Below, piece after piece: positions 1 to 64,000 of a DNA stretch of 64,000 nt (position 1 is the first letter of the stretch; every line of letters starts with the position of its first letter). The stretch is from contig NZ_LN881724.1 of the NCBI RefSeq assembly GCF_001457415.1, positions 1,612,001 through 1,676,000 on the forward strand, in the 5' to 3' direction. The notes under the pieces are model-generated. The model was not told where the DNA came from. It ran no database searches and was given only the letters and a program-made list of their open reading frames with translations. Source of the stretch: Gorillibacterium timonense. GTDB taxonomy: Bacteria; Bacillota; Bacilli; Paenibacillales; NBRC-103111. Made by a program: the position numbers and the translations under genes.

Positions 1-408
1 TATTACAAGCTGTCGGTTACCTGTGCCCGGAGCGGATACCTGGAACGGGCGCTCACTGCCGTACGCCGTGCATCTGAGCTCTCCCCCGAGGAAGACAGTT
101 ATCGGCAGCATTTGAATCATGTTCTCGCACTCTGCTATAGGGAACAAGCCAAGAAACGGCTGGAGGATCTAGAAGCCGGGAAGCGGGACGAGAACCGCTT
201 CGAAGCTCTGCAATTGCTCCGAGAAGCGGTTCGCTTAGATCCTTTATCCGCTCAAGCTTACATGGTGATGGCCGCCGTTCTGGAGGAATCCGGTAATAAG
301 CCGGAAGCTCTGCAAGCCGTCCAGGAGGCGCTGCATCTTGACCCGAATTTGAAGGAGGCAGTGGTGCTATCCGCCCGTTTGACTGCGGGCAGACCGCTGT
401 TCCATTAA
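1..408 (+). CDS. TPR-repeat protein, C-terminal part (5' end outside window)
   Basis: The frame is open from base 1, so the true start lies upstream. The visible 135 residues are almost entirely helical. Two tetratricopeptide-like units can be read: one around residues 1-30 (YYKLSVTCARSGYLERALTA) and one around residues 85-120, with a canonical repeat start (SAQAYMVMAAVLEESGNKPEAL) and the repeat-end motif A-LDPN. TPR proteins are scaffolds for protein contacts and no enzymatic motif is visible. The gene ends 34 bases before dapB on the same strand, so it may lead the same operon. Its specific role cannot be stated. Confidence 0.75.
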   Translation, partial: YYKLSVTCARSGYLERALTAVRRASELSPEEDSYRQHLNHVLALCYREQAKKRLEDLEAGKRDENRFEALQLLREAVRLDPLSAQAYMVMAAVLEESGNKPEALQAVQEALHLDPNLKEAVVLSARLTAGRPLFH

Positions 409-442
409 CAACAAGAAGACGAATCGATTGGAGATGACCACG

Positions 443-1261
443 ATGACTTTGAACACCGATGATAAGATTCGGATTGCGGTTGCCGGAGCTGGCGGAAAAA
501 TGGGGCGGGAAGTTGTCAAATTGGCGCTCACCGATCCCGGATTTGCCCTTGCGGCTGCCATTGATCGATCCCGGCAGGGCATTGATGCCGGTATACTGGC
601 GGGAACCGAGGAATGCGGAGTCTCCGTCACCACGGATTTGGAGCTGGCCCTCGTGGAATCACGTCCCGATGTTCTTGTCGATTTCACCATTCCCGAAGTC
701 GTGATGGGAAATGCCCGCGCCGCCATCCGGCACGGTGTTCGTCCGGTTATCGGAACGACAGGACTGTCCCAGGACGATCTGGCTGAGTTGGACAAGCTAT
801 CGCGCGATAAGGGAATCGGGACAATCGTTGGCCCCAACTTCTCGATCGGAGCGATCCTGATGATGAAGTTTGCCGCCGAAGCCGCCAAATATATGCCGTA
901 TGTGGAGATTGTCGAATACCACGGCGGGCAGAAGCTAGACGCTCCATCGGGAACGTCGATCAAGACGGCGGAGCTGATCGCGCAAAATCGCGAGGAATTC
1001 CGTCAAGGACATCCCTCCGAGAAGGAAGTGATTGAAGGCTCGCGAGGGGGACTGTATGACGGCTTTCGAATCCACAGCGTGCGTCTTCCGGGGATATTTG
1101 CCCAGCAGGAGGTTCTCTTCGGCGGAGATGGACAGACCTTGAAGATTCGCCATGATTCCTATGACCGGGCCGGCTACATGCCGGGGGTTGCCGTTGCCGT
1201 CAAACGGGTAATGGATGAAACCGGACTGGTTTACGGGATCGAGCATTACTTGACTACATAA
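443..1261 (+). CDS. dapB: 4-hydroxy-tetrahydrodipicolinate reductase
   Basis: DapB catalyses the NAD(P)H-dependent reduction step of the diaminopimelate/lysine pathway in the cytoplasm, feeding peptidoglycan and, in spore formers, dipicolinate. The 272-residue product has the N-terminal dinucleotide-binding loop VAGAGGKMG and the C-terminal substrate signature KLDAPSGTS. The ATG at 443 is chosen because GGAG at 430-433 lies 9 bases upstream; TTG at 428 and ATG at 434 overlap or abut that site. An oddity is that the usual paired His-His before KxDAPSGT reads His160-Gly161. The first His and Lys164 are kept. It heads a run of closely spaced genes (mgsA, bshB1, bshA, cca, birA). Confidence 0.95.
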   Translation: MTLNTDDKIRIAVAGAGGKMGREVVKLALTDPGFALAAAIDRSRQGIDAGILAGTEECGVSVTTDLELALVESRPDVLVDFTIPEVVMGNARAAIRHGVRPVIGTTGLSQDDLAELDKLSRDKGIGTIVGPNFSIGAILMMKFAAEAAKYMPYVEIVEYHGGQKLDAPSGTSIKTAELIAQNREEFRQGHPSEKEVIEGSRGGLYDGFRIHSVRLPGIFAQQEVLFGGDGQTLKIRHDSYDRAGYMPGVAVAVKRVMDETGLVYGIEHYLTT

Positions 1262-1301
1262 ATTCCCCTAGAGGGTTTAAGGTAAAAGGAAGTGGAAGAT
1301 C

Positions 1302-1736
1302 ATGAGTTTGGATATCGCATTTATTGCACATGACCGAATGAAGGATGAAATGGTAAACTTTGTGACGGCTTATGAGCATGTGTTCGCCAAGCAGCATCGT
1401 CTTTATGCCACCGGGACAACCGGGCAGCGCATCATGGACAAGACGAGTCTTACCATCACGAGATTCATGTCGGGGCCGCTGGGAGGAGACCAACAGATCG
1501 GGGCTCTCGTGGCGGAAAACGTGATGGATCTGGTCATCTTTCTCCGCGATCCGCTGACCGCTCAGCCCCACGAGCCGGACATTACCGCATTGCTCCGCTT
1601 GTGTGATGTGCAAGGAATTCCGCTCGCTACGAACGTTGCTACGGCGGAACTGCTCGTTCGCGCTCTGGAACGAGGAGAATTCGGCTGGCGGGAAATAGTT
1701 CACAAGTACAAGCCCGATTCTGGAGCTGACAAATGA
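1302..1736 (+). CDS. mgsA: methylglyoxal synthase
   Basis: MgsA converts dihydroxyacetone phosphate to methylglyoxal plus phosphate, a bypass that relieves sugar-phosphate stress. The 144-residue length is normal for the family. Visible family motifs are the N-terminal AHDRMKDEM, the phosphate-binding [12 protein letters not shown], the active-site loop [14 protein letters not shown] and the terminal NVATAE. AAAGGAAG lies about ten bases upstream of ATG. Its last bases overlap the start of bshB1 (ATGA), so the two are translationally coupled. The pairing with bacillithiol genes makes sense because bacillithiol takes part in methylglyoxal detoxification in bacilli; that link is inferred from the family, not seen here. 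Confidence 0.95.
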
Positions 1737-2434
1737 CCGACCGCATGGACATTCTTGTCTTCGGCGCCCACGCGGACGATGCCGAGATCGGAATGGGCGG
1801 AACGATCGCCAAGCATGTGCAAGCGGGCTTCAAGGTCGCAGTCTGCGATCTGACCTGCTCCGAGCTATCCTCGAACGGAACGGTCGAGCGCAGGAAGAAG
1901 GAGGCAGAAGAAGCCTCCCGCATCTTGGGTCTCGCGGAGCGCAGTAACCTGGGCTTACCGGATCGAGGGATATTCGTTTGCCAAGAGCATATTGAGGCTG
2001 TGGCGATGGAGATTCGCAGACTCAGGCCGCGAATTGTCTTCGCGCCTTATTCGTTGGACCGCCATCCCGATCATGTGCTGTGCGGTCAGATCGTAACGGA
2101 AGCGGTGTTCAACGCCAAGCTGAGGCGTCTCCGCCCGGATATCGATTCGGTCGCCGTAGAAGCGGTTTATTACTATTACATTAACGATGTGGCCGAGCCC
2201 GATCTGATGATCGACATCAGCGACTGCTACGAAACGAAGCAGCGTTCCCTGCTCGCCTATGAGAGTCAGTTTGAGAGCCCGGTTGGCCGGGAGGATGTGG
2301 TTTGGACCCCGTTGAATCAAGGCTATCTCGAGCGGGTAGAAGCTCGCGACCGGGTGCTCGGCATGAAGCGACAAGTCGCTTATGCCGAAGGCTTCGCAAC
2401 CAAGGTCCCTTATTTGACCTCTCTGCTTCTCTAG
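1733..2434 (+). CDS. bshB1: bacillithiol biosynthesis deacetylase BshB1
   Basis: A zinc-dependent LmbE/PIG-L family deacetylase of 233 residues. BshB1 removes the acetyl group from N-acetylglucosaminyl-malate, the second step of bacillithiol synthesis. The metal-binding motif AHADDAEIG lies near residues 13-21, and the second signature HPDH follows in the middle of the protein. The start ATG at 1733 overlaps the mgsA stop codon by four bases. An in-frame ATG at 1745 is possible but would lose the coupling. The next gene, bshA, supplies the substrate, which supports this assignment over other LmbE-family deacetylases. Confidence 0.94.
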
Positions 2435-2455
2435 CATGGAAAGGAGGAATTGCGT

Positions 2456-3634
2456 TTGGAAAAGCGCCTGAAAATCGGCATCACCTGCTATCCGACCCTT
2501 GGAGGCTCCGGAGTCGTTGCGACAGAGCTTGGCAAGATGCTGGCGGAACGGGGACATGAAATTCATTTTATTACCCACAGCATTCCATTTCGCCTCGGAC
2601 GCTTTCACCGGAATATCTACTTCCATGAGGTGGAAGTCAGCGACTACTATGTCTTTAAATACCCGCCTTATGACCTGGCGCTGGCCAATAAGCTGGCGCA
2701 GGTTGCCCAGATGGAGAAGCTGGACCTTCTGCATGTTCACTACGCCATTCCTCATGCCGTTTGCGCTCTGCTCGCCAAGCAGATGGTCGGCGACAGCTTA
2801 AAGGTCGTCACCACGCTGCATGGAACGGATATCACCGTTTTGGGAGAAGATCCGTCCATACGCGGATTGATTCAATATGCGATCAACCAGAGCGATGCGG
2901 TTACGGCTGTTTCGGACGACTTAATCCAGGAGACCCGCAAGCTGCTGGATATCACAAGGCCGCTGGAGTTGGTCTATAATTTTGTTGACAAGCGAGTCTT
3001 TTATCCGCGGGATATGAAAAAGCTGCGGGAGGAATTCGCAGACCCGAACGAGAAAATCTTGCTGCATATGTCCAACTTCCGGCCGGTTAAGCGGGTGATG
3101 GATGTGGTGGATATCTTTGCAAAGGTGAACGCCCAAGTTCCATCCCGCCTGCTGATGGTCGGAGACGGACCGGATATTGCAGGGGTCATGAACCGGGTCG
3201 AAAAGCTGGGACTGAAGGACCGTGTAATCTTTTGCGGCAAGCAGGATGCCGTTGCGGACATCATCTCGCTATCGGATCTTATGCTGCTGCCTTCGGAGAA
3301 GGAAAGCTTCGGGCTGGTCGCTCTTGAGGCGATGGCTTGCGGCGTGCCTACCGTGGGCAGCATGGCGGGCGGAATCCCGGAGCTGGTCGAGAACGGGGTA
3401 TCCGGATTTCTATCGCCGATCGGCGATACCGCCTCTATGGCGGCCAACGCCATTCGGCTTTTGCAGGATGCAGAGCTTTACGAGCGCGTCTCTCAGGCTT
3501 GTCTGCACCGGGCGCGTCACACGTTCTGCAACGATCGGATATCGATGGAATATGAAGATATCTATTACCAAGTCCTGAGCGACACGTCACCCTACCCAAA
3601 AGGATTGCCAACAGGCGCGGGCTGTACTGAATGA
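2456..3634 (+). CDS. bshA: N-acetyl-alpha-D-glucosaminyl L-malate synthase BshA
   Basis: GT4-family glycosyltransferase that joins UDP-GlcNAc to L-malate, the first step of bacillithiol synthesis. The N-terminal acceptor domain opens with KIGITCYPTLGGSGVVATEL. The C-terminal donor domain carries the retaining-GT signature EKESFGLVALEAMACG, with the two glutamates spaced as in GT4 enzymes. I chose TTG at 2456 because AGGAGG at 2442-2447 is 8 bases away; TTG at 2450 is only 2 bases away. The product is 392 residues, near the family norm. It directly follows bshB1, and its TGA overlaps the ATG of cca. Confidence 0.94.
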   Translation: MEKRLKIGITCYPTLGGSGVVATELGKMLAERGHEIHFITHSIPFRLGRFHRNIYFHEVEVSDYYVFKYPPYDLALANKLAQVAQMEKLDLLHVHYAIPHAVCALLAKQMVGDSLKVVTTLHGTDITVLGEDPSIRGLIQYAINQSDAVTAVSDDLIQETRKLLDITRPLELVYNFVDKRVFYPRDMKKLREEFADPNEKILLHMSNFRPVKRVMDVVDIFAKVNAQVPSRLLMVGDGPDIAGVMNRVEKLGLKDRVIFCGKQDAVADIISLSDLMLLPSEKESFGLVALEAMACGVPTVGSMAGGIPELVENGVSGFLSPIGDTASMAANAIRLLQDAELYERVSQACLHRARHTFCNDRISMEYEDIYYQVLSDTSPYPKGLPTGAGCTE

Positions 3635-4974
3635 CGACGGAGAAGAGAATGATGGAAGAAGCGGGCCGCGTATTAGCCCGCTTGGAAGAAGCGGGCTACA
3701 CCGCTTTTTTTGTCGGCGGATTTGTGCGAGATAACGTCAGTGGCAGAGAGATTCACGACATTGATCTCGCTTCATCGGCTTCTCCTGAGAAGGCGCTGGA
3801 GCTGTTTCCCAATGCCATTCCCACCGGGCTGAAGCACGGAACGATTACAGTCAAGCAGGGAGGATTCCTTTTCGAGCTGACGACGTTTCGGAAGGAGAGC
3901 GAATACGAAGATTTCCGTCGCCCCTCCGGCGTCGAGTTCGTCTCCGAAATCGAAGAGGACTTGCGGCGGCGAGACTTCACGATCAACGCGATGGCGATGG
4001 ACCGTCACGGCAAGCTGTTCGATCCGTTTGACGGAGCAGGCGATCTGCAGAGAGGCATTCTTCGGGCGGTCGGCGAACCCGACCAGCGCTTTCGCGAGGA
4101 TGCGCTCCGCATGATGCGCTGCATCCGGTTTGCAGCTAACTACAGGCTGCAAGTGGAGAAGGAAACCTGGCTTGCCTTGCTCGCAAACGCGCGGCTTCTT
4201 AAGCATATCGCCATGGAGCGGGTGCGGTCGGAGCTGGAACGCATGATGGAAGGCCCGTTTCCTGAAGACGGACTGAAGCTGCTCGCAGACAGCCGATTGC
4301 TGCGCCATACGAAGGAGCGGCTTGCTTTTGAACTCGCGGATTGGACGTCCAATCAGCTTCCTGAAGCCGTCCTTCGCTTGAGCCGCACCACCCCCGAGAT
4401 CCGTTGGCTGGTGCTGGCTAAAGCGATGAACCTGGGGCAGCTGGATGCCGAGCCGCTGTGGCGGGTCCTCACGTTTCCTGCCAAAGAAGGCAAACGGGTT
4501 GCGGCATTTCTCGGTTTTGACCAATTTCTGCATCGTGAGCTCGCAGAAACGGTAGATAGCCAGGGACGGGATCATGCCGACCCGGATTGGCTTACGATCC
4601 TTGCAGAAGCTGTACCTGTTCCGTTCAAGAGAGCGGTGCTCCTGTTCGGTGAATCGGCTGCGAAGGAATGGATTCTGACCGCCGACTTTTTAACGCAGAC
4701 TGGATCGTCTTGGTGGCCGGAGGAAGCTCTTCAGACCGCAGTGGAGAAACTCATCCGGGAAGGCGAAGAGTTCCTTCGCCAAATGCCTGTCAAACGGATG
4801 GACGAGCTCGCCTTGGGCGGATCGGAGCTTCAAGCCGCTCTAAACCGTTCTCCCGGCCCATGGATGGGAAAGCTTATGCGCAAGCTGGTTGAAGAGGTAG
4901 CCTGCAGCCGGCTGCCTAATGGTAGAGAAGAGCTCTTAAACTGGGCTATGGAACGGCAGGGCGAGTTTACCTGA
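3631..4974 (+). CDS. cca: CCA tRNA nucleotidyltransferase
   Basis: Adds or repairs the 3'-CCA end of tRNAs. The 447-residue protein is a class II nucleotidyltransferase. The flexible loop and metal site read VGGFVRDNVSG followed by HDIDLAS. Next come the nucleotide-selection motif EEDLRRRDFTINAMA, then DPFDGAGDL and the RFREDALRMMR helix. The start is the ATG overlapping the bshA stop; there is no strong ribosome binding site of its own, as expected for coupled translation. The C-terminal tail is ordinary and does not contain the DNA-binding domain missing from birA downstream. Confidence 0.95.
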   Translation: MTTEKRMMEEAGRVLARLEEAGYTAFFVGGFVRDNVSGREIHDIDLASSASPEKALELFPNAIPTGLKHGTITVKQGGFLFELTTFRKESEYEDFRRPSGVEFVSEIEEDLRRRDFTINAMAMDRHGKLFDPFDGAGDLQRGILRAVGEPDQRFREDALRMMRCIRFAANYRLQVEKETWLALLANARLLKHIAMERVRSELERMMEGPFPEDGLKLLADSRLLRHTKERLAFELADWTSNQLPEAVLRLSRTTPEIRWLVLAKAMNLGQLDAEPLWRVLTFPAKEGKRVAAFLGFDQFLHRELAETVDSQGRDHADPDWLTILAEAVPVPFKRAVLLFGESAAKEWILTADFLTQTGSSWWPEEALQTAVEKLIREGEEFLRQMPVKRMDELALGGSELQAALNRSPGPWMGKLMRKLVEEVACSRLPNGREELLNWAMERQGEFT

Positions 4975-4989
4975 AACGGAGGGATCCAC

Positions 4990-5844
4990 GTGAACGAAGC
5001 TCCTGACCTCAGACCGGAAGACGAGCGGCTGGATGAAGCTCGATTAAAGACCGCTTTTGCCGGAAGGGCTCTCGGCAGATCGCTTCGAGTGTACGAGACG
5101 GTTGGCTCCACACAGAATGAAGCGCGCTCCTGGGCGGTTGCCGGCGCTCCCCACGGAGCTTTGGTGATGGCGGAGGAGCAGAGAAGCGGCCGAGGACGCA
5201 TGGGGAGGGTATGGCATTCCCCGAGCGGCAAGGGACTGTGGATGAGCCTGGTGATCCGCACGGGGTTGACGCTGGAGCAAGCTCCGCATCTCACTCTGGT
5301 GACGGCCGTCGCCGTATGTAGAGCGATCCGACAGGCCACAGGAGCGGATGCCCGCTTGAAATGGCCGAATGATATCCTCATCGGGGGACGAAAGATTGCA
5401 GGCATCCTGGTTGAACTGCAGGCAACGGAAGCCCGAATGCAGTCGCTCGTCGTCGGAATCGGTATCAGCGTCAATTTGGATCAAGCGGATTTTCCTGACG
5501 AGCTGCAGGAGAAGGCGACTTCCTTGCGGCTTGTGACGGGAAATAAGGTGGACCGAACCGGACTTGCCATTCATGTGGTTCATAGCCTGGAGGAGATGAC
5601 CGGATTTTATCTGAAGGAAGGGTTTCCTCCGGTCGGAAGCCTATGGGAAGCACTTAGCGACACACTTGGCAATCAAGTGCGGGTTGAGACTCCGCTCGGG
5701 CCGGTCGTGGGAAAGGCCGCCCGTTTGGATGATAACGGCGCTCTTGTCGTTCGCTTGGATAATGGCGAAGAACGCAAGCTGTACAGCGGAGATCTCATGA
5801 CGAATCCGGATGGACTACCGGGAACGCAAACAAGCCGGGCCTAA
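4990..5844 (+). CDS. birA: biotin-[acetyl-CoA-carboxylase] ligase without N-terminal HTH
   Basis: Attaches biotin to the carrier domain of acetyl-CoA carboxylase. Catalytic motifs are present: the ATP/biotin loop EEQRSGRGRMGRVWHSP near residues 57-75, LKWPNDI near residue 120, and GIGISVNL near residue 157. The C-terminal SH3-like domain follows. The start is GTG at 4990 after GGAGGG. The product is 284 residues, while B. subtilis BirA is about 325 and begins with a winged-helix repressor domain. Here only about 20 residues precede the catalytic region, and the 15-base gap to cca cannot hold an HTH. It therefore appears to be a pure ligase unable to repress biotin genes. It ends the dapB operon, and its stop lies within the terminator. 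Confidence 0.9.
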   Translation: MNEAPDLRPEDERLDEARLKTAFAGRALGRSLRVYETVGSTQNEARSWAVAGAPHGALVMAEEQRSGRGRMGRVWHSPSGKGLWMSLVIRTGLTLEQAPHLTLVTAVAVCRAIRQATGADARLKWPNDILIGGRKIAGILVELQATEARMQSLVVGIGISVNLDQADFPDELQEKATSLRLVTGNKVDRTGLAIHVVHSLEEMTGFYLKEGFPPVGSLWEALSDTLGNQVRVETPLGPVVGKAARLDDNGALVVRLDNGEERKLYSGDLMTNPDGLPGTQTSRA

Positions 5845-5860
5845 AAAGGCCCGGCTTTAT
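5833..5860 (+). terminator. Rho-independent terminator of the dapB-birA operon
   Basis: Nine-base GC-rich stem AAGCCGGGC-C with its complement, loop TAAAAA containing the birA stop codon, followed by TTTAT. The hairpin is nearly symmetric, so it may also stop the convergent transcript of the glycosyltransferase that ends at 5936. Confidence 0.85.
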
Positions 5861-5935
5861 TCATTCCGCAGCTGCTTCCTCATACGAGTTGCAGCAGGCA
5901 CGCGGCTAATGGAATCGAAGTATCTTCCTCTTGTG

Positions 5936-7096
5936 TCAGGTACGGAATAATCCCGAAGCAGAAGTTTCTTGCGGGCCAGTCGGCCATTGGCCGGAATGGA
6001 GATGCTCTGCGATGTCCTGAGCGATGGCCTCTGCCGAACGGGGGTGACGCAGCCTAGAGATGCTATCGCACATGTGCCGCCGCAGTTCCCCATCACGCAA
6101 TAACCGGAGGATGAATAAGGACAGGTCTTCGCCGCTATAGGCGATCATGGCGGCTCCTTTGGAAGCGAGATAGTCGGCATTTGCCATCTCTTGCCCGGGA
6201 ACGGGACGATAAAAGATGCAGGGGAGATTCGCCGTAAGCGCTTCCGAAATCGTCACTCCTCCCGGCTTGGTGACCAAGCCGAAGGAGATGGCCATCAGCA
6301 TCGGAATATCCTCCACATACCCGAAGACGTGAACGTTGTGTGCCCAATGGTAGGCTTGCTTAAGCTTCTCCGTGAGAGACCGGTTGTTGCCGCAGATGAA
6401 CACGATTTGGAGGTCGTGAAGGGATAGAAGAACCGGGTCGAGCCGCTCAAGGCCTTTAAGGACGCCATAAGAGCCAGCCATGATCAGCAAGGTCTTCTTG
6501 CGGGAGCTGAGACCGAAGCGGTTGTAGATGCGATCGCAGCCGACAGGTCTGCGGAAATTCGCCATCGTCGGAATCCCGCACACCTTCAGCTTCTCGGGAG
6601 CAATGCCTCTGTCTCTCAGCTCCTTTGCGAGTTCATGAGTCGCTACGTAATAGGCCGAATTCCTTTTGTGAAGCCATCGGGAGTGAGCGGTGAAATCCGT
6701 TAGCACCGTGCTGATCGGAACGGGATATCGACCATTGTGCGTATTGGGAAGGCTCGGCATAGGGAAGGTATTGAGGAGGAGATCGGGTTTTTCTTGATCG
6801 ATCAGGGTGAGAAGAACCTTTCGCCCGAAACTGTTAACCCATTGAAGGACGAGGTTTCCCGCATGCAAGCGGTTAGTCGATCCGTACAGCCATCCGTACA
6901 AATGAGGAAAAACCGAGTAGCTCTTCCTGTAAAAGCGCCGGCAAAAAGCATCGAGGAAAGGATGGGACAGGGCCATCAAATCGATCATAACGGCTTCGAT
7001 CTCGCGCTCGCTTAAAGCCTCCTTCAGTGCGCGGGAGACTTGCAGATGACCGTCTCCATAGCTTGCATAGAGGATGAGCACCTTAGGATTGGCCAT
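5936..7096 (-). CDS. MGDG-synthase-type (UgtP-like) glycosyltransferase
   Basis: A 386-residue member of the monogalactosyl/diglucosyl diacylglycerol synthase family, whose members transfer hexose from UDP-sugars to diacylglycerol or related acceptors at the inner membrane face. The N-terminal family motif is ILYASYGDGHLQVSRAL. The C-terminal GT28-like donor site reads KPGGVTISEAL and then FYRPVPGQE, with the NADYL segment after it. ATG at 7096 is chosen because AGGTGA sits 5-6 bases upstream; the upstream GTG at 7129 has no ribosome binding site. It stands alone, convergent with birA. It could be the main glucolipid synthase or one of several paralogues, so no symbol is given. Confidence 0.85.
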   Translation of the reverse strand: MANPKVLILYASYGDGHLQVSRALKEALSEREIEAVMIDLMALSHPFLDAFCRRFYRKSYSVFPHLYGWLYGSTNRLHAGNLVLQWVNSFGRKVLLTLIDQEKPDLLLNTFPMPSLPNTHNGRYPVPISTVLTDFTAHSRWLHKRNSAYYVATHELAKELRDRGIAPEKLKVCGIPTMANFRRPVGCDRIYNRFGLSSRKKTLLIMAGSYGVLKGLERLDPVLLSLHDLQIVFICGNNRSLTEKLKQAYHWAHNVHVFGYVEDIPMLMAISFGLVTKPGGVTISEALTANLPCIFYRPVPGQEMANADYLASKGAAMIAYSGEDLSLFILRLLRDGELRRHMCDSISRLRHPRSAEAIAQDIAEHLHSGQWPTGPQETSASGLFRT

Positions 7097-7248
7097 GAGC
7101 TTCACCTGCCTCCGGTTGGGTATTTGCACGGGCTGACCGGAATTAGTTTTCGAATTTCAGAAGATTCTTATCCGAGGTTAAGCTTATCTTAAGGTTTGTC
7201 CTGTATTCTTTAGATACTCTCTTTTTCACGATATACGTTTCATCCTTA

Positions 7249-7275
7249 CCCCGAACTCCGTTCGGGGCTTTTTTT
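7249..7275 (+). terminator. orphan plus-strand intrinsic terminator
   Basis: Perfect seven-base stem CCCCGAA/TTCGGGG with loop CTCCG, followed by CTTTTTTT. The U-tract makes it plus-strand directed, but no plus-strand gene lies upstream: the neighbouring gene 5936-7096 runs the other way. It may end a short unannotated RNA starting in 7100-7250, or be a relic. Confidence 0.7.
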
Positions 7276-7291
7276 ATAGCAGCCGTTTACC

Positions 7292-7405
7292 ATGAGGGGG
7301 TCTCGTGGTCGGGAGGAGAAGAGGAGGGCAAATGTGGCAGCGTCTTCTATGCTTTATGCGGTTCCACTTTTCGTTATGCCGCTCCTTTTCTACTGGATCA
7401 GATAA
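7292..7405 (+). CDS. possible 37-residue single-membrane-span peptide (doubtful)
   Basis: The frame starts at ATG 7292 with an Arg/Lys-rich head (MRGSRGREEKRR), followed by a hydrophobic stretch (MLYAVPLFVMPLLFYW) and a terminal Arg. A shorter version could start at GTG 7334, which has GAGGAGG 6 bases upstream, a good ribosome binding site. The charge and hydrophobicity pattern is that of a small inner-membrane peptide, but the length is within the range expected by chance. I recognise no family. Confidence 0.25.
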   Translation: MRGSRGREEKRRANVAASSMLYAVPLFVMPLLFYWIR

Positions 7406-7509
7406 CAACTTGAGCTTAATCGCTGTTAACCAAATGATAGGGCTCTCTCCGATGATCTTTGGACCGATATTGGAAATTAGAATGGATCGCCGACAACCTT
7501 AACGTCCTT

Positions 7510-8406
7510 TCAATATTGATTGTTGACTTCGCTTCGGATCATACCGACGAAGGCCTCCGCCACTGGGGAGAGCGGCTCCTGTTTGCGCGTACATACGGCG
7601 ATCGGATTCATCAGGGTCATGCCGCTGACGAACACCCGTGACACCTCACCCCGCTCCACATAATCCTTTACGGCCAGAGACGAAATAAAGTTCGCCCCGT
7701 AGCCCGCAATCACGGCGCGCACCGCCTCGCTGACCCCGTTGAACTGAAGGCCTACCTTCGGTGGGTTCACATTCAAGGCGCGGCACAGAGAGAACAGCCG
7801 CTCCCGGGTGGAGCTGCCCTCCTCGCGGAGAATGAAGGGCACTTTCATCATTTCGGACAAGGTAATTTCTTTGCCTGCATAGGGGTGGCGGTTGGGCACA
7901 ATGAACCACAGCTCATCCTCCAGCAGCTGCTCCCACTCAATGCCCGGCTGCTCTTCCCAACCTCCGCCGTAAACCGCCACCTCCGCATCATAGTTAAGAA
8001 GCTGCTCCACAGCCTCACGGGAATTGACGGTGGTCAGCACCACTTCCACCTCGGGATGCTCCTGCTTGTAACGGGCCAGCCACTCGGGAAGCAGCAGGTT
8101 GGCGGGAAGATAGGTGGCCACAATGCGCAGCACGCCGCTGAAGCCCGCCTTGTACTCCCGGATGCCCGACTCGATCTCCCGCTCCAACGCAAACAACCGC
8201 TTGGCATATCCCGCCACGATAACTCCGCCGTCGGTCAAGAGAACGCCCCGTCCCTTGGGCGCCAGCAGTTGAAACCCCAGCTCCTTCTCCAGGTTGCGGA
8301 CTTGAGCCGTAACAGCCGGCTGGCTGATCAGAAGCTCCTCGGCAGCGCGGGTCACCCCGCCTTTTTCAGCAACCGCATAAAACAACCTCAGCGCATGCAG
8401 ATTCAT
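7510..8406 (-). CDS. LysR-family transcriptional regulator
   Basis: 298-residue LysR-type regulator. The N-terminal winged helix (LHALRLFYAVAEKGGVTRAA, then SQPAVTAQVRNLEKELG) occupies residues 1-60. The periplasmic-binding-like effector domain begins near residue 88 (GVLRIVATYLPANLLLPEWL). ATG 8406 is preferred over ATG 8427/8430 because LysR proteins normally begin immediately before the first helix, although the ribosome binding site is weak. The gene is divergent from pyk across a 141-bp A/T-rich spacer. LysR regulators commonly control the divergent neighbour, so pyk is the likely target; the effector is unknown. Confidence 0.9.
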   Translation of the reverse strand: MNLHALRLFYAVAEKGGVTRAAEELLISQPAVTAQVRNLEKELGFQLLAPKGRGVLLTDGGVIVAGYAKRLFALEREIESGIREYKAGFSGVLRIVATYLPANLLLPEWLARYKQEHPEVEVVLTTVNSREAVEQLLNYDAEVAVYGGGWEEQPGIEWEQLLEDELWFIVPNRHPYAGKEITLSEMMKVPFILREEGSSTRERLFSLCRALNVNPPKVGLQFNGVSEAVRAVIAGYGANFISSLAVKDYVERGEVSRVFVSGMTLMNPIAVCTRKQEPLSPVAEAFVGMIRSEVNNQY

Positions 8407-8547
8407 TATCCAGCCCAACTTCCTCATCAAAATTTATGAAAAACGAAAAAATATATATTTTTCTTATGATACACTTTCCGATATTCTAGGATCAAGAGAA
8501 AAAATTCACAAGCAAAAAATAGGGAAAACGGACAAGGAGTGGAGAAC

Positions 8548-9978
8548 ATGCGCAAAACTAAAATCGTATGCACCATCGGCCCTTCCAGCGAAAGCCCGGA
8601 AATGCTCCGCAAGCTGATCCGAGCAGGGATGAACGTAGCCCGGCTCAATTTTGCCCACGGGGAGCCGGAGGAGCATGCAGCCCGCATCCGCAATATCCGC
8701 GAAGCCGCCGCCGCCGAGAATCAGTATGTAGCCGTGCTCATCGACACCAAGGGCCCTGAAATCCGCATCGGCAAAATGGAAGAGTCCTTCGTGGAGCTTG
8801 TAGAGGGTGAAACCGTCACCCTAACCACGGAGGAGGTGCTTGGCACCAAGGACCGCATTCACGTCACCTACAAGCAGCTTCCCCAGGACGTATTGCCCGG
8901 CAGCATCATTCTGATCGACGACGGTCTCGTTCGCCTGGAGGTGGAGCATGCCGAAGGGACCGAGATTGTTTGCCGAATCCGCAACGGCGGCCGCCTGAAG
9001 CCCCGCAAGGGCGTCAACGTTCCCGGCGTGAAAACCAGCCTGCCCGGCGTAACCGAGAAGGACATCCGCCACATTCGCTTCGGCGTAGAGCAGAAGATCG
9101 ATATCATCGCCCAATCCTTTGTCCGCAAGGCGGAGGACATTCTGGAGATCAAGCATATTCTCAATGAGCTGGGCGCAGGACATATACAGGTGGTAGCCAA
9201 AATCGAAAATGACGAAGGCGTAGAAAATCTGGACGCCATCATCTCCGTATCCTCCGGCATTATGGTGGCCCGCGGCGACTTGGGCGTAGACTTGCCGGTG
9301 GAGGATGTGCCGCTGGTGCAGAAGGACATGATCCGCCGTTGCAACCTGGCAGGCAAACCGGTCATCACCGCCACCCACATGCTGGAGTCCATGCAGCAGA
9401 ATCCCCGTCCTACACGCGCCGAGGCCGGAGATGTAGCCAACGCCGTATTTGACGGTACCGATGCGGTCATGCTGTCCGGCGAATCTGCCGCAGGCAAGTA
9501 TCCGCTGGAGTCGGTGGAAACGATGGCCCGCATCGCCGTGAAGGCCGAATCCGCTCTGGACAGTTACAGCTGGCTGACTCTGCAGGCCGCCCGCAAAACG
9601 ACGGACGTGACCGGAGCCATCGGCCAGGCCGTGGCCCAAGCGGCGCTGGAGCTGGACGCCAAGGCCATTCTGGCCCTGACCGAAAGCGGCTTTACCGCCC
9701 GAATGATTGCCAAGCATAAGCCGCAGGCTCCGATTATCGCCGTTTCCTCCAAGCCGTCCGTGCTTCATGCTCTGACGATGAGCTGGGGCGTCATTCCGCT
9801 GTTGCGCAGCTCAGACGTCGCCGACAGCGATGCAGCGGTGCTGTCCGCCGTGGAGCTGGCCAAAGCCGGCGGCTACGTCCAGGACGGCGATCTGGTTGTC
9901 ATCACTGCAGGCGTGCCTGCTGGAGCCTCTGGCACCACGAACCTGCTCCGCATCCATCGGGTAGGAGATTCGCTGTAA
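8548..9978 (+). CDS. pyk: pyruvate kinase, short form
   Basis: Catalyses phosphoenolpyruvate plus ADP to pyruvate plus ATP. The 476-residue protein has the classical N-terminal KIVCTIGPSS, the ARLNFAHG and DTKGPEIRIG motifs, the active-site signature MVARGDLGVDLP and the C-terminal GVPAGASGTTN. ATG 8548 has AAGGAG 8 bases upstream; GTG 8539 overlaps that site. The housekeeping Bacillus/Paenibacillus enzyme is about 585 residues, with an extra C-terminal PEP-utiliser-like domain. That domain is absent here, so this is probably a second, specialised isozyme. It lies apart from pfkA and is divergent from a LysR gene. A terminator follows. Confidence 0.93.
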   Translation: MRKTKIVCTIGPSSESPEMLRKLIRAGMNVARLNFAHGEPEEHAARIRNIREAAAAENQYVAVLIDTKGPEIRIGKMEESFVELVEGETVTLTTEEVLGTKDRIHVTYKQLPQDVLPGSIILIDDGLVRLEVEHAEGTEIVCRIRNGGRLKPRKGVNVPGVKTSLPGVTEKDIRHIRFGVEQKIDIIAQSFVRKAEDILEIKHILNELGAGHIQVVAKIENDEGVENLDAIISVSSGIMVARGDLGVDLPVEDVPLVQKDMIRRCNLAGKPVITATHMLESMQQNPRPTRAEAGDVANAVFDGTDAVMLSGESAAGKYPLESVETMARIAVKAESALDSYSWLTLQAARKTTDVTGAIGQAVAQAALELDAKAILALTESGFTARMIAKHKPQAPIIAVSSKPSVLHALTMSWGVIPLLRSSDVADSDAAVLSAVELAKAGGYVQDGDLVVITAGVPAGASGTTNLLRIHRVGDSL

Positions 9979-9994
9979 CTTCCATCGTTTGCCG

Positions 9995-10062
9995 AAAGCG
10001 CCGTCTCAGATTCGGAACAGGTCCTTGCGATCCTCCTCCGAACACGGGAACGGCGCTTTTTA
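9995..10062 (+). terminator. terminator after pyk
   Basis: Outer ten-base stem AAAGCGCCGT (9995-10004) pairs with ACGGCGCTTT (10050-10059), with further T to 10061. An inner TTCGGA/TCCGAA stem (10011-10016 with 10037-10042) shortens the loop. A branched but convincing intrinsic terminator. Confidence 0.75.
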
Positions 10063-10189
10063 TTGCCCGATGCCCTCTACCGTTCGAGCTTCAATGTGTA
10101 TTGTCCATGAACTGGAATGACCGAAGTCCTCTACCTGCTTGTTCTTCTTCGATTGGATTGGATAAATGTATTGGGTTTGAAGTCATGGT

Positions 10190-11230
10190 CTAGCTGGAAG
10201 ATTCAGAGTTCATCCCGAGCTCCGCGCGGCATAATTCGATGTAGCGGCGTGCCTGAAAGCTGCCTGTTCCGCATTCGATCAAATGACGGGTGTCCGCTTC
10301 CCCCATTTGAAGGCACCGTTCAAAGACGTCCAGAGCTCCATCAAATCTTCCCATGCGGTATAAGATTACGCCTTTGTAAAAATGGAGATCAACATAGTCG
10401 GGATGCAGGGCGATCGCTTTATCGATCCCGGACCCTGCTTGCCCGATATTTCCCTCTGCAAGAAGTGCGGCATACTTCAGCTTGTATAGAAGGGAAGGCG
10501 GAATCCGTTTGCTGTGAATAAAGCGCAGGATGGACAAGTTTACGGCTTCTATGGCATCGCGATAACGGCCTGCCCGATAATATTCGTTCGCGAGATGGAA
10601 TTCCAGCCAAGGATGATCCTCTCCAGACGATAGCGCGGCAAGGAGCATATCCAGGTTGCGGTGGTGCTTCTTGCGCATGAGTTCGGGCTCGTTCAAATAA
10701 CCGTAATGATGAATCGTGACCGGAACGGAACGAATGTCCGAATTCCAGCCGCCTTTTACCAGGATTTCATCCGCATTTACCATCTCATGGATGCTGTAGG
10801 TAAACTTCAAACCGGCTCGATTTCGGAACAAGCGAGTCTGAGCCATTCGATAGCTGCTGTTCTCCTCTGGCGCTCTTCCCGTATAGTGAACAGTGGTTGC
10901 CGCCAGCAGCAGATCCTTGTCATCCCGCAGCCAATGGGCGGTCTTCATTTCCTCCGTGCATTCCAACACCTCATCGGCATCCAGCCATAAAATCCAATCG
11001 CCTCTTGCCTTCTGAAGTCCATAATTCCGCGCATTTGAAAAATTCCCATCCCAGATATACTCATAGCACAAGTCCGTAAATTCGGATACCACCTCTAAGG
11101 TGCCGTCAGAGGACCCCGTATCGACAATGACCATCTCATGGACATGAGGACGCGCGCTCTCAAGGCAGGCTCTGAGGGAAGCCGCTTCATTCTTGACGAT
11201 CATGCAAAGGGATATCGTCGGTGCCGCCAT
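10190..11230 (-). CDS. family 2 glycosyltransferase with TPR-like C-terminus
   Basis: 346 residues. The N-terminal GT-A domain begins [15 protein letters not shown], carries VDTGSSDGT for nucleotide binding and the DXD-type metal motif WLDADE near residue 100. The C-terminal half is helical with repeat-like units (YYRAGRYRDAIEAV, then LHFYKGVILYRMGRFDGALDVF), typical of TPR-tailed glycosyltransferases. ATG 11230 follows GGAGGTGA. Its catalytic domain closely resembles the second domain of the glycosyltransferase at 14094, and both flank the collagen-like gene. The likely role is therefore sugar transfer onto the spore-surface glycoprotein; this is inferred from position. Confidence 0.87.
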   Translation of the reverse strand: MAAPTISLCMIVKNEAASLRACLESARPHVHEMVIVDTGSSDGTLEVVSEFTDLCYEYIWDGNFSNARNYGLQKARGDWILWLDADEVLECTEEMKTAHWLRDDKDLLLAATTVHYTGRAPEENSSYRMAQTRLFRNRAGLKFTYSIHEMVNADEILVKGGWNSDIRSVPVTIHHYGYLNEPELMRKKHHRNLDMLLAALSSGEDHPWLEFHLANEYYRAGRYRDAIEAVNLSILRFIHSKRIPPSLLYKLKYAALLAEGNIGQAGSGIDKAIALHPDYVDLHFYKGVILYRMGRFDGALDVFERCLQMGEADTRHLIECGTGSFQARRYIELCRAELGMNSESSS

Positions 11231-11289
11231 CTGAATCACCTCCGTGGGAAGCAGGACAAGAGCCTGCTTGCGAACCGGCAACGGTCTGA

Positions 11290-11316
11290 ACCATTTGGGC
11301 TCTTCTACATACTATG
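11290..11316 (+). promoter_or_regulatory. candidate sigma-K promoter for the gene at 11366
   Basis: AC at 11290-11291, a 16-base spacer, then CATACTATG at 11308-11316, against the sigma-K consensus AC-N16/17-CATANNNTA (last position differs). A late mother-cell promoter would fit an exosporium protein. The -10 element is nearly palindromic, but the opposite strand lacks a matching -35. Confidence 0.45.
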
Positions 11317-11365
11317 ATGTAGCGAACGGACTCCTCCTTTCGAATAAAGAAGGTGGTGGTTAATC

Positions 11366-11674
11366 ATGTCAATGCCCAACATACCGGATATCAAACCGGA
11401 GATCATTCTCTGTCGGCGGGATGTTATCCATTTGCTCTTAACGTCAATCGCTCTGGAGGAAATTGGATTTTCCCACATCATCAACGCCGAGGCGGAAAAA
11501 ATCCAGCACATGCTGAAAGAAGAGTGCCTGACCTTGGATGATGCTTTGCGTGTGAATGATAGCGTGAATCAGATGCTCCGGGGAATCGTAGCGAACCAGA
11601 TCCTGCTTCAATTTAAGCTGACTGATGTGCTGGCTATGGATAAGAAGCATCATGAATGCTGTGATGAAGAGTAG
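11366..11674 (+). CDS. free-standing spore-surface helical module protein
   Basis: A 102-residue protein that is essentially only the N-terminal helical module of collagen-like exosporium proteins. It shares with residues 17-95 of the collagen-like protein at 12471-13925 the pattern RDxxxLLLxSIAxEExGxSHIxNAExEK and then NxSVxxML....NQIxLQxK. It ends in a short acidic His/Cys tail (KKHHECCDEE) instead of collagen repeats. ATG 11366 follows AAGGTGGTGG. A sigma-K-like promoter lies 50 bases upstream. In related proteins this module is thought to mediate attachment or oligomerisation at the spore surface; here it may be a partner or cap for the collagen-like protein. Confidence 0.75.
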   Translation: MSMPNIPDIKPEIILCRRDVIHLLLTSIALEEIGFSHIINAEAEKIQHMLKEECLTLDDALRVNDSVNQMLRGIVANQILLQFKLTDVLAMDKKHHECCDEE

Positions 11675-11702
11675 CCGGTCATTGGGCAGATCGGGGGAGG
11701 AC

Positions 11703-12455
11703 ATGCGGATCGGATCGTTCGCAAATAGGGTGCCCGCTGTGCCATTCGAAAGCGCAGTTGTCCATTGGAAAGAAAGCATAGAATACAGCGAAGAAGCATT
11801 AAGTAAGCTTCTCTATGCGAAAGCGGAGCAAATCGACGCCTTCCGGGAAGGAAAGCTAAGTGGAGGAAATTTGCCTGAAACGAAGGATGTCGTTCACTTT
11901 CATCGATCCATCCTCCGCTTTGCCGATTCGTTGATGATGATGAATTGGATTCTGCTTCATAAGAAAGATGAAGTCTCGGAGCTCGATAGACAGAGCCTGT
12001 CCGAGGAGAGTCTCCCCATAAAGAGAGGAGTTTCTTCCGGAAGGCACTTGCTCGATTCAGGCAAAGCCGTTTCGCAGCTGATTCACTCGCTAGCCAACCT
12101 GTTGATTCAGGAAATGAGCTTGAGAACGCCTCATGAGGATAAACTGTCCATTGTTCTGGAAGGACAATTTCTTGAGCTCCTTCACGTGATCGTCAGCCTG
12201 ATCGCTTCTGTGGTAATCCAGGGGAACCAGCAGATCGAATGGAAGGAGCCGCTTAGCATTGCTCTGCTGCGATACCCGTTCCGCTATCCGAGTTCATGCC
12301 GAGAGGCGAGAAGAATCCTGCGCGGTCTTGAAGCTTTAAAGCGTTTCGCCGCGCAAGAGGATCTGAACGAAAGGAAGGAACGGCTTCCGCCGCCTTGGTT
12401 GAATCAAAAAGCAGCAATCCAGGCGATTACGGATAGAAGCCGTTCCATGATCTAG
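11703..12455 (+). CDS. uncharacterised helical protein of the spore-surface cluster
   Basis: A 250-residue protein with no family I can name. Its first half resembles the helical module of its neighbours: EALSKLLYAKAEQIDAF can be laid on EEIGFSHIINAEAEKIQHM, and a segment ending NWILLHKKDEV on one ending NQILLQFKLTDV. The second half is a further set of amphipathic helices and ends basic. The start is uncertain: ATG 11703 has GGGAGG only two bases away, while ATG 11652 or 11664 would overlap the previous gene. It is co-directional with 11366-11674 (28-base gap), so probably co-transcribed. It converges on the collagen-like gene. Confidence 0.65.
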   Translation: MRIGSFANRVPAVPFESAVVHWKESIEYSEEALSKLLYAKAEQIDAFREGKLSGGNLPETKDVVHFHRSILRFADSLMMMNWILLHKKDEVSELDRQSLSEESLPIKRGVSSGRHLLDSGKAVSQLIHSLANLLIQEMSLRTPHEDKLSIVLEGQFLELLHVIVSLIASVVIQGNQQIEWKEPLSIALLRYPFRYPSSCREARRILRGLEALKRFAAQEDLNERKERLPPPWLNQKAAIQAITDRSRSMI

Positions 12456-12470
12456 TAGCCCTTCAGGATG

Positions 12471-13925
12471 TTAGGTTAACCGGATGATGACCAAGCTTGC
12501 TCCCGGAGCCTGCAAGCCCACGGATACCGCTGAGGATACTTGCAATTGAAGCGTTTGACCGGCTGTGATCGGGATGATGGCCTGAGCCTGAAGTGATGTG
12601 GTGGTCACGGAGGCCGTTTCTGTTGACGGAATACTGACGTTGCTTAGCAAGATTCGGGAAGACGTTAAGAGCGATGCGGTCATACTGATCGAATAACGAA
12701 TGAAGTAGTTACCGGTATTGCCGATGGTAAGCGTGTCGTTTGCTCCGTTGATGGTGATGCCAGTGGGAATGTTCTGGTTGTTCGGTAAGGTGACAAGTCC
12801 CGAACCGAGAAGCACGGCAATCGTTCCGGATGTGTTCTGTGCGAAAGCATAGTTTCCGGTAACGCTTGTTCCCGTTGCTCCTGTCACTCCGGTCGGCCCT
12901 GTAGGGCCGGTACCTCCTGTAGCCCCGGTGGCTCCTGTCGGACCCGTCGGACCGGTTGCTCCCGTGCTGCCCGTCGCTCCGCGCGCCGCCAAAAGCGTAT
13001 AAGCAGCCGAAGAATCGGGCGTACCGGTAGGTGGAGCGGTATTCACCATGTAAGTAGCTCCATTGTAGGTGACGACTTGACCGACAGGATAGCCGGGAGC
13101 AAGCGCAACGTTGAACGATACCGCGCCTCCAAGGCCGATGCCGGTAGCCCCCGTCGGACCGGTTACCCCAATGCTGCCGGTAACACCGGTAGCCCCCGTC
13201 GGACCTGTTGGGCCAGCGGCGCCCGCAGCACCCGCTGCCGCCAATAGCGTATAGTTTGGCGAAAAACCAGGTGTCCCCACGGGAGGAGCGGAAGTTACGA
13301 TATAAGTGCCGCCGTTATAAAAGACAACCTGATCCTGTGGGTAACCCGGAGCAAGCAACGGGTCAAAGACCACGAGACCGCCCAGGCCTGCACCTGCCGC
13401 CCCCGTCGGACCGGTCACTCCAGTTGGTCCTACTGCGCCAATCGGTCCGGCGGGGCCGATTGCGCCTGCCGGGCCTATCGCGCCGGTTGGTCCTGTGGCT
13501 CCAACGAATCCTGATAACCCGGTCGGTCCCGTCGGCCCTGTAGGACCGACCACTCCGGCGGGACCCGTCGGCCCTACGGGTCCTCCTGAAGGACCTGTAG
13601 GTCCCGTTGGTCCTGTAGGTCCGACCAAGGTTGGACTCTGCAAAGCGGTCTCCATTTTGGATTGCAGAAAAATTTGATTGCGCGCCGTACTGTCCAACAT
13701 GGAGCGAACGCTTTGATTGACTTCCAGCAGTTCCCCGATCGTTGGATTTGGCCCTGATATCCCGGGTATTGTGCCCAGCACGTATTGCAGCTTCTCTCCT
13801 TCTGCGTTCAGAATATGGCTCATACCCAATTCTTCCATAGCGATGGAGGAAAGGAGCAGATTCACGGCATCGTCGCGGGTTAAACTCACGGTGGGCGTGA
13901 TGTTTGGAAGATTCGGCTGTGACAA
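12471..13925 (-). CDS. collagen-like spore-surface (exosporium-type) protein
   Basis: 484 residues. Residues 1-99 form the helical anchoring-type module ([28 protein letters not shown]). Collagen Gly-X-Y tracts rich in GPT occupy about 102-180, 231-264 and 315-352. Between them lie two copies of a 50-residue beta-type module (181-231 and 265-315; shared LAPGYP, GTY.V, APP.GTP, YTLLAA). Residues 353-484 form a C-terminal beta domain like that of BclA-type proteins. The start is TTG 13925, with GGAGGTGG five bases upstream. Such proteins trimerise and are glycosylated on Thr in the GPT repeats; the flanking glycosyltransferases fit. No signal peptide is present, as expected for mother-cell-assembled spore proteins. 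Confidence 0.88.
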
Positions 13926-13965
13926 GAATTCCACCTCCCAAATAGAATACATACAAAGATCAGTC

Positions 13966-13995
13966 CAATATATGATTGCCGTGCTTCGCTTGTAC
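13966..13995 (-). promoter_or_regulatory. candidate sigma-K promoter of the collagen-like gene
   Basis: On the minus strand AC (13993-13992), a 17-base spacer, then CATATATTG (13974-13966), matching AC-N17-CATANNNTA except the last base. It lies about 40 bases before the TTG start, a normal leader length. This supports late-sporulation expression. Confidence 0.5.
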
Positions 13996-14093
13996 TGGGA
14001 TATAGCCCTTGTACGGATAATGATTAGGAGGATGAAAGGACTGAAGCCCCTCCTTCGGGCGTGGCAATCAAATGTGAGGAGATGGTAAGGCAG

Positions 14094-15986
14094 ATGCCCA
14101 TTCGCGTCCTGATTGCAAGTCCAGTGCAGCAAAAGCCGCAAGTTCTCGAATTGTTTCTGAAATCATTGTCCTTGTTGAAAACCGCCCCCTGTCAGGTCGG
14201 ATATCTTTTTCTAGATAACAATGACCTCGAGGCATCTAGAGAGCTGCTAAAGGGATTTCAAGCGAAAACGCAAGACGTTACGATCCAGGAACGACCGGCT
14301 CAATCCTATGAGCGAGATGAGCATTCCCATTATTGGGATACAGCCCTCATCGACAAAGTGGCAGGCATGAAGGATGCCATTATCGAACATGCCCTTGAGC
14401 ATCATTATGACGCCTTGTTCCTTGTTGATTCTGATCTCTTGCTATATCCGGATACGCTTCTTCGTCTGCTGGCTGTGGAGAAAGAGATCATCTCTTCGAT
14501 TTTTTGGACCAAATGGCAGGCTGAAGGAGACCCGCTTCCTCAAGTTTGGCTAATGGATGAATATTTGTTCTTTAAGAACTCCGGCCTGAAGAATGATCGG
14601 TCCGAAGAGGAGCAGGCTGCTGCCTTCCTGCAGCAAATGCGGACGCCTGGTATTTATGAAGTGGGGGGGCTTGGCGCATGTACCCTGATCAGGCAGTCCG
14701 CGCTGAGCAAGGGAGTACGGTTCCATAGATTGCCCAACCTTTCGTTCATGGGCGAAGATCGGCATTTTTGCATCCGCGCTGCAGCGCTTGGCATTTCGTT
14801 GTTTGTGGATACGCGCTACCCGGCCTATCACATTTACCGGGAATCCGATCTCTTGGGCGGGAACGATTTTTTGCGTTCCATCGAGGGTTTTCTTCCGTCT
14901 GGCATCACGATCAGCTTATGCATGATCGTAAAGAATGAAGAGGAAGCGCTGGGCAAATGCCTGGAATCGGTTCAGGGCATCGCGGATGAGATCAACATCA
15001 TCGACACCGGCTCGACCGATCGGACCAAAGAGCTGGCGGAGACGTTTAAGTGCCGGATCTTTGATTATAAATGGCATGATGATTTCTCGGCAGCGAGAAA
15101 TTTTGCGTTCGATCAAGCGACGAAAGACTATATTCTGTGGTTGGACGCGGATGATGTCCTCTTGGAGGAGGATCGCCTTGCTTTCCTGGCTTTGAAGGGG
15201 AAGCTGGATTCGGGTGTGGACAGTGTGATGATGCATTATGTGCTGGCAACCGACAACAACGGCAAGCCTACGATCAGCTTGAAGCGGAACCGGCTGGTGA
15301 GGCGAGCTTGCCAGTTTCGATGGATTGGCCCTGTTCATGAATACTTGGAGGTGTTCGGCCGGATTGAGCAGAGTGAAATCCAAGTCACTCACGGGAAGAA
15401 CAAAGCTTATACCGACCGGAATCTGCAGATCTATCGCAAACGCAAAGAGAAGGGAGATGTATTTTCACCGAGAGATTTGTATTATTTCGCTAATGAGCTA
15501 AGGGATCATGCGTTTTATGAAGAAGCAGTGGAGCAGTATGAGTTGTTTTTAGCCGGTAAGAACGGATGGATCGAGGATCAGATCGGCGCATGTCTGAAGC
15601 TGGCCGACTCCTACGAGCATGTAAGCAAACGCGATCTGCAGCTCCGATCCTTGTTCCGTACGATGGAGCTCGATCTGCCTCGGGCGGAGAGCTGCTGTGC
15701 GCTTGGCAAGCTGTTCCTGTCCGAGCAAAGATTTCATCAAGCCGTCTATTGGTATGAAAAAGCGACACAACTCAGCAAGCCTTCATCGAACGGTGCTTTG
15801 GTCGATCATGCCTCTTGGTCGTGGCTTCCTTATCTGCAATTGTGTGTATGCTATGACAAGCTGGGAGAGTATCGGAAAGCGAATGAGTGCAATGAAACCG
15901 CACTCGCTTTATGTCCGGGGCATCCGAGCATGCTGATGAATCGGGACTATTTTCGGGAGAGGCTGGGGAAGGAAGAGCGAGGGTGA
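14094..15986 (+). CDS. bifunctional glycosyltransferase with TPR-like tail
   Basis: 630 residues in three parts. Residues 1-260 form a GT-A-like domain opening [14 protein letters not shown], with an acidic metal-type motif [17 protein letters not shown] and a later [10 protein letters not shown]. Residues 275-480 form a second family 2 domain ([29 protein letters not shown]). The remainder is helical and repeat-like ([22 protein letters not shown]). ATG 14094 is preferred because AAGG and GAGGAG lie upstream; GTG 14061 lacks a site. It is divergent from the collagen-like gene. Two catalytic units in one chain suggest a two-sugar or iterative glycan extension on that protein; this is inference. 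Confidence 0.85.
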
Positions 15987-16013
15987 GGAATGGCTCCGAA
16001 GGAGGTTGAAATC

Positions 16014-16139
16014 TTGCACTCATACGCGTTCCTCTCAATACCTCTAGTTGCGGTACTCCAGTTTTTTCCTGGGCTTAGGGCTAGGAAAAAACTGGACACG
16101 AGTATGTTCAAACCAGGGTGGAGCGACTGTTATACTTAG
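16014..16139 (+). CDS. possible 41-residue small ORF with a strong ribosome binding site
   Basis: TTG 16014 is preceded by AAGGAGGT at 15999-16006 with a 7-base spacer, a near-perfect site with no other obvious gene to serve. The peptide has a hydrophobic head (AFLSIPLVAVLQFFPG) and a basic cluster (RARKK), then a polar tail. It overlaps the inverted repeat at 16058-16095, so codons there could be incidental to structure. I recognise no family, and it may be chance. Confidence 0.3.
   Translation: MHSYAFLSIPLVAVLQFFPGLRARKKLDTSMFKPGWSDCYT
16058..16095. repeat. perfect 13-bp inverted repeat
   Basis: Arms CCAGTTTTTTCCT (16058-16070) and AGGAAAAAACTGG (16083-16095) around a 12-base spacer. No U-tract follows on either strand, so a plain terminator is unlikely. 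It sits between the glycosyltransferase and the CPBP gene. Confidence 0.7.
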
Positions 16140-16181
16140 TGATGGTTATCTTTATCCGTGCTTTGAAAAGGGGTCTCCATC

Positions 16182-17045
16182 ATGAAATCAAATGTAGGCC
16201 GCAAGCCTGCCGCAGGATCAGCAGGGGAGAAGGAGCGCATTCGTCTTGCTAGGCGAGGACTTCTCGTTTTCTTCTCCATGCTCCTGCCTCTCTCCGTGCT
16301 TGGTTATGTGCTGACGATGAAATACCCGATCTTTGTCTTGTTCCTGATGTGGGCGCCAGGACTTTCTTCCATCTTCACGCGATTGCTGCTGCATGAAGGG
16401 ATCAAGGATATCTCCTTGCGGTTCGGAGGACGACGTACATGGAAGACACTGCCTTTCGTCCTGCTGTTTCCTGCAGTCATCGGCCTGGTTGCTTATGGGG
16501 TTGCTTGGAGTACGGGACTGGTACAATACGTCACTCCGGACACGTACATAAAGGCTTCGCCTTTCGTTACCTTCGTGAGCCTCTTGCTCATCCAGATGGT
16601 TGTCGGCACATTCGTTGGCCTCATCGGCAGTGTCGGAGAGGAGCTTGGCTGGCGGGGGTTCATGCTCACTCGGCTGATCGACGCCCGCGTTCCTTACCCG
16701 ATGCTGACCAGCGGGGTCATCTGGGGCATATGGCATCTTCCCTTGATGCTTGGGGGTCAGTATTATTCCGGTCCCTATCCCGTTCTCTCCGTTCTCCTCT
16801 TTATGATTTCGGTCACCTCCTTCGGCTACATGATTGGGCGGTTGCGGTTGACAACCGGCAGCATATGGCCTGCTTTCTTCCTGCATGCATCCTGGAATGC
16901 CATCATCCAGGAGGTGTTCGATTCCTCCTCCAAAGGGAAGAATGCGCTGCTCTGGACGGGTGAATCGGGGGTTTTTGTGGCACTCGCTTTGCTGGCAGCG
17001 GCATGGGTCATCTCGCGGATGCCGATGAGAGTGAGGAAGTTGTAA
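16182..17045 (+). CDS. CPBP-family intramembrane metalloprotease
   Basis: A 287-residue polytopic membrane protein of the CPBP (CAAX/bacteriocin-processing) family. The hallmark motifs are GEELGWRGF near residue 155, the catalytic pair EExxxR, then WGIWHLPLML and the late HASWN with the remaining metal ligands. About seven or eight hydrophobic segments are visible, and the N-terminus is basic and cytoplasmic. AAGGGG precedes the ATG at 16182. Members cleave or modify membrane substrates; some give immunity to bacteriocins. No substrate is suggested by the neighbours, and it appears to be transcribed alone. Confidence 0.88.
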   Translation: MKSNVGRKPAAGSAGEKERIRLARRGLLVFFSMLLPLSVLGYVLTMKYPIFVLFLMWAPGLSSIFTRLLLHEGIKDISLRFGGRRTWKTLPFVLLFPAVIGLVAYGVAWSTGLVQYVTPDTYIKASPFVTFVSLLLIQMVVGTFVGLIGSVGEELGWRGFMLTRLIDARVPYPMLTSGVIWGIWHLPLMLGGQYYSGPYPVLSVLLFMISVTSFGYMIGRLRLTTGSIWPAFFLHASWNAIIQEVFDSSSKGKNALLWTGESGVFVALALLAAAWVISRMPMRVRKL

Positions 17046-17114
17046 GCGAGCAGGGCGGGAAAGGATCGTCATAACAATCGCACCAATTCGCCACCAACCC
17101 GCCACCTGTACGTC

Positions 17115-17150
17115 AAAAAAGCCCGCTGATTTCGAAAGAAATCGCGGGCT
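17115..17150 (-). terminator. intrinsic terminator, stronger on the minus strand
   Basis: Stem AGCCCGC plus GATTTC (17120-17133, one bulged T) pairs with GAAATC plus GCGGGCT (17138-17150), with a GAAA tetraloop. The run of A at 17115-17120 gives a U-tract only for minus-strand transcripts. The plus side continues GTTGCTTG, a weak tail that could still help end the CPBP transcript. Confidence 0.6.
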
Positions 17151-17325
17151 GTTGCTTGTATCGGGTGCTCGCCGGGTAAGCGAGCACCTTCATGGGAGAG
17201 GAGAAACCGGACGAAGCCTTATGGGGAATTAAGTCTTCTCCGCGGTTGTCTTCGGCATCTCGGATGCCGATATTTACAGTTTGTACAACGGGAGGGAAAT
17301 TTATACTCTTCCTTTCAAAAGAGTT

Positions 17326-17354
17326 TTGGAGTCGTACCGGGAATGTGATACGAT
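17326..17354 (+). promoter_or_regulatory. sigma-A promoter of rsmD-coaD
   Basis: -35 TTGGAG (17326-17331), a 17-base spacer, -10 TACGAT (17349-17354). The spacing is ideal, and the gene starts 35 bases downstream. Confidence 0.6.
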
Positions 17355-17388
17355 AGCGTGGAATGATGGTATTGGGGGTAAATGAGTC

Positions 17389-18490
<1,102 letters not shown>

Positions 18491-18550
18491 TACGGAACAA
18501 GTCCATCTAACCATCTAAAGCCATTCGCGATAATTCCGGAACAGTGCCTC

Positions 18551-19771
18551 TCAATACCGCTTCTTTCTCTTCATCCGATGGATAGGTCGGAAGCAGAGAG
18601 CGGTTATTCCGAGCAGTAATCCTGCTGCAGCCAGAGAGAGCCTCAAGGAATCCAGCGCATGCGGCCAACCGGCGAAACTCGGCAAACGGGGGGAGAAGCT
18701 TTCTGTTTGACTGAATGCCGGCAAAACCGCCATCGTTTCGGTCGATCCGCCGAGCCAACTGGCGAGCGGAACGGCAAGAGCGAAGGTAAGACCGAAGGCG
18801 AGAAGCGATTGGAGCAGCCGGGCAGCGGCATAGGCACCATATCTCGGAGAAGCTGCACCGGAGAGTGCTTTCACCTGGACATGCTGGGAGATTCCTCCCC
18901 AAGCGAGAGCCGCAGCGATGACGGCGAGCTGAAGGAGGGAAGGCTCGAGACGGACAGCAGCGGCATAGGCGCCGAGATGTGGCTCAAGCAGAGCTGGAAG
19001 CAGCAGGAACCAGCGGCCGATTCCGTCATCCGGAAGCTGCAAAGCTATCATCCGAATCAGAACAGAGAATAAAATGATAAAGCCGCATAAGGTGAACAAG
19101 GCTTGGATCGTCGAGGTCACGGCATCGCCTAATAATTGACCGAAGCTCCGCCCGTCTTCCTGTCTCGCTTCGCGCAGCTCTACATAGAAGGTTTTGGACG
19201 GTTCGTCTTTCCCGGTATTCCGGGAAGGGACAGAGGACTCCGGCAGGAAAAAGCGCCCGAGCCAACCGGCAACCCCGGCAGACAAGTAATGGATCAGAGC
19301 GAGCAGAACGCCTGCTCTTACATTCTGGAGGAATCCGGCACCCACGACGGTGACCAGCAGAGCAGGATTGCACAGGTGCGATGCCGCCAGCATACGAAAC
19401 GCAGCATAGCGATCTAAGGGGGTCACATCGAGTACCCTTCGAGCCGTCTGAATGCCTTGAGGGAAGCCGCCGAGCAGCCCCGCGATAACGGGAGCGCCCC
19501 CGCCTCGGGGAATTCGGAACAAGCGATAGAGCGCCGGTTCGACCAGCGCGCCGAAGGCGCGGGTAAGACCAAAACCGGTAAATAGCTCCATTACGACCAG
19601 ATAGGGCAGCAATCCGGGGACAAGAACGGTCCACCAAAGCCGGAGGCCGCCGAAGGATGCTTGAAAGGCTTCATCGGGATAAGCGAGAATCAGAACGATG
19701 AGAATAAGGGCGGACACTCCGAGTAGAGCGGTCGCCGTCCGGCTGCGGGCGGCGCTGTTTGGCTGCTGCAT
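18551..19771 (-). CDS. ylbJ: sporulation integral membrane protein YlbJ
   Basis: A 406-residue polytopic membrane protein of the nucleoside-recognition/Gate family; ylbJ mutants in B. subtilis are defective in spore formation. About nine hydrophobic segments are visible. The conserved loop GLLGGFPQGIQTARRVLD and the segment ASHLCNPALLVTVVGAG match the family. ATG 19771 follows GAGGTGATC. It is flanked by coaD and ylbL, as in other spore formers. A sigma-E-like -10 lies just upstream. Confidence 0.9.
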   Translation of the reverse strand: MQQPNSAARSRTATALLGVSALILIVLILAYPDEAFQASFGGLRLWWTVLVPGLLPYLVVMELFTGFGLTRAFGALVEPALYRLFRIPRGGGAPVIAGLLGGFPQGIQTARRVLDVTPLDRYAAFRMLAASHLCNPALLVTVVGAGFLQNVRAGVLLALIHYLSAGVAGWLGRFFLPESSVPSRNTGKDEPSKTFYVELREARQEDGRSFGQLLGDAVTSTIQALFTLCGFIILFSVLIRMIALQLPDDGIGRWFLLLPALLEPHLGAYAAAVRLEPSLLQLAVIAAALAWGGISQHVQVKALSGAASPRYGAYAAARLLQSLLAFGLTFALAVPLASWLGGSTETMAVLPAFSQTESFSPRLPSFAGWPHALDSLRLSLAAAGLLLGITALCFRPIHRMKRKKRY

Positions 19772-19810
19772 AGGATCACCTCGACTGCGCGGGGAAACGA
19801 TTTTGTTATA

Positions 19811-19818
19811 AATGTACG
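19811..19818 (-). promoter_or_regulatory. candidate sigma-E -10 element of ylbJ
   Basis: On the minus strand CGTACATT matches the sigma-E -10 consensus CATACAHT at seven of eight positions, about 45 bases before the ylbJ start. The -35 region is poor, so this is tentative. YlbJ belongs to the sigma-E regulon in B. subtilis. Confidence 0.3.
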
Positions 19819-19904
19819 TAGCGGGTTGTCCGGATAGACCAAGCCTTCACTTGATCGGCAGACATTCCCGGGCGTAGAATCGGGTTAACACAGGGGGGAT
19901 CACC

Positions 19905-21026
19905 ATGGAGGAAGGACGATTGGAGTCAGTTGGAAAAGATGGAGGAAGAGACAGATTTCCCCGCAAAAAGCGAATGTGGAGCAAATATACCGCCGCTACG
20001 CTCGTGGGAATTCTTCTCGCTTATTTTCTCGTCTTTTATCCGCTGCCTTATTTCATTTATCAACCGGGTTCGGCTGAAGACATCAGCCCGATGATTACGA
20101 CGGCACCCGGCCATCCGCCGGATCGGGGGGTATTTATGCTGACGACGGTAGGGGTGATGGACGCCAATGTCGTCTCCTATCTATGGGCCAAAGCGACCCA
20201 TCAGGAGATCCGTCCGAAGCAAAAGGTGCTTCAAGGGCAAACGGAGGAGGAATATAACCAAACCCAGGTATACAGCATGTCATCCTCCCAGTCGAACGCC
20301 ATTCTCGCGGCCTACAAGCATCTTGGGATCGAGTATAGCTATCATACCGACAGCATCATGGTGCTGCATCTCATTCCGGGTATGCCAGCGTCTGAGGTGC
20401 TCTCCGTAGGAGACCAGCTGCTTAAGGTGGACGGGAAGGCGCTGGAGGCGCCGGATCAGTTGGTGAACTACCTGAGCGGCAAACAGGTAGGCGATAAGGT
20501 GAGCCTGACCTTGAACCGAGGGGGCAAGACGATGGAGGCCGAGGTCAAGCTCGCTTATCTGCCCGCTGAAGCGACGGCGACCGGAGGAGAAGAAAACCGC
20601 CGGGTCGGAATGGGCATCACCCAGGCGGTGATGCTGACGGTGCTCTCGAAGATAGACGCAGACCGGATCAGCATCAAGGCCGGGGACATCGGCGGACCTT
20701 CCGCCGGGCTGATGTTTACTTTGGAGATCATCAATCGGCTGCTTCCGGAGGATATCGCCAAAGGGCATCGCATTGCCGGGACGGGAACGATCGAAGAAAG
20801 CGGCAAGGTCGGTCCGATCGGCGGTATTCAGCATAAGGTCGTGGCGGCGGATCGGGAAGGCGCGGAGATCTTCTTTGCGCCGAAGGATGAGAACGGCTAT
20901 ACGAATTATTCCGATGCCAAGAAGGAAGCGGAGAAGATCGGAACGAAGATGAAGATCATTCCGGTCTCCACCTTGGATGATGCCATCGCCTATCTGAAGG
21001 AGCTTCCGCAGCAAGCAGCCGAATAA
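19905..21026 (+). CDS. ylbL: PDZ-Lon-type membrane serine protease (SepM/YlbL family)
   Basis: 373 residues. A basic cytoplasmic head is followed by one membrane span at about 28-50, then an extracellular PDZ domain near 145-210 (GMPASEVLSVGDQLLKVDGK) and a Lon-type proteolytic domain. The catalytic dyad is Ser266 in GGPSAGLMF and Lys311 in GGIQHKVVAA, spaced as in Lon. SepM processes a peptide pheromone in streptococci; YlbL in B. subtilis acts with DNA-damage checkpoint proteins. ATG 19905 follows GGGGGG. It is transcribed alone and ends near a terminator shared with convergent tmcAL. Confidence 0.92.
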   Translation: MEEGRLESVGKDGGRDRFPRKKRMWSKYTAATLVGILLAYFLVFYPLPYFIYQPGSAEDISPMITTAPGHPPDRGVFMLTTVGVMDANVVSYLWAKATHQEIRPKQKVLQGQTEEEYNQTQVYSMSSSQSNAILAAYKHLGIEYSYHTDSIMVLHLIPGMPASEVLSVGDQLLKVDGKALEAPDQLVNYLSGKQVGDKVSLTLNRGGKTMEAEVKLAYLPAEATATGGEENRRVGMGITQAVMLTVLSKIDADRISIKAGDIGGPSAGLMFTLEIINRLLPEDIAKGHRIAGTGTIEESGKVGPIGGIQHKVVAADREGAEIFFAPKDENGYTNYSDAKKEAEKIGTKMKIIPVSTLDDAIAYLKELPQQAAE

Positions 21027-21149
21027 GCGAATGCCGCGTTCCTTGTGGAATGGAGTAGAGGCTTTCCAATGGCATATTTCGATTGGATAATTCGCCGAGA
21101 AGACTGCGCCATGAAGAGCATGTGACCCTTGTGATAGGCGTGTAACGAC

Positions 21150-21197
21150 AAAGACGGATCCTTCCCCTTGGTAAGGCGGCTTAGGATCCGTCTTTGC
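21150..21197. terminator. bidirectional terminator between ylbL and tmcAL
   Basis: Perfect twelve-base stem AAAGACGGATCC (21150-21161) with GGATCCGTCTTT (21184-21195) and a 22-base loop. Terminal A/T runs are present on both sides, suiting the two convergent genes. Confidence 0.7.
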
Positions 21198-21309
21198 GCT
21201 TGTTAGACGGCTACTATCTTGCGGATGCATTCGGGACATTCTTCGTTTATGCTAAGTATGCTAAGAAGGGATAGGCTCTTCGTTCGGGCGAAGGAATAAG
21301 ATGAGGGTA

Positions 21310-22566
21310 TCAGGCTTCGGTTTGCAGCGGCGCCTGATAATAGTCCCGAAGCAGCTCGCGGGAGTCCGGCTTGGCGTAGGCGGCGGCATATGCCGAAGCG
21401 GCGCGGATGTCCAGCTCCAAGAGCGGGGAAGCTTCCTTCGTGACTTTGGTTACGACAGGAACGGTTGCCGACTCTTTCATCCGCTTCAGCAGCTCGCGGC
21501 CGCAAGCCGAAAACCCGAGCACGCGGAGATAGGGCACACCGCGCTCAAGCACCTCCCGGGTCACGTCCTCCTTGCGGCGGTCAAGTAGGATGGAGAGCAA
21601 GGCCCGCTGCAGCCTGGCGTGTGTGTAGCGACGGGTTTTGGCTGCCGCGAGGAGCTGCGTTACCCGGTCGTCCCGGCGGAAATCGAGGCCTGGAACCGCT
21701 TGGAGAAAGCGGTGCTCGATTCCCTCTGTGATCTCGGCTAACTCCGCGTAGGCGGAAGCCGGGCGGGTAAGCAGGAGGTGAAAGAGCGGGCTCGCGAAGC
21801 TCTCCCACTCCATCGGCCCCCGCCCGGCCTCCCATTCCCGCCGCAGGATACGTACCGTATAATCAGGGAGATAGGGAGCGGCAGCGGCAAGCCCCGCCGC
21901 TCCCCGCTCCCGCAGCAGCAGCTTTCGCACGGCGGTGGCGCTGGCGATCCCATCGGCTGCGGAAGAGCTCGCCGCTTCCCTGTCATGGTAGCCAGCGCCG
22001 AGGCGGGGGATCGTCAGCGGGACGATCCCGCTCTTCAGCCGCTCGAGCGCGAGACAGTATTGCAGGCCGAGGATATTGTTCGGCTGCGCGAGGGTTCCCG
22101 CGTCGGGGCCATCTGCGAGCGAGGCGGCAGCCGATGCGTAGGCCGCCGGATAGCTCGCTCCCGCCGCTAGCCGCTCTTTGAGCCGCGCCTTAAGCGCCGG
22201 CGGCTCATCGCGAAGGAGAGCGGCGAGCTCGCGAAACCACGCGATGCTGCCGCTCTCGCTGCCGAAGACCAGCGCATCCGCGACTCCCGTTGCCTCAAGC
22301 GCCGATACGGCGCCGTAGGCAAACCATTCCGCGGGCTGGACCGCGAACGCGGTGGGCAGCTCGATGACGAGGTCCGCTCCCATATGAAGGGCCATTTCGG
22401 CTCTTGCCCATTTGCTGCACAGGGCGGGCTCTCCCCGCTGAAGAAACGGACCGCTCATGACCGCGATGAGCGCATCCGCGCTCGCCGCTAGTTTGGCTTC
22501 CCGGTAATGGTGAACATGCCCGTTGTGGAGCGGGTTGTATTCCACGATGATTCCTGCGGTTCTCAT
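21310..22566 (-). CDS. tmcAL: tRNA(Met) cytidine acetate ligase (TmcAL)
   Basis: TmcAL forms N4-acetylcytidine at the elongator tRNA-Met wobble base from acetate and ATP. The 418-residue protein opens with the nucleotidyltransferase motif GIIVEYNPLHNGHVHH and continues with VMSGPFLQRGEPA and KWARAEMAL. ATG 22566 has GGAGG 8 bases upstream; longer frames starting upstream lack a site and add a non-family head. It was formerly YlbM. It is divergent from yceD across 170 bp. Confidence 0.93.
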   Translation of the reverse strand: MRTAGIIVEYNPLHNGHVHHYREAKLAASADALIAVMSGPFLQRGEPALCSKWARAEMALHMGADLVIELPTAFAVQPAEWFAYGAVSALEATGVADALVFGSESGSIAWFRELAALLRDEPPALKARLKERLAAGASYPAAYASAAASLADGPDAGTLAQPNNILGLQYCLALERLKSGIVPLTIPRLGAGYHDREAASSSAADGIASATAVRKLLLRERGAAGLAAAAPYLPDYTVRILRREWEAGRGPMEWESFASPLFHLLLTRPASAYAELAEITEGIEHRFLQAVPGLDFRRDDRVTQLLAAAKTRRYTHARLQRALLSILLDRRKEDVTREVLERGVPYLRVLGFSACGRELLKRMKESATVPVVTKVTKEASPLLELDIRAASAYAAAYAKPDSRELLRDYYQAPLQTEA

Positions 22567-22678
22567 TTCGGTATCCTCCGTATGAATCCGGCTTCTCACA
22601 GCCATTATACCGGAGAGGACGCCCGGCCGGAAGGCAGGGCTTGTCGCAAGGAATTTTGAGGCTGTCAGTGAGAAAATG

Positions 22679-22708
22679 TTGACAACCGGTAGGCGCAATG
22701 GCTATAAT
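22679..22708 (+). promoter_or_regulatory. strong sigma-A promoter of yceD-rpmF
   Basis: Consensus -35 TTGACA (22679-22684), an 18-base spacer and consensus -10 TATAAT (22703-22708), followed by a T-rich initial region. Confidence 0.85.
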
Positions 22709-22736
22709 TATTTTTGTTTGTTTGGAGTGATGGATC

Positions 22737-23261
22737 ATGCAGATAAACGTGAAAGAATTGACCCTGAAGGGAAAGAATGTCCAGCTTCATGAGAGCATGG
22801 ACATGTCCGGGCTTCTCAGCGGTCGTCAGGACCTCGAAGCATTCGGGGTGCTGGAAGCGGATCTCGCCGCTTATGCGGATGGAAACATCGCTGTTGTGGA
22901 TGGAATGCTCAAGCTGCCCGTGACGATGGTATGCTCGCGCTGCCTCGGCTCGGTTCAGGAGACTCTCTCTATTCCCTTCCGTGAGAAGTTCACGCTAGGG
23001 TCCATCTCTGCAGAAGCTGGCGAAGAACAGGATGACCTTCACCAGGTCCAAGAAGACCTGGTCGAGCTTGCTCCCTATGTGGAGGAAGCCGTCTGGATGG
23101 CTCTACCGTACATTCCGCTCTGTAAGGAAGACTGCCGCGGGCTGTGCCCCGAATGCGGCACGAACCTCAATGAGCGAGATTGCGGCTGCTCCACGGAGAA
23201 AATCGACCCCCGATTGGCGGGTCTGGCCGATCTGTTCAAGGAAACAAGAAAAGACCCGTGA
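22737..23261 (+). CDS. yceD: YceD family (DUF177) protein
   Basis: 174 residues, linked to 23S rRNA accumulation and ribosome assembly in several bacteria. Family features are the cysteine pair VCSRCLGSV near residue 65 and the C-terminal zinc-ribbon-like LCPECGTNLNERDCGC with the following PRLAGLADL. ATG 22737 follows GGAGTGAT. It precedes rpmF by 33 bases, the near-universal arrangement that supports the call. Confidence 0.92.
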   Translation: MQINVKELTLKGKNVQLHESMDMSGLLSGRQDLEAFGVLEADLAAYADGNIAVVDGMLKLPVTMVCSRCLGSVQETLSIPFREKFTLGSISAEAGEEQDDLHQVQEDLVELAPYVEEAVWMALPYIPLCKEDCRGLCPECGTNLNERDCGCSTEKIDPRLAGLADLFKETRKDP

Positions 23262-23294
23262 TGGTCTTGAATTAAGGCAAGGAGGTGGGAAACA

Positions 23295-23468
23295 ATGGCA
23301 GTACCTCAAAGGAGAACGTCCAAAACGCGCCGTGACAAACGCCGCACTCACTTTAAGCTGGCTGTGCCGGGTATGGTGAAATGCGAGCAATGCGGCGAAC
23401 TGAAGCTGGCTCACCGCGTATGCAAAGTGTGCGGTTCCTACAAAGGCAGAGAGATCATCAAGCAATAA
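23295..23468 (+). CDS. rpmF: 50S ribosomal protein L32
   Basis: A 57-residue ribosomal protein beginning [16 protein letters not shown], with the zinc-binding form of L32: CEQCGE and CKVCGSY, two CxxC pairs. AAGGAGGTG precedes ATG 23295. It is the second gene of the yceD operon. Confidence 0.97.
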
Positions 23469-23554
23469 TATTGCGGAAGTAGTACTTCATCTTCGGTGGG
23501 GTGCTATTTTTTTTGGCGGGGTGAAGTGAGGTACAAGCATCCCGTCCGAAGAGA

Positions 23555-23578
23555 GGGCGGGGAAACCGCCCTTTTTTT
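23555..23578 (+). terminator. terminator between rpmF and fapR
   Basis: Stem GGGCGG (23555-23560), loop GGAAA, CCGCCC (23566-23571), then seven T. It separates the rpmF unit from the FapR-controlled operon. Confidence 0.85.
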
Positions 23579-23651
23579 GTGCAGCGGCACATGCCGCATC
23601 CGAAAGCTCAGCTTTTGCTTTCTTTTTCGGCTTGATTTTTATATACTACTT

Positions 23652-23668
23652 TTAGTACCTGGTAATAA
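23652..23668 (+). promoter_or_regulatory. FapR operator
   Basis: TTAGTACCTGGTAATAA matches the 17-bp FapR box (TTAGTACC...TA.TAA type). It begins five bases after a -10-like TATACT (23642-23647), so FapR bound here would block its own promoter. Malonyl-CoA is the known inducer of FapR release. Confidence 0.85.
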
Positions 23669-23696
23669 GAATGGCAGAAGGAAGAGGAGGTCCCCC

Positions 23697-24269
23697 ATGG
23701 AACGGTTGCCGAAACGCGAAAGGCTCAAACAGCTGGCAATCCATATCCAGGAGAATCCCTTCGTTACCGACGAGGATGTTGCACACCACTTTCATGTCAG
23801 CATCCAAACGGTTCGGCTGGACCGGATGGAGCTTGGAATTCCCGAGCTTCGGGAACGGTTGAAGACGATGGCGGAGCGTTCGCTTGATGAAGTCCGCTCC
23901 CTTCCCCTCGATGAAGTGATCGGGGAAGTGATCGATCTGCAGCTCGACAAGAGCGGCATCTCCCTGCTTGAAGTCAGAGAAGAGCATGTATTCTCGCGGA
24001 CGGGAATCGCCCGCGGCCATCATATTTTCGCACAAGCCAACTCGCTTGCTGTCGCGGTGATCGACGATGTGATCGCTCTAACGGCGTCTGCGGATATCCG
24101 TTATCTCCGGCCGGTCCGGCTCGGAGAGAAATGTGTCGCCAAAGCGCTGGTGAAGCGGAATTCCCGGGGTAACGCCAAGGTGGAGGTTCTCACGACCGTT
24201 GGCTCCGAGCTTGTGTTTGAAGGGCAATTTTTGATCCATCATACGAAGACTCAAGAGAAACGGAGCTGA
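23697..24269 (+). CDS. fapR: fatty acid and phospholipid regulator FapR
   Basis: Malonyl-CoA-responsive repressor of lipid synthesis. The 190-residue protein has an N-terminal HTH ([35 protein letters not shown]) and a C-terminal hot-dog effector domain ([20 protein letters not shown]). ATG 23697 follows AGGAGG by 6 bases. Longer upstream frames cross the operator and promoter and are not genuine. The gene sits at the head of plsX-fabH-fabD-fabG-acpP-fabF, its expected regulon. Confidence 0.95.
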
Positions 24270-24274
24270 TTGAC

Positions 24275-25261
24275 TTGAGAATCGCCATCGATGCCATGGG
24301 CGGAGACAATGCCCCGTGGGCGATCACGGAAGGAGTTCTCCTCGCTGCCAAGGAATGGCCGGATACCGAGCTCGTTCTGGTGGGGGACAAAACGAAGCTG
24401 GACCCGATCACGGCAAACCGCCCCTCTAACGTGACGGTTCTTCATGCGTCCGAGGCCATACTATCCGATGACGAGCCCGTGAAAGCGGTTCGCCGGAAGA
24501 AGGACTCTTCCATGGTGGTCGCGGCCCGACTCGTTCGCGACCAGGAAGCGGATGCGATGATCTCCGCAGGCAATACCGGCGCGCTGATGACGGCGGGCCT
24601 CCTCGTGGTCGGGCGTATTCCGGGTATCGAACGCCCGGCGCTGGCTCCGATGATCCCTTCGCTTGACGGTGCCGGTACGCTTGCTCTTGATCTTGGAGCC
24701 AACATGGACGCTACACCGGAGCAGCTCCTGCAGTACGCGGTGATGGGAAGCATTTACCGTTCGAAAGTGGACGGGATTGCGAAACCGCGTGTGGGACTCT
24801 TGAATGTGGGGACAGAGGACACCAAGGGCAACGAGCTCACGAAAGCGGCCTTCCCGTTGCTGAAGGAAGCGCCGATTCATTTTGTTGGCAACATCGAAGC
24901 GCGGAACGTGCTCTATGGAGAATGCGACGTGCTCGTGTGCGACGGGTTCGCCGGAAATATCCTGCTGAAGTCCGTCGAAGGGACGGCTGGAGCGATCTTT
25001 AAGGTACTGAAGGAAGAATTCAAGCGCAGCTTGTTAACCAAGGTCGCGGCGGCTGCGCTCGCGCCGGGACTGAAAAACTTTAAGAAGCGGCTCGATTATT
25101 CCGAAACCGGGGGGGCCCCGATGCTTGGCTTGAACGGTCTCGTTCTGAAAAGCCACGGCTCCTCGGATGCGGTCGCGATCATGAACGCGGTTCGGCAAGC
25201 GCGGATCGCCATCGAAGGCAAGCTGGTTCCTTCGATATCCGCAGAAATCGGCAAAAGCTAA
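24275..25261 (+). CDS. plsX: phosphate acyltransferase PlsX
   Basis: Converts acyl-ACP to acyl-phosphate for phospholipid synthesis. 328 residues, opening RIAIDAMGGDNAP, with DVLVCDGFAGNILLKSVEG and SAGNTGALM typical of the family. The start is TTG 24275 with CGGAG 9 bases upstream and 5 bases after fapR. Confidence 0.95.
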   Translation: MRIAIDAMGGDNAPWAITEGVLLAAKEWPDTELVLVGDKTKLDPITANRPSNVTVLHASEAILSDDEPVKAVRRKKDSSMVVAARLVRDQEADAMISAGNTGALMTAGLLVVGRIPGIERPALAPMIPSLDGAGTLALDLGANMDATPEQLLQYAVMGSIYRSKVDGIAKPRVGLLNVGTEDTKGNELTKAAFPLLKEAPIHFVGNIEARNVLYGECDVLVCDGFAGNILLKSVEGTAGAIFKVLKEEFKRSLLTKVAAAALAPGLKNFKKRLDYSETGGAPMLGLNGLVLKSHGSSDAVAIMNAVRQARIAIEGKLVPSISAEIGKS

Positions 25262-25273
25262 GGAGAGATGAGC

Positions 25274-26260
25274 ATGAATCTGATACCGGTTGGGGTGCTT
25301 GGCACGGGGAGATATGTTCCGGAGCGTGTTTTGACGAATCAGGATCTGGAGAAGATGGTGGACACCAATGACGAATGGATCCGCACCCGCACCGGAATGC
25401 GCGAGCGGCGTATCGCCCGCCCGGATCAAGCGGCTTCCGATCTTTCGTTTCCGGCGGCACAGGAGGCTCTTCGGAACGCGGGCATCACGGCGGCCGATCT
25501 CGATCTCATTATCGTCGCCACGGTAACCCCTGACATGTCGTTTCCGTCGACGGCATGCATCCTGCAAGAGAAGCTGGGCGCGAAGAAGTCGGCGGCGTAT
25601 GACCTGTCAGCGGCATGCACCGGCTTTATCTACGGCTTGGCGAACGCCTCCAACTTCATCGCGCTCGGGACGTACAAATACGCACTCATCGTCGGCACCG
25701 AAGTCTTGTCGAAGATTACGGATTATACCGACCGGAACACCTGCGTTCTCTTCGGAGACGGAGCGGGTGCAGTCGTGATCGGCGCTGTGCCGGAGGGTCG
25801 CGGCTTCAAGTCCTTCGAGCTTGGAGCGGACGGAGCAGGCGGCGAGCTTCTCAAGCTGGAGGGGGGCGGCTCCCGTAACCCTTCGTCACCGGCAAGCATC
25901 GAGCAGAAGCTGCACTATCTGTACATGGCCGGAGCGGAAGTGTTCAAATTCGCCGTGCGCGTCATGGGCAGCGCAGCGGAGGAAGCGCTTCGCAAGGCCG
26001 ACCTGACCAAAGAAGACATTGACCTGTTGGTTCCCCATCAGGCGAACATTCGCATCATTCAATCTGCCTTGAATCGGCTGCACGTACCGGAAGAGAAATG
26101 CATGATCAACCTTGACCGTTACGGAAATGTCGGCGCTGCCTCTATCCCCATGGCTCTAGCGGAGGCTGCTGAAACGGGGCGGCTCGCTGAAGGCGATCGG
26201 ATCGTCATGGTAGGCTTCGGAGCAGGTCTCACTTGGGGAGCCAGCGTTCTCGTTTGGTAA
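25274..26260 (+). CDS. fabH: beta-ketoacyl-ACP synthase III
   Basis: Starts fatty-acid chains by condensing acyl-CoA with malonyl-ACP. 328 residues with active-site Cys115 in DLSAACTGF, the His of LVPHQANIRI and the Asn of RYGNVGAASIP. ATG 25274 has AAGGAG 8 bases upstream; ATG 25268 is two bases from it and unlikely. In B. subtilis fabH lies elsewhere, so its place here, between plsX and fabD, reflects a different cluster arrangement. Confidence 0.95.
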   Translation: MNLIPVGVLGTGRYVPERVLTNQDLEKMVDTNDEWIRTRTGMRERRIARPDQAASDLSFPAAQEALRNAGITAADLDLIIVATVTPDMSFPSTACILQEKLGAKKSAAYDLSAACTGFIYGLANASNFIALGTYKYALIVGTEVLSKITDYTDRNTCVLFGDGAGAVVIGAVPEGRGFKSFELGADGAGGELLKLEGGGSRNPSSPASIEQKLHYLYMAGAEVFKFAVRVMGSAAEEALRKADLTKEDIDLLVPHQANIRIIQSALNRLHVPEEKCMINLDRYGNVGAASIPMALAEAAETGRLAEGDRIVMVGFGAGLTWGASVLVW

Positions 26261-26288
26261 GAGGATCAGTTGACGGGAGGACATAGCA

Positions 26289-27221
26289 TTGGGTAAAATC
26301 GCATTCGTATTTCCGGGTCAAGGAGCCCAAGCCGTTGGGATGGGACTTGACGCTTGGGAGACCTCTCCCGAAGCCCGCAAGGTGTTTGAGCAAGCGGACG
26401 AAGCCTTGGGCTTTAAACTGACGGATCTCGTCTTCAACGGCCCGGATGATCAATTGAAACAGACCTACAACACGCAGCCCGCTCTGCTCACCGTCAGCAG
26501 CGCTTATCTGGCCGCACTGCAAGCCAAAGGGGTCCGCGCTGATTTCGTTGCCGGGCACAGCCTGGGGGAATACAGCGCGCTGGTCGCGGCGGGCGTGCTG
26601 CCCTTTACGGATGCGGTACGCACCGTTCGCCGGCGCGGCGAGCTGATGGAAGCGGCCGTACCTTCCGGACAGGGAGCCATGGCTGCCGTCCTCGGAGCGG
26701 AGCGCGAAGCCCTTGCCGACCTGTGCCGCGAGGTAACGCAAGCCGGAACCGCGGTCGAGCTCGCAAATGTGAACTGCCCGGGGCAGATCGTCATCTCCGG
26801 CACGAAGGAAGGCGTTCAGGCGGTTCAAGAGCGGGGCAAGGAGATCGGGGCCAAGCGGGTTTTGCCGCTTGAGGTAAGCGGTCCCTTCCACTCCTCGCTC
26901 ATGCGTCCAGCGGCCGACAAGCTGGCAGACGAATTGGCGAAGCTGAACCTCCAGGCGCCTGTGGTTCCTGTCATCGCCAATGTGACGGCTGAGCCGGTTA
27001 CAGATCCGGAGAAGATTCGTTCTCTTCTCGTGGAGCAGGTGTACTCGCCTGTCCTGTGGGAAGACAGCATAACCCGCCTGATTGAGGCTGGAGTCGACAC
27101 CTTCGTCGAGATTGGATCCGGTTCTGTGCTCACCGGGCTCATTCGCAAGATCGACCGGAATGTCCGGGTCGTCACGGTGAACAGTATGGAAGCTGTAAAT
27201 CACTATTCGGAATCCAACTGA
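26289..27221 (+). CDS. fabD: malonyl-CoA:ACP transacylase
   Basis: Loads malonyl groups onto ACP. 310 residues. The N-terminal [12 protein letters not shown], nucleophile Ser91 in [12 protein letters not shown], the conserved Arg segment and His in SGPFHSSLM are visible. TTG 26289 is the start, with GGGAGG about 8 bases upstream. It is followed by fabG after 11 bases. Confidence 0.95.
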
Positions 27222-27232
27222 GGAGGAGACCT

Positions 27233-27973
27233 ATGCTGACAGGCAAAACAGCGCTAGTTACCGGAGCTTCCCGCGGAATCGGCCGCGCGATTGCGGCGGC
27301 TCTTGCGGAAGCGGGCGCCGATGTGGTTGTCAACTATGCCGGGAGTGAAGATGCCGCTCAGAAGACGGCTTCTCTCGTCGAGAGCTTCGGGCGGAAGGCG
27401 CTCGTCATCCGCGCCGATGTATCCGACGCGTCGCAAGTTGACGAGATGGTGAAACGGACCCTCGAAGAATTCGGGCATGTGGACATCCTTGTCAACAATG
27501 CGGGCATCACCCGCGACAATCTGCTCATGCGGATGAAGGAAGAGGAATTTGATGCCGTCATCGCCACGAACCTGAAGGGCGTGTTCAACTGCATGAAGGC
27601 GGTGACCCGGCCGATGATGAAGCAAAAGAGCGGCCGCATCATCAACATTTCGTCCGTTGTCGCTTCGCTTGGCAATGCCGGGCAGGCCAACTACGTGGCG
27701 GCCAAAGCCGGCATCATCGGCTTGACCAAGTCGGCGGCGCGGGAACTGGCCAGCCGGGGAATTACGGTCAATGCCGTCGCGCCCGGCTTCATCGTCACCG
27801 AAATGACCGACAAGCTCGGAACGGAGACGAAGGAGCAGCTGCTCTCGCAAATTCCGCTGTCCCGTCTTGGACAACCGGAGGATATCGCCAAGGCCGTCCG
27901 GTACCTTGCCTCTGAGGACGCTTCCTACGTCACGGGGCAGACGCTGCACATTGACGGCGGCATGTACATGTAG
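27233..27973 (+). CDS. fabG: 3-oxoacyl-ACP reductase FabG
   Basis: NADPH-dependent reduction of 3-ketoacyl-ACP. A 246-residue short-chain dehydrogenase with TGASRGIG at the cofactor site, NNAG, the catalytic Ser in INISSV and the YxxxK pair Tyr154/Lys158 in NYVAAKAG. The C-terminal [13 protein letters not shown] is family standard. GAGGAGGAG precedes ATG. Confidence 0.96.
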
Positions 27974-28123
27974 AAGCTGCGCTGAACGATCCTGCTGAAC
28001 GAGCACGGGAAATCTACCCAAAGCGGGCGGATAGCGAGAACATCGATCCGTTCATGCGTCGCAGCCTCGTAAGGCTTTTCAGCTTTCATTTTGTCAAGAA
28101 ATACGCGCTTATTCAGCGCTGGC

Positions 28124-28139
28124 GGTCCCCTTCGGGACC
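28124..28139 (+). promoter_or_regulatory. hairpin and possible -10 box in the fabG-acpP spacer
   Basis: The 219-bp spacer holds the hairpin GGTCCC-CTTC-GGGACC (28124-28139) with no U-tract. Further down, a consensus TATAAT at 28167-28172 lacks a convincing -35. This may allow extra acpP transcription; weak evidence. Confidence 0.35.
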
Positions 28140-28192
28140 CTATGGTAATTTGTCCGCAATTTTCGTATAATACCATGGAGGAGGTGAACCGG

Positions 28193-28426
28193 ATGTCCGA
28201 CGTTCTTGAACGCGTGAAGCGCATCGTGATCGACCGCCTCGGGGTGGAAGAAGCAGAAGTAACCCTGGAAGCGTCTTTTAAAGATGACTTGGGTGCTGAT
28301 TCCCTTGATGTAGTGGAATTGGTCATGGAATTAGAAGACGAGTTCGACATGGAAATTTCCGATGAGGATGCAGAGAAGATTACGACGGTGGGAGAAGTTG
28401 TGAATTACATACAATCTCATACGTAA
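28193..28426 (+). CDS. acpP: acyl carrier protein
   Basis: Very acidic 77-residue carrier of growing acyl chains. The phosphopantetheine attachment motif is [18 protein letters not shown], with the modified Ser in DSL. GGAGGAGGTGA precedes ATG 28193. It stands after a 219-bp spacer from fabG. Confidence 0.97.
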
Positions 28427-28438
28427 TCGGTCTCTCCA

Positions 28439-28470
28439 AAGTCCCGTTGCAGCTTGACGGGACTTCTTCT
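28439..28470 (+). terminator. hairpin between acpP and fabF (terminator or attenuator)
   Basis: Nine-base stem AAGTCCCGT (28439-28447) with ACGGGACTT (28457-28465), then CTTCTTCTC. The tail is pyrimidine-rich rather than pure T, so partial termination is likely. It would explain high acpP relative to fabF expression. Confidence 0.55.
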
Positions 28471-28529
28471 CCATGTTGAGCCGCATTGGGCGGACTAGTA
28501 ACGCCAATACGCCGAATTGAGGTGAACCT

Positions 28530-29768
28530 ATGTCTAGACGTGTTGTGGTTACCGGAATGGGGGTCGTCACCGCTCTCGGGCATGACATTGAGACCTTTTG
28601 GTCCAATCTCTTAGCAGGTAAATCCGGTGTTTCGTTGATCGAAAGCTTCGACGTAAGCGAGTACCCGACGAAAATTGCCGCTTCCATAAAAGATTTCAAC
28701 CCGGAAGATTATTTTGAACGCCGCGATTTGAAGCGCATGGACCGGTTCGTGCAGTTTGCCGGGGCCGCGAGCCTCTTGGCTCTGAAGGATGCCGATCTTC
28801 GCATCGGCGAGAATGCGGATGCCGAGATGACGGGCGTCTACATCGGTTCAGGAATCGGGGGCCTCTCCACTTGGGAAGAGCAGCACACGATCCTGATGGA
28901 AAAAGGACCGAAGCGCATCAGCCCGTTCTTCATCCCGATGATGATCGCGAACATGGGCTCCGGCCAGGTATCGATCCTCACGGGAGCGAAGGGGCCGAAC
29001 AGCACGGCGGTGACAGCTTGTGCGACCGGCACCAACGCCATCGGCGATTCCTTAAGGCTCATCCAGCGTGGAGATGCGGATGTCATGATCTGCGGCGGCT
29101 CGGAAGCGACGGTCACTCCGATGGGGGTCGGCGGCTTCTGCGCGCTGAGGGCCATGTCCACGCGCAACGATGAACCCGAACGGGCCAGTCGCCCGTTTGA
29201 CAAAGACCGAGACGGCTTTGTCATGGGCGAAGGCGCGGGGATTCTCATCCTCGAAGAGCTGGAGCACGCTCTCGCAAGAGGAGCTCGCATCTATGCGGAG
29301 GTAGCCGGTTACGGGATGTCGAGCGATGCCCACCATATGACCGATCCTTCTCCCGGCGGCGAAGGCGCAGCCCGCTGCATGAAACGGGCGCTGAAGGACG
29401 CCGGCATCGCTCCGGAGGAAGTTGGCTACATTAACGCCCACGGAACCTCGACCGGCGTCGGCGATATCGCGGAGAGCCAGGGCATCAAGGCCGCATTCGG
29501 CGAAGCCGTGCCGCCTGTAAGCTCCACCAAATCGATGACCGGGCATATGCTCGGCGCAGCCGGCGGTGTGGAAGCTATCATCTGTGCGCTGGCCGTACAG
29601 GACGGGAAGCTGCCTCCGACGATCAACCTGGAAAATCCCGATCCCGAATGCGATCTGGATTACATCCCGAACGAGTTCCGTACAGCGGATATCCAATATG
29701 CCCTGTCCAATTCGTTTGGCTTCGGTGGACATAATGCCACCATTATCATGAAAAAATACGAGGCCTAA
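28530..29768 (+). CDS. fabF: beta-ketoacyl-ACP synthase II
   Basis: Elongating condensing enzyme. 412 residues with Cys164 in [15 protein letters not shown], the first active-site His in [11 protein letters not shown] and the second in [20 protein letters not shown] precedes the ATG. It is followed by rnc after 3 bases. Confidence 0.96.
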
Positions 29769-29771
29769 ACC

Positions 29772-30470
29772 ATGAACCGTGATTTGAAGCAGCTTCAGGA
29801 GCAGCTTGGCATTTTTTTCGAGAACCAGGCGATCCTCCGGCAAGCTTTTACCCATTCCTCCTACGTGAACGAGAACCGCTCGGCGGGTGCGAGAGACAAC
29901 GAGCGATTGGAATTTCTCGGGGATGCTGTTCTCGAATTAACCGTATCCGAATACCTGTTTGAGGCTTATCCGAACCGTTCGGAAGGGGAGCTGACGAAGC
30001 TGCGAGCATCGATCGTATGCGAGCCCTCTCTGGTCGTCTTCGCGGAAAATCTGTCTTTCGGGCTGTATGTGCTTCTCGGCAAAGGAGAAGAGCTGACCGG
30101 CGGCCGTTCGCGTCCGGCTCTGCTCGCCGACGTGTTCGAATCGTTCGTGGGAGCTCTCTATCTGGATCAGGGACTAGCCGCCGTGAAGAGCTTCCTCAGC
30201 AGCTGTCTCTTTCCAAAAATCACGGGAGACGGCAAGCCGCAAATCATCGATTACAAGACCCGGCTGCAGGAGTATGTTCAGCAGCATGGGCTCGGAATTC
30301 TGGAGTACCGCATCGCCGGCGAACGCGGTCCCGCGCACGAGAAGGAATTTCTGTCCGAGGTTCTTATGGACGGAAGCCTGCTCGGAGCGGGCTCCGGCCG
30401 CTCCAAGAAGGAAGCGGAGCAGCAAGCTGCCCGCGAGGCGCTTGGCAAGATGAAGGTGTCCATGGAGTAA
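29772..30470 (+). CDS. rnc: ribonuclease III
   Basis: Double-strand-specific endonuclease for rRNA maturation and mRNA turnover. 232 residues. The signature [14 protein letters not shown] near residue 40 and the second acidic site [14 protein letters not shown] are present. A C-terminal dsRNA-binding domain follows ([14 protein letters not shown], ending [13 protein letters not shown]). In B. subtilis smc follows directly; here a terminator and about 12.5 kb of sugar genes intervene. Confidence 0.96.
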
Positions 30471-30489
30471 GATAACGCATTACGTTTGG

Positions 30490-30530
30490 AAGCCGCTTTT
30501 CTCCGCGAGGGGGAAGGCGGCTTTTTTCTT
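30490..30530 (+). terminator. terminator after rnc
   Basis: Stem AAGCCGC (30490-30496) with GCGGCTT (30517-30523), inner TTCTCC/GGGGAA pairing, then TTTTTTC. It ends the fatty-acid/rnc transcript. Confidence 0.85.
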
Positions 30531-30885
30531 AGGCTCAAATAGGATTGCAGAGGGCTGCTTCCGTTCAAGATTCGCTTAGCCGATTCATAAGGTCAATTTA
30601 AGCCTCCGTGCATTCTTTCTCCACAATCCAAATCAACATCGTAATATAATCTCCCTCCACTTTCGAAATCACAAATCACTGGATTTATGCAAGGGCATTC
30701 CATTCCCAAGAAAGTGTCCGATTCAACAATTCGCGTGTGACTATGGCGAAAAATCCCACTATCAGGCAAATGAATGCGCTGTCAGCGAAAGAAAAGACAC
30801 CCATTTTCGTAATGTAAACGGTTACTCCACTTTCTCTTCTCCTGCATAATGAGGACGCAAGCAAAAGAGAAGGAGGAACTTCATC
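30531..30885. other. 355-bp A/T-richer intergenic region upstream of the sugar operon
   Basis: No coding potential is visible. It holds a cre-like operator (30812-30827) and a possible -10 CATAAT (30845-30850) for the ABC/GH66 operon. The base composition is visibly richer in A/T than the flanking genes, consistent with a junction of inserted DNA. Confidence 0.5.
30812..30827 (+). promoter_or_regulatory. cre-like (CcpA/LacI-family) operator
   Basis: TGTAAACGGTTACT at 30813-30826 fits the catabolite-responsive element TGWAANCGNTNWCA except for the last base. It lies about 60 bases before the binding-protein start, where it would overlap the likely -35 of the operon. Glucose repression of the dextran operon is a reasonable expectation. 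Confidence 0.6.
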
Positions 30886-32226
30886 ATGAAACCATTCAAG
30901 AAAGTTTCCCTGGGGGTCATGGCAGCCGTACTCGCCGTAGGCATGTCGGCATGTGGAAGCGGCAAGGAGGGAGCGTCGGATTCCGGAAGCACCGATTCGG
31001 CGAGCCCGGCAGCATCATCCGCACCGGCGGCGGACGGCAAGAGAGTGACGATCGAGTACTGGCATACGTACAGCGATGCCGAAGAGAAGGTGCTGATCGA
31101 GCAGATCAAGCCGCTGTTTGAAAAACAGAACCCCGGAATCGAGCTGAAGCTCACCCGTATGCCTTACGAAAACCTCAAGCAGCAGGTCATCACCGGGGTA
31201 GCCGGCGATGCGGCGCCCGATCTGATGCGGATGGACATCGTCTGGGTTCCGGAGTTCGCCAATATGGGCGCGCTTCTTGATGTCAGCAAGATGGACGGCT
31301 TCGCCGAGCTGAAGCCGAAGCTGTTCGAAGCTCCGCTCGCCACGACCTACCTCAAGAACGACAGTGGGGAAGGGTATTACGGGCTTCCGGTCAACACCAA
31401 TACGAAGGTCGCCATCTACAACAAATCCATTCTGGATCTGATCGGTAAGACCGAAGTTCCGAAGACGATGGCCGAACTCGAAGAGTACGCCAAGCTGGCT
31501 AAGGAGAAGGGCAAGGCAACCGGCGGCATCACGATCGGCGGCAACTATCCTTGGGCAAACATCCCTTACTTCTACAGCCTCGGCGGGAAATTCACGAACG
31601 ACGACTACACGAAGGCAGACGGCTACCTCAACAGTCCCGAAAGCGTGAAAGCGCTTGAAACCTTCATTCGCTGGAACAAGGAAGGGTTGATTTCGCCGCC
31701 GATCCTGGGAGGCGAGCCTTCCGCCTGGGACGGCTTGAAGAATAACGATTACCTGATGATCGACGACGGCCCATGGTTCTACAGCCTGCTCATGGCCGAG
31801 CAGGAAGGCGGCTTCAAGCCGCTCGAGCAAACCGTTCGCGGTCTGATTCCGGCCGGCGACGGAGGCTCCCGTTCCGTCATCGGCGGCGAGGACCTGGTCA
31901 TCTTCTCTTCCTCCAAACATCCGAAGGAAGCTTGGACGTTCGCCAAATGGATGCTCCAGCCGGAGCCGCAGAAGATCATGGCCACCCTCGGTCTGATCCC
32001 GGCTAACATGGATGCGGCCAATGATCCGAAGGTCATGGAGAATCCGTTCATCAAGGAATACGTCGAGCAGATGAAGACGGCGGTCCCACGGACGCCGGTT
32101 CCGCAATTCGGCGAAATGGACAGCATCATCGCGCTGGCCTTCGAGAAGGCCATGCGGGGAGAGATGGAGCCGAAGGCAGCTCTCGACGACGCGGCGAAGC
32201 AGATCGATGCTCTCCTAGCGAAGTAA
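30886..32226 (+). CDS. sugar ABC transporter substrate-binding lipoprotein
   Basis: 446 residues. A lipoprotein signal with lipobox GMSAC (Cys23) is followed by a Ser/Ala-rich linker and a family 1 extracellular solute-binding domain (TIEYWHTYSD near residue 54, DLMRMDIVWVPEFA). AAGGAGG precedes ATG 30886. It leads an operon with two permeases and two GH66 enzymes, so the ligand is probably isomalto-oligosaccharide or cyclic alpha-1,6-glucan. The second binding protein at 39846 is a clear paralogue (both start the mature domain with TIEYWHTYSD). A hairpin after the gene may raise its mRNA level. Confidence 0.9.
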   Translation: MKPFKKVSLGVMAAVLAVGMSACGSGKEGASDSGSTDSASPAASSAPAADGKRVTIEYWHTYSDAEEKVLIEQIKPLFEKQNPGIELKLTRMPYENLKQQVITGVAGDAAPDLMRMDIVWVPEFANMGALLDVSKMDGFAELKPKLFEAPLATTYLKNDSGEGYYGLPVNTNTKVAIYNKSILDLIGKTEVPKTMAELEEYAKLAKEKGKATGGITIGGNYPWANIPYFYSLGGKFTNDDYTKADGYLNSPESVKALETFIRWNKEGLISPPILGGEPSAWDGLKNNDYLMIDDGPWFYSLLMAEQEGGFKPLEQTVRGLIPAGDGGSRSVIGGEDLVIFSSSKHPKEAWTFAKWMLQPEPQKIMATLGLIPANMDAANDPKVMENPFIKEYVEQMKTAVPRTPVPQFGEMDSIIALAFEKAMRGEMEPKAALDDAAKQIDALLAK

Positions 32227-32256
32227 GAATCCGAAGGAAGAAGCCCTGTGAAAACC

Positions 32257-32295
32257 GGCACTTCACCGGCCCGTCCTGGTGAAGTGCCTCCTTTA
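32257..32295 (+). terminator. hairpin between binding protein and permease genes
   Basis: Perfect eleven-base stem GGCACTTCACC (32257-32267) with GGTGAAGTGCC (32278-32288), then TCCTTTA. The weak tail suggests a partial terminator or mRNA-stabilising structure, common after binding-protein genes, to give excess binding protein. Confidence 0.6.
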
Positions 32296-32348
32296 TCCGG
32301 CGGGAGTAACGAGCAAGTCGCTTTAGAAGTCAGGAAGGAGTGTTAACC

Positions 32349-33305
32349 ATGGCAGGCAGAGCACCGGATACGGCGCTGAGACAGATAACGCCTAACTGGA
32401 AGAAACGGCTCAAGAAAGGCGGCAAGGAATGGCTGGCCGTATTGCCGTTCATTATTCTCGGGGTGGCGGGGACCGCTGTTTTCGTCATATACCCGATGAT
32501 CAAGAACATCATCATCAGCTTTCAGGACTACAGCATCATGCCGAACGCGAAGAATCCCTTCATTGGGCTGGACAATTACAAATTCGCATTCGAAGATCCG
32601 AACCGCAAATTTTACATGGCGGTGAAGAATACGATCCTCAACGTCATCGTGACGGTGCCGATCAACTGGTTTCTGGCGATCTTCTTCGCCGTTCTGATCA
32701 ACATGAAATTCGTCAAGAACAAGCTCGTCTGGCGGACGATTTATTATTTGCCGATCATCACCTCGTGGATCGTCGTGGCGTTCTTGTTCCGCTTCTTGTT
32801 TGCCAGCGGTGACAACGGATTGGTGAACTTCATTCTGCTCAAGCTTCATCTGATCGACAAGCCCATTTCCTTCCTCGCCAATTATTGGTCGGCCATGATC
32901 GTGATCTGGCTCTTCCACATCTGGAAGACGGTCGGGTGGGGGGTCATCATCTACTTAGCTGCTCTCCAAGGAATCTCCAAGGACTACTACGAGGCAGCCG
33001 AGCTGGATGGGGCGAACGGAATTCAACAATTTTGGAAAATCACCGTGCCGATGCTCGCTCCCGTGACCGCGTTTATCCTGATCAACCTGATCAACGGGGC
33101 GTTCAACTTTTTCCCGCAGGTCTACTTCATCACGAAAGGCGGCCCGATGGACCAAACCCAGACCTTGCCCAGCTTGATGTTCATCCAAGCGTTCACGAAC
33201 TTCAAGTTCGGTTATGCCGCCGCGCTCAGCGTCATGATGGGGATGGCCATCTTCCTGCTCACCTACACCCAGATGAAAAAATTCGGCAATCAACGGTTCT
33301 TATAA
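32349..33305 (+). CDS. sugar ABC transporter permease (MalF/LplB type)
   Basis: A 318-residue membrane protein with six main hydrophobic segments. The EAA loop that contacts the ATPase reads EAAELDGANGIQQFWKITVP near residue 220. ATG 32349 follows AAGGAG. It partners the next permease. No ATPase gene is present in the island, so energy probably comes from a shared MsmX-type ATPase elsewhere. Confidence 0.92.
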   Translation: MAGRAPDTALRQITPNWKKRLKKGGKEWLAVLPFIILGVAGTAVFVIYPMIKNIIISFQDYSIMPNAKNPFIGLDNYKFAFEDPNRKFYMAVKNTILNVIVTVPINWFLAIFFAVLINMKFVKNKLVWRTIYYLPIITSWIVVAFLFRFLFASGDNGLVNFILLKLHLIDKPISFLANYWSAMIVIWLFHIWKTVGWGVIIYLAALQGISKDYYEAAELDGANGIQQFWKITVPMLAPVTAFILINLINGAFNFFPQVYFITKGGPMDQTQTLPSLMFIQAFTNFKFGYAAALSVMMGMAIFLLTYTQMKKFGNQRFL

Positions 33306-33320
33306 AAGGAGGGGATATCC

Positions 33321-34154
33321 GTGCATACGAAATGGTTCAACAAGGTCATCATCTACGCCTTTATCGTTCTCGGGGCATTGTCCTTCCTGTTCCCGTTCTT
33401 CTATATGGTCATGACCAGCTTTATTAAAGGAGCTTTTACCCTCCCGAGGCCGAAGGAGATTTTCTCGGTCGTTCCCAATCTGCACAACTTCGAGATCGTG
33501 CTCGGCAAAAACAACTTCGCCCGCTACTTCATGAACAGCATCGTCGTGACGAGCGTCGCCATGTTCGGCAGCCTGTTCCTCGGCTGCTTGACCGCCTACG
33601 GGTTCGCCCGCTTCAAATTTCCCGGCAAGGAGCTGCTGTTCCGGCTCTTCCTTCTGACGACCATGATCCCGGGAGCGATCAACATCATCCCTCAATTCCT
33701 GATCATCAAGAACCTCGGGCTGGTCAACACGTTCGGCGGCCTGTGGCTTCTGTACATCGGTGGAGGCGTCGTCGGAAGCACCTTTTTCCTGCGCGGCTTT
33801 TTCGAGGGCATTCCGAAGGAGCTGGAGGAATCTGTACTGATCGACGGCGGCGGCAGCTGGCGGATTTTCTTCAACATCTATCTGCCTCAGTCGCTCCCCG
33901 CCATTGGAACGATGGCCATCTTCGCCTTCCAGGGAACCTGGGAAGAGTATTTCACTGCTCTCGTCATTTTGAAAAAGGAAGCTCTGCGCACGCTGCCCAT
34001 CGCCCTGCAGGCCTTCAACGACAAATATGCGACCAACTATTCGCAGGTATTCGCCGCTTCCATCATCGCCCTTCTGCCGGTCATTGTCGTGTACCTGATC
34101 TTCCAGAAGCGGTTTGTGCAGAGCGGATTCAACGAAGGAGCGGTCAAGGGATAA
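33321..34154 (+). CDS. sugar ABC transporter permease (MalG type)
   Basis: A 277-residue second permease subunit with six hydrophobic segments. The EAA-like loop is EESVLIDGGGSWRIFFNIYLP near residue 180. GTG 33321 is the start, with AAGGAGGGG 7 bases upstream and 15 bases after the first permease. Confidence 0.92.
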   Translation: MHTKWFNKVIIYAFIVLGALSFLFPFFYMVMTSFIKGAFTLPRPKEIFSVVPNLHNFEIVLGKNNFARYFMNSIVVTSVAMFGSLFLGCLTAYGFARFKFPGKELLFRLFLLTTMIPGAINIIPQFLIIKNLGLVNTFGGLWLLYIGGGVVGSTFFLRGFFEGIPKELEESVLIDGGGSWRIFFNIYLPQSLPAIGTMAIFAFQGTWEEYFTALVILKKEALRTLPIALQAFNDKYATNYSQVFAASIIALLPVIVVYLIFQKRFVQSGFNEGAVKG

Positions 34155-34195
34155 GAAAGGCCAATCTAAATGGAAAACGGAGGACCATTCACTTC

Positions 34196-35992
34196 ATGAA
34201 CATGCGGAAATGGGGAATGCGCACTGCCGCCTGCACCGGCGCAGCCTGCCTCTTGCTGGTCGCAGCCGGCTGTAAAGAAGAGGCGGTGCGGATTGAAACG
34301 GTACCGGACGGAGAGCTCATCAAGAGTGTGGCGACGGACAAGGCCGCGTATAAGCCGGGGGAACCGGTTAAGTACGAGGCGGTACTGAATGGCAACGTCG
34401 GGTCAAGAGGCAAGCTGTTGATCCGATATAAGCACTTGAATGAGGTCGTGAAGGAGCAGACCGTGTCCGTCTCGGGAGAGAAAGCGGCATGGGAATGGAC
34501 TCCGCCATCCGACAACTACAAAGGGTACTTGACGGAGCTGCTGCTGAAGCAGGACGGGAAATGGACTGATCGCGCGACCATTGCCGTGGATGTTTCGGGC
34601 GATTGGTCGAAATATCCGCGCTACGGGTATCTGGCGGATTTTCACAAGCTGGACGAAGGGGAGATGCAGCGGACCGTCGATCGGCTGAATCGGTTCCATA
34701 TCAACGGGGTTCAGTTCTACGATTGGCAGTATAAGCATCAAACCCCTATCAAGTGGGAAGGCGACAAGCCCGCGTCCACCTGGCCGGATATCGCCAATCG
34801 GGAAGTCTCCTTCGATACCGTCAAAGGGTACATTGATCTTCTCCACGGCAAAAGCATGAAGGCGATGAATTACAATCTGCTGTTCGGAGCCTATCAAGAT
34901 GCCGAGAAGGACGGGGTCAAGAAGGAATGGGGGATGTTCAAGGACCCGCTCCTGCAAAATCAGGATCGTCACCCGCTGCCGGATTCCTGGGCGAGCGACA
35001 TCTATCTCTATAATCCGGGGAACCTGGACTGGCAGAACTACCTCTTCGCCGCGGAGAAGAAAACCTTCGACACGCTCCCTTTTGACGGCTGGCATGTGGA
35101 TCAACTGGGAGATCGCGGAGCTCTATGGGACGGCAAAGGGAAGAGCTTTAATCTGGCACTGACGTATAAGGACTTCTTGGCAAACGCGAAGGAGAAGCTG
35201 GGCAAGGAAATCGTCATAAATGCGGTCGGGCAATACGGACAGGCGCTGATCGCCAAAGCCCCCGTCCAGTTCCTCTACACAGAGCTCTGGGAGAGCTATC
35301 CGGAATACAAGAGCCTGAAGCAAGCCATCGACGAGAACAACAAGTACGGCAGCAGCAAGCTGGCGACGGTCCTCGCCGCCTACATGAACTACAAGCATGC
35401 GGATTCCAAAGGGGAGTTCAACGCCCCAGGCGTCCTGCTGACCAATGCGACGATCTTTGCCTCGGGGGGTTCCCATTTGGAGCAGGGTGAGAACATGCTG
35501 GCGAAGGAGTATTTTCCGAACCGCAATCTGACGATCCCGGAAGCCTTGGAGAACCAATTGATTGCGTATTACGATTTCCTGACTGCATATGAGAACCTGC
35601 TGCGTGATCCGTCTGAGGAGATCAAGCTCGCCGTCACGGCCGGATCCGAGCTGCCGATCAGCGATACACCGAAGAAGGGAAGCGTCTGGTCGCTTGCCAA
35701 ACAGCAGGCGAATCGGGCGATTGTACAGCTCGTGAATTTCACGGATGCCACCACGATGAACTGGAACGACACGGATGCGACCCAGGCGGAGCCCAAAGTG
35801 CGGGAGAACGTGCAGCTCACGATTCCCTCCAGTGAAAAAGTGAAGGCCGTCTGGACGGCATCTCCCGATATCCATCACGGTGCTCCGGTCGCCCTCGATT
35901 TCAAACAGGAGAACGGACAGCTGTCGATTACCTTGCCCGAGCTGAAATATTGGGACATGGTCGTTCTGGAATACAAAGGAGACTCGAAATGA
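34196..35992 (+). CDS. GH66 family lipoprotein (dextranase / cycloisomaltooligosaccharide glucanotransferase type)
   Basis: 598 residues. A lipoprotein signal (lipobox VAAGC, Cys26) is followed by an N-terminal beta domain, then a GH66-type barrel opening YPRYGYLADF with FHINGVQFYDWQYK. The probable nucleophile is Asp302 in FDGWHVDQLGD and the acid/base Glu363 in YTELW. A C-terminal beta domain follows. GH66 enzymes attack alpha-1,6-glucan, hydrolysing dextran or cyclising isomalto-oligosaccharides. The position after the permeases suggests that surface-bound breakdown feeds the transporter. ATG 34196 is the likely start, GGAGG being 12 bases upstream. Whether it hydrolyses or transfers cannot be told. 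Confidence 0.82.
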   Translation: MNMRKWGMRTAACTGAACLLLVAAGCKEEAVRIETVPDGELIKSVATDKAAYKPGEPVKYEAVLNGNVGSRGKLLIRYKHLNEVVKEQTVSVSGEKAAWEWTPPSDNYKGYLTELLLKQDGKWTDRATIAVDVSGDWSKYPRYGYLADFHKLDEGEMQRTVDRLNRFHINGVQFYDWQYKHQTPIKWEGDKPASTWPDIANREVSFDTVKGYIDLLHGKSMKAMNYNLLFGAYQDAEKDGVKKEWGMFKDPLLQNQDRHPLPDSWASDIYLYNPGNLDWQNYLFAAEKKTFDTLPFDGWHVDQLGDRGALWDGKGKSFNLALTYKDFLANAKEKLGKEIVINAVGQYGQALIAKAPVQFLYTELWESYPEYKSLKQAIDENNKYGSSKLATVLAAYMNYKHADSKGEFNAPGVLLTNATIFASGGSHLEQGENMLAKEYFPNRNLTIPEALENQLIAYYDFLTAYENLLRDPSEEIKLAVTAGSELPISDTPKKGSVWSLAKQQANRAIVQLVNFTDATTMNWNDTDATQAEPKVRENVQLTIPSSEKVKAVWTASPDIHHGAPVALDFKQENGQLSITLPELKYWDMVVLEYKGDSK

Positions 35993-37698
35993 CACAATAC
36001 ACGGTGAACCTTGACATTTATCCGGACAAAGCCCAATACAAGCCGAACGGTCCGGGACATCTGATCGTAGAGCTGACGGCTTCCGCTGCGGCGCCGTTGA
36101 CCGTTCGGACCGAAATTCAGCAGCTGGATGAAACGCTGGAGCTCATCCGCTCCGAAATCAGCTGCGAAGCGGACGTGCCGACGACCTTGCGAATCCCGCT
36201 CATTACCCGGGGATCGGAGTGGGAATGCTATGGCGTAACGGTGGAAGTATATCGCGAGGGAAGCCTTGTCGCCCGGGCCGCCACGGCCTATGACGTGGCC
36301 GATCATTGGCGGCGTGCTCCGCGATATGGTTTCCTGAGCGATTTCCGATCCGGTGAAGAAGGAGATCTTCGCGATGCGGACAGCCTGAACCGGTTTCATC
36401 TGAATGTCGTACAGTTCTACGACTGGATGTACAGGCACGACAGCCTCATCCCTCCCGCCGACGAGTTCATCGATCCGATGGGGCGAACGCTCTCCTACAA
36501 GGTCGTCCGGGAAAAGGTGGACGCCCTGCATGAGCGCGGAATCGCGGCGATGGCCTACGGCGCGGTATATGCGGCGCTGAAGGATTACCTCCTGGAGCAT
36601 CCTGAGCTCGGGTTGTACAAACGAAACGGGGAGCCGTTCCACCTGATCGACATCTTCTACATCATGGACATCAGTCCCGATTCGCCGTGGACCGCCCATA
36701 TCGTAGAGGAGTTCCGCAAGGTGGTCGCCTCTGGTTTCGACGGCATTCACATGGACCAATATGGCTTCCCGAAGAAGGCGGTTCGCAAGGGGAATGGCGA
36801 GGAGGAAATCGTTGATCTGGCCGCTTGTTACCCGGCCTTGATCGACCGAACGAAGCAGGCGGTTCGAGAGGTCAATCCGGATGCCGGGCTTATCTTCAAT
36901 AATGTCAGCAACTATCCGGTGCGGGCGACGGCCGGCTCTGACCAAGAGGCTGTCTATATCGAAGTGTGGCCTCCGGTCATCCACCTTCGGGAGCTGAAGG
37001 GCCTGATCGATGAAGCGAAAGCCTACGGCCGCGGCAAGCAGGTCATCCTGTCCGCTTACTTGCCGGCCTTCTATCCGAAGGCGAACAACGACGCGGTTGA
37101 GTCGGAGAACGGGGCGGTGCTGACCATGGCGACAATCTTTGCCAGCGGCGGCTATCACCTGCTGCTCGGGGAAGACGAGAAGCTGCTCACCATGGCCTAT
37201 TATCCGGATTACGCTGAGATGCGCCCTGAATTCGTTCGAGAGACACGAAGGTATTACGATTTCATCGTGCGATACGGAAAGCTGCTCTACGATGCCGGTC
37301 TGGAGGATCTGTCGTATACGTACACAGGAGGCGTCAACACGGAGATTCGCTTCGAAGGCGATGCAGAGTTCGCTCCGAACGGGGATGTCGGCAAGGTATG
37401 GACGCTTGTCAAGCGGCTGCCCGGTTACCTGGTGATTCATCTGATCAATCTGGTCGGCCTTGAAGATGATCATTGGGAGCATGGAAAAGCAAACCGTCCA
37501 ACCGCTCAGCGCGAGTTTACGGGGACTGTTCTGATGGAACGGGAGATCGCCGGCTTGTATTGGGCAAGCCCCGACACAGAGGGTGGAGCGCCGCAGGAGC
37601 TCCCCTTTGAAAAGGTTCCTCACGATCAAGGGGAAGCAGCTCAGTTTACGGTTCCATGCCTTGACATTTGGACGATGCTATATGTGAAATGGGCCTAA
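35989..37698 (+). CDS. GH66 family enzyme, cytoplasmic form
   Basis: 569 residues with no signal peptide or lipobox. The N-terminal beta domain is followed by the GH66 barrel (APRYGFLSDF, FHLNVVQFYDWMYRH). The probable nucleophile is Asp256 in FDGIHMDQYG and the acid/base Glu325 in VYIEVWPP, 69 residues apart as in characterised GH66 enzymes. ATG 35989 overlaps the stop of the preceding GH66 gene (ATGA), with AAAGGAG upstream. It is paralogous to that neighbour but lacks export, so it likely cleaves imported oligosaccharides inside the cell. A terminator follows. Confidence 0.82.
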   Translation: MTQYTVNLDIYPDKAQYKPNGPGHLIVELTASAAAPLTVRTEIQQLDETLELIRSEISCEADVPTTLRIPLITRGSEWECYGVTVEVYREGSLVARAATAYDVADHWRRAPRYGFLSDFRSGEEGDLRDADSLNRFHLNVVQFYDWMYRHDSLIPPADEFIDPMGRTLSYKVVREKVDALHERGIAAMAYGAVYAALKDYLLEHPELGLYKRNGEPFHLIDIFYIMDISPDSPWTAHIVEEFRKVVASGFDGIHMDQYGFPKKAVRKGNGEEEIVDLAACYPALIDRTKQAVREVNPDAGLIFNNVSNYPVRATAGSDQEAVYIEVWPPVIHLRELKGLIDEAKAYGRGKQVILSAYLPAFYPKANNDAVESENGAVLTMATIFASGGYHLLLGEDEKLLTMAYYPDYAEMRPEFVRETRRYYDFIVRYGKLLYDAGLEDLSYTYTGGVNTEIRFEGDAEFAPNGDVGKVWTLVKRLPGYLVIHLINLVGLEDDHWEHGKANRPTAQREFTGTVLMEREIAGLYWASPDTEGGAPQELPFEKVPHDQGEAAQFTVPCLDIWTMLYVKWA

Positions 37699-37713
37699 TG
37701 GCTTCATCGGCAG

Positions 37714-37752
37714 ACCGCCCCGGACGAGCTATTCGTTCCGGGGCGGTTTTAT
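37714..37752 (+). terminator. terminator of the ABC/GH66 operon
   Basis: Eleven-base GC-rich stem ACCGCCCCGGA (37714-37724) with TCCGGGGCGGT (37737-37747), then TTTATT. Confidence 0.88.
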
Positions 37753-37753
37753 T

Positions 37754-37941
37754 GCCGGAATATCCGGCCACCTGAGTCGTGATTCATTGGAGGTTATGGA
37801 GGAAAGGGGATGGCATGGAAAGTCTACGGCCGCCTTTGAAATCGAGTTGCTCCCGCAAGAGCTATTCCATGGCAACTCGATTTCAACAAGCGGTGGAATG
37901 CCACCCCTTCGCCGGAATAACCGGCTACATGAATCATGATT
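37754..37941. repeat. 188-bp structured element with terminal direct repeats and internal inverted repeat
   Basis: Two 31-base direct repeats (37754-37784 and 37911-37941) share 26 of 31 positions, each beginning with the near-palindrome GCCGGAATAnCCGGC. Between them is a 15-bp perfect inverted repeat, core GAAATCGAGTTGC (arms 37836-37850 and 37872-37886), and outside that a looser GGGGATGGCAT/ATGCCACCCC pairing. There are no coding features. It could be a small non-autonomous repeat or a structured RNA. Confidence 0.65.
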
Positions 37942-37991
37942 TGTCACTTTTGCTTCTTTCGGACCGACTTTCGCCAATTCCCGGATCGCCA

Positions 37992-38020
37992 TTGGCGGAT
38001 GATAGGGAATCCGGTACACT
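37992..38020 (+). promoter_or_regulatory. sigma-A promoter of the sensor kinase operon
   Basis: -35 TTGGCG (37992-37997), a 17-base spacer, -10 TACACT (38015-38020), 31 bases before the kinase ATG. The promoter overlaps an imperfect inverted repeat (ATTCCC near 37979, GGGAAT near 38005) that could be an operator. Confidence 0.6.
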
Positions 38021-38051
38021 AAAGGACGTATGAGACGAGAGGAGGAATGTC

Positions 38052-39833
38052 ATGGGCTTCAAACGGAGGATCGGACATCGTTTTGCCGGCAAGATGATCG
38101 CGGCGTTTCTCCTCGCGATTCTCATCCCGCTGATCTTTACAAGCGTGTCTTTTTATCGGGCATCGGAATCCATCGTGAAGGAGAACGTTCGCGGCACCTC
38201 GGTCCAGCTCGCCAAGCAAACCGCCGATGCGCTCTCCGGCATCCTGAATGCAGGCTTCGACGCATCCGACTTTCTCTACAGCGATCTGAACGTGCAGACT
38301 GCGGTCTCCGATACGAGAATCGGGTCGACCGAATCGGGGACCGGGATGAACGATTACATGGTATCGACCTTAAACAACCTCGCCTATTCAAGCTCGTTCA
38401 TCAAGCAGATTTACGTGCTGCGCGCAGATGCCATGACCGGCTGGGGCAGCGGCACCTTCTCGATCAGCAAGCTGCAGCAAGCCCGTCTCTCTGAGGAAGA
38501 GTGGACCAAGGAAGCTTTCCATGAGGATGGAGAGCCGATCTGGCTGGAGATGCAATATGACCGGTTGAGCGGAGCCGGTACGAATACCGAGCTCGTCCTG
38601 CCGGTAGCGAGGGCTTTGAAGAAGTTTACGAGCATGAGCAACATCGGCCTGATCCAGATCAATTTGGATGGAAGAGCCATCCTTGATACGATCAAGCAGC
38701 CGAAACTCGGGGAGACCGGGACCTTTTTCGTGGTGGATGAGGGGGGAATCGTTCGGATTGCCTCCGATCTGGCTCGCATCGGCCAACCCGTGAATAATCC
38801 GGAGTTGCTAAGCATGCTGACGGGAAGCGATAAAGCGGAGTTCCAGTACAGCCAAGACGGGGTCGATTATTACGGAGTCAAGCAGCCGTTGAATAACGGC
38901 TGGCTTCTGACGGGGGTCGTTCCCGTGAAGGAGATCACCGGACCGCTCGATCGGCTGCAATCGCAAATCTTATCCTCTGCCGGCCTTTTCTCCCTCGTCG
39001 GCATCCTCATCGGCATCGGCATCGCCGGCTACGTTACCAATCCGGTCAATCGATTGATCCGCGATATGAGGCGGGTACAGCAAGGCGATTTGCAAGTGCG
39101 GACTGAAATTCGCTCAACGGACGAAATCGGCCAGCTGAGCCGCCAGTTCAACAAGATGCTGCAGGAGATTAACTCGCTCATCCAGCAGGTGGAGGAAGAG
39201 CAGAGCCGCAAGCAGGAAGCGGAGCTGCGAGCGGTCATGCACCGGATACAGCCGCATTTTCTCTTCAATACGCTCAGCACGCTCCGGTGGCTGATCCGCG
39301 CTGGCATGTACGAGCGCGCCGATCAGGGGCTGTCGGCGCTGACCCGGCTGCTTGAAGCCAATATGGGCAAAAGCGGCGGGATGATCACCATCGACGAGGA
39401 ACTGGACATCATCCGCAAATATTTGGTCATCATGGAGCTCCGCTACCAGCTGCCTTTTCGGTTGGATGCGGTCCTCGATTCGGGGGTCGGTCATGTTCAT
39501 ATTCCGCGCATGCTGCTCCAGCCGTTAGTCGAGAACGCCGTGTTCCACGGCTTGGTGCCGAAGAATTCCGGCGGGGATGTGTTCATCTCCATTCAGCGAG
39601 CGGGTGAGGGGATTCTATTTCTCGTCAAGAACGATGGCCTTGTGATTGATCCGGACAGGCTGAAGGTTTTACAAAATCCGGATAAAGCGCCGCCAGGCGT
39701 CCTCGGCATCGGCTTGAAGCATGTCGACGATACGTTGAGGCTGTATTATCCCCGACGTTCGGAATGGTCGATCGCAAGCGCCCCCGAAGAGGGGACCACC
39801 GTACGGATCTTTCTAAAGCCGGAACATGAATGA
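38052..39833 (+). CDS. YesM-type membrane sensor histidine kinase
   Basis: 593 residues. One membrane span lies near 15-38, a large extracellular sensing domain to about 290, and a second span near 300-322. Then come a HAMP linker (NPVNRLIRDMRRVQQGDLQVR), a coiled coil, the His_kinase domain with the phospho-acceptor region QPHFLFNTLS (His402), and a terminal ATPase domain (LLQPLVENAVFHG, GIGLKHVDDTL). ATG 38052 follows GAGGAGG. It is paired with the response regulator at 41356, with a binding protein in between, so it likely senses alpha-glucan-derived sugars. Confidence 0.93.
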   Translation: MGFKRRIGHRFAGKMIAAFLLAILIPLIFTSVSFYRASESIVKENVRGTSVQLAKQTADALSGILNAGFDASDFLYSDLNVQTAVSDTRIGSTESGTGMNDYMVSTLNNLAYSSSFIKQIYVLRADAMTGWGSGTFSISKLQQARLSEEEWTKEAFHEDGEPIWLEMQYDRLSGAGTNTELVLPVARALKKFTSMSNIGLIQINLDGRAILDTIKQPKLGETGTFFVVDEGGIVRIASDLARIGQPVNNPELLSMLTGSDKAEFQYSQDGVDYYGVKQPLNNGWLLTGVVPVKEITGPLDRLQSQILSSAGLFSLVGILIGIGIAGYVTNPVNRLIRDMRRVQQGDLQVRTEIRSTDEIGQLSRQFNKMLQEINSLIQQVEEEQSRKQEAELRAVMHRIQPHFLFNTLSTLRWLIRAGMYERADQGLSALTRLLEANMGKSGGMITIDEELDIIRKYLVIMELRYQLPFRLDAVLDSGVGHVHIPRMLLQPLVENAVFHGLVPKNSGGDVFISIQRAGEGILFLVKNDGLVIDPDRLKVLQNPDKAPPGVLGIGLKHVDDTLRLYYPRRSEWSIASAPEEGTTVRIFLKPEHE

Positions 39834-39845
39834 GGAGGGAAACGG

Positions 39846-41132
39846 ATGAGCTTCGGTTGGCCCAAACGTATACAAGCCGCGATTCTTCCGCTTTTGTCCT
39901 TGCTCCTCCTCGGAGGCTGCGGGGAGAGCGGCTTTATCTCAGATCCAGATAAGGTGGCTTCCATAAAGGAATCCACGGAGACGACGATCGAATACTGGCA
40001 CACCTATAGCGACGAGGAAACTCGGCTCTTGGAGCAGGAGATCATCCCTGCCTTCGAACGGGAGCATCCGGCCATTCATATTAAAGCGGTTCGGCAGGCG
40101 AACAACACGGAACTGAAAAACACGCTCATCACAAGGGCGGCGTCTCATCGCGGACCGGATGTCGTGCGCATGGACATCGCCTGGATTCCGGAGTTTATTC
40201 ACAAGAAGCTGCTGACTCCGCTGGAGGCGAATCCCGGATTTATGGAGACGCGCGAAGCGCTCCGCTCCGATGTCATGGAGCTGGGAGAGCAGGAAGGTCA
40301 CAGCTATTCTCTCCCGCTGAATGTGAATACGAAGATCGCAATCTACAATCGCGTGCTTCTGGAGAAAGCTGGGTTGTCCGGCCCTCCGGCCTCCCTTCGG
40401 GACGCGCTGACGGCGGCGGAACGGACCCACAGCCGCATCGGGATCGGAGGGCTCGACGCCTGGCGACTCATGCCGTATCTATATGCTTTGGGCGGCTCTT
40501 TCCTGGACGATACCTATTCGCAGGCATCCGGCTATCTGAACGGTCCGGCTACCGTCAAGGCGGTTGGCGAGCTGGTGGACTATTACCGCAAGGGCGTAAT
40601 CGATCCTCTGATTGTAAAAGGGGGCGGTGATTTGTGGGCGGGGGTGAAGGGTGGAAACATCCTTATGACGGATGAAGGCCCTTGGTTTTACAGTGTTCTG
40701 GATGCCCCCGAGCTGAGCCTCGCCATGCGGGTTACCCAAAGAGCCCCGATGCCGAGCCTGTCTTCAGGCCTGACCGCTTCCATCGTCGGCGGGGAAAACC
40801 TCGTGCTCCTGCGAAACACCCAAGCAGCGGAGGACGCCTGGGTCTTCATGAAATGGCTGACGGAATCCGATGCCCAGCTTACCATGGCGAAAACCGGACA
40901 GATTCCGACGAATTTGGAAGCAATGAAGAAGCTTTCCTACGAGAAGAATTCCTATACGACGCCTTATTTGGAGGCGCTCCAGAACAGCTTCATCCGCCCG
41001 CCTATTCCCAACTGGTCTGAAGTCGACCGTGTGTTTTGGCTCGGAATGAAGAGGATTTTCCAGGAAGAGGTTCCGGTGCAAGAGGGGCTCGATCAATTGG
41101 CGGCTCAGCTCGATTCGATGCTTCAGCAATAA
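39846..41132 (+). CDS. second sugar-binding lipoprotein, in the regulatory operon
   Basis: 428 residues with lipobox LLGGC (Cys25) and a family 1 solute-binding domain. It is a paralogue of the transporter's binding protein: shared TIEYWHTYSD, VVRMDIAWIPEF and GGENLVLL versus GGEDLVIF. It lies 12 bases after the kinase gene and has no permease of its own, so it probably presents ligand to the kinase as a co-sensor, or is an alternative receptor for the same permeases. GAGGAGGG precedes ATG. Confidence 0.88.
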   Translation: MSFGWPKRIQAAILPLLSLLLLGGCGESGFISDPDKVASIKESTETTIEYWHTYSDEETRLLEQEIIPAFEREHPAIHIKAVRQANNTELKNTLITRAASHRGPDVVRMDIAWIPEFIHKKLLTPLEANPGFMETREALRSDVMELGEQEGHSYSLPLNVNTKIAIYNRVLLEKAGLSGPPASLRDALTAAERTHSRIGIGGLDAWRLMPYLYALGGSFLDDTYSQASGYLNGPATVKAVGELVDYYRKGVIDPLIVKGGGDLWAGVKGGNILMTDEGPWFYSVLDAPELSLAMRVTQRAPMPSLSSGLTASIVGGENLVLLRNTQAAEDAWVFMKWLTESDAQLTMAKTGQIPTNLEAMKKLSYEKNSYTTPYLEALQNSFIRPPIPNWSEVDRVFWLGMKRIFQEEVPVQEGLDQLAAQLDSMLQQ

Positions 41133-41355
41133 AAGGTGGATTATATTACGAGGCTATGGCTCAGAAACGGAATATCCTTCCCCTAGCGGGGGGCATTGAC
41201 ATGATACAATGAAAATGAAGGCGCTTTACTTTTTGAGCGATACCAACGAATGATGAGTGATCACCTCTTCCCAGGCATAATCGACCGAACGAATAAGGTC
41301 ATCCGTTAGGCTTCATCGGACAGGCAGCTAGAGACAGACATAAGGGGGAAGCGCT

Positions 41356-42936
41356 ATGTACAAGGTCATGATCGTTGATGACGAACCGATCATCCGCATG
41401 GGCATTCGGGCTTCTGTCGATTGGACCTCCAAAGGGCTGGAAATGATCGGAGACTACTCGAACGGAGAGGCGGCGCTCGAGGCGCTTAGCAAGGAGCAGG
41501 CGGATATCCTAATCACGGATATAAAAATGCCGCTAATGGACGGGTTAGAGCTCACCCGCAGAGCCATGGAGCGGTATCCCGGCATCAAGGTGATTCTCAT
41601 CAGCAGCTACAATGACTTTCAATATGTGCGGCAAGGTATCGTCCTCGGCGCGATGGACTATATCCTGAAGCTGACCATGGAACCGGAGGAGCTTCTTTCC
41701 GTCCTGGATAGATGTGTGGAAGCGATCGAGAAGGAACGCATCGGTGCGGGAGTGAAAGGCACCTGGCGCAACCAGTTGTTGATGGCGGATCGGAAAAACG
41801 CGGAGCGGGGGCTTGGCGAATTGATTCGGAACGGAAGCTGCGAGAGGGTTGAGTCCTTCCTACCCGAAGCCTTCGATCAGGGCTGTACGATGGCCAGCCT
41901 CATCGTTGACCGCGCGGAGGAGCTCAAGCAGGCAAATGGGTACCTGTTCCTTAGTATGATGGTGGATGAACTGAAGAGGCTGTTCTATAAGCGGTTTGAA
42001 TCGGGAGTGGCCATCGCCACTAAGGAAAATGAGCTGCTTTTGTTGATCCCGATCCATTTTTCCCTTCCAAACGAGTTGAAGAACATGCTGGAAGCGGAGA
42101 CCGGTCTGCGGCTGACGATGGGGTATGTGAATGAAGTGCCATCGGATCGCTTGACCCAAAAGATCGCTGAGCTAGAGAAAGCGCACACGTACCGGTTCTA
42201 TCGGGGAAGTGGCGGGATCTATCGGATCGGTGAGAGATGGAGTTCCGACGGCTGGCAGGCCCCAGATGTTTTTTGTCGAGCGAATTCTTTGGCAACCCAT
42301 CACCAAATGACGGAAGCTGAAGGCTCTGCGGCGGAGCCCCTGCAGCAGCTTGCGAGGAAAGCGCAGGAATGGGGCAGGGAGCAGAAGGAACCGGAGCGGG
42401 TGAAGCGGGAGGCTTGCGATTTTTTCTCCGCCCTTTATTTGAAGGAGCTGGAGCCGAAGCTTGCGCTTGAATATTACCAGGATCTGATGAGCGCCGAGAC
42501 GCTGAACGAGCTGGTCGATTCCTTGGTCGTCAGCATCCGGGAATGCGAATCGGGCCGAAGCGGCGAAGGCAAGCCGAGTTCGAACCAGCTGATCGTCGAT
42601 AAGGCAGAGGAGTTTCTCGCGAAGCATTTTACCGAGGGGATCACCCTGCAGATGGTGGCGGATCACGTTCATGTCAGCAAGAATTACTTCAGCTTCCTGT
42701 ACAAGAAACAAACCAGTCACACCTTTATCGACCAGCTGATTCACCTGCGCATCGAACGGGCGAAGGAGCTGCTTCGCCATCGGGATCTAAAAATTTATGA
42801 GATCGCCGAGCAAGCCGGCTTCAATGACGTAAAATATTTCAGCAAGCTGTTCAAGAAGCTGACCGGTTCCTCGCCGGTGGATTATCGAATCAGACTTGAC
42901 CGGAGCGAGGAAGGCGGCTCGTGCGGTTCCCTTTGA
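41356..42936 (+). CDS. YesN-type response regulator with AraC DNA-binding domain
   Basis: 526 residues. The N-terminal receiver domain has phospho-acceptor Asp55 in ILITDIKMPLMDG and the Lys of YILKLTMEP. A middle region of about 280 residues has no clear motif. The C-terminal AraC-type domain holds two HTH motifs (LQMVADHVHVSKNYFSFLYKK and IYEIAEQAGFNDVKYFSKLFKK). ATG 41356 follows AAGGGGGAA. The cognate kinase is upstream. Likely targets are the operon at 30886 and its own region. The 223-bp spacer before it shows no clean sigma-A pair. Confidence 0.93.
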   Translation: MYKVMIVDDEPIIRMGIRASVDWTSKGLEMIGDYSNGEAALEALSKEQADILITDIKMPLMDGLELTRRAMERYPGIKVILISSYNDFQYVRQGIVLGAMDYILKLTMEPEELLSVLDRCVEAIEKERIGAGVKGTWRNQLLMADRKNAERGLGELIRNGSCERVESFLPEAFDQGCTMASLIVDRAEELKQANGYLFLSMMVDELKRLFYKRFESGVAIATKENELLLLIPIHFSLPNELKNMLEAETGLRLTMGYVNEVPSDRLTQKIAELEKAHTYRFYRGSGGIYRIGERWSSDGWQAPDVFCRANSLATHHQMTEAEGSAAEPLQQLARKAQEWGREQKEPERVKREACDFFSALYLKELEPKLALEYYQDLMSAETLNELVDSLVVSIRECESGRSGEGKPSSNQLIVDKAEEFLAKHFTEGITLQMVADHVHVSKNYFSFLYKKQTSHTFIDQLIHLRIERAKELLRHRDLKIYEIAEQAGFNDVKYFSKLFKKLTGSSPVDYRIRLDRSEEGGSCGSL

Positions 42937-43001
42937 GTCTCGCGCTGATCAGCAAGCCTAAGAATGAGGAATGATGGATCGCAAATGATCCGAACGATAA
43001 G

Positions 43002-43048
43002 ACCTGCAGGTACTCTTCCTTCGAGGAGATCACCTTGCAGGTTTTTTT
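43002..43048 (+). terminator. terminator after the response regulator
   Basis: Stem ACCTGCA (43002-43008) with TGCAGGT (43036-43042), extended by inner CTC/GAG-type pairing, then seven T. This marks the end of the carbohydrate island. Confidence 0.85.
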
Positions 43049-43215
43049 GATCCAAATGGATTCTTGTTACCCGTCCGACCTCCGACAACTCGTCCGTGAT
43101 CACACCCTATCCTAACTTGTTTAGGTTGCATTTTTTCTCGAATTACCAAGGATTTACTTGGAATGGCTCCTTTGCGAGAGCTTGGAATGTTTTTATACGT
43201 GGCATTGCCCGATTA

Positions 43216-43224
43216 TGGTACAAT
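43216..43224 (+). promoter_or_regulatory. extended -10 promoter candidate for smc
   Basis: TGGTACAAT (TG at 43216-43217, TACAAT 43219-43224) is an extended -10 motif 34 bases before the smc ATG. The -35 is poor. A private promoter would be needed because the island separates smc from rnc. Confidence 0.45.
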
Positions 43225-43257
43225 ATACGTTGTATTTCCACACCCTGAGGTGAGAGC

Positions 43258-46200
43258 ATGTTCTTGAAACGACTGGAGCTTGCGGGCTTCAAATCCTTTG
43301 CCGACCGGACGGAGCTGGAGTTCGTCACCGGCATTACGGCGGTCGTCGGACCGAACGGCAGCGGCAAAAGCAATATTTCCGACAGCATCCGATGGGTGCT
43401 CGGCGAGCAGAGCGCGAAGTCTCTGCGCGGCGGTAAAATGGAAGACATCATCTTCGCGGGAAGTGACGCGCGCAAACCAGTCAACTTCGGCGAAGTTTCT
43501 TTGACGCTGGACAATTCCGACGAGGCGCTGCCTCTCGGCTTTAGTGAAGTGACGGTCACCCGGCGGGTACACCGCAGCGGGGACAGCGAATATTTGATCA
43601 ACAAACAGCCGTGCCGGTTGAAGGATATCACCGAGCTGTTCATGGACACCGGTATCGGTAAGGAAGCGTATTCCATCATCGGCCAAGGCCGGATTGAAGA
43701 GATCCTGAGCACGAAATCGGAGGACCGGCGGGGGATCTTCGAGGAAGCCTCGGGCATCGTCAAATACAAGTCTCGAAAAAAAGAAGCGGAAAAGCGCCTC
43801 GGCGAGACTGAGCAAAATCTGTTGCGGATTCACGACCTGGTCTCCGAGCTGGAGGATCAGATCGAACCGCTGCGCGAGCAGGCGGAGAAAGCGGTTCGCT
43901 TCAAGGAATTGAAGCAGGAGCTCAAAACAAACGAGATCTCCATGTACATCTATCAGATCGAGCAGCTCCATCGGCAATGGACGGAGACGGGAGAACGGCT
44001 TGCCGCTCTCAAGAGTCGGCAGTTGGAGCTGTCGGCCGAAGTCGGCAAGCATGACGCCCAGCTCGAGAAGCACCGCTGGGAAACGCGGCGGCTTGATGAA
44101 GAGCTGGAGAGGCTGCATGCTCTCTTGCTGTCCGTGAGCGAAGAGACGGAGAAATGCGAGGGGCAGGGCGAGGTTCTGAAGGAACGGCGCAAGAACTTGG
44201 CCGCCAACCGCGAGCAGCTGACGTTGACGATTGCAACGCGGGACAAGAGCCTCGCGGAGCAAAAGGGCGAAATGACCGCTCAGGAGGAGAAGATTGCCGA
44301 GCTGGCGAACGTCTTAAAGGAGCTGCAGGCGTCGGTCCAGACTGAGGAGGCCGGTCTGCTCGGCGTGGCCGGCGGCTTGAGCGGCGACAAGGAGGAACAG
44401 CTCAAGGGCGAGCTGCTCACCGTGCTGAACGACCTGGCGCAGGCCCGCAACGAGATCCGTTATGCGGAGCAGCAGATCGAAAGCTTGAAGCGGCGCGGCG
44501 AGCGGCTTGGCGAGGATACGGCCAAGTGGCAGGGACAGCGCGAGAAGCTGGCCGAGCGCCGGGTGCAGTTGACCGAACGCCGCGATAAGGCGGCTGCCGA
44601 CGTCGAGCGGATGCGCGAGGAATATGAGACGCTCACGACGAATATGCGCAACCGGCAGTCGCTGGAGGCGGAAGCCGCCGCAGCCGAGCGCAAGTGGGAG
44701 CAGCGGCTCGATGCGCTCGTCTCCCGCCGCGATACGATGCGGGAGCTCTTGAACGATTACGACGGCTTCCAGCACGGCGTCAAGGAAGTGCTCCGAGCCA
44801 AAGACCGTCCAGGCGGCCTGAAGGGCATTCACGGCGCTGTGGCCGAGCTGGTCAAGGTGCCGGAGGATGTCGAGCTGGCGGTGGAAACAGCGCTTGGAGC
44901 CGCGTTACAGAACATCGTCGTCGACAGCGAGGCGGATGGCCGCGCGGCCATCGCCTTCTTGAAGCAGCGGCAGTTCGGCCGTGCCACCTTCCTGCCGCTC
45001 GATGTCATCCGCGGTCGCTGGGTCGGGGATGCCGAGCTGCGCGGGGTGAAGGATCATCCGGGCTTTATTGGGGTCGCAGCCGACCTCGTGGAATATGAAG
45101 AGGTGTACAAGCAGGTCGTATATTCCCTGCTCGGCACCGTAATTATCGCACGTACTCTTGAAGATGCGAACAAGATTGCCGCTCGCTGCCAATACCGGTA
45201 CCGGGTCGTTACCTTAGAGGGAGACGTCGTCAACCCGGGCGGCTCCATGACAGGCGGCAGCCAGCACAAGAAGGCGGCAAGCCTCCTCGGCCGCCAGCGT
45301 CAGATCGACGAGCTGGAGGATGAAATCCGCTCCACGCGCAGGCAACTGACGGATCTGCAAGCCAAGAGCCGTAAGCTGAAGGAAGACCTGGCGACCGCCG
45401 GGTCCCGGCTTGAGGAGCTTCGGCGGGAAGGCGAGCAGCGGCGGATCGAGCTGGAGCAAGCGACTGCCGAGCTGAATCCGCTGGAGAACGAAGCTCGCAA
45501 CGCGGAGGACAGCTTGACCGTTCAGCTTCAGGAGAAGGAAGAGGTGGAACACGAGATCGCTTCGTTCTCGCAGCGGCGAGGCACGGCTATCCTCACCGTC
45601 GAAGACCTTCTGGAGCGGGAGCAGGAGCTGCGCAAGCTGATTCAAGCCGCGGAGGTGTCGCGAAAAGCGAACGAATCGGCGAAGGAAGAGATGCAGACTC
45701 AGCTGACCGACCTCAAGATTCGGGCGGCTTCGCTTGCGCAGGAGAAGCAGTCCTTGTCCGACCAGCTCCGACGGATGCAGGCCGGATACAGCGCAGAGGA
45801 GACCGAACGAGAGCATAACCGCCGTTCGCTCACCCAGCTTGATCAGGAGATTGCTCTCGCCGAGCAGGAATCGCTGCTTCAGACGGAGCAGCTCAACAGC
45901 ATGCGGATCAAGAAGCAGGAATATACGCAGGAGACGGAATTCAAGCGGTCCGAACGGGCACGTTGGACGGCAGAGCTGGAAGAGAAGGAGAACGAAACCC
46001 GCGAGCAGCGGAACAGCTTGAAGCAGGTGGAAGAGGACCTCCACCGCTCAGAGGTACAAGCGAACCGGCTCGATGTCGAGCTCGACAACCTGCTGAAGAA
46101 GCTGTCGGAGGACTACGAGCTAAGCTATGAGCTGGCGAAGGAACGCTATCCGCTTCCGGAGGACATTGCGACCACCCAGCTTAAGGTTCGGGATCTACGC

Positions 46201-46833
46201 CGTGCCATTTCGGCTCTCGGCGAGGTGAACCTAGGCGCAATTGATGAATTCGCCCGCGTCAGCGAGCGCTATGAGTTTCTCAGCAGTCAAAAGGCCGACC
46301 TGATGGAAGCGAAGGCTACCCTGTATCAAGTTATCCGCGAGATGGACGAGGAGATGTCCAAACGGTTCCACACGACGTTTGAAGCGATTCGAACGCAGTT
46401 TGTCGTCGTATTCGCGAAGTTGTTCGGCGGCGGCCGCGCGGATTTGATCCTCTCCGATCCCGAGCATGCGCTTGATACGGGTATCGAAATCGTCGCTCAG
46501 CCTCCTGGCAAGAAACTGCAAAACCTTCAGCTTCTCTCCGGCGGCGAGCGAGCGCTGACCGCCATCGCGCTGCTGTTCGCCATCCTGCGAATCAAGCCGG
46601 TACCCTTCTGCGTATTGGATGAAGTGGAAGCAGCGCTCGACGAAGCCAATGTCACACGGTTCGCCGAATACCTGCGCGAATTCTCGGACACGACCCAATT
46701 CATCGTCGTCACGCACCGCAAAGGGACGATGGAGGAAGCGGATGTTCTGTACGGGGTCACCATGGAGGAAGGCGGAGTCTCCAAGCTCGTATCGGTTCGC
46801 CTCGATGAAGAAGAAGCCGTCGTATCGGCTTAG
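43258..46833 (+). CDS. smc: chromosome segregation protein SMC
   Basis: A 1191-residue condensin ATPase that compacts and segregates chromosomes with ScpA and ScpB. The N-terminal Walker A is GPNGSGKSNISDS, followed by a long coiled coil and a hinge near residues 515-665 (GFQHGVKEVL; GGSMTGGS). A returning coiled coil leads to the C-terminal ABC signature LSGGERALTAIALLFA and Walker B CVLDEVEAALDEANV. GAGGTGAG precedes ATG 43258. ftsY follows, as in other Firmicutes. Confidence 0.97.
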   Translation: MFLKRLELAGFKSFADRTELEFVTGITAVVGPNGSGKSNISDSIRWVLGEQSAKSLRGGKMEDIIFAGSDARKPVNFGEVSLTLDNSDEALPLGFSEVTVTRRVHRSGDSEYLINKQPCRLKDITELFMDTGIGKEAYSIIGQGRIEEILSTKSEDRRGIFEEASGIVKYKSRKKEAEKRLGETEQNLLRIHDLVSELEDQIEPLREQAEKAVRFKELKQELKTNEISMYIYQIEQLHRQWTETGERLAALKSRQLELSAEVGKHDAQLEKHRWETRRLDEELERLHALLLSVSEETEKCEGQGEVLKERRKNLAANREQLTLTIATRDKSLAEQKGEMTAQEEKIAELANVLKELQASVQTEEAGLLGVAGGLSGDKEEQLKGELLTVLNDLAQARNEIRYAEQQIESLKRRGERLGEDTAKWQGQREKLAERRVQLTERRDKAAADVERMREEYETLTTNMRNRQSLEAEAAAAERKWEQRLDALVSRRDTMRELLNDYDGFQHGVKEVLRAKDRPGGLKGIHGAVAELVKVPEDVELAVETALGAALQNIVVDSEADGRAAIAFLKQRQFGRATFLPLDVIRGRWVGDAELRGVKDHPGFIGVAADLVEYEEVYKQVVYSLLGTVIIARTLEDANKIAARCQYRYRVVTLEGDVVNPGGSMTGGSQHKKAASLLGRQRQIDELEDEIRSTRRQLTDLQAKSRKLKEDLATAGSRLEELRREGEQRRIELEQATAELNPLENEARNAEDSLTVQLQEKEEVEHEIASFSQRRGTAILTVEDLLEREQELRKLIQAAEVSRKANESAKEEMQTQLTDLKIRAASLAQEKQSLSDQLRRMQAGYSAEETEREHNRRSLTQLDQEIALAEQESLLQTEQLNSMRIKKQEYTQETEFKRSERARWTAELEEKENETREQRNSLKQVEEDLHRSEVQANRLDVELDNLLKKLSEDYELSYELAKERYPLPEDIATTQLKVRDLRRAISALGEVNLGAIDEFARVSERYEFLSSQKADLMEAKATLYQVIREMDEEMSKRFHTTFEAIRTQFVVVFAKLFGGGRADLILSDPEHALDTGIEIVAQPPGKKLQNLQLLSGGERALTAIALLFAILRIKPVPFCVLDEVEAALDEANVTRFAEYLREFSDTTQFIVVTHRKGTMEEADVLYGVTMEEGGVSKLVSVRLDEEEAVVSA

Positions 46834-46903
46834 TTGTTGAAAGGTAGCGTTATCTCATGACGCTAGTATGACCTGTAAGGATCCAATTCTAGGAGGATGA
46901 AGC

Positions 46904-47914
46904 ATGAGCTTCTTCAAGAAACTGAAGGATAGCATCTCCGGTAAAACGGAGGCCGTCACGAATAAATTCAAGGAAGGTCTCAGCAAAACCCGCGACTTGT
47001 TCGTGGAGCGGGTAGAAGACCTCATGTTCCGCCACAAGAAGATCGATGAGGAGTTCTACGAGGAGCTGGAGGAAATTCTCATCGGAGCGGATGTCGGCGT
47101 GAACACGGTGATGAAGCTCATCGACGAGCTTCGCGTGGAAGTGAAGAAGCGGAAGATCGAGGAGGCGGCGGAGCTTAAGCCGATCCTCTCGGAGAAGCTC
47201 GTGGGGCTGCTGCGCAGCGAGGCGGAGACTTCTCTGCACATGGCGGCGGAGGGCATGACCGTGATCTTGTTCGTCGGCGTCAACGGCGTCGGCAAGACGA
47301 CGAGCATCGGCAAGCTGGCGCACCGCTTCAAGCAGGAAGGCAAGAAAGTCATGCTCGCGGCGGGGGATACGTTCCGTGCGGGAGCCATCGAGCAGCTGGA
47401 GGTTTGGGGCCAGCGGGTCGGCGTGGACGTGATCAAACAGCAAGCGGGGTCAGACCCGGCTGCCGTCATGTTCGACGCCATCCAAGCGGCGAAGACGCGC
47501 GGTGTGGATGTCCTGCTGTGCGATACCGCCGGACGCCTTCAGAACAAGGTCAATTTGATGGAAGAGCTGAACAAAATCTACCGCGTGATCAAGCGGGAGG
47601 TACCTGACGCACCGCATGAGGTGCTGCTGGTACTGGATGCGACGACCGGGCAGAACGCCCTCAGCCAAGCCAAGCTGTTCGGCGAGAAGACCGGGGTCAC
47701 CGGTCTTATTCTGACCAAACTGGACGGAACCGCCAAGGGCGGCATCGTCATCGCCATCCGGCAGGAGCTCGACATTCCGGTAAAATTTGTCGGCCTCGGT
47801 GAGAAGATGGACGACATGCAGGAGTTTGACTCCGAGCAGTTCGTTCATGCGCTCTTCGCCGGCATGGTGGCGGAAGTGGCGGAAGCGACGGATGGAGAGG
47901 GCACAGAAGGTTAA
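46904..47914 (+). CDS. ftsY: signal recognition particle receptor FtsY
   Basis: SRP receptor GTPase that docks ribosome-SRP complexes at the membrane. 336 residues: an N domain of helices, then the G domain with G1 [26 protein letters not shown], the DTAGR motif, [10 protein letters not shown] and the closing [19 protein letters not shown] precedes ATG 46904. It is short at the N-terminus, without the acidic extension of E. coli, as usual in Firmicutes. Its partner ffh lies about 7 kb downstream here rather than adjacent. Confidence 0.96.
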
Positions 47915-47994
47915 CCGTTTTCCCATTGCTCACCGCACCCGCTCTGCCCAATCGCGCAAGCTGTGGCCGTATGGAGTTTACGTGGAATGAATAA

Positions 47995-48040
47995 AGCCCG
48001 GCAAGAAAGGATCGCGTCCTTTCCTGCCGGGCTGTTTTTG
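47995..48040 (+). terminator. terminator after ftsY
   Basis: Stem AGCCCGGCA (47995-48003) with TGCCGGGCT (48025-48033), continuing inward as GAAAGGA/TCCTTTC, then GTTTTTG. It is strong, and its symmetry may also stop convergent transcription from the S-layer gene. Confidence 0.9.
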
Positions 48041-48071
48041 CCTATTCGTCATAATCTCTACAGCAAAGGCT

Positions 48072-49250
48072 TTATTCCGATGGAATGCCCGTATCCGGGT
48101 GGGCCGTGGCGTAGTCTACCGCTTTTTGCAGCAGGTCAGCGGCTTCCTGTTGCGTGATCAGAGCCTTCGGAAGGAACTTGCCGTCTTTGTTCAACTCGGT
48201 GATGCCCATCTTCAGGGAACGCTGAATAGCGCCTTGATAGCCGGCGGTCATGTCGCTTTCATCGGCGATGGAGGCAGGCACGATCTTGATCAGCGGGTAA
48301 TGGCGGGATTTCTCCAAAGCCTGCTGCAGGTAGAAGGTGAACTCCTCGCGGGTGAGCGGCTTGGATGGATCGAAGCTTTCGGGGAGCTCGACCCCGTGGC
48401 CGTGTGCAATGACGAGAGCATCGGCATAAAACGCATCATTCGAAACCTTCGGGAAGATTTCGTTCGGCAGCGGAACGGAGCTAAAGTCAATCGCCGCGAA
48501 GCTCAGCTCAAGATCACGGACAATGCGGTAAATCGCTGAGCCGCCGGTCAATTCAGCTTCCGCTTGATAGGGGTCCTTCGCTTGCTCCTGCTCCAAGTAT
48601 TCCAAAGACTTGTGGGTCTCAACGAAGGTCAATGCTTGGTAAGCGTAGGTAGCGGCTTCGGCACGGGTCAGAATCGTCTTCGGGTTAAACTTGCCAGCGG
48701 TGTCCAACTCGCTGATCTTCATGATCAGGGAGCGTTGAATAGCACCTTGATACAGGGTGGTGAGGGCGTCCTCATCGGCGATGTGGATGTAAATCTTGAT
48801 CAGCGGGTATCCTCCGGTCGCTTCAATCGCTTGCTGCAGGTAGAAGACGAACTCTTCCTTGGTGAGCGCTTTGTTCGGATCAATGTCTTTCGGAAGGTCG
48901 ATCCCCTTGTAGTGGGCAACAGAGAATGCGAACGCGTACCAGGCCTTATCGGATACCTTCGTAAAATAGGAGCTCGGTCCAGCCAGCTTCACGGTTTCCA
49001 GCCCAAGCTTGTCCCTAAGGGCATTGACGATGAGGGTGATCCCTTCTGCCGCGGTAATTTCCTCGGCAGGGGCAAAGATTCCGTCCTTCACGCCTTGAAT
49101 CACTCCCCGGTCACGTAAGCTTTCAATCTGCGCCGCATTCTTGACACCTTGCAGATCTTTAAATCCGTCTGCTGCAAATGCTTGACTCGCTACGGAGCCG
49201 GCCAGTATGACCGCCAAGGCCGCAGTCATTGTTTTTTTGGAATAGGGCAT
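48072..49250 (-). CDS. secreted protein with duplicated S-layer-homology-type modules
   Basis: 392 residues. The signal peptide (MPYSKKTMTAALAVILAG, cleavage near AFA-AD) is followed by S-layer homology-like motifs (FKDLQGVKNAAQIESL, RGVIQGVKDGIFAPAEEITAAEG). Two tandem copies of a module of about 115 residues follow: residues near 95-210 and 265-380 share KVS..A(W/F)YA.A, LT(K/R)EEF.FYLQQA, YPLIKI, YQGAIQRSL and GKF.PK. ATG 49250 follows AAGAGGTGA. SLH motifs bind cell-wall polysaccharide, so the protein is probably envelope-associated. No enzymatic domain is seen. Confidence 0.8.
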   Translation of the reverse strand: MPYSKKTMTAALAVILAGSVASQAFAADGFKDLQGVKNAAQIESLRDRGVIQGVKDGIFAPAEEITAAEGITLIVNALRDKLGLETVKLAGPSSYFTKVSDKAWYAFAFSVAHYKGIDLPKDIDPNKALTKEEFVFYLQQAIEATGGYPLIKIYIHIADEDALTTLYQGAIQRSLIMKISELDTAGKFNPKTILTRAEAATYAYQALTFVETHKSLEYLEQEQAKDPYQAEAELTGGSAIYRIVRDLELSFAAIDFSSVPLPNEIFPKVSNDAFYADALVIAHGHGVELPESFDPSKPLTREEFTFYLQQALEKSRHYPLIKIVPASIADESDMTAGYQGAIQRSLKMGITELNKDGKFLPKALITQQEAADLLQKAVDYATAHPDTGIPSE

Positions 49251-49417
49251 GCCGTTCACCTCTTCTGTTGTTGGTGGATGTTTCCTGCATCCCCTAGACG
49301 GAAAAAAGTGAAAAAGGTTGCAGAGCCGAAGGAATAATGTTTAGCGGAAACCGAAATCGATCAAAATTCGGCTCTAATCCAATCGGATTTTACCTGCGGA
49401 TAAGGCGGTATCGCCTC

Positions 49418-49759
49418 TTATTCCATCAACTCGACCCGGCTCTGTTTCTCTCCCCACGCGCACATTTCCTGAACGAGCGGCAACAAGCTTTTTCCTTTTG
49501 GGGTAAGGGAATATTCCACCTTTGGCGGCACTTGGGGATACTCGCGGCGCTCGATGATTGACTCGTTTTCAAGCTCCTTCAGCTGCGAGCTCAGCATTTT
49601 ATGGGTGATCCCGTCAATGTTTCTCTTGATGACGCCATAGCGGACGGTACCCATGCAGGCGAGCAGGTAGATGATTTTCAGCTTCCACTTGCCGCTGATC
49701 ACCGCTAAGGTGTATTCGAACGGCTCTTTGTTTCCGACGTAGCAGAGGGTATCAGCCAT
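49418..49759 (-). CDS. HxlR-family transcriptional regulator
   Basis: A 113-residue winged-helix regulator of the HxlR (MarR-like) family: EYTLAVISGKWKLKIIYLL, RYGVIKRNIDGITHKMLSSQLKELE, then VEYSLTPKGKSLLPL. A Cys near the N-terminus (DTLCYVG) is typical of redox- or aldehyde-sensing members. ATG 49759 is the family-length start with AAAGGAAAG upstream. It is divergent from the amidohydrolase gene, its likely target. Confidence 0.88.
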   Translation of the reverse strand: MADTLCYVGNKEPFEYTLAVISGKWKLKIIYLLACMGTVRYGVIKRNIDGITHKMLSSQLKELENESIIERREYPQVPPKVEYSLTPKGKSLLPLVQEMCAWGEKQSRVELME

Positions 49760-49892
49760 GATCGACACTTTCCTTTCCGATAGTATCATACAAAATAGTG
49801 CATACTGGTCATTCAGAAGGGACGAGGCGTACAATAGGAGCCGAAACAGCCGGTATCCATCCATGAAGCGGCTGTTCGGAAAGGGGATTCTT

Positions 49893-50678
49893 ATGATTAT
49901 TGACGGTCATTCCCATGTCACGCTGCCTCTAGAGCAGCACATCGAGGAGATGGACCGGTGCGGCGTAGACCGAACGGTTCTGTTCTCCACTTCCATTCAT
50001 CCCGAGACCGCGACTACGGTTGAAGAGATCCGAAATGAAATGGCAGAGCTCGGCAAAATATTGTCCGGTCAAAAGTCACAGACGGAAGCGAGGACACGTG
50101 CTCTTCAGGAGCTGCTGCAGGCGGTTCGAAGCTATCCCGACCGGTACATCGGATTCGGCAACGTGCCTATCGGGATGACGCAGGAGGAAACCGACCGCTA
50201 CATCGAAAAGAACATTGTCGGAAACGGGCTAGCGGGAATGGGGGAGTTTACGCTCGCAAGCGGAAGTGTGGCGAAGTTAACACCGATTTTTCGATCATCT
50301 ACCGGTTTCGGTTCGCTTCCGATCTGGATTCACGCCTTCCATCCGCTTCATTTGAAGGATATCCAGGATATCGCAGAGCTTGCCGCTCGGCACCCCTCTG
50401 TTCCTGTCATAATCGGGCATCTGGGAGGTTTTTTTTGGATGGAGACGCTGGATCTCGTCAAGACGATTCCAAACCTTTACCTCGATACATCCGCTTATTA
50501 CTCGACCCTCGTTCTCAAGATCGCCATCCATGAGCTTCCCGAAAAATGCTTGTTCGGAGTGGATCGGCCGTATGGAGATCTCGAGCTCGCGCTGGAAGCC
50601 TTCCGGAAGCTGTGCGGGGACGAGGCGATCGCGAGAGCGGTGATGGGCGAGAACATGCTCGGCATCCTGAACCGATAA
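49893..50678 (+). CDS. amidohydrolase family protein
   Basis: 261 residues of the metal-dependent amidohydrolase (amidohydrolase 2/TatD-like) fold. Probable metal ligands are the two His in IDGHSHV, His in WIHAFHP, His in IIGHLGGFF and the late Asp in FGVDRPYGDLEL. ATG 49893 has AAGGGG 6 bases upstream; the frame upstream overlaps the HxlR start and is spurious. The substrate is unknown. Control by the divergent HxlR regulator is likely. Confidence 0.82.
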   Translation: MIIDGHSHVTLPLEQHIEEMDRCGVDRTVLFSTSIHPETATTVEEIRNEMAELGKILSGQKSQTEARTRALQELLQAVRSYPDRYIGFGNVPIGMTQEETDRYIEKNIVGNGLAGMGEFTLASGSVAKLTPIFRSSTGFGSLPIWIHAFHPLHLKDIQDIAELAARHPSVPVIIGHLGGFFWMETLDLVKTIPNLYLDTSAYYSTLVLKIAIHELPEKCLFGVDRPYGDLELALEAFRKLCGDEAIARAVMGENMLGILNR

Positions 50679-50682
50679 TGGA

Positions 50683-50748
50683 GGAAAGAAAGAGCCTTAC
50701 CGGAGGTTGGACCAAAGCAGTCAGCTTCGCGGGAGGCTCTTTCGTTGT
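50683..50748. terminator. bidirectional terminator between the amidohydrolase gene and ilvA
   Basis: Nine-base stem AAAGAGCCT (50689-50697) with AGGCTCTTT (50734-50742). T-rich tails lie on both strands, suiting the convergent pair. Confidence 0.7.
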
Positions 50749-50760
50749 TCAGATAGCCGA

Positions 50761-52026
50761 TCAAATGAGCTGCTGAAATAGAATCGGATCTTCGTTGAGC
50801 TCCCGGAAGGGATACCCTTTGCGGTTCATCCGTTCGAGGAGCGGCTCATAATCGTCACGGTATTTGAGCTCGATGCCGACGAGGGCCGGTCCGTTGTCTT
50901 TGTTGTTCTTCTTCGTATATTCGAACAGCACGATATCGTCATTCGGACCGAGCACATCCACCAGGAATTCGCGGAGAGCTCCTGCCCGTTGAGGAAATTG
51001 GACGGTAAAGTAATGCTTCAGCCCTTCGTAGATCATCGAGCGCTCCTTAATCTCCTGCATGCGGTCGATGTCATTATTGCCGCCGCTCACAATGCAGACG
51101 ACATTCTTTCCCTTGATTTCATCCCGGTAGAAGTCGAGTGCTGCAATGGGCAGGGCTCCGGCCGGTTCGGCCACGATGGCATTCTGGTTGTACAGCTCGA
51201 GAATGGTCGTGCACACTTTGCCTTCCGGGACGAGGGTGATGTCATCGACGACTTCCCGGGCGATTTTGAAATTGAGGCTGCCGACCCGTTTTACCGCCGC
51301 GCCGTCCACAAACTTCTCGATGGTATCCAGGGTGACGACTTCCCCATGCGCAAATGATTCTTTGAGGGAAGCCGCCCCTTCGGGTTCAACCGCAATGAGC
51401 TTCGTGTGCGGGCTGATCGCTTTCACATAAGCACCGATCCCCGAGATGAGCCCGCCGCCGCCGACCGTAACAAACATGTAGTCGATGGGAGCCTGCATGT
51501 CTTCCATGATCTCCATGGCGATGGTTCCGTTGCCCGCTACAATCCGCGGGTCATCAAACGGATGAACGAAGGTCATGCCGGTTGCCTCGCAGGTTCTCAT
51601 CGCTTCCGCAAACGCATCGTCGAACGTGTCGCCGGTCAGGATGACTTCCACATTCGATCCGCCGAAAAAGTTCACCTGGGTCACCTTTTGCCGGGGAGTC
51701 GTGCTGGGCATGAAGATTTTGCCTTGAATGCCGAGAGCCTGGCAGGAATAAGCCACCCCTTGAGCATGGTTGCCCGCGCTTGCGCAGACGATTCCCTTTT
51801 CCCGTTCCTCTGCCGTGAGTGAACGGATGCGATGATAAGCCCCGCGAATCTTGAAGGACCGTACGACCTGCAGGTCTTCCCGTTTCAAATAGACGTTGCA
51901 GCCGTATTTGCCAGACAGAAACGAGTCCCGTATGAGCGGCGTCCTCTTGATGACATCCTTCAACATATGATGCGCGTAGACGATTTCCTGCATACCGACA
52001 CGTTCGTCGGGCTGTGCTCCCACCAT
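50761..52026 (-). CDS. ilvA: threonine dehydratase (threonine ammonia-lyase), biosynthetic
   Basis: Converts threonine to 2-oxobutanoate, the first committed step of isoleucine synthesis. 421 residues. The pyridoxal-phosphate Lys sits in LKREDLQVVRSFKIRGAY, SAGNHAQGVAYSC follows, and the glycine-rich cofactor loop is TVGGGGLISG. A single C-terminal ACT-like regulatory domain begins near VQFPQRAGALREFL, as in B. subtilis IlvA. ATG 52026 gives the normal length; longer frames run into the T-box terminator. Expression is controlled by the T-box leader immediately upstream. Confidence 0.95.
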   Translation of the reverse strand: MVGAQPDERVGMQEIVYAHHMLKDVIKRTPLIRDSFLSGKYGCNVYLKREDLQVVRSFKIRGAYHRIRSLTAEEREKGIVCASAGNHAQGVAYSCQALGIQGKIFMPSTTPRQKVTQVNFFGGSNVEVILTGDTFDDAFAEAMRTCEATGMTFVHPFDDPRIVAGNGTIAMEIMEDMQAPIDYMFVTVGGGGLISGIGAYVKAISPHTKLIAVEPEGAASLKESFAHGEVVTLDTIEKFVDGAAVKRVGSLNFKIAREVVDDITLVPEGKVCTTILELYNQNAIVAEPAGALPIAALDFYRDEIKGKNVVCIVSGGNNDIDRMQEIKERSMIYEGLKHYFTVQFPQRAGALREFLVDVLGPNDDIVLFEYTKKNNKDNGPALVGIELKYRDDYEPLLERMNRKGYPFRELNEDPILFQQLI

Positions 52027-52050
52027 GAATATCCCATCCTTCTCGCAAAA

Positions 52051-52455
52051 TAAAAAAGTCCCGTCCACCTAAAGCGTGTTCGCAAGCCCATGAAACGGTC
52101 GGGTTTGCAAACACACTCTAAAGGGACGAGACGGGCTTCTCGCGGTACCACCCTTGTTCCGCGTGGAGATGATGCCGGGCTACGATAGACGAATCGGAGA
52201 CCCGCTCCTGTGCGGCGCTTGGAGCGCTGTTGTGAGCGCGGGTCCGGTAACGGAGGACCAACCGTCAGAGCTTACTTGAACAATCGGGATGATTCGGCTT
52301 AAAAGGCCTCTACCCGAGTGCGTTCAGCTCTGCTTCTCCGAGAGGATATCCGGCGGGTCCAGCCATTGGCTCGCAGCAGGCGCCAACTCTCTGGAGGCGG
52401 GGGGTTCCGGCGGTGTTGCTCTCTTCGCGGAATTCACTACATCACTTGTATTATT
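52051..52455 (-). ncRNA. T-box leader of ilvA, isoleucine-specific
   Basis: On the minus strand the universally conserved T-box core AAGGGTGGTACCGCG lies at 52155-52141, followed by the antiterminator half GTCTCGTCC and, after an unusually long insert, GGACGGGACTTTTTT (terminator, U-tract at 52057-52052). Upstream, the AGAGAG and GCGAGCC segments fit Stem I. In GGATATCC (52351-52344) the triplet ATC is a plausible isoleucine specifier, matching the gene. Uncharged tRNA-Ile would promote read-through. The transcript probably begins near 52453. Confidence 0.85.
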
Positions 52456-52459
52456 ACCA

Positions 52460-52489
52460 GTTATACCGTGATGTCAGCTTCCTTGTCAA
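52460..52489 (-). promoter_or_regulatory. sigma-A promoter of the T-box/ilvA transcript
   Basis: Minus strand -35 TTGACA (52489-52484), an 18-base spacer, -10 TATAAC (52465-52460). It lies just beyond the stop codon of the preceding minus-strand gene. Confidence 0.7.
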
Positions 52490-52493
52490 ACCG

Positions 52494-53108
52494 TTATGAA
52501 AAGAATACGGGTTTATCCAAAACGATCTCTCTCGACTTCGGCATTTCATACGAATAATCAGGTACAAGGTGGAACGAAATCCCGTCCAGCTTGTCCGGCA
52601 GAGGAGGGGAGATGAGAAACCGCAAGGATGCGGAAGCACCAGCGCCTTGATGCCCATAGGAACGGGTCTCATAGTCTTCCGATCCCCGGATTTCCATGCT
52701 AAGTCGAGGGAAGACGGTTATGGATTGATCGTCGGTTTCCGGTAAATAGCTTACCTCAATGTGGGCGTAGCTCACATTCTCATGGTTCATGACATGAGTG
52801 AAAAAGTATTCGCAATCCTCTTGCGCAGTCTTCTTGAGTACGGGAACAATGCCGGTCAGGTTGCCCTCCGTGGAAGGAAATATCATTCTGCGCGAGGAGC
52901 TTTGGAAGGTTTGAAAGAGCCAGCGGATTCGCTCCGGCTGCATCTCAAACCGGTTCGCCCAAGCTTGAATCTGGTCTTCCGGAGGGAAGATGAGCTCACT
53001 GCCTGCCGCTATTTTCCTCGCTTGGATAAGCTCCAGCAGCTTCTCGTCGATCTGCCGGATTTCATCTGAATATTCGTATGGAAAACCGATTAACGTGGAC
53101 CAACTCAT
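52494..53108 (-). CDS. hypothetical protein, 204 residues
   Basis: I do not recognise this family. The N-terminal part (residues 10-60) is helical and contains DEIRQIDEKLLELIQARK, then RFEMQPERIRWLFQTFQ. The C-terminal two thirds are beta-rich without Cys pairs or catalytic motifs (AHIEVSYLP, LSMEIRGSEDYETRSYG, GISFHLVPDY). There is no signal peptide or membrane span. ATG 53108 has AGGAGG 7 bases upstream and is preferred over upstream in-frame starts that overlap nudC. It follows nudC by 13 bases, so it is probably co-transcribed with it. Confidence 0.8.
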   Translation of the reverse strand: MSWSTLIGFPYEYSDEIRQIDEKLLELIQARKIAAGSELIFPPEDQIQAWANRFEMQPERIRWLFQTFQSSSRRMIFPSTEGNLTGIVPVLKKTAQEDCEYFFTHVMNHENVSYAHIEVSYLPETDDQSITVFPRLSMEIRGSEDYETRSYGHQGAGASASLRFLISPPLPDKLDGISFHLVPDYSYEMPKSREIVLDKPVFFS

Positions 53109-53121
53109 GAGCGAACCTCCT

Positions 53122-53988
53122 CTAACTGAATTGATGCGAATACTCATCCTTGAACCAGTCGAGCATCTTGCGAGCGATGCTGACCCGAGGCGGAATATGC
53201 GGCAGATGGTCGGCGTCGAACCAATCCGCCTCGACGATCTCTTCTCCGTCAACCGTGATGTCCCCGCTCTCATAATCGGCAAGAAAGCCGATCATCAGGG
53301 AATGGGGGAATGGCCACTGCTGGCTTCCGAAATAGCGAAGATTGCGAACCTCCACTCCGACTTCCTCGCGGATTTCGCGCTTGACGCCATCCTCCAAGGT
53401 TTCACCCGGTTCTACGTAACCGGAGACAAGACCGAACATCGTTTCGGGAAAATGTCGGGCTCGCGCAAGCAGAACCTGGTTCCCCTTCAGGATGGCGGTG
53501 ATGACGGCGGGAGCCAGCCGGGGGTAGTACGAGATTCCGCAGGAAGGGCAGAGCATGGTATGCTCCTTCTTGGAACGAACGGTTGGAGTGCCGCATGTTC
53601 CACAGAAGCGATGAGTGCGTGCCCATGCGACGATCTGAACCGCTCTGCCGGCCAAATGAAATAGCCCTTCGCTCATTCGTTCATACAAGCCCCTCAAGGC
53701 TTGAAACTGATAAGAAGCAGGGAGTGTGCTAAACTCTCCCGTGAATGGCGCCGTGTAGCAAGGGACCCCCTGCCAAGTGCCTAAATAATGGGTGGTCTCC
53801 TGCGAAATCCCCCAGTCGGTGACCGCTTTGGCACAAGTCGCAAGAGGAAGCTCGACCTTTTCTCCCTTTTCCTGAACCAGCAGCTTGTCCTCATAATAGA
53901 GGAACCATAATGCTTCTGCAGCGCTGTCGTGATCAGGCTCTACCGCAGGTACATAATGATTATAAATGCTTTCTCTTTTCTGTCGAAT
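53122..53988 (-). CDS. nudC: NADH pyrophosphatase NudC, with probable ATT start
   Basis: Hydrolyses NAD(H) and removes NAD caps from RNA. The C-terminal half has a four-Cys zinc ribbon (FCGTCG, LCPSCG), the Nudix box GYVEPGETLEDGVKREIREE and the NudC signature SQQWPFPHS. The frame stays open upstream with the typical NudC N-terminal domain (ALWFLYYEDKLLV, HYLGTWQGVPCY, FSTLPASYQFQALRGLYERM), back to a stop at 54033-54031. No ATG, GTG or TTG occurs between that stop and the N-terminal domain. ATT at 53988, preceded by GAGAGGG, is the best start. Internal TTG 53697 would remove the whole N-terminal domain. Confidence 0.75.
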   Translation of the reverse strand: MRQKRESIYNHYVPAVEPDHDSAAEALWFLYYEDKLLVQEKGEKVELPLATCAKAVTDWGISQETTHYLGTWQGVPCYTAPFTGEFSTLPASYQFQALRGLYERMSEGLFHLAGRAVQIVAWARTHRFCGTCGTPTVRSKKEHTMLCPSCGISYYPRLAPAVITAILKGNQVLLARARHFPETMFGLVSGYVEPGETLEDGVKREIREEVGVEVRNLRYFGSQQWPFPHSLMIGFLADYESGDITVDGEEIVEADWFDADHLPHIPPRVSIARKMLDWFKDEYSHQFS

Positions 53989-54189
53989 GGGAAGGACCCT
54001 CTCTTGAATTACTGGGATTGATGGGCGTGGTTATGAATGGGCTCTCTTCATGGATACGCGATTCTTCAGTTCTGATTATGGGAATCTGACAAAACCCGTT
54101 CATCAAGCGAATGATTCATCAAGAATACCAAATGGATGAGTGATCTTCAAAGCTGATCGAAAATATTTCTGGGTGACAACGTTTCGTCG

Positions 54190-54218
54190 TTGACATTCAT
54201 CCCGTATTCGGGTAAACT
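54190..54218 (+). promoter_or_regulatory. sigma-A promoter of ylxM-ffh
   Basis: -35 TTGACA (54190-54195), a 17-base spacer, -10 TAAACT (54213-54218), 53 bases before ylxM. The rest of the 283-bp spacer back to nudC shows nothing clear. Confidence 0.75.
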
Positions 54219-54271
54219 GTTCAAGGTTAAAGATGTGTAAAGGTTTTTTTCTTTACGGGGAGGTAGTCTGC

Positions 54272-54637
54272 ATGTCCTCGGACAATGTGCTGGAGAAGAC
54301 GACCCGAGTGAATCTGCTGTTTGACTTTTACGGACCCCTGCTCACCGAGAAGCAGCAAACCTTCCTTACCTGTTATTTTCTCGATGATCTCTCCTTGGGC
54401 GAGATCGCCTCGGAATTTGCGATTAGCCGGCAGGCGGTCTATGAGCACATCCGCCGTGCGGAGGCAACGCTGGAATCCTATGAGGAGAAGCTAGGCCTCG
54501 CAGCCAATCACGAGCGGCGAACGGAGCTGCTCGACAGCCTGAAGGAGTCTCTTGCCGTTTGGGACCCCCATGAAGGCGATATGGCTAAGCAGCAGGCTCT
54601 CGCTTGCATCGAGCAATTGGAACAAATCGAAGACTAG
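54272..54637 (+). CDS. ylxM: YlxM family (UPF0122) DNA-binding-like protein
   Basis: 121 residues linked to the SRP pathway; in streptococci YlxM modulates the Ffh-FtsY GTPase cycle. A sigma-70 region 4-like HTH is visible (LLTEKQQTFLTCYFLDDLS, then EIASEFAISRQAVYEHIRRAE), followed by an acidic tail. ATG 54272 follows GGGGAGG; upstream in-frame starts lack a site. It is adjacent to ffh, as in most Firmicutes. Confidence 0.92.
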   Translation: MSSDNVLEKTTRVNLLFDFYGPLLTEKQQTFLTCYFLDDLSLGEIASEFAISRQAVYEHIRRAEATLESYEEKLGLAANHERRTELLDSLKESLAVWDPHEGDMAKQQALACIEQLEQIED

Positions 54638-54707
54638 ACCGTAGTACTTCTATTATAGAGCATGAAGATTCGAGCATGAAGACGAACCCGAAAGAGGAGG
54701 TGTGGCG

Positions 54708-56090
54708 ATGGCGTTTGAAAGTTTGTCCAACCGACTGCAAAATGTGTTCGGCAAGCTCCGCGGGAAAGGCAAGCTCACCGAAGACGATGTGAATGAAGCC
54801 CTCCGCGAAGTGCGTCTGGCCCTCCTGGAAGCGGACGTAAATTTCAAGGTTGTCAAAGAATTGATCGGCAAAATCAAGGAACAGGCCATCGGGCAGGAAG
54901 TCATGAAGAGCTTTACGCCCGGCATGGTCGTCATTGATATCGTCAACAAGGAACTGACCGCTCTCATGGGCGGTACCCAAAGCAAGCTAGCCCGCTCGAA
55001 CCGCCCTCCCACGGTCATCCTGATGGTCGGTTTGCAGGGCGCGGGGAAGACGACGACAACCGGCAAGCTGGCACGGCTTTTGCAAAAGCAGAATCATCGC
55101 CCGCTGCTCGCCGCTTGTGACATCTACCGTCCCGCCGCCATCAAGCAGCTGCAGGTGCTGGGAGAGCAGCTCAAAGTTCCGGTGTTCACGATGGGCGACA
55201 AGACAAGCCCGGTGGAGATCGCGAAGAACGCCTTGCAGCATGCGAAGGACAACGGCAACGATTACTTGATCGTGGATACGGCAGGCCGTCTTCACATCGA
55301 TGAAGCCTTGATGGAAGAATTGAAGGATATCCGGGAGACGATTTCTCCCGATGAAATCCTGCTTGTCGTCGACGCCATGACGGGGCAGGATGCCGTCAAT
55401 GTGGCGGAGAGCTTCAACAAGCAGATGGAGCTGAGCGGCGTCATCCTGACAAAGCTCGACGGAGATACCCGCGGCGGTGCGGCGCTGTCCGTCAAAGCCG
55501 TCACCGGCTGCCCGATCAAGTTCGTCGCAACCGGCGAGAAATCGGATGCGCTGGAGCCGTTCTATCCGGATCGGATGGCTTCGCGGATTCTTGGCATGGG
55601 CGACGTGCTCACCCTGATCGAGAAAGCCCAGGCCGGCATTGACGCCGAGAAGGCGAAGGAGATGGAGCGCAAGATGCGCACCGCCGAGTTCACCTTCGAC
55701 GATCTGATCGACCAGATGGAGCAGGTCAAGAAGATGGGGCCGCTCGATGAGCTCATGAACATGATTCCCGGCATGAGCAAGATGAAGGGCATGCAGGACA
55801 TGAAGGTGGACGACAAGCAGATCGGGCGGGTCACCGCCATCGTCCATTCGATGACCAAGCAGGAGAAGTCGCATCCGGAGCTTCTGAACGCCAGCCGCCG
55901 CAAGCGGATCGCGAGCGGCAGCGGAACGACGATTCAGGAAGTCAACAAGCTGATCAAGCAATTTGACGATATGCGCAAGATGATGAAACAGTTTTCCGGC
56001 ATGATGGGTCCGGGCGGCAAAGGCTTCAAGAACAAGGGCAAAGGCCCGCTCGGCAAGATGGGCAAAAACTTCCGATTCCCCTTCGGCTGA
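54708..56090 (+). CDS. ffh: signal recognition particle protein Ffh
   Basis: SRP54 homologue that binds signal sequences and SRP RNA. 460 residues. The N domain is followed by the G domain (GLQGAGKTTTTGKLARLL, DTAGRLHIDEALM, TKLDGDTRGGAALS). The Met-rich M domain contains the SRP-RNA-binding SRRKRIASGSGT and ends with a Gly/Lys/Met-rich tail. ATG 54708 has AGGAGGTG 5-6 bases upstream. Confidence 0.97.
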   Translation: MAFESLSNRLQNVFGKLRGKGKLTEDDVNEALREVRLALLEADVNFKVVKELIGKIKEQAIGQEVMKSFTPGMVVIDIVNKELTALMGGTQSKLARSNRPPTVILMVGLQGAGKTTTTGKLARLLQKQNHRPLLAACDIYRPAAIKQLQVLGEQLKVPVFTMGDKTSPVEIAKNALQHAKDNGNDYLIVDTAGRLHIDEALMEELKDIRETISPDEILLVVDAMTGQDAVNVAESFNKQMELSGVILTKLDGDTRGGAALSVKAVTGCPIKFVATGEKSDALEPFYPDRMASRILGMGDVLTLIEKAQAGIDAEKAKEMERKMRTAEFTFDDLIDQMEQVKKMGPLDELMNMIPGMSKMKGMQDMKVDDKQIGRVTAIVHSMTKQEKSHPELLNASRRKRIASGSGTTIQEVNKLIKQFDDMRKMMKQFSGMMGPGGKGFKNKGKGPLGKMGKNFRFPFG

Positions 56091-56179
56091 TCACCATCTA
56101 GCTGAACGAGATCGCGTTGGTTACAATTCCGCAGCTTATGCTGCGTCAGGTTATTCTAGTAAGGAGGTGAATTTTAATC

Positions 56180-56452
56180 ATGGCAGTTCGCATTCGCTTG
56201 AAACGTATGGGTGCTCACAAAGCTCCTTTCTACCGCGTTGTTGTCGCTGAATCCCGTTCGCCCCGCGACGGTCGCTTCATCGAAGAAATCGGCACGTACA
56301 ACCCGCTGACGAAACCGGCTACGGTTACCCTTGACGAAGAGAAAGCGCTGAAGTGGCTCCAAACCGGAGCTCAAGCTTCCGATACCGTCCGCAGCCTGTT
56401 CAGCAAGGCTGGCATCATGACGAAATTCCACGAATCCAAACTCCAGAAGTAA
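56180..56452 (+). CDS. rpsP: 30S ribosomal protein S16
   Basis: A 90-residue ribosomal protein beginning [25 protein letters not shown], with [20 protein letters not shown] precedes ATG 56180. A small hairpin CGCAGC-TTAT-GCTGCG lies about 40 bases upstream in the 89-bp spacer after ffh. Confidence 0.97.
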
Positions 56453-56476
56453 CCGTACCCGGTTGGAGGAATGCCC

Positions 56477-56707
56477 ATGAAGGATCTAGTGACCGTGATC
56501 GCGAAAGCGTTGGTTGACCATCCGGAAGATGTGCGTGTGAACGAAGTGGAAGACAAATATGGCATCGTCTACGAGCTGACGGTGAATCCTTCCGATATCG
56601 GCAAGGTCATCGGCAAGCAAGGGCGCATCGCCAAAGCTCTCCGCACGGTCGTCACTTCTGCGGCTGTGAAGGAGAACAAACGCGTGTCTGTGGAGATCAT
56701 ATCCTAA
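56477..56707 (+). CDS. khpA: KH-domain RNA-binding protein KhpA
   Basis: A 76-residue single KH-domain protein (YlqC) that acts with KhpB/Jag in RNA binding linked to cell division and elongation. The KH GXXG loop is in IGKVIGKQGRIAKALRT. ATG 56477 has GGAGG 7 bases upstream; ATG 56471 is too close. It lies between rpsP and rimM as usual. No ylqD-like gene follows; the 125-bp spacer appears non-coding. Confidence 0.95.
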   Translation: MKDLVTVIAKALVDHPEDVRVNEVEDKYGIVYELTVNPSDIGKVIGKQGRIAKALRTVVTSAAVKENKRVSVEIIS

Positions 56708-56832
56708 CGGATAGAGACCCGGACCGCAGCAGCAGGGGAGTCTGTTTCCGGCAAACCGGGCAGGCTCTTTGTCACTTTCTGGCACGACAATCCGGACGGG
56801 TCAAGCTCCGTCCAATCATTCAGGGAGGTTAC

Positions 56833-57348
56833 ATGGAAGAGAAACTGTACAATGTTGGCAAAATCGTCAATACCCACGGCATTCGCGGAGAGCTGAAGCT
56901 GGTCTCGCAGACCGATTTCCCCGATATCCGATTTCAAAATGGGAGCGAGCTCATTCTGCTCGGGCCTTCTGGAGAACAACTTCCCGTGACCGTGGAGTCG
57001 GGACGTCCGCAAAAAAATGTCTGGATGGTCAAATTTAAGGAATTTGCCGACATCAACGCAGCGGAGAAGGTCAAGAACTGGGATGTGAAAGTCCGCGGAG
57101 AAAATCTCGTCGATCTCGAGGACGGGGAATACTACTATCATGAGATCATTGGCTGCCGCGTGTTCACGGAAGAAGAAGAGGATCTCGGCACGATCAAGGA
57201 AATCCTCACGCCGGGAGCCAATGATGTGTGGATTGTAAAGATGCCGAATGGCAAAGAGCTTCTGCTTCCTTACATTGATGAAGTGGTCCTGAGCGTGAAT
57301 GTGGTGGACAAGCGGGTGACCGTTCGTCTCATGGAGGGACTCCTGTAA
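56833..57348 (+). CDS. rimM: ribosome maturation factor RimM
   Basis: Assists assembly of the 30S head domain by binding S19. 171 residues: an N-terminal beta-barrel ([18 protein letters not shown]) and a C-terminal PRC barrel ([27 protein letters not shown]). GGGAGG precedes ATG. It is coupled to trmD. Confidence 0.95.
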
Positions 57349-57349
57349 G

Positions 57350-58153
57350 ATGAGAATCGACGTACTGACGCTGTTCCCGGAGATGTTCGAGGGCGTCTTC
57401 GGAGCGAGCATACTCGGCAAAGCTCGGGAGAAGGGGCTCGTACAGGTGAACACGGTCAACTTCCGCCGCTATTCGACCAATAAACATAATACCGTAGACG
57501 ATTATCCCTTTGGCGGCGGTGGCGGGATGGTCTTGAAGCCGGAGCCGATCTTTGCGGCAGTGGAGGACTTGCTCGCTCAGAATGCGGATGATCGCGAAGG
57601 GGAGAAGCCCCCCCGCATCATTTTGATGTGTCCGCAGGGAGAGCCCTACACCCAGAGCAAAGCGGAAGAATTCGCCGCCGAGGATCACCTGATCTTTATT
57701 TGCGGCCATTATGAGGGCTATGACGAGCGCATTCGCGAGCATCTGGTGACCGACGAGTTGTCCATTGGAGATTATGTGCTCACCGGGGGAGAGCTGCCGG
57801 CGATGGTCGTGATCGACAGCGTGGTGCGGCTTCAACCGGGAGCGCTTGGCAACGAGACCTCGGCGGTCACGGATTCCTTCAGTACGGGGCTATTGGAATA
57901 TCCCCATTATACGCGTCCAGCCAGCTACCGGGAGTGGAACGTACCGGAGGTCCTGATCTCCGGGCATCACCGGAATATCGATGCCTGGCGGCGAGAGCAA
58001 TCGCTCCGTCGCACTTGGGAGCGGCGTCCCGATTTGCTTCCCTCCGCCGGTCTTACGGCCAAGGAGCAGCAGCTGGTGCGGAAGTGGGAGCAGGAGCGGA
58101 AGCTCACTTCAACGCCAGTTGACACTTCCGATACGGACCGCGAGCACGTGTAA
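57350..58153 (+). CDS. trmD: tRNA (guanine37-N1)-methyltransferase
   Basis: Methylates G37 of tRNAs reading CNN codons, preventing frameshifts. A 267-residue SPOUT enzyme with the trefoil-knot motifs [10 protein letters not shown] and [16 protein letters not shown], and the N-terminal [13 protein letters not shown] 57350 lies one base after the rimM stop. The C-terminal tail (about the last 20 residues) is somewhat longer than usual. Confidence 0.96.
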
Positions 58154-58170
58154 GGGGACCCAAACGTCAA

Positions 58171-58216
58171 CAAGCGGCCGGATGCGGTCATTCGATTCCC
58201 TCCAGCCGCTTGTTTG
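58171..58216 (+). terminator. probable terminator after trmD
   Basis: Stem CAAGCGGC (58171-58178) with GCCGCTTG (58205-58212), then TTTGCG. A moderate tail; separates trmD from the rplS promoter. Confidence 0.55.
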
Positions 58217-58318
58217 CGACGGCTCCACCTTTATCCTGTACATGACTTGACGAGGATTTCTCACCGCTTATCGGTTCCGGCCCCTTTTGACTTTCTATGG
58301 CTTTCTTCGAAGGAAATA

Positions 58319-58347
58319 TTGTCTTTTTCGGGCGGATATGCTATCAT
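58319..58347 (+). promoter_or_regulatory. sigma-A promoter of rplS
   Basis: -35 TTGTCT (58319-58324), a 17-base spacer, extended -10 TGCTATCAT (-10 hexamer TATCAT at 58342-58347). Confidence 0.65.
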
Positions 58348-58353
58348 GATTCG

Positions 58354-58452
58354 TGTTGTGGTTTTTTAATCCGGTGGTCCTCTGCGCCAACACATTTGGA
58401 TATTGACATCTTGGAGAGCGCCATGAACACCTGTGGGGAAGGAGGGAATCCT
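58354..58452 (+). promoter_or_regulatory. rplS 5' leader, possible L19 autoregulatory RNA
   Basis: About 100 transcribed bases precede the rplS GTG. L19 leaders that bind their own protein are known in Firmicutes. Here small complementary segments exist (CCA...TGG at 58388-58400, CACA...TGTG), but I cannot confirm the family fold by eye. Confidence 0.3.
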
Positions 58453-58794
58453 GTGAATTTGATTCAAGAGATTACGAAGGAACAGCTTCGCAAAGACATT
58501 CCGAGCTTTCGCCCTGGCGATACGCTGAAGGTCTACGTGAAGGTTATCGAGGGTTCTCGCGAGCGGGTTCAGCTTTTCGAAGGCGTTGTAATTAAACGCC
58601 GCGGCGGCGGAATCAGCGAAACGTTTACCGTTCGCAAAATCTCCTACGGAGTAGGCGTTGAGCGTACGCTTCCGCTGCACTCCCCGAAGATTGAGAAAAT
58701 TGAAGTGGCTCGCCGCGGTAAAGTCCGCCGTGCGAAACTGTACTACTTGCGCGGCCTGCGCGGTAAAGCAGCTAGAATTCAAGAAATCCGCTAA
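58453..58794 (+). CDS. rplS: 50S ribosomal protein L19
   Basis: 113 residues at the 30S-50S interface. Strong family signature: [42 protein letters not shown] and [14 protein letters not shown] 58453 has AAGGAGGG 7-8 bases upstream. Longer in-frame starts upstream run through the promoter and leader. Confidence 0.96.
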
Positions 58795-58801
58795 AACGAC
58801 C

Positions 58802-58833
58802 AAGGGGCTTGTTATTGTAACAAGCCCCTTTTC
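58802..58833 (+). terminator. terminator after rplS
   Basis: Perfect thirteen-base stem AAGGGGCTTGTTA (58802-58814) with TAACAAGCCCCTT (58818-58830) and a three-base loop, then TTCG. Very stable. Confidence 0.85.
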
Positions 58834-58904
58834 GTTGGTAGAAATCCGCACTGGTTAGTCGTAAACGATGACTGCATTCGATGAGGAGAAAGAGAGGCCC
58901 CGCC

Positions 58905-59495
58905 ATGGAGTTGGACGAGAAGGACGAGAATACCCAACCGGTCAAGCCTGCTGCAAAGAGTGAAGTCTGGGAGTGGACCAAGGCCATTCTGATCGCCGTG
59001 GTACTGGTCATCGTCATTCGGGTTTTCATATTCAAGCCGTTTATCGTTGATGGACCTTCGATGCAGCCGAACTTTTTTACCGGCGAACGGCTGATTGTCA
59101 GCGAATGGATCTATCATCTGCGTAAACCCCATCGTGGAGAAGTGGTCGTCTTCCATGCTACCGAGGATAAGGATTATATCAAACGTGTGGTCGCCTTGCC
59201 CGGTGAAACCGTTGCGATCTCCGGAGGCAAGGTGCTTGTTAACGGAGAGCCGTTGGAGGAGCCTTACATAGCCGATGCGGTCAAACGGTACAAAGAAGAG
59301 ACGAATGGCAATTATAATGCGGATTTTCCAGAGGAAACCGTTCCGGAAGGTTCGGTCTTTGTCTTGGGAGATAACCGCGTCGACAGTACGGACAGCCGGA
59401 TTATCGGTCCTGTCAGCTACAAGAAAATTATCGGTCGGGCGGATATCGTCTTCTGGCCTTTGAACAAAATAACGATAGTCAACCATAAGAATTAA
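58905..59495 (+). CDS. lepB: signal peptidase I
   Basis: Removes signal peptides on the outer membrane face. 196 residues: a short cytoplasmic head, one membrane span near 26-47 ([18 protein letters not shown]), catalytic Ser52 in VDGPSMQPN, catalytic Lys93 in [12 protein letters not shown] and the [11 protein letters not shown] box. ATG 58905 has GAGAGG 7 bases upstream. It is located between rplS and rbgA, as in several Firmicutes. Confidence 0.95.
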
Positions 59496-59548
59496 CCGGA
59501 CAGGCTTGCACATACGCCTTTTCCGGCAGTCAGGGAGAGGTGAACCGC

Positions 59549-60427
59549 TTGACCATTCAATGGTTTCCCGGTCATATGACGCGTGCGCGCCGTCAAATTG
59601 AAGAAAAATTGAAGCTGATCGATCTGGCGATTGAGCTCCTCGATGCCCGTGTTCCTTTGTCGAGCCGCAATCCCATGATCGACCAGATCTTGAAGGGCAA
59701 GCCCCGGCTCGTGCTCTTGAACAAGCAGGACTTGGCCGATCCGAAGACGACCTCCGACTGGGTCGAATACTTCAAGGAGCAAGGGCTTGAAGCATTGCCC
59801 ATCGACGCCAGCAGCGGCACGGGAGTGAGGGAGCTCGTTCCCAAGAGCCGCGCGCTGCTTGCCGAGAAGATCGAAGCCCAACGGGCCAGAGGGGTTAATC
59901 CCCGTTCGGTGCGCGCGCTCATCGTAGGCATCCCCAACGTGGGGAAGTCCACCTTGATCAACCGGCTAGCTGGAAGGAAGGTCGCGATCACCGGAGACAA
60001 ACCCGGTGTAACCAAGGGGCAGCAGTGGATCAAGACCCAGGACGGCCTGGATCTGCTGGATACGCCGGGAATCCTGTGGCCCAAGTTCGAGGATCAAGCG
60101 GTAGGCGTGAGACTGGCGGCGACCGGTGCGATCCGCGATGAGGTGCTGCATGCTCAGGACGTTGTGTTCTATACGCTGAAATATTTGGCTCCGCATTATG
60201 CGGGAGAGTTGAATGAGCGCTATCAGCTCGGGATCGAGCCAGATAAGCTTGATCTGGACAATCCGGACGATGTGGTCGCCCTGATGGAAGGCATCGGCCG
60301 CAAGAGGGGCTGTCTGATCAGCGGAGGCCGTGTCGACCTGGAGAAGGCTTCACAGCTGTTCCTGCGGGATCTGCGCGACGGCAAGCTCGGCCGAATCAGT
60401 CTGGAGCATCCGGGGGAGCTTGGATAA
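59549..60427 (+). CDS. rbgA: ribosome biogenesis GTPase RbgA
   Basis: A circularly permuted GTPase (YlqF) needed for late 50S assembly. 292 residues: it opens [19 protein letters not shown], then G4 LLNKQDL precedes G1 [14 protein letters not shown] and G3 [12 protein letters not shown] 59549 is preferred, with AGAGGTGA 6 bases upstream and the family-invariant start TIQWFPGHM. Confidence 0.96.
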
Positions 60428-60448
60428 GCTGAGTTCTTAATAAGAATG

Positions 60449-60502
60449 GCCCGTTTCTCAAGGGCCGCCGATCAGGCGGGCATCCAGGAGGAACGGGCTT
60501 TT
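60449..60502 (+). terminator. terminator after rbgA
   Basis: Stem GCCCGTTTCTC-type (60449-60459) with GAGGAACGGGC (60488-60498), then TTTT. The arms are slightly imperfect and the long loop carries its own GC pairs. Confidence 0.65.
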
Positions 60503-60622
60503 CATTATGTTGGTCGGCTTCTTAGATCGCTTCAAAATCGCGAAGAAGAGCTTCGTTGTTTTCCTGTTATTCATAATGTCTCAATAGATAGCTGCTGAAG
60601 ATAGAGCGTATTGACCGTGTCT

Positions 60623-60655
60623 TTGATATCGTCCAGACTGTTTTTCTAGTATAAT
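60623..60655 (+). promoter_or_regulatory. possible rnhB promoter
   Basis: Consensus -10 TATAAT at 60650-60655. The best -35, TTGATA (60623-60628), is 21 bases away, longer than normal, so the pair is doubtful although the -10 is good. Confidence 0.35.
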
Positions 60656-60710
60656 ACGAGAATCGAAGATTAGGGAACCCTTGCGAATCCCGACAGGAGA
60701 GAACGAGCGA

Positions 60711-61373
60711 ATGAAACGAACGGAAGAGACGACGATCGATCTCTTGGCATACGAAAAGGATTTGTGGAAGCGCGACGACGTTCACCACATTGCTGGAATT
60801 GACGAGGTGGGAAGAGGTTGCTTGTTCGGGGATGTCGTGGCGGCGGCAGTGGTGTTGCCGAAAGGTCTCGTGCTCGAAGGAGTCAATGATTCAAAGAAGC
60901 TGACCGCGAAGAAGCGCGACGAACTGTTTGATTTGATAAGGGAGCAAGCGATTGCCTATGGGATCGCGGCGGTCTCGAGCGAGATCGTCGACCGGATCAA
61001 CATCAAGCAGGCAGCTCGGCTTGCCATGAAGCAAGCTCTGGAGCAGTTGGCACCGCAGCCGGATTATCTTCTCGTCGATGCGGAAAAGGTGGATTCTCCC
61101 TTGCCGCAGCTTGCCATCATTCACGGGGATGCCTGCAGCCAATCGATAGCAGCCGCGTCGATTCTAGCCAAAGTCACACGCGACCGCATGTGCCTCGAAT
61201 GGGATAAGCAGTATCCGGAATACGGAATCGCCGTACATAAAGGCTACGCAACGAAACTGCATCGGGAGCAGTTGAAGGCGTTCGGACCGACCCCGCTTCA
61301 TCGGGTCAGCTTCTTGAAGAACTTGTTTGCGGAGATGGAAGCCGAGCAGCAGGAATTTCAATTGGACCTCTGA
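60711..61373 (+). CDS. rnhB: ribonuclease HII
   Basis: Removes misincorporated ribonucleotides and RNA primers from DNA. 220 residues. The acidic active site is visible in IAGIDEVGRG, NDSKKL, YLLVDAEK and GDACSQSIAAASILAKVTRD. ATG 60711 has AGGAGAG about 9 bases upstream; TTG 60681 adds a head without a site. Confidence 0.95.
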   Translation: MKRTEETTIDLLAYEKDLWKRDDVHHIAGIDEVGRGCLFGDVVAAAVVLPKGLVLEGVNDSKKLTAKKRDELFDLIREQAIAYGIAAVSSEIVDRINIKQAARLAMKQALEQLAPQPDYLLVDAEKVDSPLPQLAIIHGDACSQSIAAASILAKVTRDRMCLEWDKQYPEYGIAVHKGYATKLHREQLKAFGPTPLHRVSFLKNLFAEMEAEQQEFQLDL

Positions 61374-61436
61374 AAAGGGACAGCTTCTGCCGATAACTTA
61401 TCTATCGGACATGATGCGGGAAAGGGGGCGAACGCG

Positions 61437-63326
61437 ATGAACATCGGACAGACGCTGCGTAGCCTAATGGGAGAGCTGCGAACGGGAGAAGCCAGAACAT
61501 TAGAGCTGAGGCCGGGGCAGATTGTACGCGGTGTCGTGAGCCGCATGACCACGGAGCAGCAGGCGACGGTCACGATCAACGGGGTGTCGGTGCAAGCTTA
61601 CCTGGAGGCGGGGTTAAAGCCGGGAGAAGCGGCTCTGCTTCAGGTTCAGCCCCCAGGAGCAGACGGTGCCATCAGGCTGAAGCTAGCCCAGAATGCGGCG
61701 CAGCTGCCAGACTTTGCAGCTTCATCACAGTCGGATGACCCGCTGTCAAGCTTGGGGTTGGTGGCGTCAAAAGGAAACCGTCAGGCGGCGCAACTGCTGC
61801 AGGAGGCGGGTTTGCCCTTGACGAAGGCGGGGATTCAGGAGACAGCCGCTGCGCTGAAGAACATTCCGGCAGGGATCGGCAAGGAAGGCTGGCTGGATAC
61901 GATCAAGCTGGCTCTCGGCAGGGCCTTGCCCCTATCACAAGGAGCCTTGGAATCCTTGCACAGCGTGACAGCGGGGCCGGGACTCGACCGAACGTTCGCG
62001 GCATTGGCGGACCAGATTCGAGCGGCTCTCGATGGAGAAGCGGGTGCAGGAAAGAATAGCGGACTGCTTCGGCAGCTCGGGCAGCTTCTTGAGCAGCTCG
62101 CTGCAACGGTGGAAGAAGGCGTGCAGGGGAAAGCACAGGCGGCTGTCGGGAATGCGAACGGAAGAGCGGATTCGTTAGGAGTGCCGATAGGCCGGGAAGC
62201 TTCAGGCGATGCGGGCAGCCTGCCGGGAGCTAGTCAAACAGGTCGCGAGAACGGCAAGCCGGGGGTAACGGGTCAACCAGCAGGTACAAATGGCAGCGGT
62301 GGCGCGGCAGAAGGCGAAACTGGGGCTTTCAAAAATGCGGGAAGTGCAGGCGGCGCAGGCCCATCGGGGGGAATCGGCAATCTCGCCAATGCCGGAAATT
62401 CCAACCATTCTGCAAATTCCATAGCCCCGGGAAATAATGGAAATTCGGGAAGCGTCGGAAATGCAAGCAACCTGAATATGAACTCGACGGAGTCGAATCA
62501 GGCGGGACTTGGGTTGGCGAAGGATGCGTCGATGGACCCAACGGATAAGGCAGAGATGACTTCAAAAGGCGTGAATCCCTCCGAAGGGTCGAATGCGGAC
62601 TCGTCCGCTCAGTCAAGTCGGACGAGTGAACGAGCGGAGAGAGGAAGCTGGCTCAGTCGGATGCTCTCTGATCTTGGAGTCGAGCATGAGCAGAAGCTTG
62701 CCAATCTTCCGGTAGGAACCGATATTGGACGAGGTTCGATGGAGCACAGCGGAGACGCTTCTCGGCAAACCTTGAAGGAGCTGCTTCTTCAAGTCGGGAA
62801 GCAGGACGATTTGCCGCTTCCGCTGAAGGAGGCGGCGGCGCAGGCGCTGCAGCAGGTCACCGGTCAACAGCTGCTGCTCTCAGGAGACCGGACGCAGCAG
62901 CTTGCGCATCTGACGGTGATGATCCCCTTTTACAACGAACAGGGCCGCCAGACGGCTGCCGTTCATGTGGAGTCCAGGCGTAACAATCGGGGCGAGCTTG
63001 ATGCAGACAATTGCCGCCTGTTGTTCGATTTGTCGATGCGGACGCTTGGTCCGCTTCTGATTGATGTTCAGGTTGCTGACCGCGCGGTAGGGATTCGAAT
63101 CCTCAATGATCATGGCCAGCTCAAGGGGCTTCTAGATGCAGGCAGAGAAGAGCTTGTATCGACGATGGAAGAGTCGGGCTATCGCTTGTCTTATCTTCAT
63201 TCCTCTGATTATCCAAATGTGAGCCAAGCAAGCACGGAGGTCGGGGAATCACAAACCGATTCCGCAATTCGTGATCAACTGGATTTTCATCGGAAACCCT
63301 ACAAAAGCATGGATGTGCGCGTATGA
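61437..63326 (+). CDS. FliK-like flagellar hook-length-control-type protein (YlqG position)
   Basis: 629 residues. The N-terminal 90 residues form a small beta domain (LELRPGQIVRGVVSRM, ATVTINGVSVQAYLEAGLKPGEA). Residues about 250-390 are low-complexity, rich in Gly, Asn and Ser. The C-terminal domain (about 455-600) resembles the FliK C-terminus (IPFYNEQGRQTAAVHVESR, LFDLSMRTLGPLLIDVQV). It corresponds in position to B. subtilis ylqG, between rnhB and the FlhB-tail gene. A secretion or flagellar link is inferred from these two domains only. GGGGG lies about 8 bases before ATG 61437. Confidence 0.75.
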   Translation: MNIGQTLRSLMGELRTGEARTLELRPGQIVRGVVSRMTTEQQATVTINGVSVQAYLEAGLKPGEAALLQVQPPGADGAIRLKLAQNAAQLPDFAASSQSDDPLSSLGLVASKGNRQAAQLLQEAGLPLTKAGIQETAAALKNIPAGIGKEGWLDTIKLALGRALPLSQGALESLHSVTAGPGLDRTFAALADQIRAALDGEAGAGKNSGLLRQLGQLLEQLAATVEEGVQGKAQAAVGNANGRADSLGVPIGREASGDAGSLPGASQTGRENGKPGVTGQPAGTNGSGGAAEGETGAFKNAGSAGGAGPSGGIGNLANAGNSNHSANSIAPGNNGNSGSVGNASNLNMNSTESNQAGLGLAKDASMDPTDKAEMTSKGVNPSEGSNADSSAQSSRTSERAERGSWLSRMLSDLGVEHEQKLANLPVGTDIGRGSMEHSGDASRQTLKELLLQVGKQDDLPLPLKEAAAQALQQVTGQQLLLSGDRTQQLAHLTVMIPFYNEQGRQTAAVHVESRRNNRGELDADNCRLLFDLSMRTLGPLLIDVQVADRAVGIRILNDHGQLKGLLDAGREELVSTMEESGYRLSYLHSSDYPNVSQASTEVGESQTDSAIRDQLDFHRKPYKSMDVRV

Positions 63327-63613
63327 AAAAGGGAAAACCGACAACGAAACAAGCCGTTGCTCTAAAATACAGTCCGATGGACATGCAGGCTCCTTCTGTC
63401 GTGGCGAAGGGAAAGGGCATGGTCGCCGATGAGATTCTGCAAAAGGCTAAGGAGCATGGCGTTCCCATCCAGGAGGATGCTTCCTTAGTCGAGGTTCTCG
63501 GGCAGCTCGAGCTCAATCAAGAGATTCCGGCAGAGCTATACCAGCTGGTGGCGGAAATTCTCAGCTTTGTATATCGGACGGACGGTCGGGCCAGAGGGGG
63601 CATAAAGCCTTGA
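63323..63613 (+). CDS. FlhB C-terminal-domain homologue (YlqH type)
   Basis: A 96-residue soluble protein equal to the cytoplasmic tail of the flagellar export switch FlhB, without its membrane part. It includes the region after the autocleavage site: VALKYSPMDMQAPSVVAKGKG, then ADEILQKAKEHGVPIQEDASL. FlhB has NPTH before VALKY; here the matching residues are TTKQA, so self-cleavage is not expected. ATG 63323 overlaps the stop of the FliK-like gene (ATGA), tying the two together functionally. Confidence 0.88.
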   Translation: MKKGKPTTKQAVALKYSPMDMQAPSVVAKGKGMVADEILQKAKEHGVPIQEDASLVEVLGQLELNQEIPAELYQLVAEILSFVYRTDGRARGGIKP

Positions 63614-64000
63614 AGCAAGATAGGTCAAGCGAGAAGCCGCAGACGCTGCGAATCGACGGTAGAAGACTCACTGGCAAGGCGGGAGAGGAAGCCGCAGCGC
63701 AGTACTTGCTGGAGCAAGGCCACCTCATCCGCGAGCGAAACTGGCGCTGCCGCTCCGGGGAGCTGGATATCGTTGCGGAAGAAGAGGGATGCCTGGTCAT
63801 CGTGGAGGTGCGCACCCGCAAGCCGTCCGTCCGGTTCGGGACGCCGCAGGAATCGGTCGATGCGCGCAAGCAGCTGCAGGTCAGGAGAACAGCGGAGGTT
63901 TATCTTTATCAGCACCGCCTTACCGAATGCCGTATCCGCTTCGATCTCATCTCGATTCGCTTGAATGCGGACGGATCGATGCAAGCGCTTGAGCATCTCC
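63610..64000 (+). CDS. yraN: YraN family (UPF0102) endonuclease-like protein, 3' end outside window
   Basis: The visible 130 residues match the UPF0102 family of restriction-endonuclease-like fold: GKAGEEAAAQYLLEQG, RNWRCRSGELDIVAEE and the active-site-like VIVEVRTR (usually VEVKTR; here Lys is replaced by Arg). TTG 63610 overlaps the stop of the previous gene, with GAGGGGG upstream. The frame is still open at base 64000. Confidence 0.9.
   Translation, partial: MKQDRSSEKPQTLRIDGRRLTGKAGEEAAAQYLLEQGHLIRERNWRCRSGELDIVAEEEGCLVIVEVRTRKPSVRFGTPQESVDARKQLQVRRTAEVYLYQHRLTECRIRFDLISIRLNADGSMQALEHL

Follow-up and report, generated by a model that had tools for sequence, protein, structure and literature searches.

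Two endospore appendages of the Bacillus cereus group are known to bear collagen tip proteins on their fibres, namely L-ENA, in which Ena3A is accompanied by L-BclA, and F-ENA, which involves F-BclA and F-Anchor (PMC11952670, PMC12921279). F-BclA keeps a docking peptide only, and a transferase gene is located two genes away (PMC11952670). In parallel, the C. difficile enzyme SgtA, composed of a GT2 domain and TPRs, was found to put O-GlcNAc on threonines of the collagen repeats of BclA3 (PMC7157674). Another set of collagens, the Clp proteins of FZB42, is encoded in one tandem cluster and contains other domains, including galactose-binding-like N-termini in ClpB and ClpC (PMC4319854). Finally, a fibre structure entitled 'Ex vivo spore-silk A-ENA fibers' was released in the PDB on 2026-03-04 (9ihh); its deposited assembly consists of 29 chains of a 101-aa subunit. 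A literature search on A-ENA, spore silk and 9IHH retrieved no paper. Of the elements treated below, the A-ENA fibre family is known from the PDB, the pairing of a collagen with a transferase from C. difficile, and the collagen tip from fibres of other kinds.

The locus described here comprises five genes in a stretch of 64,000 nucleotides from Gorillibacterium timonense (contig NZ_LN881724.1, positions 1,612,001 to 1,676,000), referred to as the window. We consider the likely product of the locus to be an endospore appendage of the A-ENA type whose collagen tip is glycosylated, a picture in which polymerisation, tip position, the role of the third protein hel3, the sugar and the order of the two glycosyltransferases are what we infer.

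Organization of the locus

The five genes lie between two others which, from their translations, we take to encode pyruvate kinase (8539-9978) and a CPBP-type protease (16182-17045). The features are as follows.

GTa, 10190..11230, minus strand: 346 aa; GT2 domain (GT-A, motif LWLDAD) and C-terminal TPRs; predicted SgtA/GmaR-like protein O-glycosyltransferase.
Sigma-K-like promoter of modS, approximately 11290..11317, plus strand: ACC-N15-CATACTAT; ends 50 nt before the start codon.
modS, 11366..11674, plus strand: 102 aa; free-standing, most likely A-ENA-type pilin; presumed main fibre subunit.
hel3, 11703..12455, plus strand: 250 aa; divergent pilin as N-half, then another helical domain with PPWLNQ at its end; presumed to anchor the fibre or to be a minor subunit of it.
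Collagen protein, 12471..13925, minus strand: 484 aa; pilin module (1-97), Gly-X-Thr-rich stalk with two inserts, BclA C1q-like head.
Sigma-K-like promoter of the collagen gene, approximately 13967..13993, minus strand: ACA-N16-CATATATT; ends 41 nt before the TTG.
GTb, 14094..15986, plus strand: about 630 aa; Anp1-like GT-A domain (motif DSD), second GT2 domain (LWLDAD) and TPRs.

These genes are real and located where a preliminary description had placed them, but their starts had to be corrected. The collagen gene begins at the TTG at 13925, downstream of the strong ribosome-binding site GGGAGGTGG, and not at 14141. The start of GTb was moved from the GTG at 14061 to the ATG at 14094 because homologue alignments begin at residue 12-16, and the corrected starts of hel3 and GTa are the ATG codons at 11703 and 11230, respectively. 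The gene list given at that time stands as far as it went; it omitted the BclA head, the CBM5/12-like inserts, both TPR regions and the identity of the module.

A probable pilin module in free and fused form

As previously described, the N-terminal module of the collagen protein also occurs as a free-standing copy, modS, the free and fused forms being 46% identical over 95 aa (E=3e-28). No family was found for modS in Pfam, NCBIfam or PHROGs, and the module was recognised only through a PDB sequence search. A profile of nine module sequences matched 9ihh_A with E=3e-26, the next match being at 0.24. The same chain was found with modS alone (phmmer, 2.8e-16) and with the N-terminus of the collagen protein (1.1e-15). 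The AlphaFold2 model of modS, obtained with 24 homologues (pLDDT 86), predicts a two-helix hairpin preceded by a flexible N-terminal arm, and in a Foldseek search with this model 9ihh_A was the sole PDB fold match with E below 0.001 (E 5.9e-4, TM 0.74/0.80). Since profile and predicted fold both match 9ihh, modS is most likely an A-ENA-type spore pilin, and the fused module most likely belongs with it to this family of endospore appendage pilins. The module would accordingly be a pilin domain rather than an unknown oligomerisation module.

The N-terminal arm reads MSxPNxPxI, with M1, S2, P4 and P7 invariant in free and fused copies alike. This invariance, together with the fact that the one relative of known structure is the subunit of a fibre, deposited as an assembly of 29 chains, argues against the view that the module merely targets proteins to the spore surface in the manner of the BclA exosporium leader, with modS and hel3 as scaffold and without any pilus. 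That view finds some footing in hel3, which has lost the conserved arm, and in two Bacillus loci (L011, L012) with a single free module that carries an acidic/proline-rich tail; we nevertheless hold it to be very improbable.

The third protein, hel3

Pfam, NCBIfam and PHROGs gave no meaningful match for hel3, which was also unremarkable against the starting module profile. After two rounds of profile building, residues 15-89 matched at 27.7 bits, and hel3 counterparts from relatives are already recognised by the original profile (1e-6 to 1e-20). The module-like helices previously ascribed to this protein are thus borne out for its N-half. Paenibacillus agri and the B. velezensis group encode the C-half in a gene of its own, so that hel3 of the window is a fusion. 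In a tree of 114 modules, whose short alignment leaves many forks unresolved, hel3 sits on a long branch and falls in a HEL class of divergent modules (split support 98/89). The same tree contains at least two free classes and one class with all the collagen-fused modules. The AlphaFold2 model of hel3 is of low confidence (pLDDT 68), and its fold search returned no PDB match, which is meaningless at that quality.

The collagen protein

At the C-terminus, the collagen protein has a BclA C1q-like head (PF18573 6e-28, 97.7 bits against a cut-off of 38; PDB BclA 1wck 1.2e-11). The collagen stalk (PF01391, about 1e-15) is composed of 50 Gly-X-Y triplets in four runs, with threonine as third residue in 31 of the 50, and contains two CBM5/12-like inserts of about 53 aa (PF02839 5.5e-5, just under the curated cut-off). 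These beads occupy residues about 180-233 and 265-315 (window 12980-13390), and residues 280-354 also match the phage tail-fibre family phrog_5073 (1e-37). In relatives, collagen proteins have two or three such beads each. NCBIfam matches up to E=1 included no exosporium leader family; the N-terminus is formed by the pilin domain, and the protein is therefore not simply a BclA-type nap protein. It is a pilin-collagen-BclA-head chimera and probably forms a tip fibrillum.

A second module-collagen gene was observed in the same genome (L087 8389-9825; G000 C7, about 691-692 kb). It encodes 478 aa with mostly GAT/GAA triplets; neither a BclA head in the protein nor an adjoining free module or glycosyltransferase gene was detected. 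In the same way, the module-collagen gene stands alone in some other genomes.

The position of the collagen protein can be read in another way. It might be built in along the whole fibre, or form a layer of its own, so that glycosylated hairs would decorate the filament or the spore and modS would act as a spacer or co-subunit. The window protein keeps a whole pilin domain, more than the docking peptide of F-BclA (PMC11952670), several relatives have at least two module-collagens per cluster and the L087 copy lacks a free module beside it, all of which fits such an arrangement. On the contrary, the known ENA collagens are tip proteins, and the grouping of collagen-fused modules in a tree class of their own suggests that the position they take is specialised, not interchangeable. 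Placement along the fibre is thus unlikely in our view, although it retains some weight, and the tip remains the preferred site.

The glycosyltransferases

GTa consists of a GT-A GT2 domain with a DxD motif (PF00535, 9e-20) followed by TPRs, and its best PDB relatives are GmaR (2.6e-33) and SunS (2.6e-16). The two catalytic domains that had been attributed to GTb were both recovered, an Anp1-like one (PF03452, 4.6e-4) and a GT2 one (PF00535, 2.3e-24), and TPRs are present here too. A D-x-D motif, conserved among homologues, is present in each catalytic domain. Two further paralogues of the GTb N-domain were found in the same genome (L108 7688-11509 and L109 9280-10137), one of them beside another transferase of about 628 aa.

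A shared substrate had been proposed from the paralogous GT2 domains of the two enzymes, which is a weak argument. Better evidence comes from two relatives (L069, L071) in which GTa and GTb are one protein of 1019 aa; these gene fusions suggest that the two enzymes act together.

Distribution and linkage of the cassette

Of 105 genomes belonging to the same family, 27 carry modules, which mostly form clusters. A typical cluster combines a free module or a pair of them with a hel3-like protein, at least one module-collagen and the transferases GTa, GTb and a stand-alone GTb2-like one. Both Paenibacillaceae and the Bacillus velezensis/atrophaeus group have kept the cassette; in B. velezensis, B. 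atrophaeus, B. siamensis and B. nakamurai it consists of the module-collagen, GTa, the hel3 C-half and a free module, without GTb. A public record of this group labels the set 'collagen-like protein, glycosyltransferase, hypothetical, hypothetical', and in B. velezensis it adjoins genes for an MFS protein and for organic hydroperoxide resistance. The Clp collagens of FZB42 were weighed as a candidate for this locus and set aside on their published description, a single tandem cluster with other domains (PMC4319854), which differs from this gene neighbourhood.

Several variants were observed. Frame disruptions interrupt the collagen gene, the GTa gene or both in B. nakamurai, Bacillus sp. ISL-51 and B. 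siamensis (L022, L024, L015), and suggest cassette decay or assembly errors. A protein of 372-382 aa with a partial N-terminal module (L072 7123-8241, L081 9872-11020) adjoins a GTb2-like transferase and a module-collagen, and is a possible further minor subunit. Three module-containing genes occur in tandem in gut Oscillospiraceae-type MAGs (L014, L016, L018, around 7000-9900), so that the fibre family extends to anaerobic gut bacteria.

The collagen-pilin set and the transferases could also be chance neighbours with separate functions, the enzymes modifying another surface polymer. Six of the 15 full-length GTb homologues are indeed in genomes without modules, three of these six having no nearby collagen gene either. 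Moreover, the closest Paenibacillus relatives (L009, L010) have the collagen gene, modS and hel3, and no GTa or GTb was found in the flanks examined, so the transferases are not obligatory neighbours. Against chance stands the linkage of GTa. Among its 23 best homologues, a group clearly apart from the rest and taken as orthologues, 21 have a module no more than 8 kb away, a linkage seen in many genera and once more in Bacillus, while none of the next 23, more distant paralogues does. Full-length GTb is near a module in 9/15 cases, and the three other module-less copies adjoin a collagen gene (L097, L098, L100). The preliminary description had named transferase homologues lying mostly away from collagen-like genes as the finding that would speak against it; with 21/23 GTa next to a module and 12/15 full-length GTb next to a module or a collagen gene, such a scatter is not what the homologues show. 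Separate functions are accordingly improbable, and a common role in the collagen-tipped appendage is preferred.

Link to sporulation

A sigma-K-like promoter (AC-N15-18-CATANNNT) was found upstream of 25 of the 92 module genes and of 12 of the 343 other genes in the same stretches; the Fisher value of 1.7e-10 is too optimistic because module sequences are related, but the contrast is still large. Shuffled controls gave a mean of 4.0 and a maximum of 9. Not every module gene should have a promoter, since many are inside operons. In the window, both modS and the collagen gene are preceded by such a site. Together with the homology to a spore fibre, these motifs support, at the sequence level, a spore-associated locus. 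The genome also has SpoIVA, like 31 of 33 module carriers, a co-occurrence that is uninformative because 340 of 399 sampled genomes carry SpoIVA.

Proposed model

In the collagen-tipped appendage that we favour, expression would be driven by sigma-K in the mother cell late in sporulation, and modS pilins would stack into a thin alpha-helical fibre. The N-terminal arm would dock into the neighbouring subunit and is the likely connector. The collagen protein could join this fibre because it carries the same pilin domain as modS; it would do so most likely at the tip, by analogy to the tip fibrillum of L-BclA and F-BclA (PMC12921279, PMC11952670), showing its trimeric stalk and BclA-type C1q head. 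The armless hel3 would be a minor pilin that may cap or anchor the fibre. GTa would start the glycan on the Gly-X-Thr threonines of the stalk, the analogy with SgtA and GmaR making GlcNAc the probable first sugar, and GTb would then extend this glycan. How a trimeric collagen stalk is joined to a fibre of module subunits is left unexplained by this model, which counts against it.

The core of the initial reading, a probably glycosylated spore filament built by one self-contained locus with its own transferases, thus holds, given the transferase linkage, the spore-fibre homology and the sigma-K-like promoters. The reading changes in that the module is read as a pilin and that the exosporium leader is missing.

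Significance

We tentatively raise the possibility, which is open to considerable doubt, that these loci represent a widespread and distinct class of endospore pilus, present also in the Bacillus velezensis/atrophaeus group. Such a pilus would be a heteromeric alpha-helical fibre made of two free pilin classes and a divergent adaptor, with a pilin-collagen-C1q cap whose stalk is O-glycosylated by SgtA/GmaR-like enzymes. Within the literature searched, the pilin-collagen-C1q fusion at an A-ENA-type locus, the co-inherited pilin classes, the GTa-GTb fusion and the B. velezensis-group set are new, part of which a paper on 9ihh may cover.

The analysis gives an identity to small 'hypothetical proteins' found in public genomes beside a 'collagen-like protein' and a 'glycosyltransferase', and it connects the recently solved spore fibre with a collagen tip and with the enzymes predicted to decorate that tip with sugars. 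To our knowledge, the B. subtilis crust carries no collagen-like glycoprotein. Its plant-associated relative B. velezensis is genetically workable and has the cassette, which makes the spore-surface content of this group directly testable.

Comparison with known systems

The closest system is the A-ENA fibre. modS and the N-terminus of the collagen protein are clear homologues of the 9ihh subunit in sequence and predicted fold (about 40% identity). Compared with that entry, the window adds the pilin-collagen-C1q chimera, the divergent two-part pilin hel3 and two transferases, although partners of 9ihh may be published.

The nearest solved relatives of both GTa and GTb are Listeria GmaR, whose substrate is flagellin, and SPbeta SunS, which acts on a small peptide; GTa and GTb differ in having their own TPR layouts and in sitting at a collagen locus. 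By its published description, SgtA of the C. difficile sgtA-bclA3 pair resembles GTa in size, in its GT2+TPR layout and in the position of the gene beside a GPT-repeat spore collagen (PMC7157674). No pilin module is described there, whereas the window also has a second, two-domain transferase. With B. anthracis BclA, the collagen protein has in common the collagen stalk and the C1q-like head (PF18573, 1wck), but it has a pilin domain in place of the exosporium leader and two CBM5/12-like beads that break the stalk.

F-ENA and S/L-ENA were considered as the identity of the locus and rejected. At E 0.001, the F-ENA domain DUF4183 (PF13799) had no match in the genome, nor did the S/L-ENA domain DUF3992 (PF13157), for which no control genome matched either. 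Like L-ENA and F-ENA, the window pairs a pilin with a collagen-like protein bearing a BclA-type C1q head. Their pilins (DUF3992, DUF4183) are unrelated to modS, and the window collagen has a whole pilin domain where theirs have a docking peptide or an exosporium leader. This suggests a design rule common to unrelated ENA fibres, in which the pilin may be of any kind and the end product is a collagen stalk displaying a C1q head.
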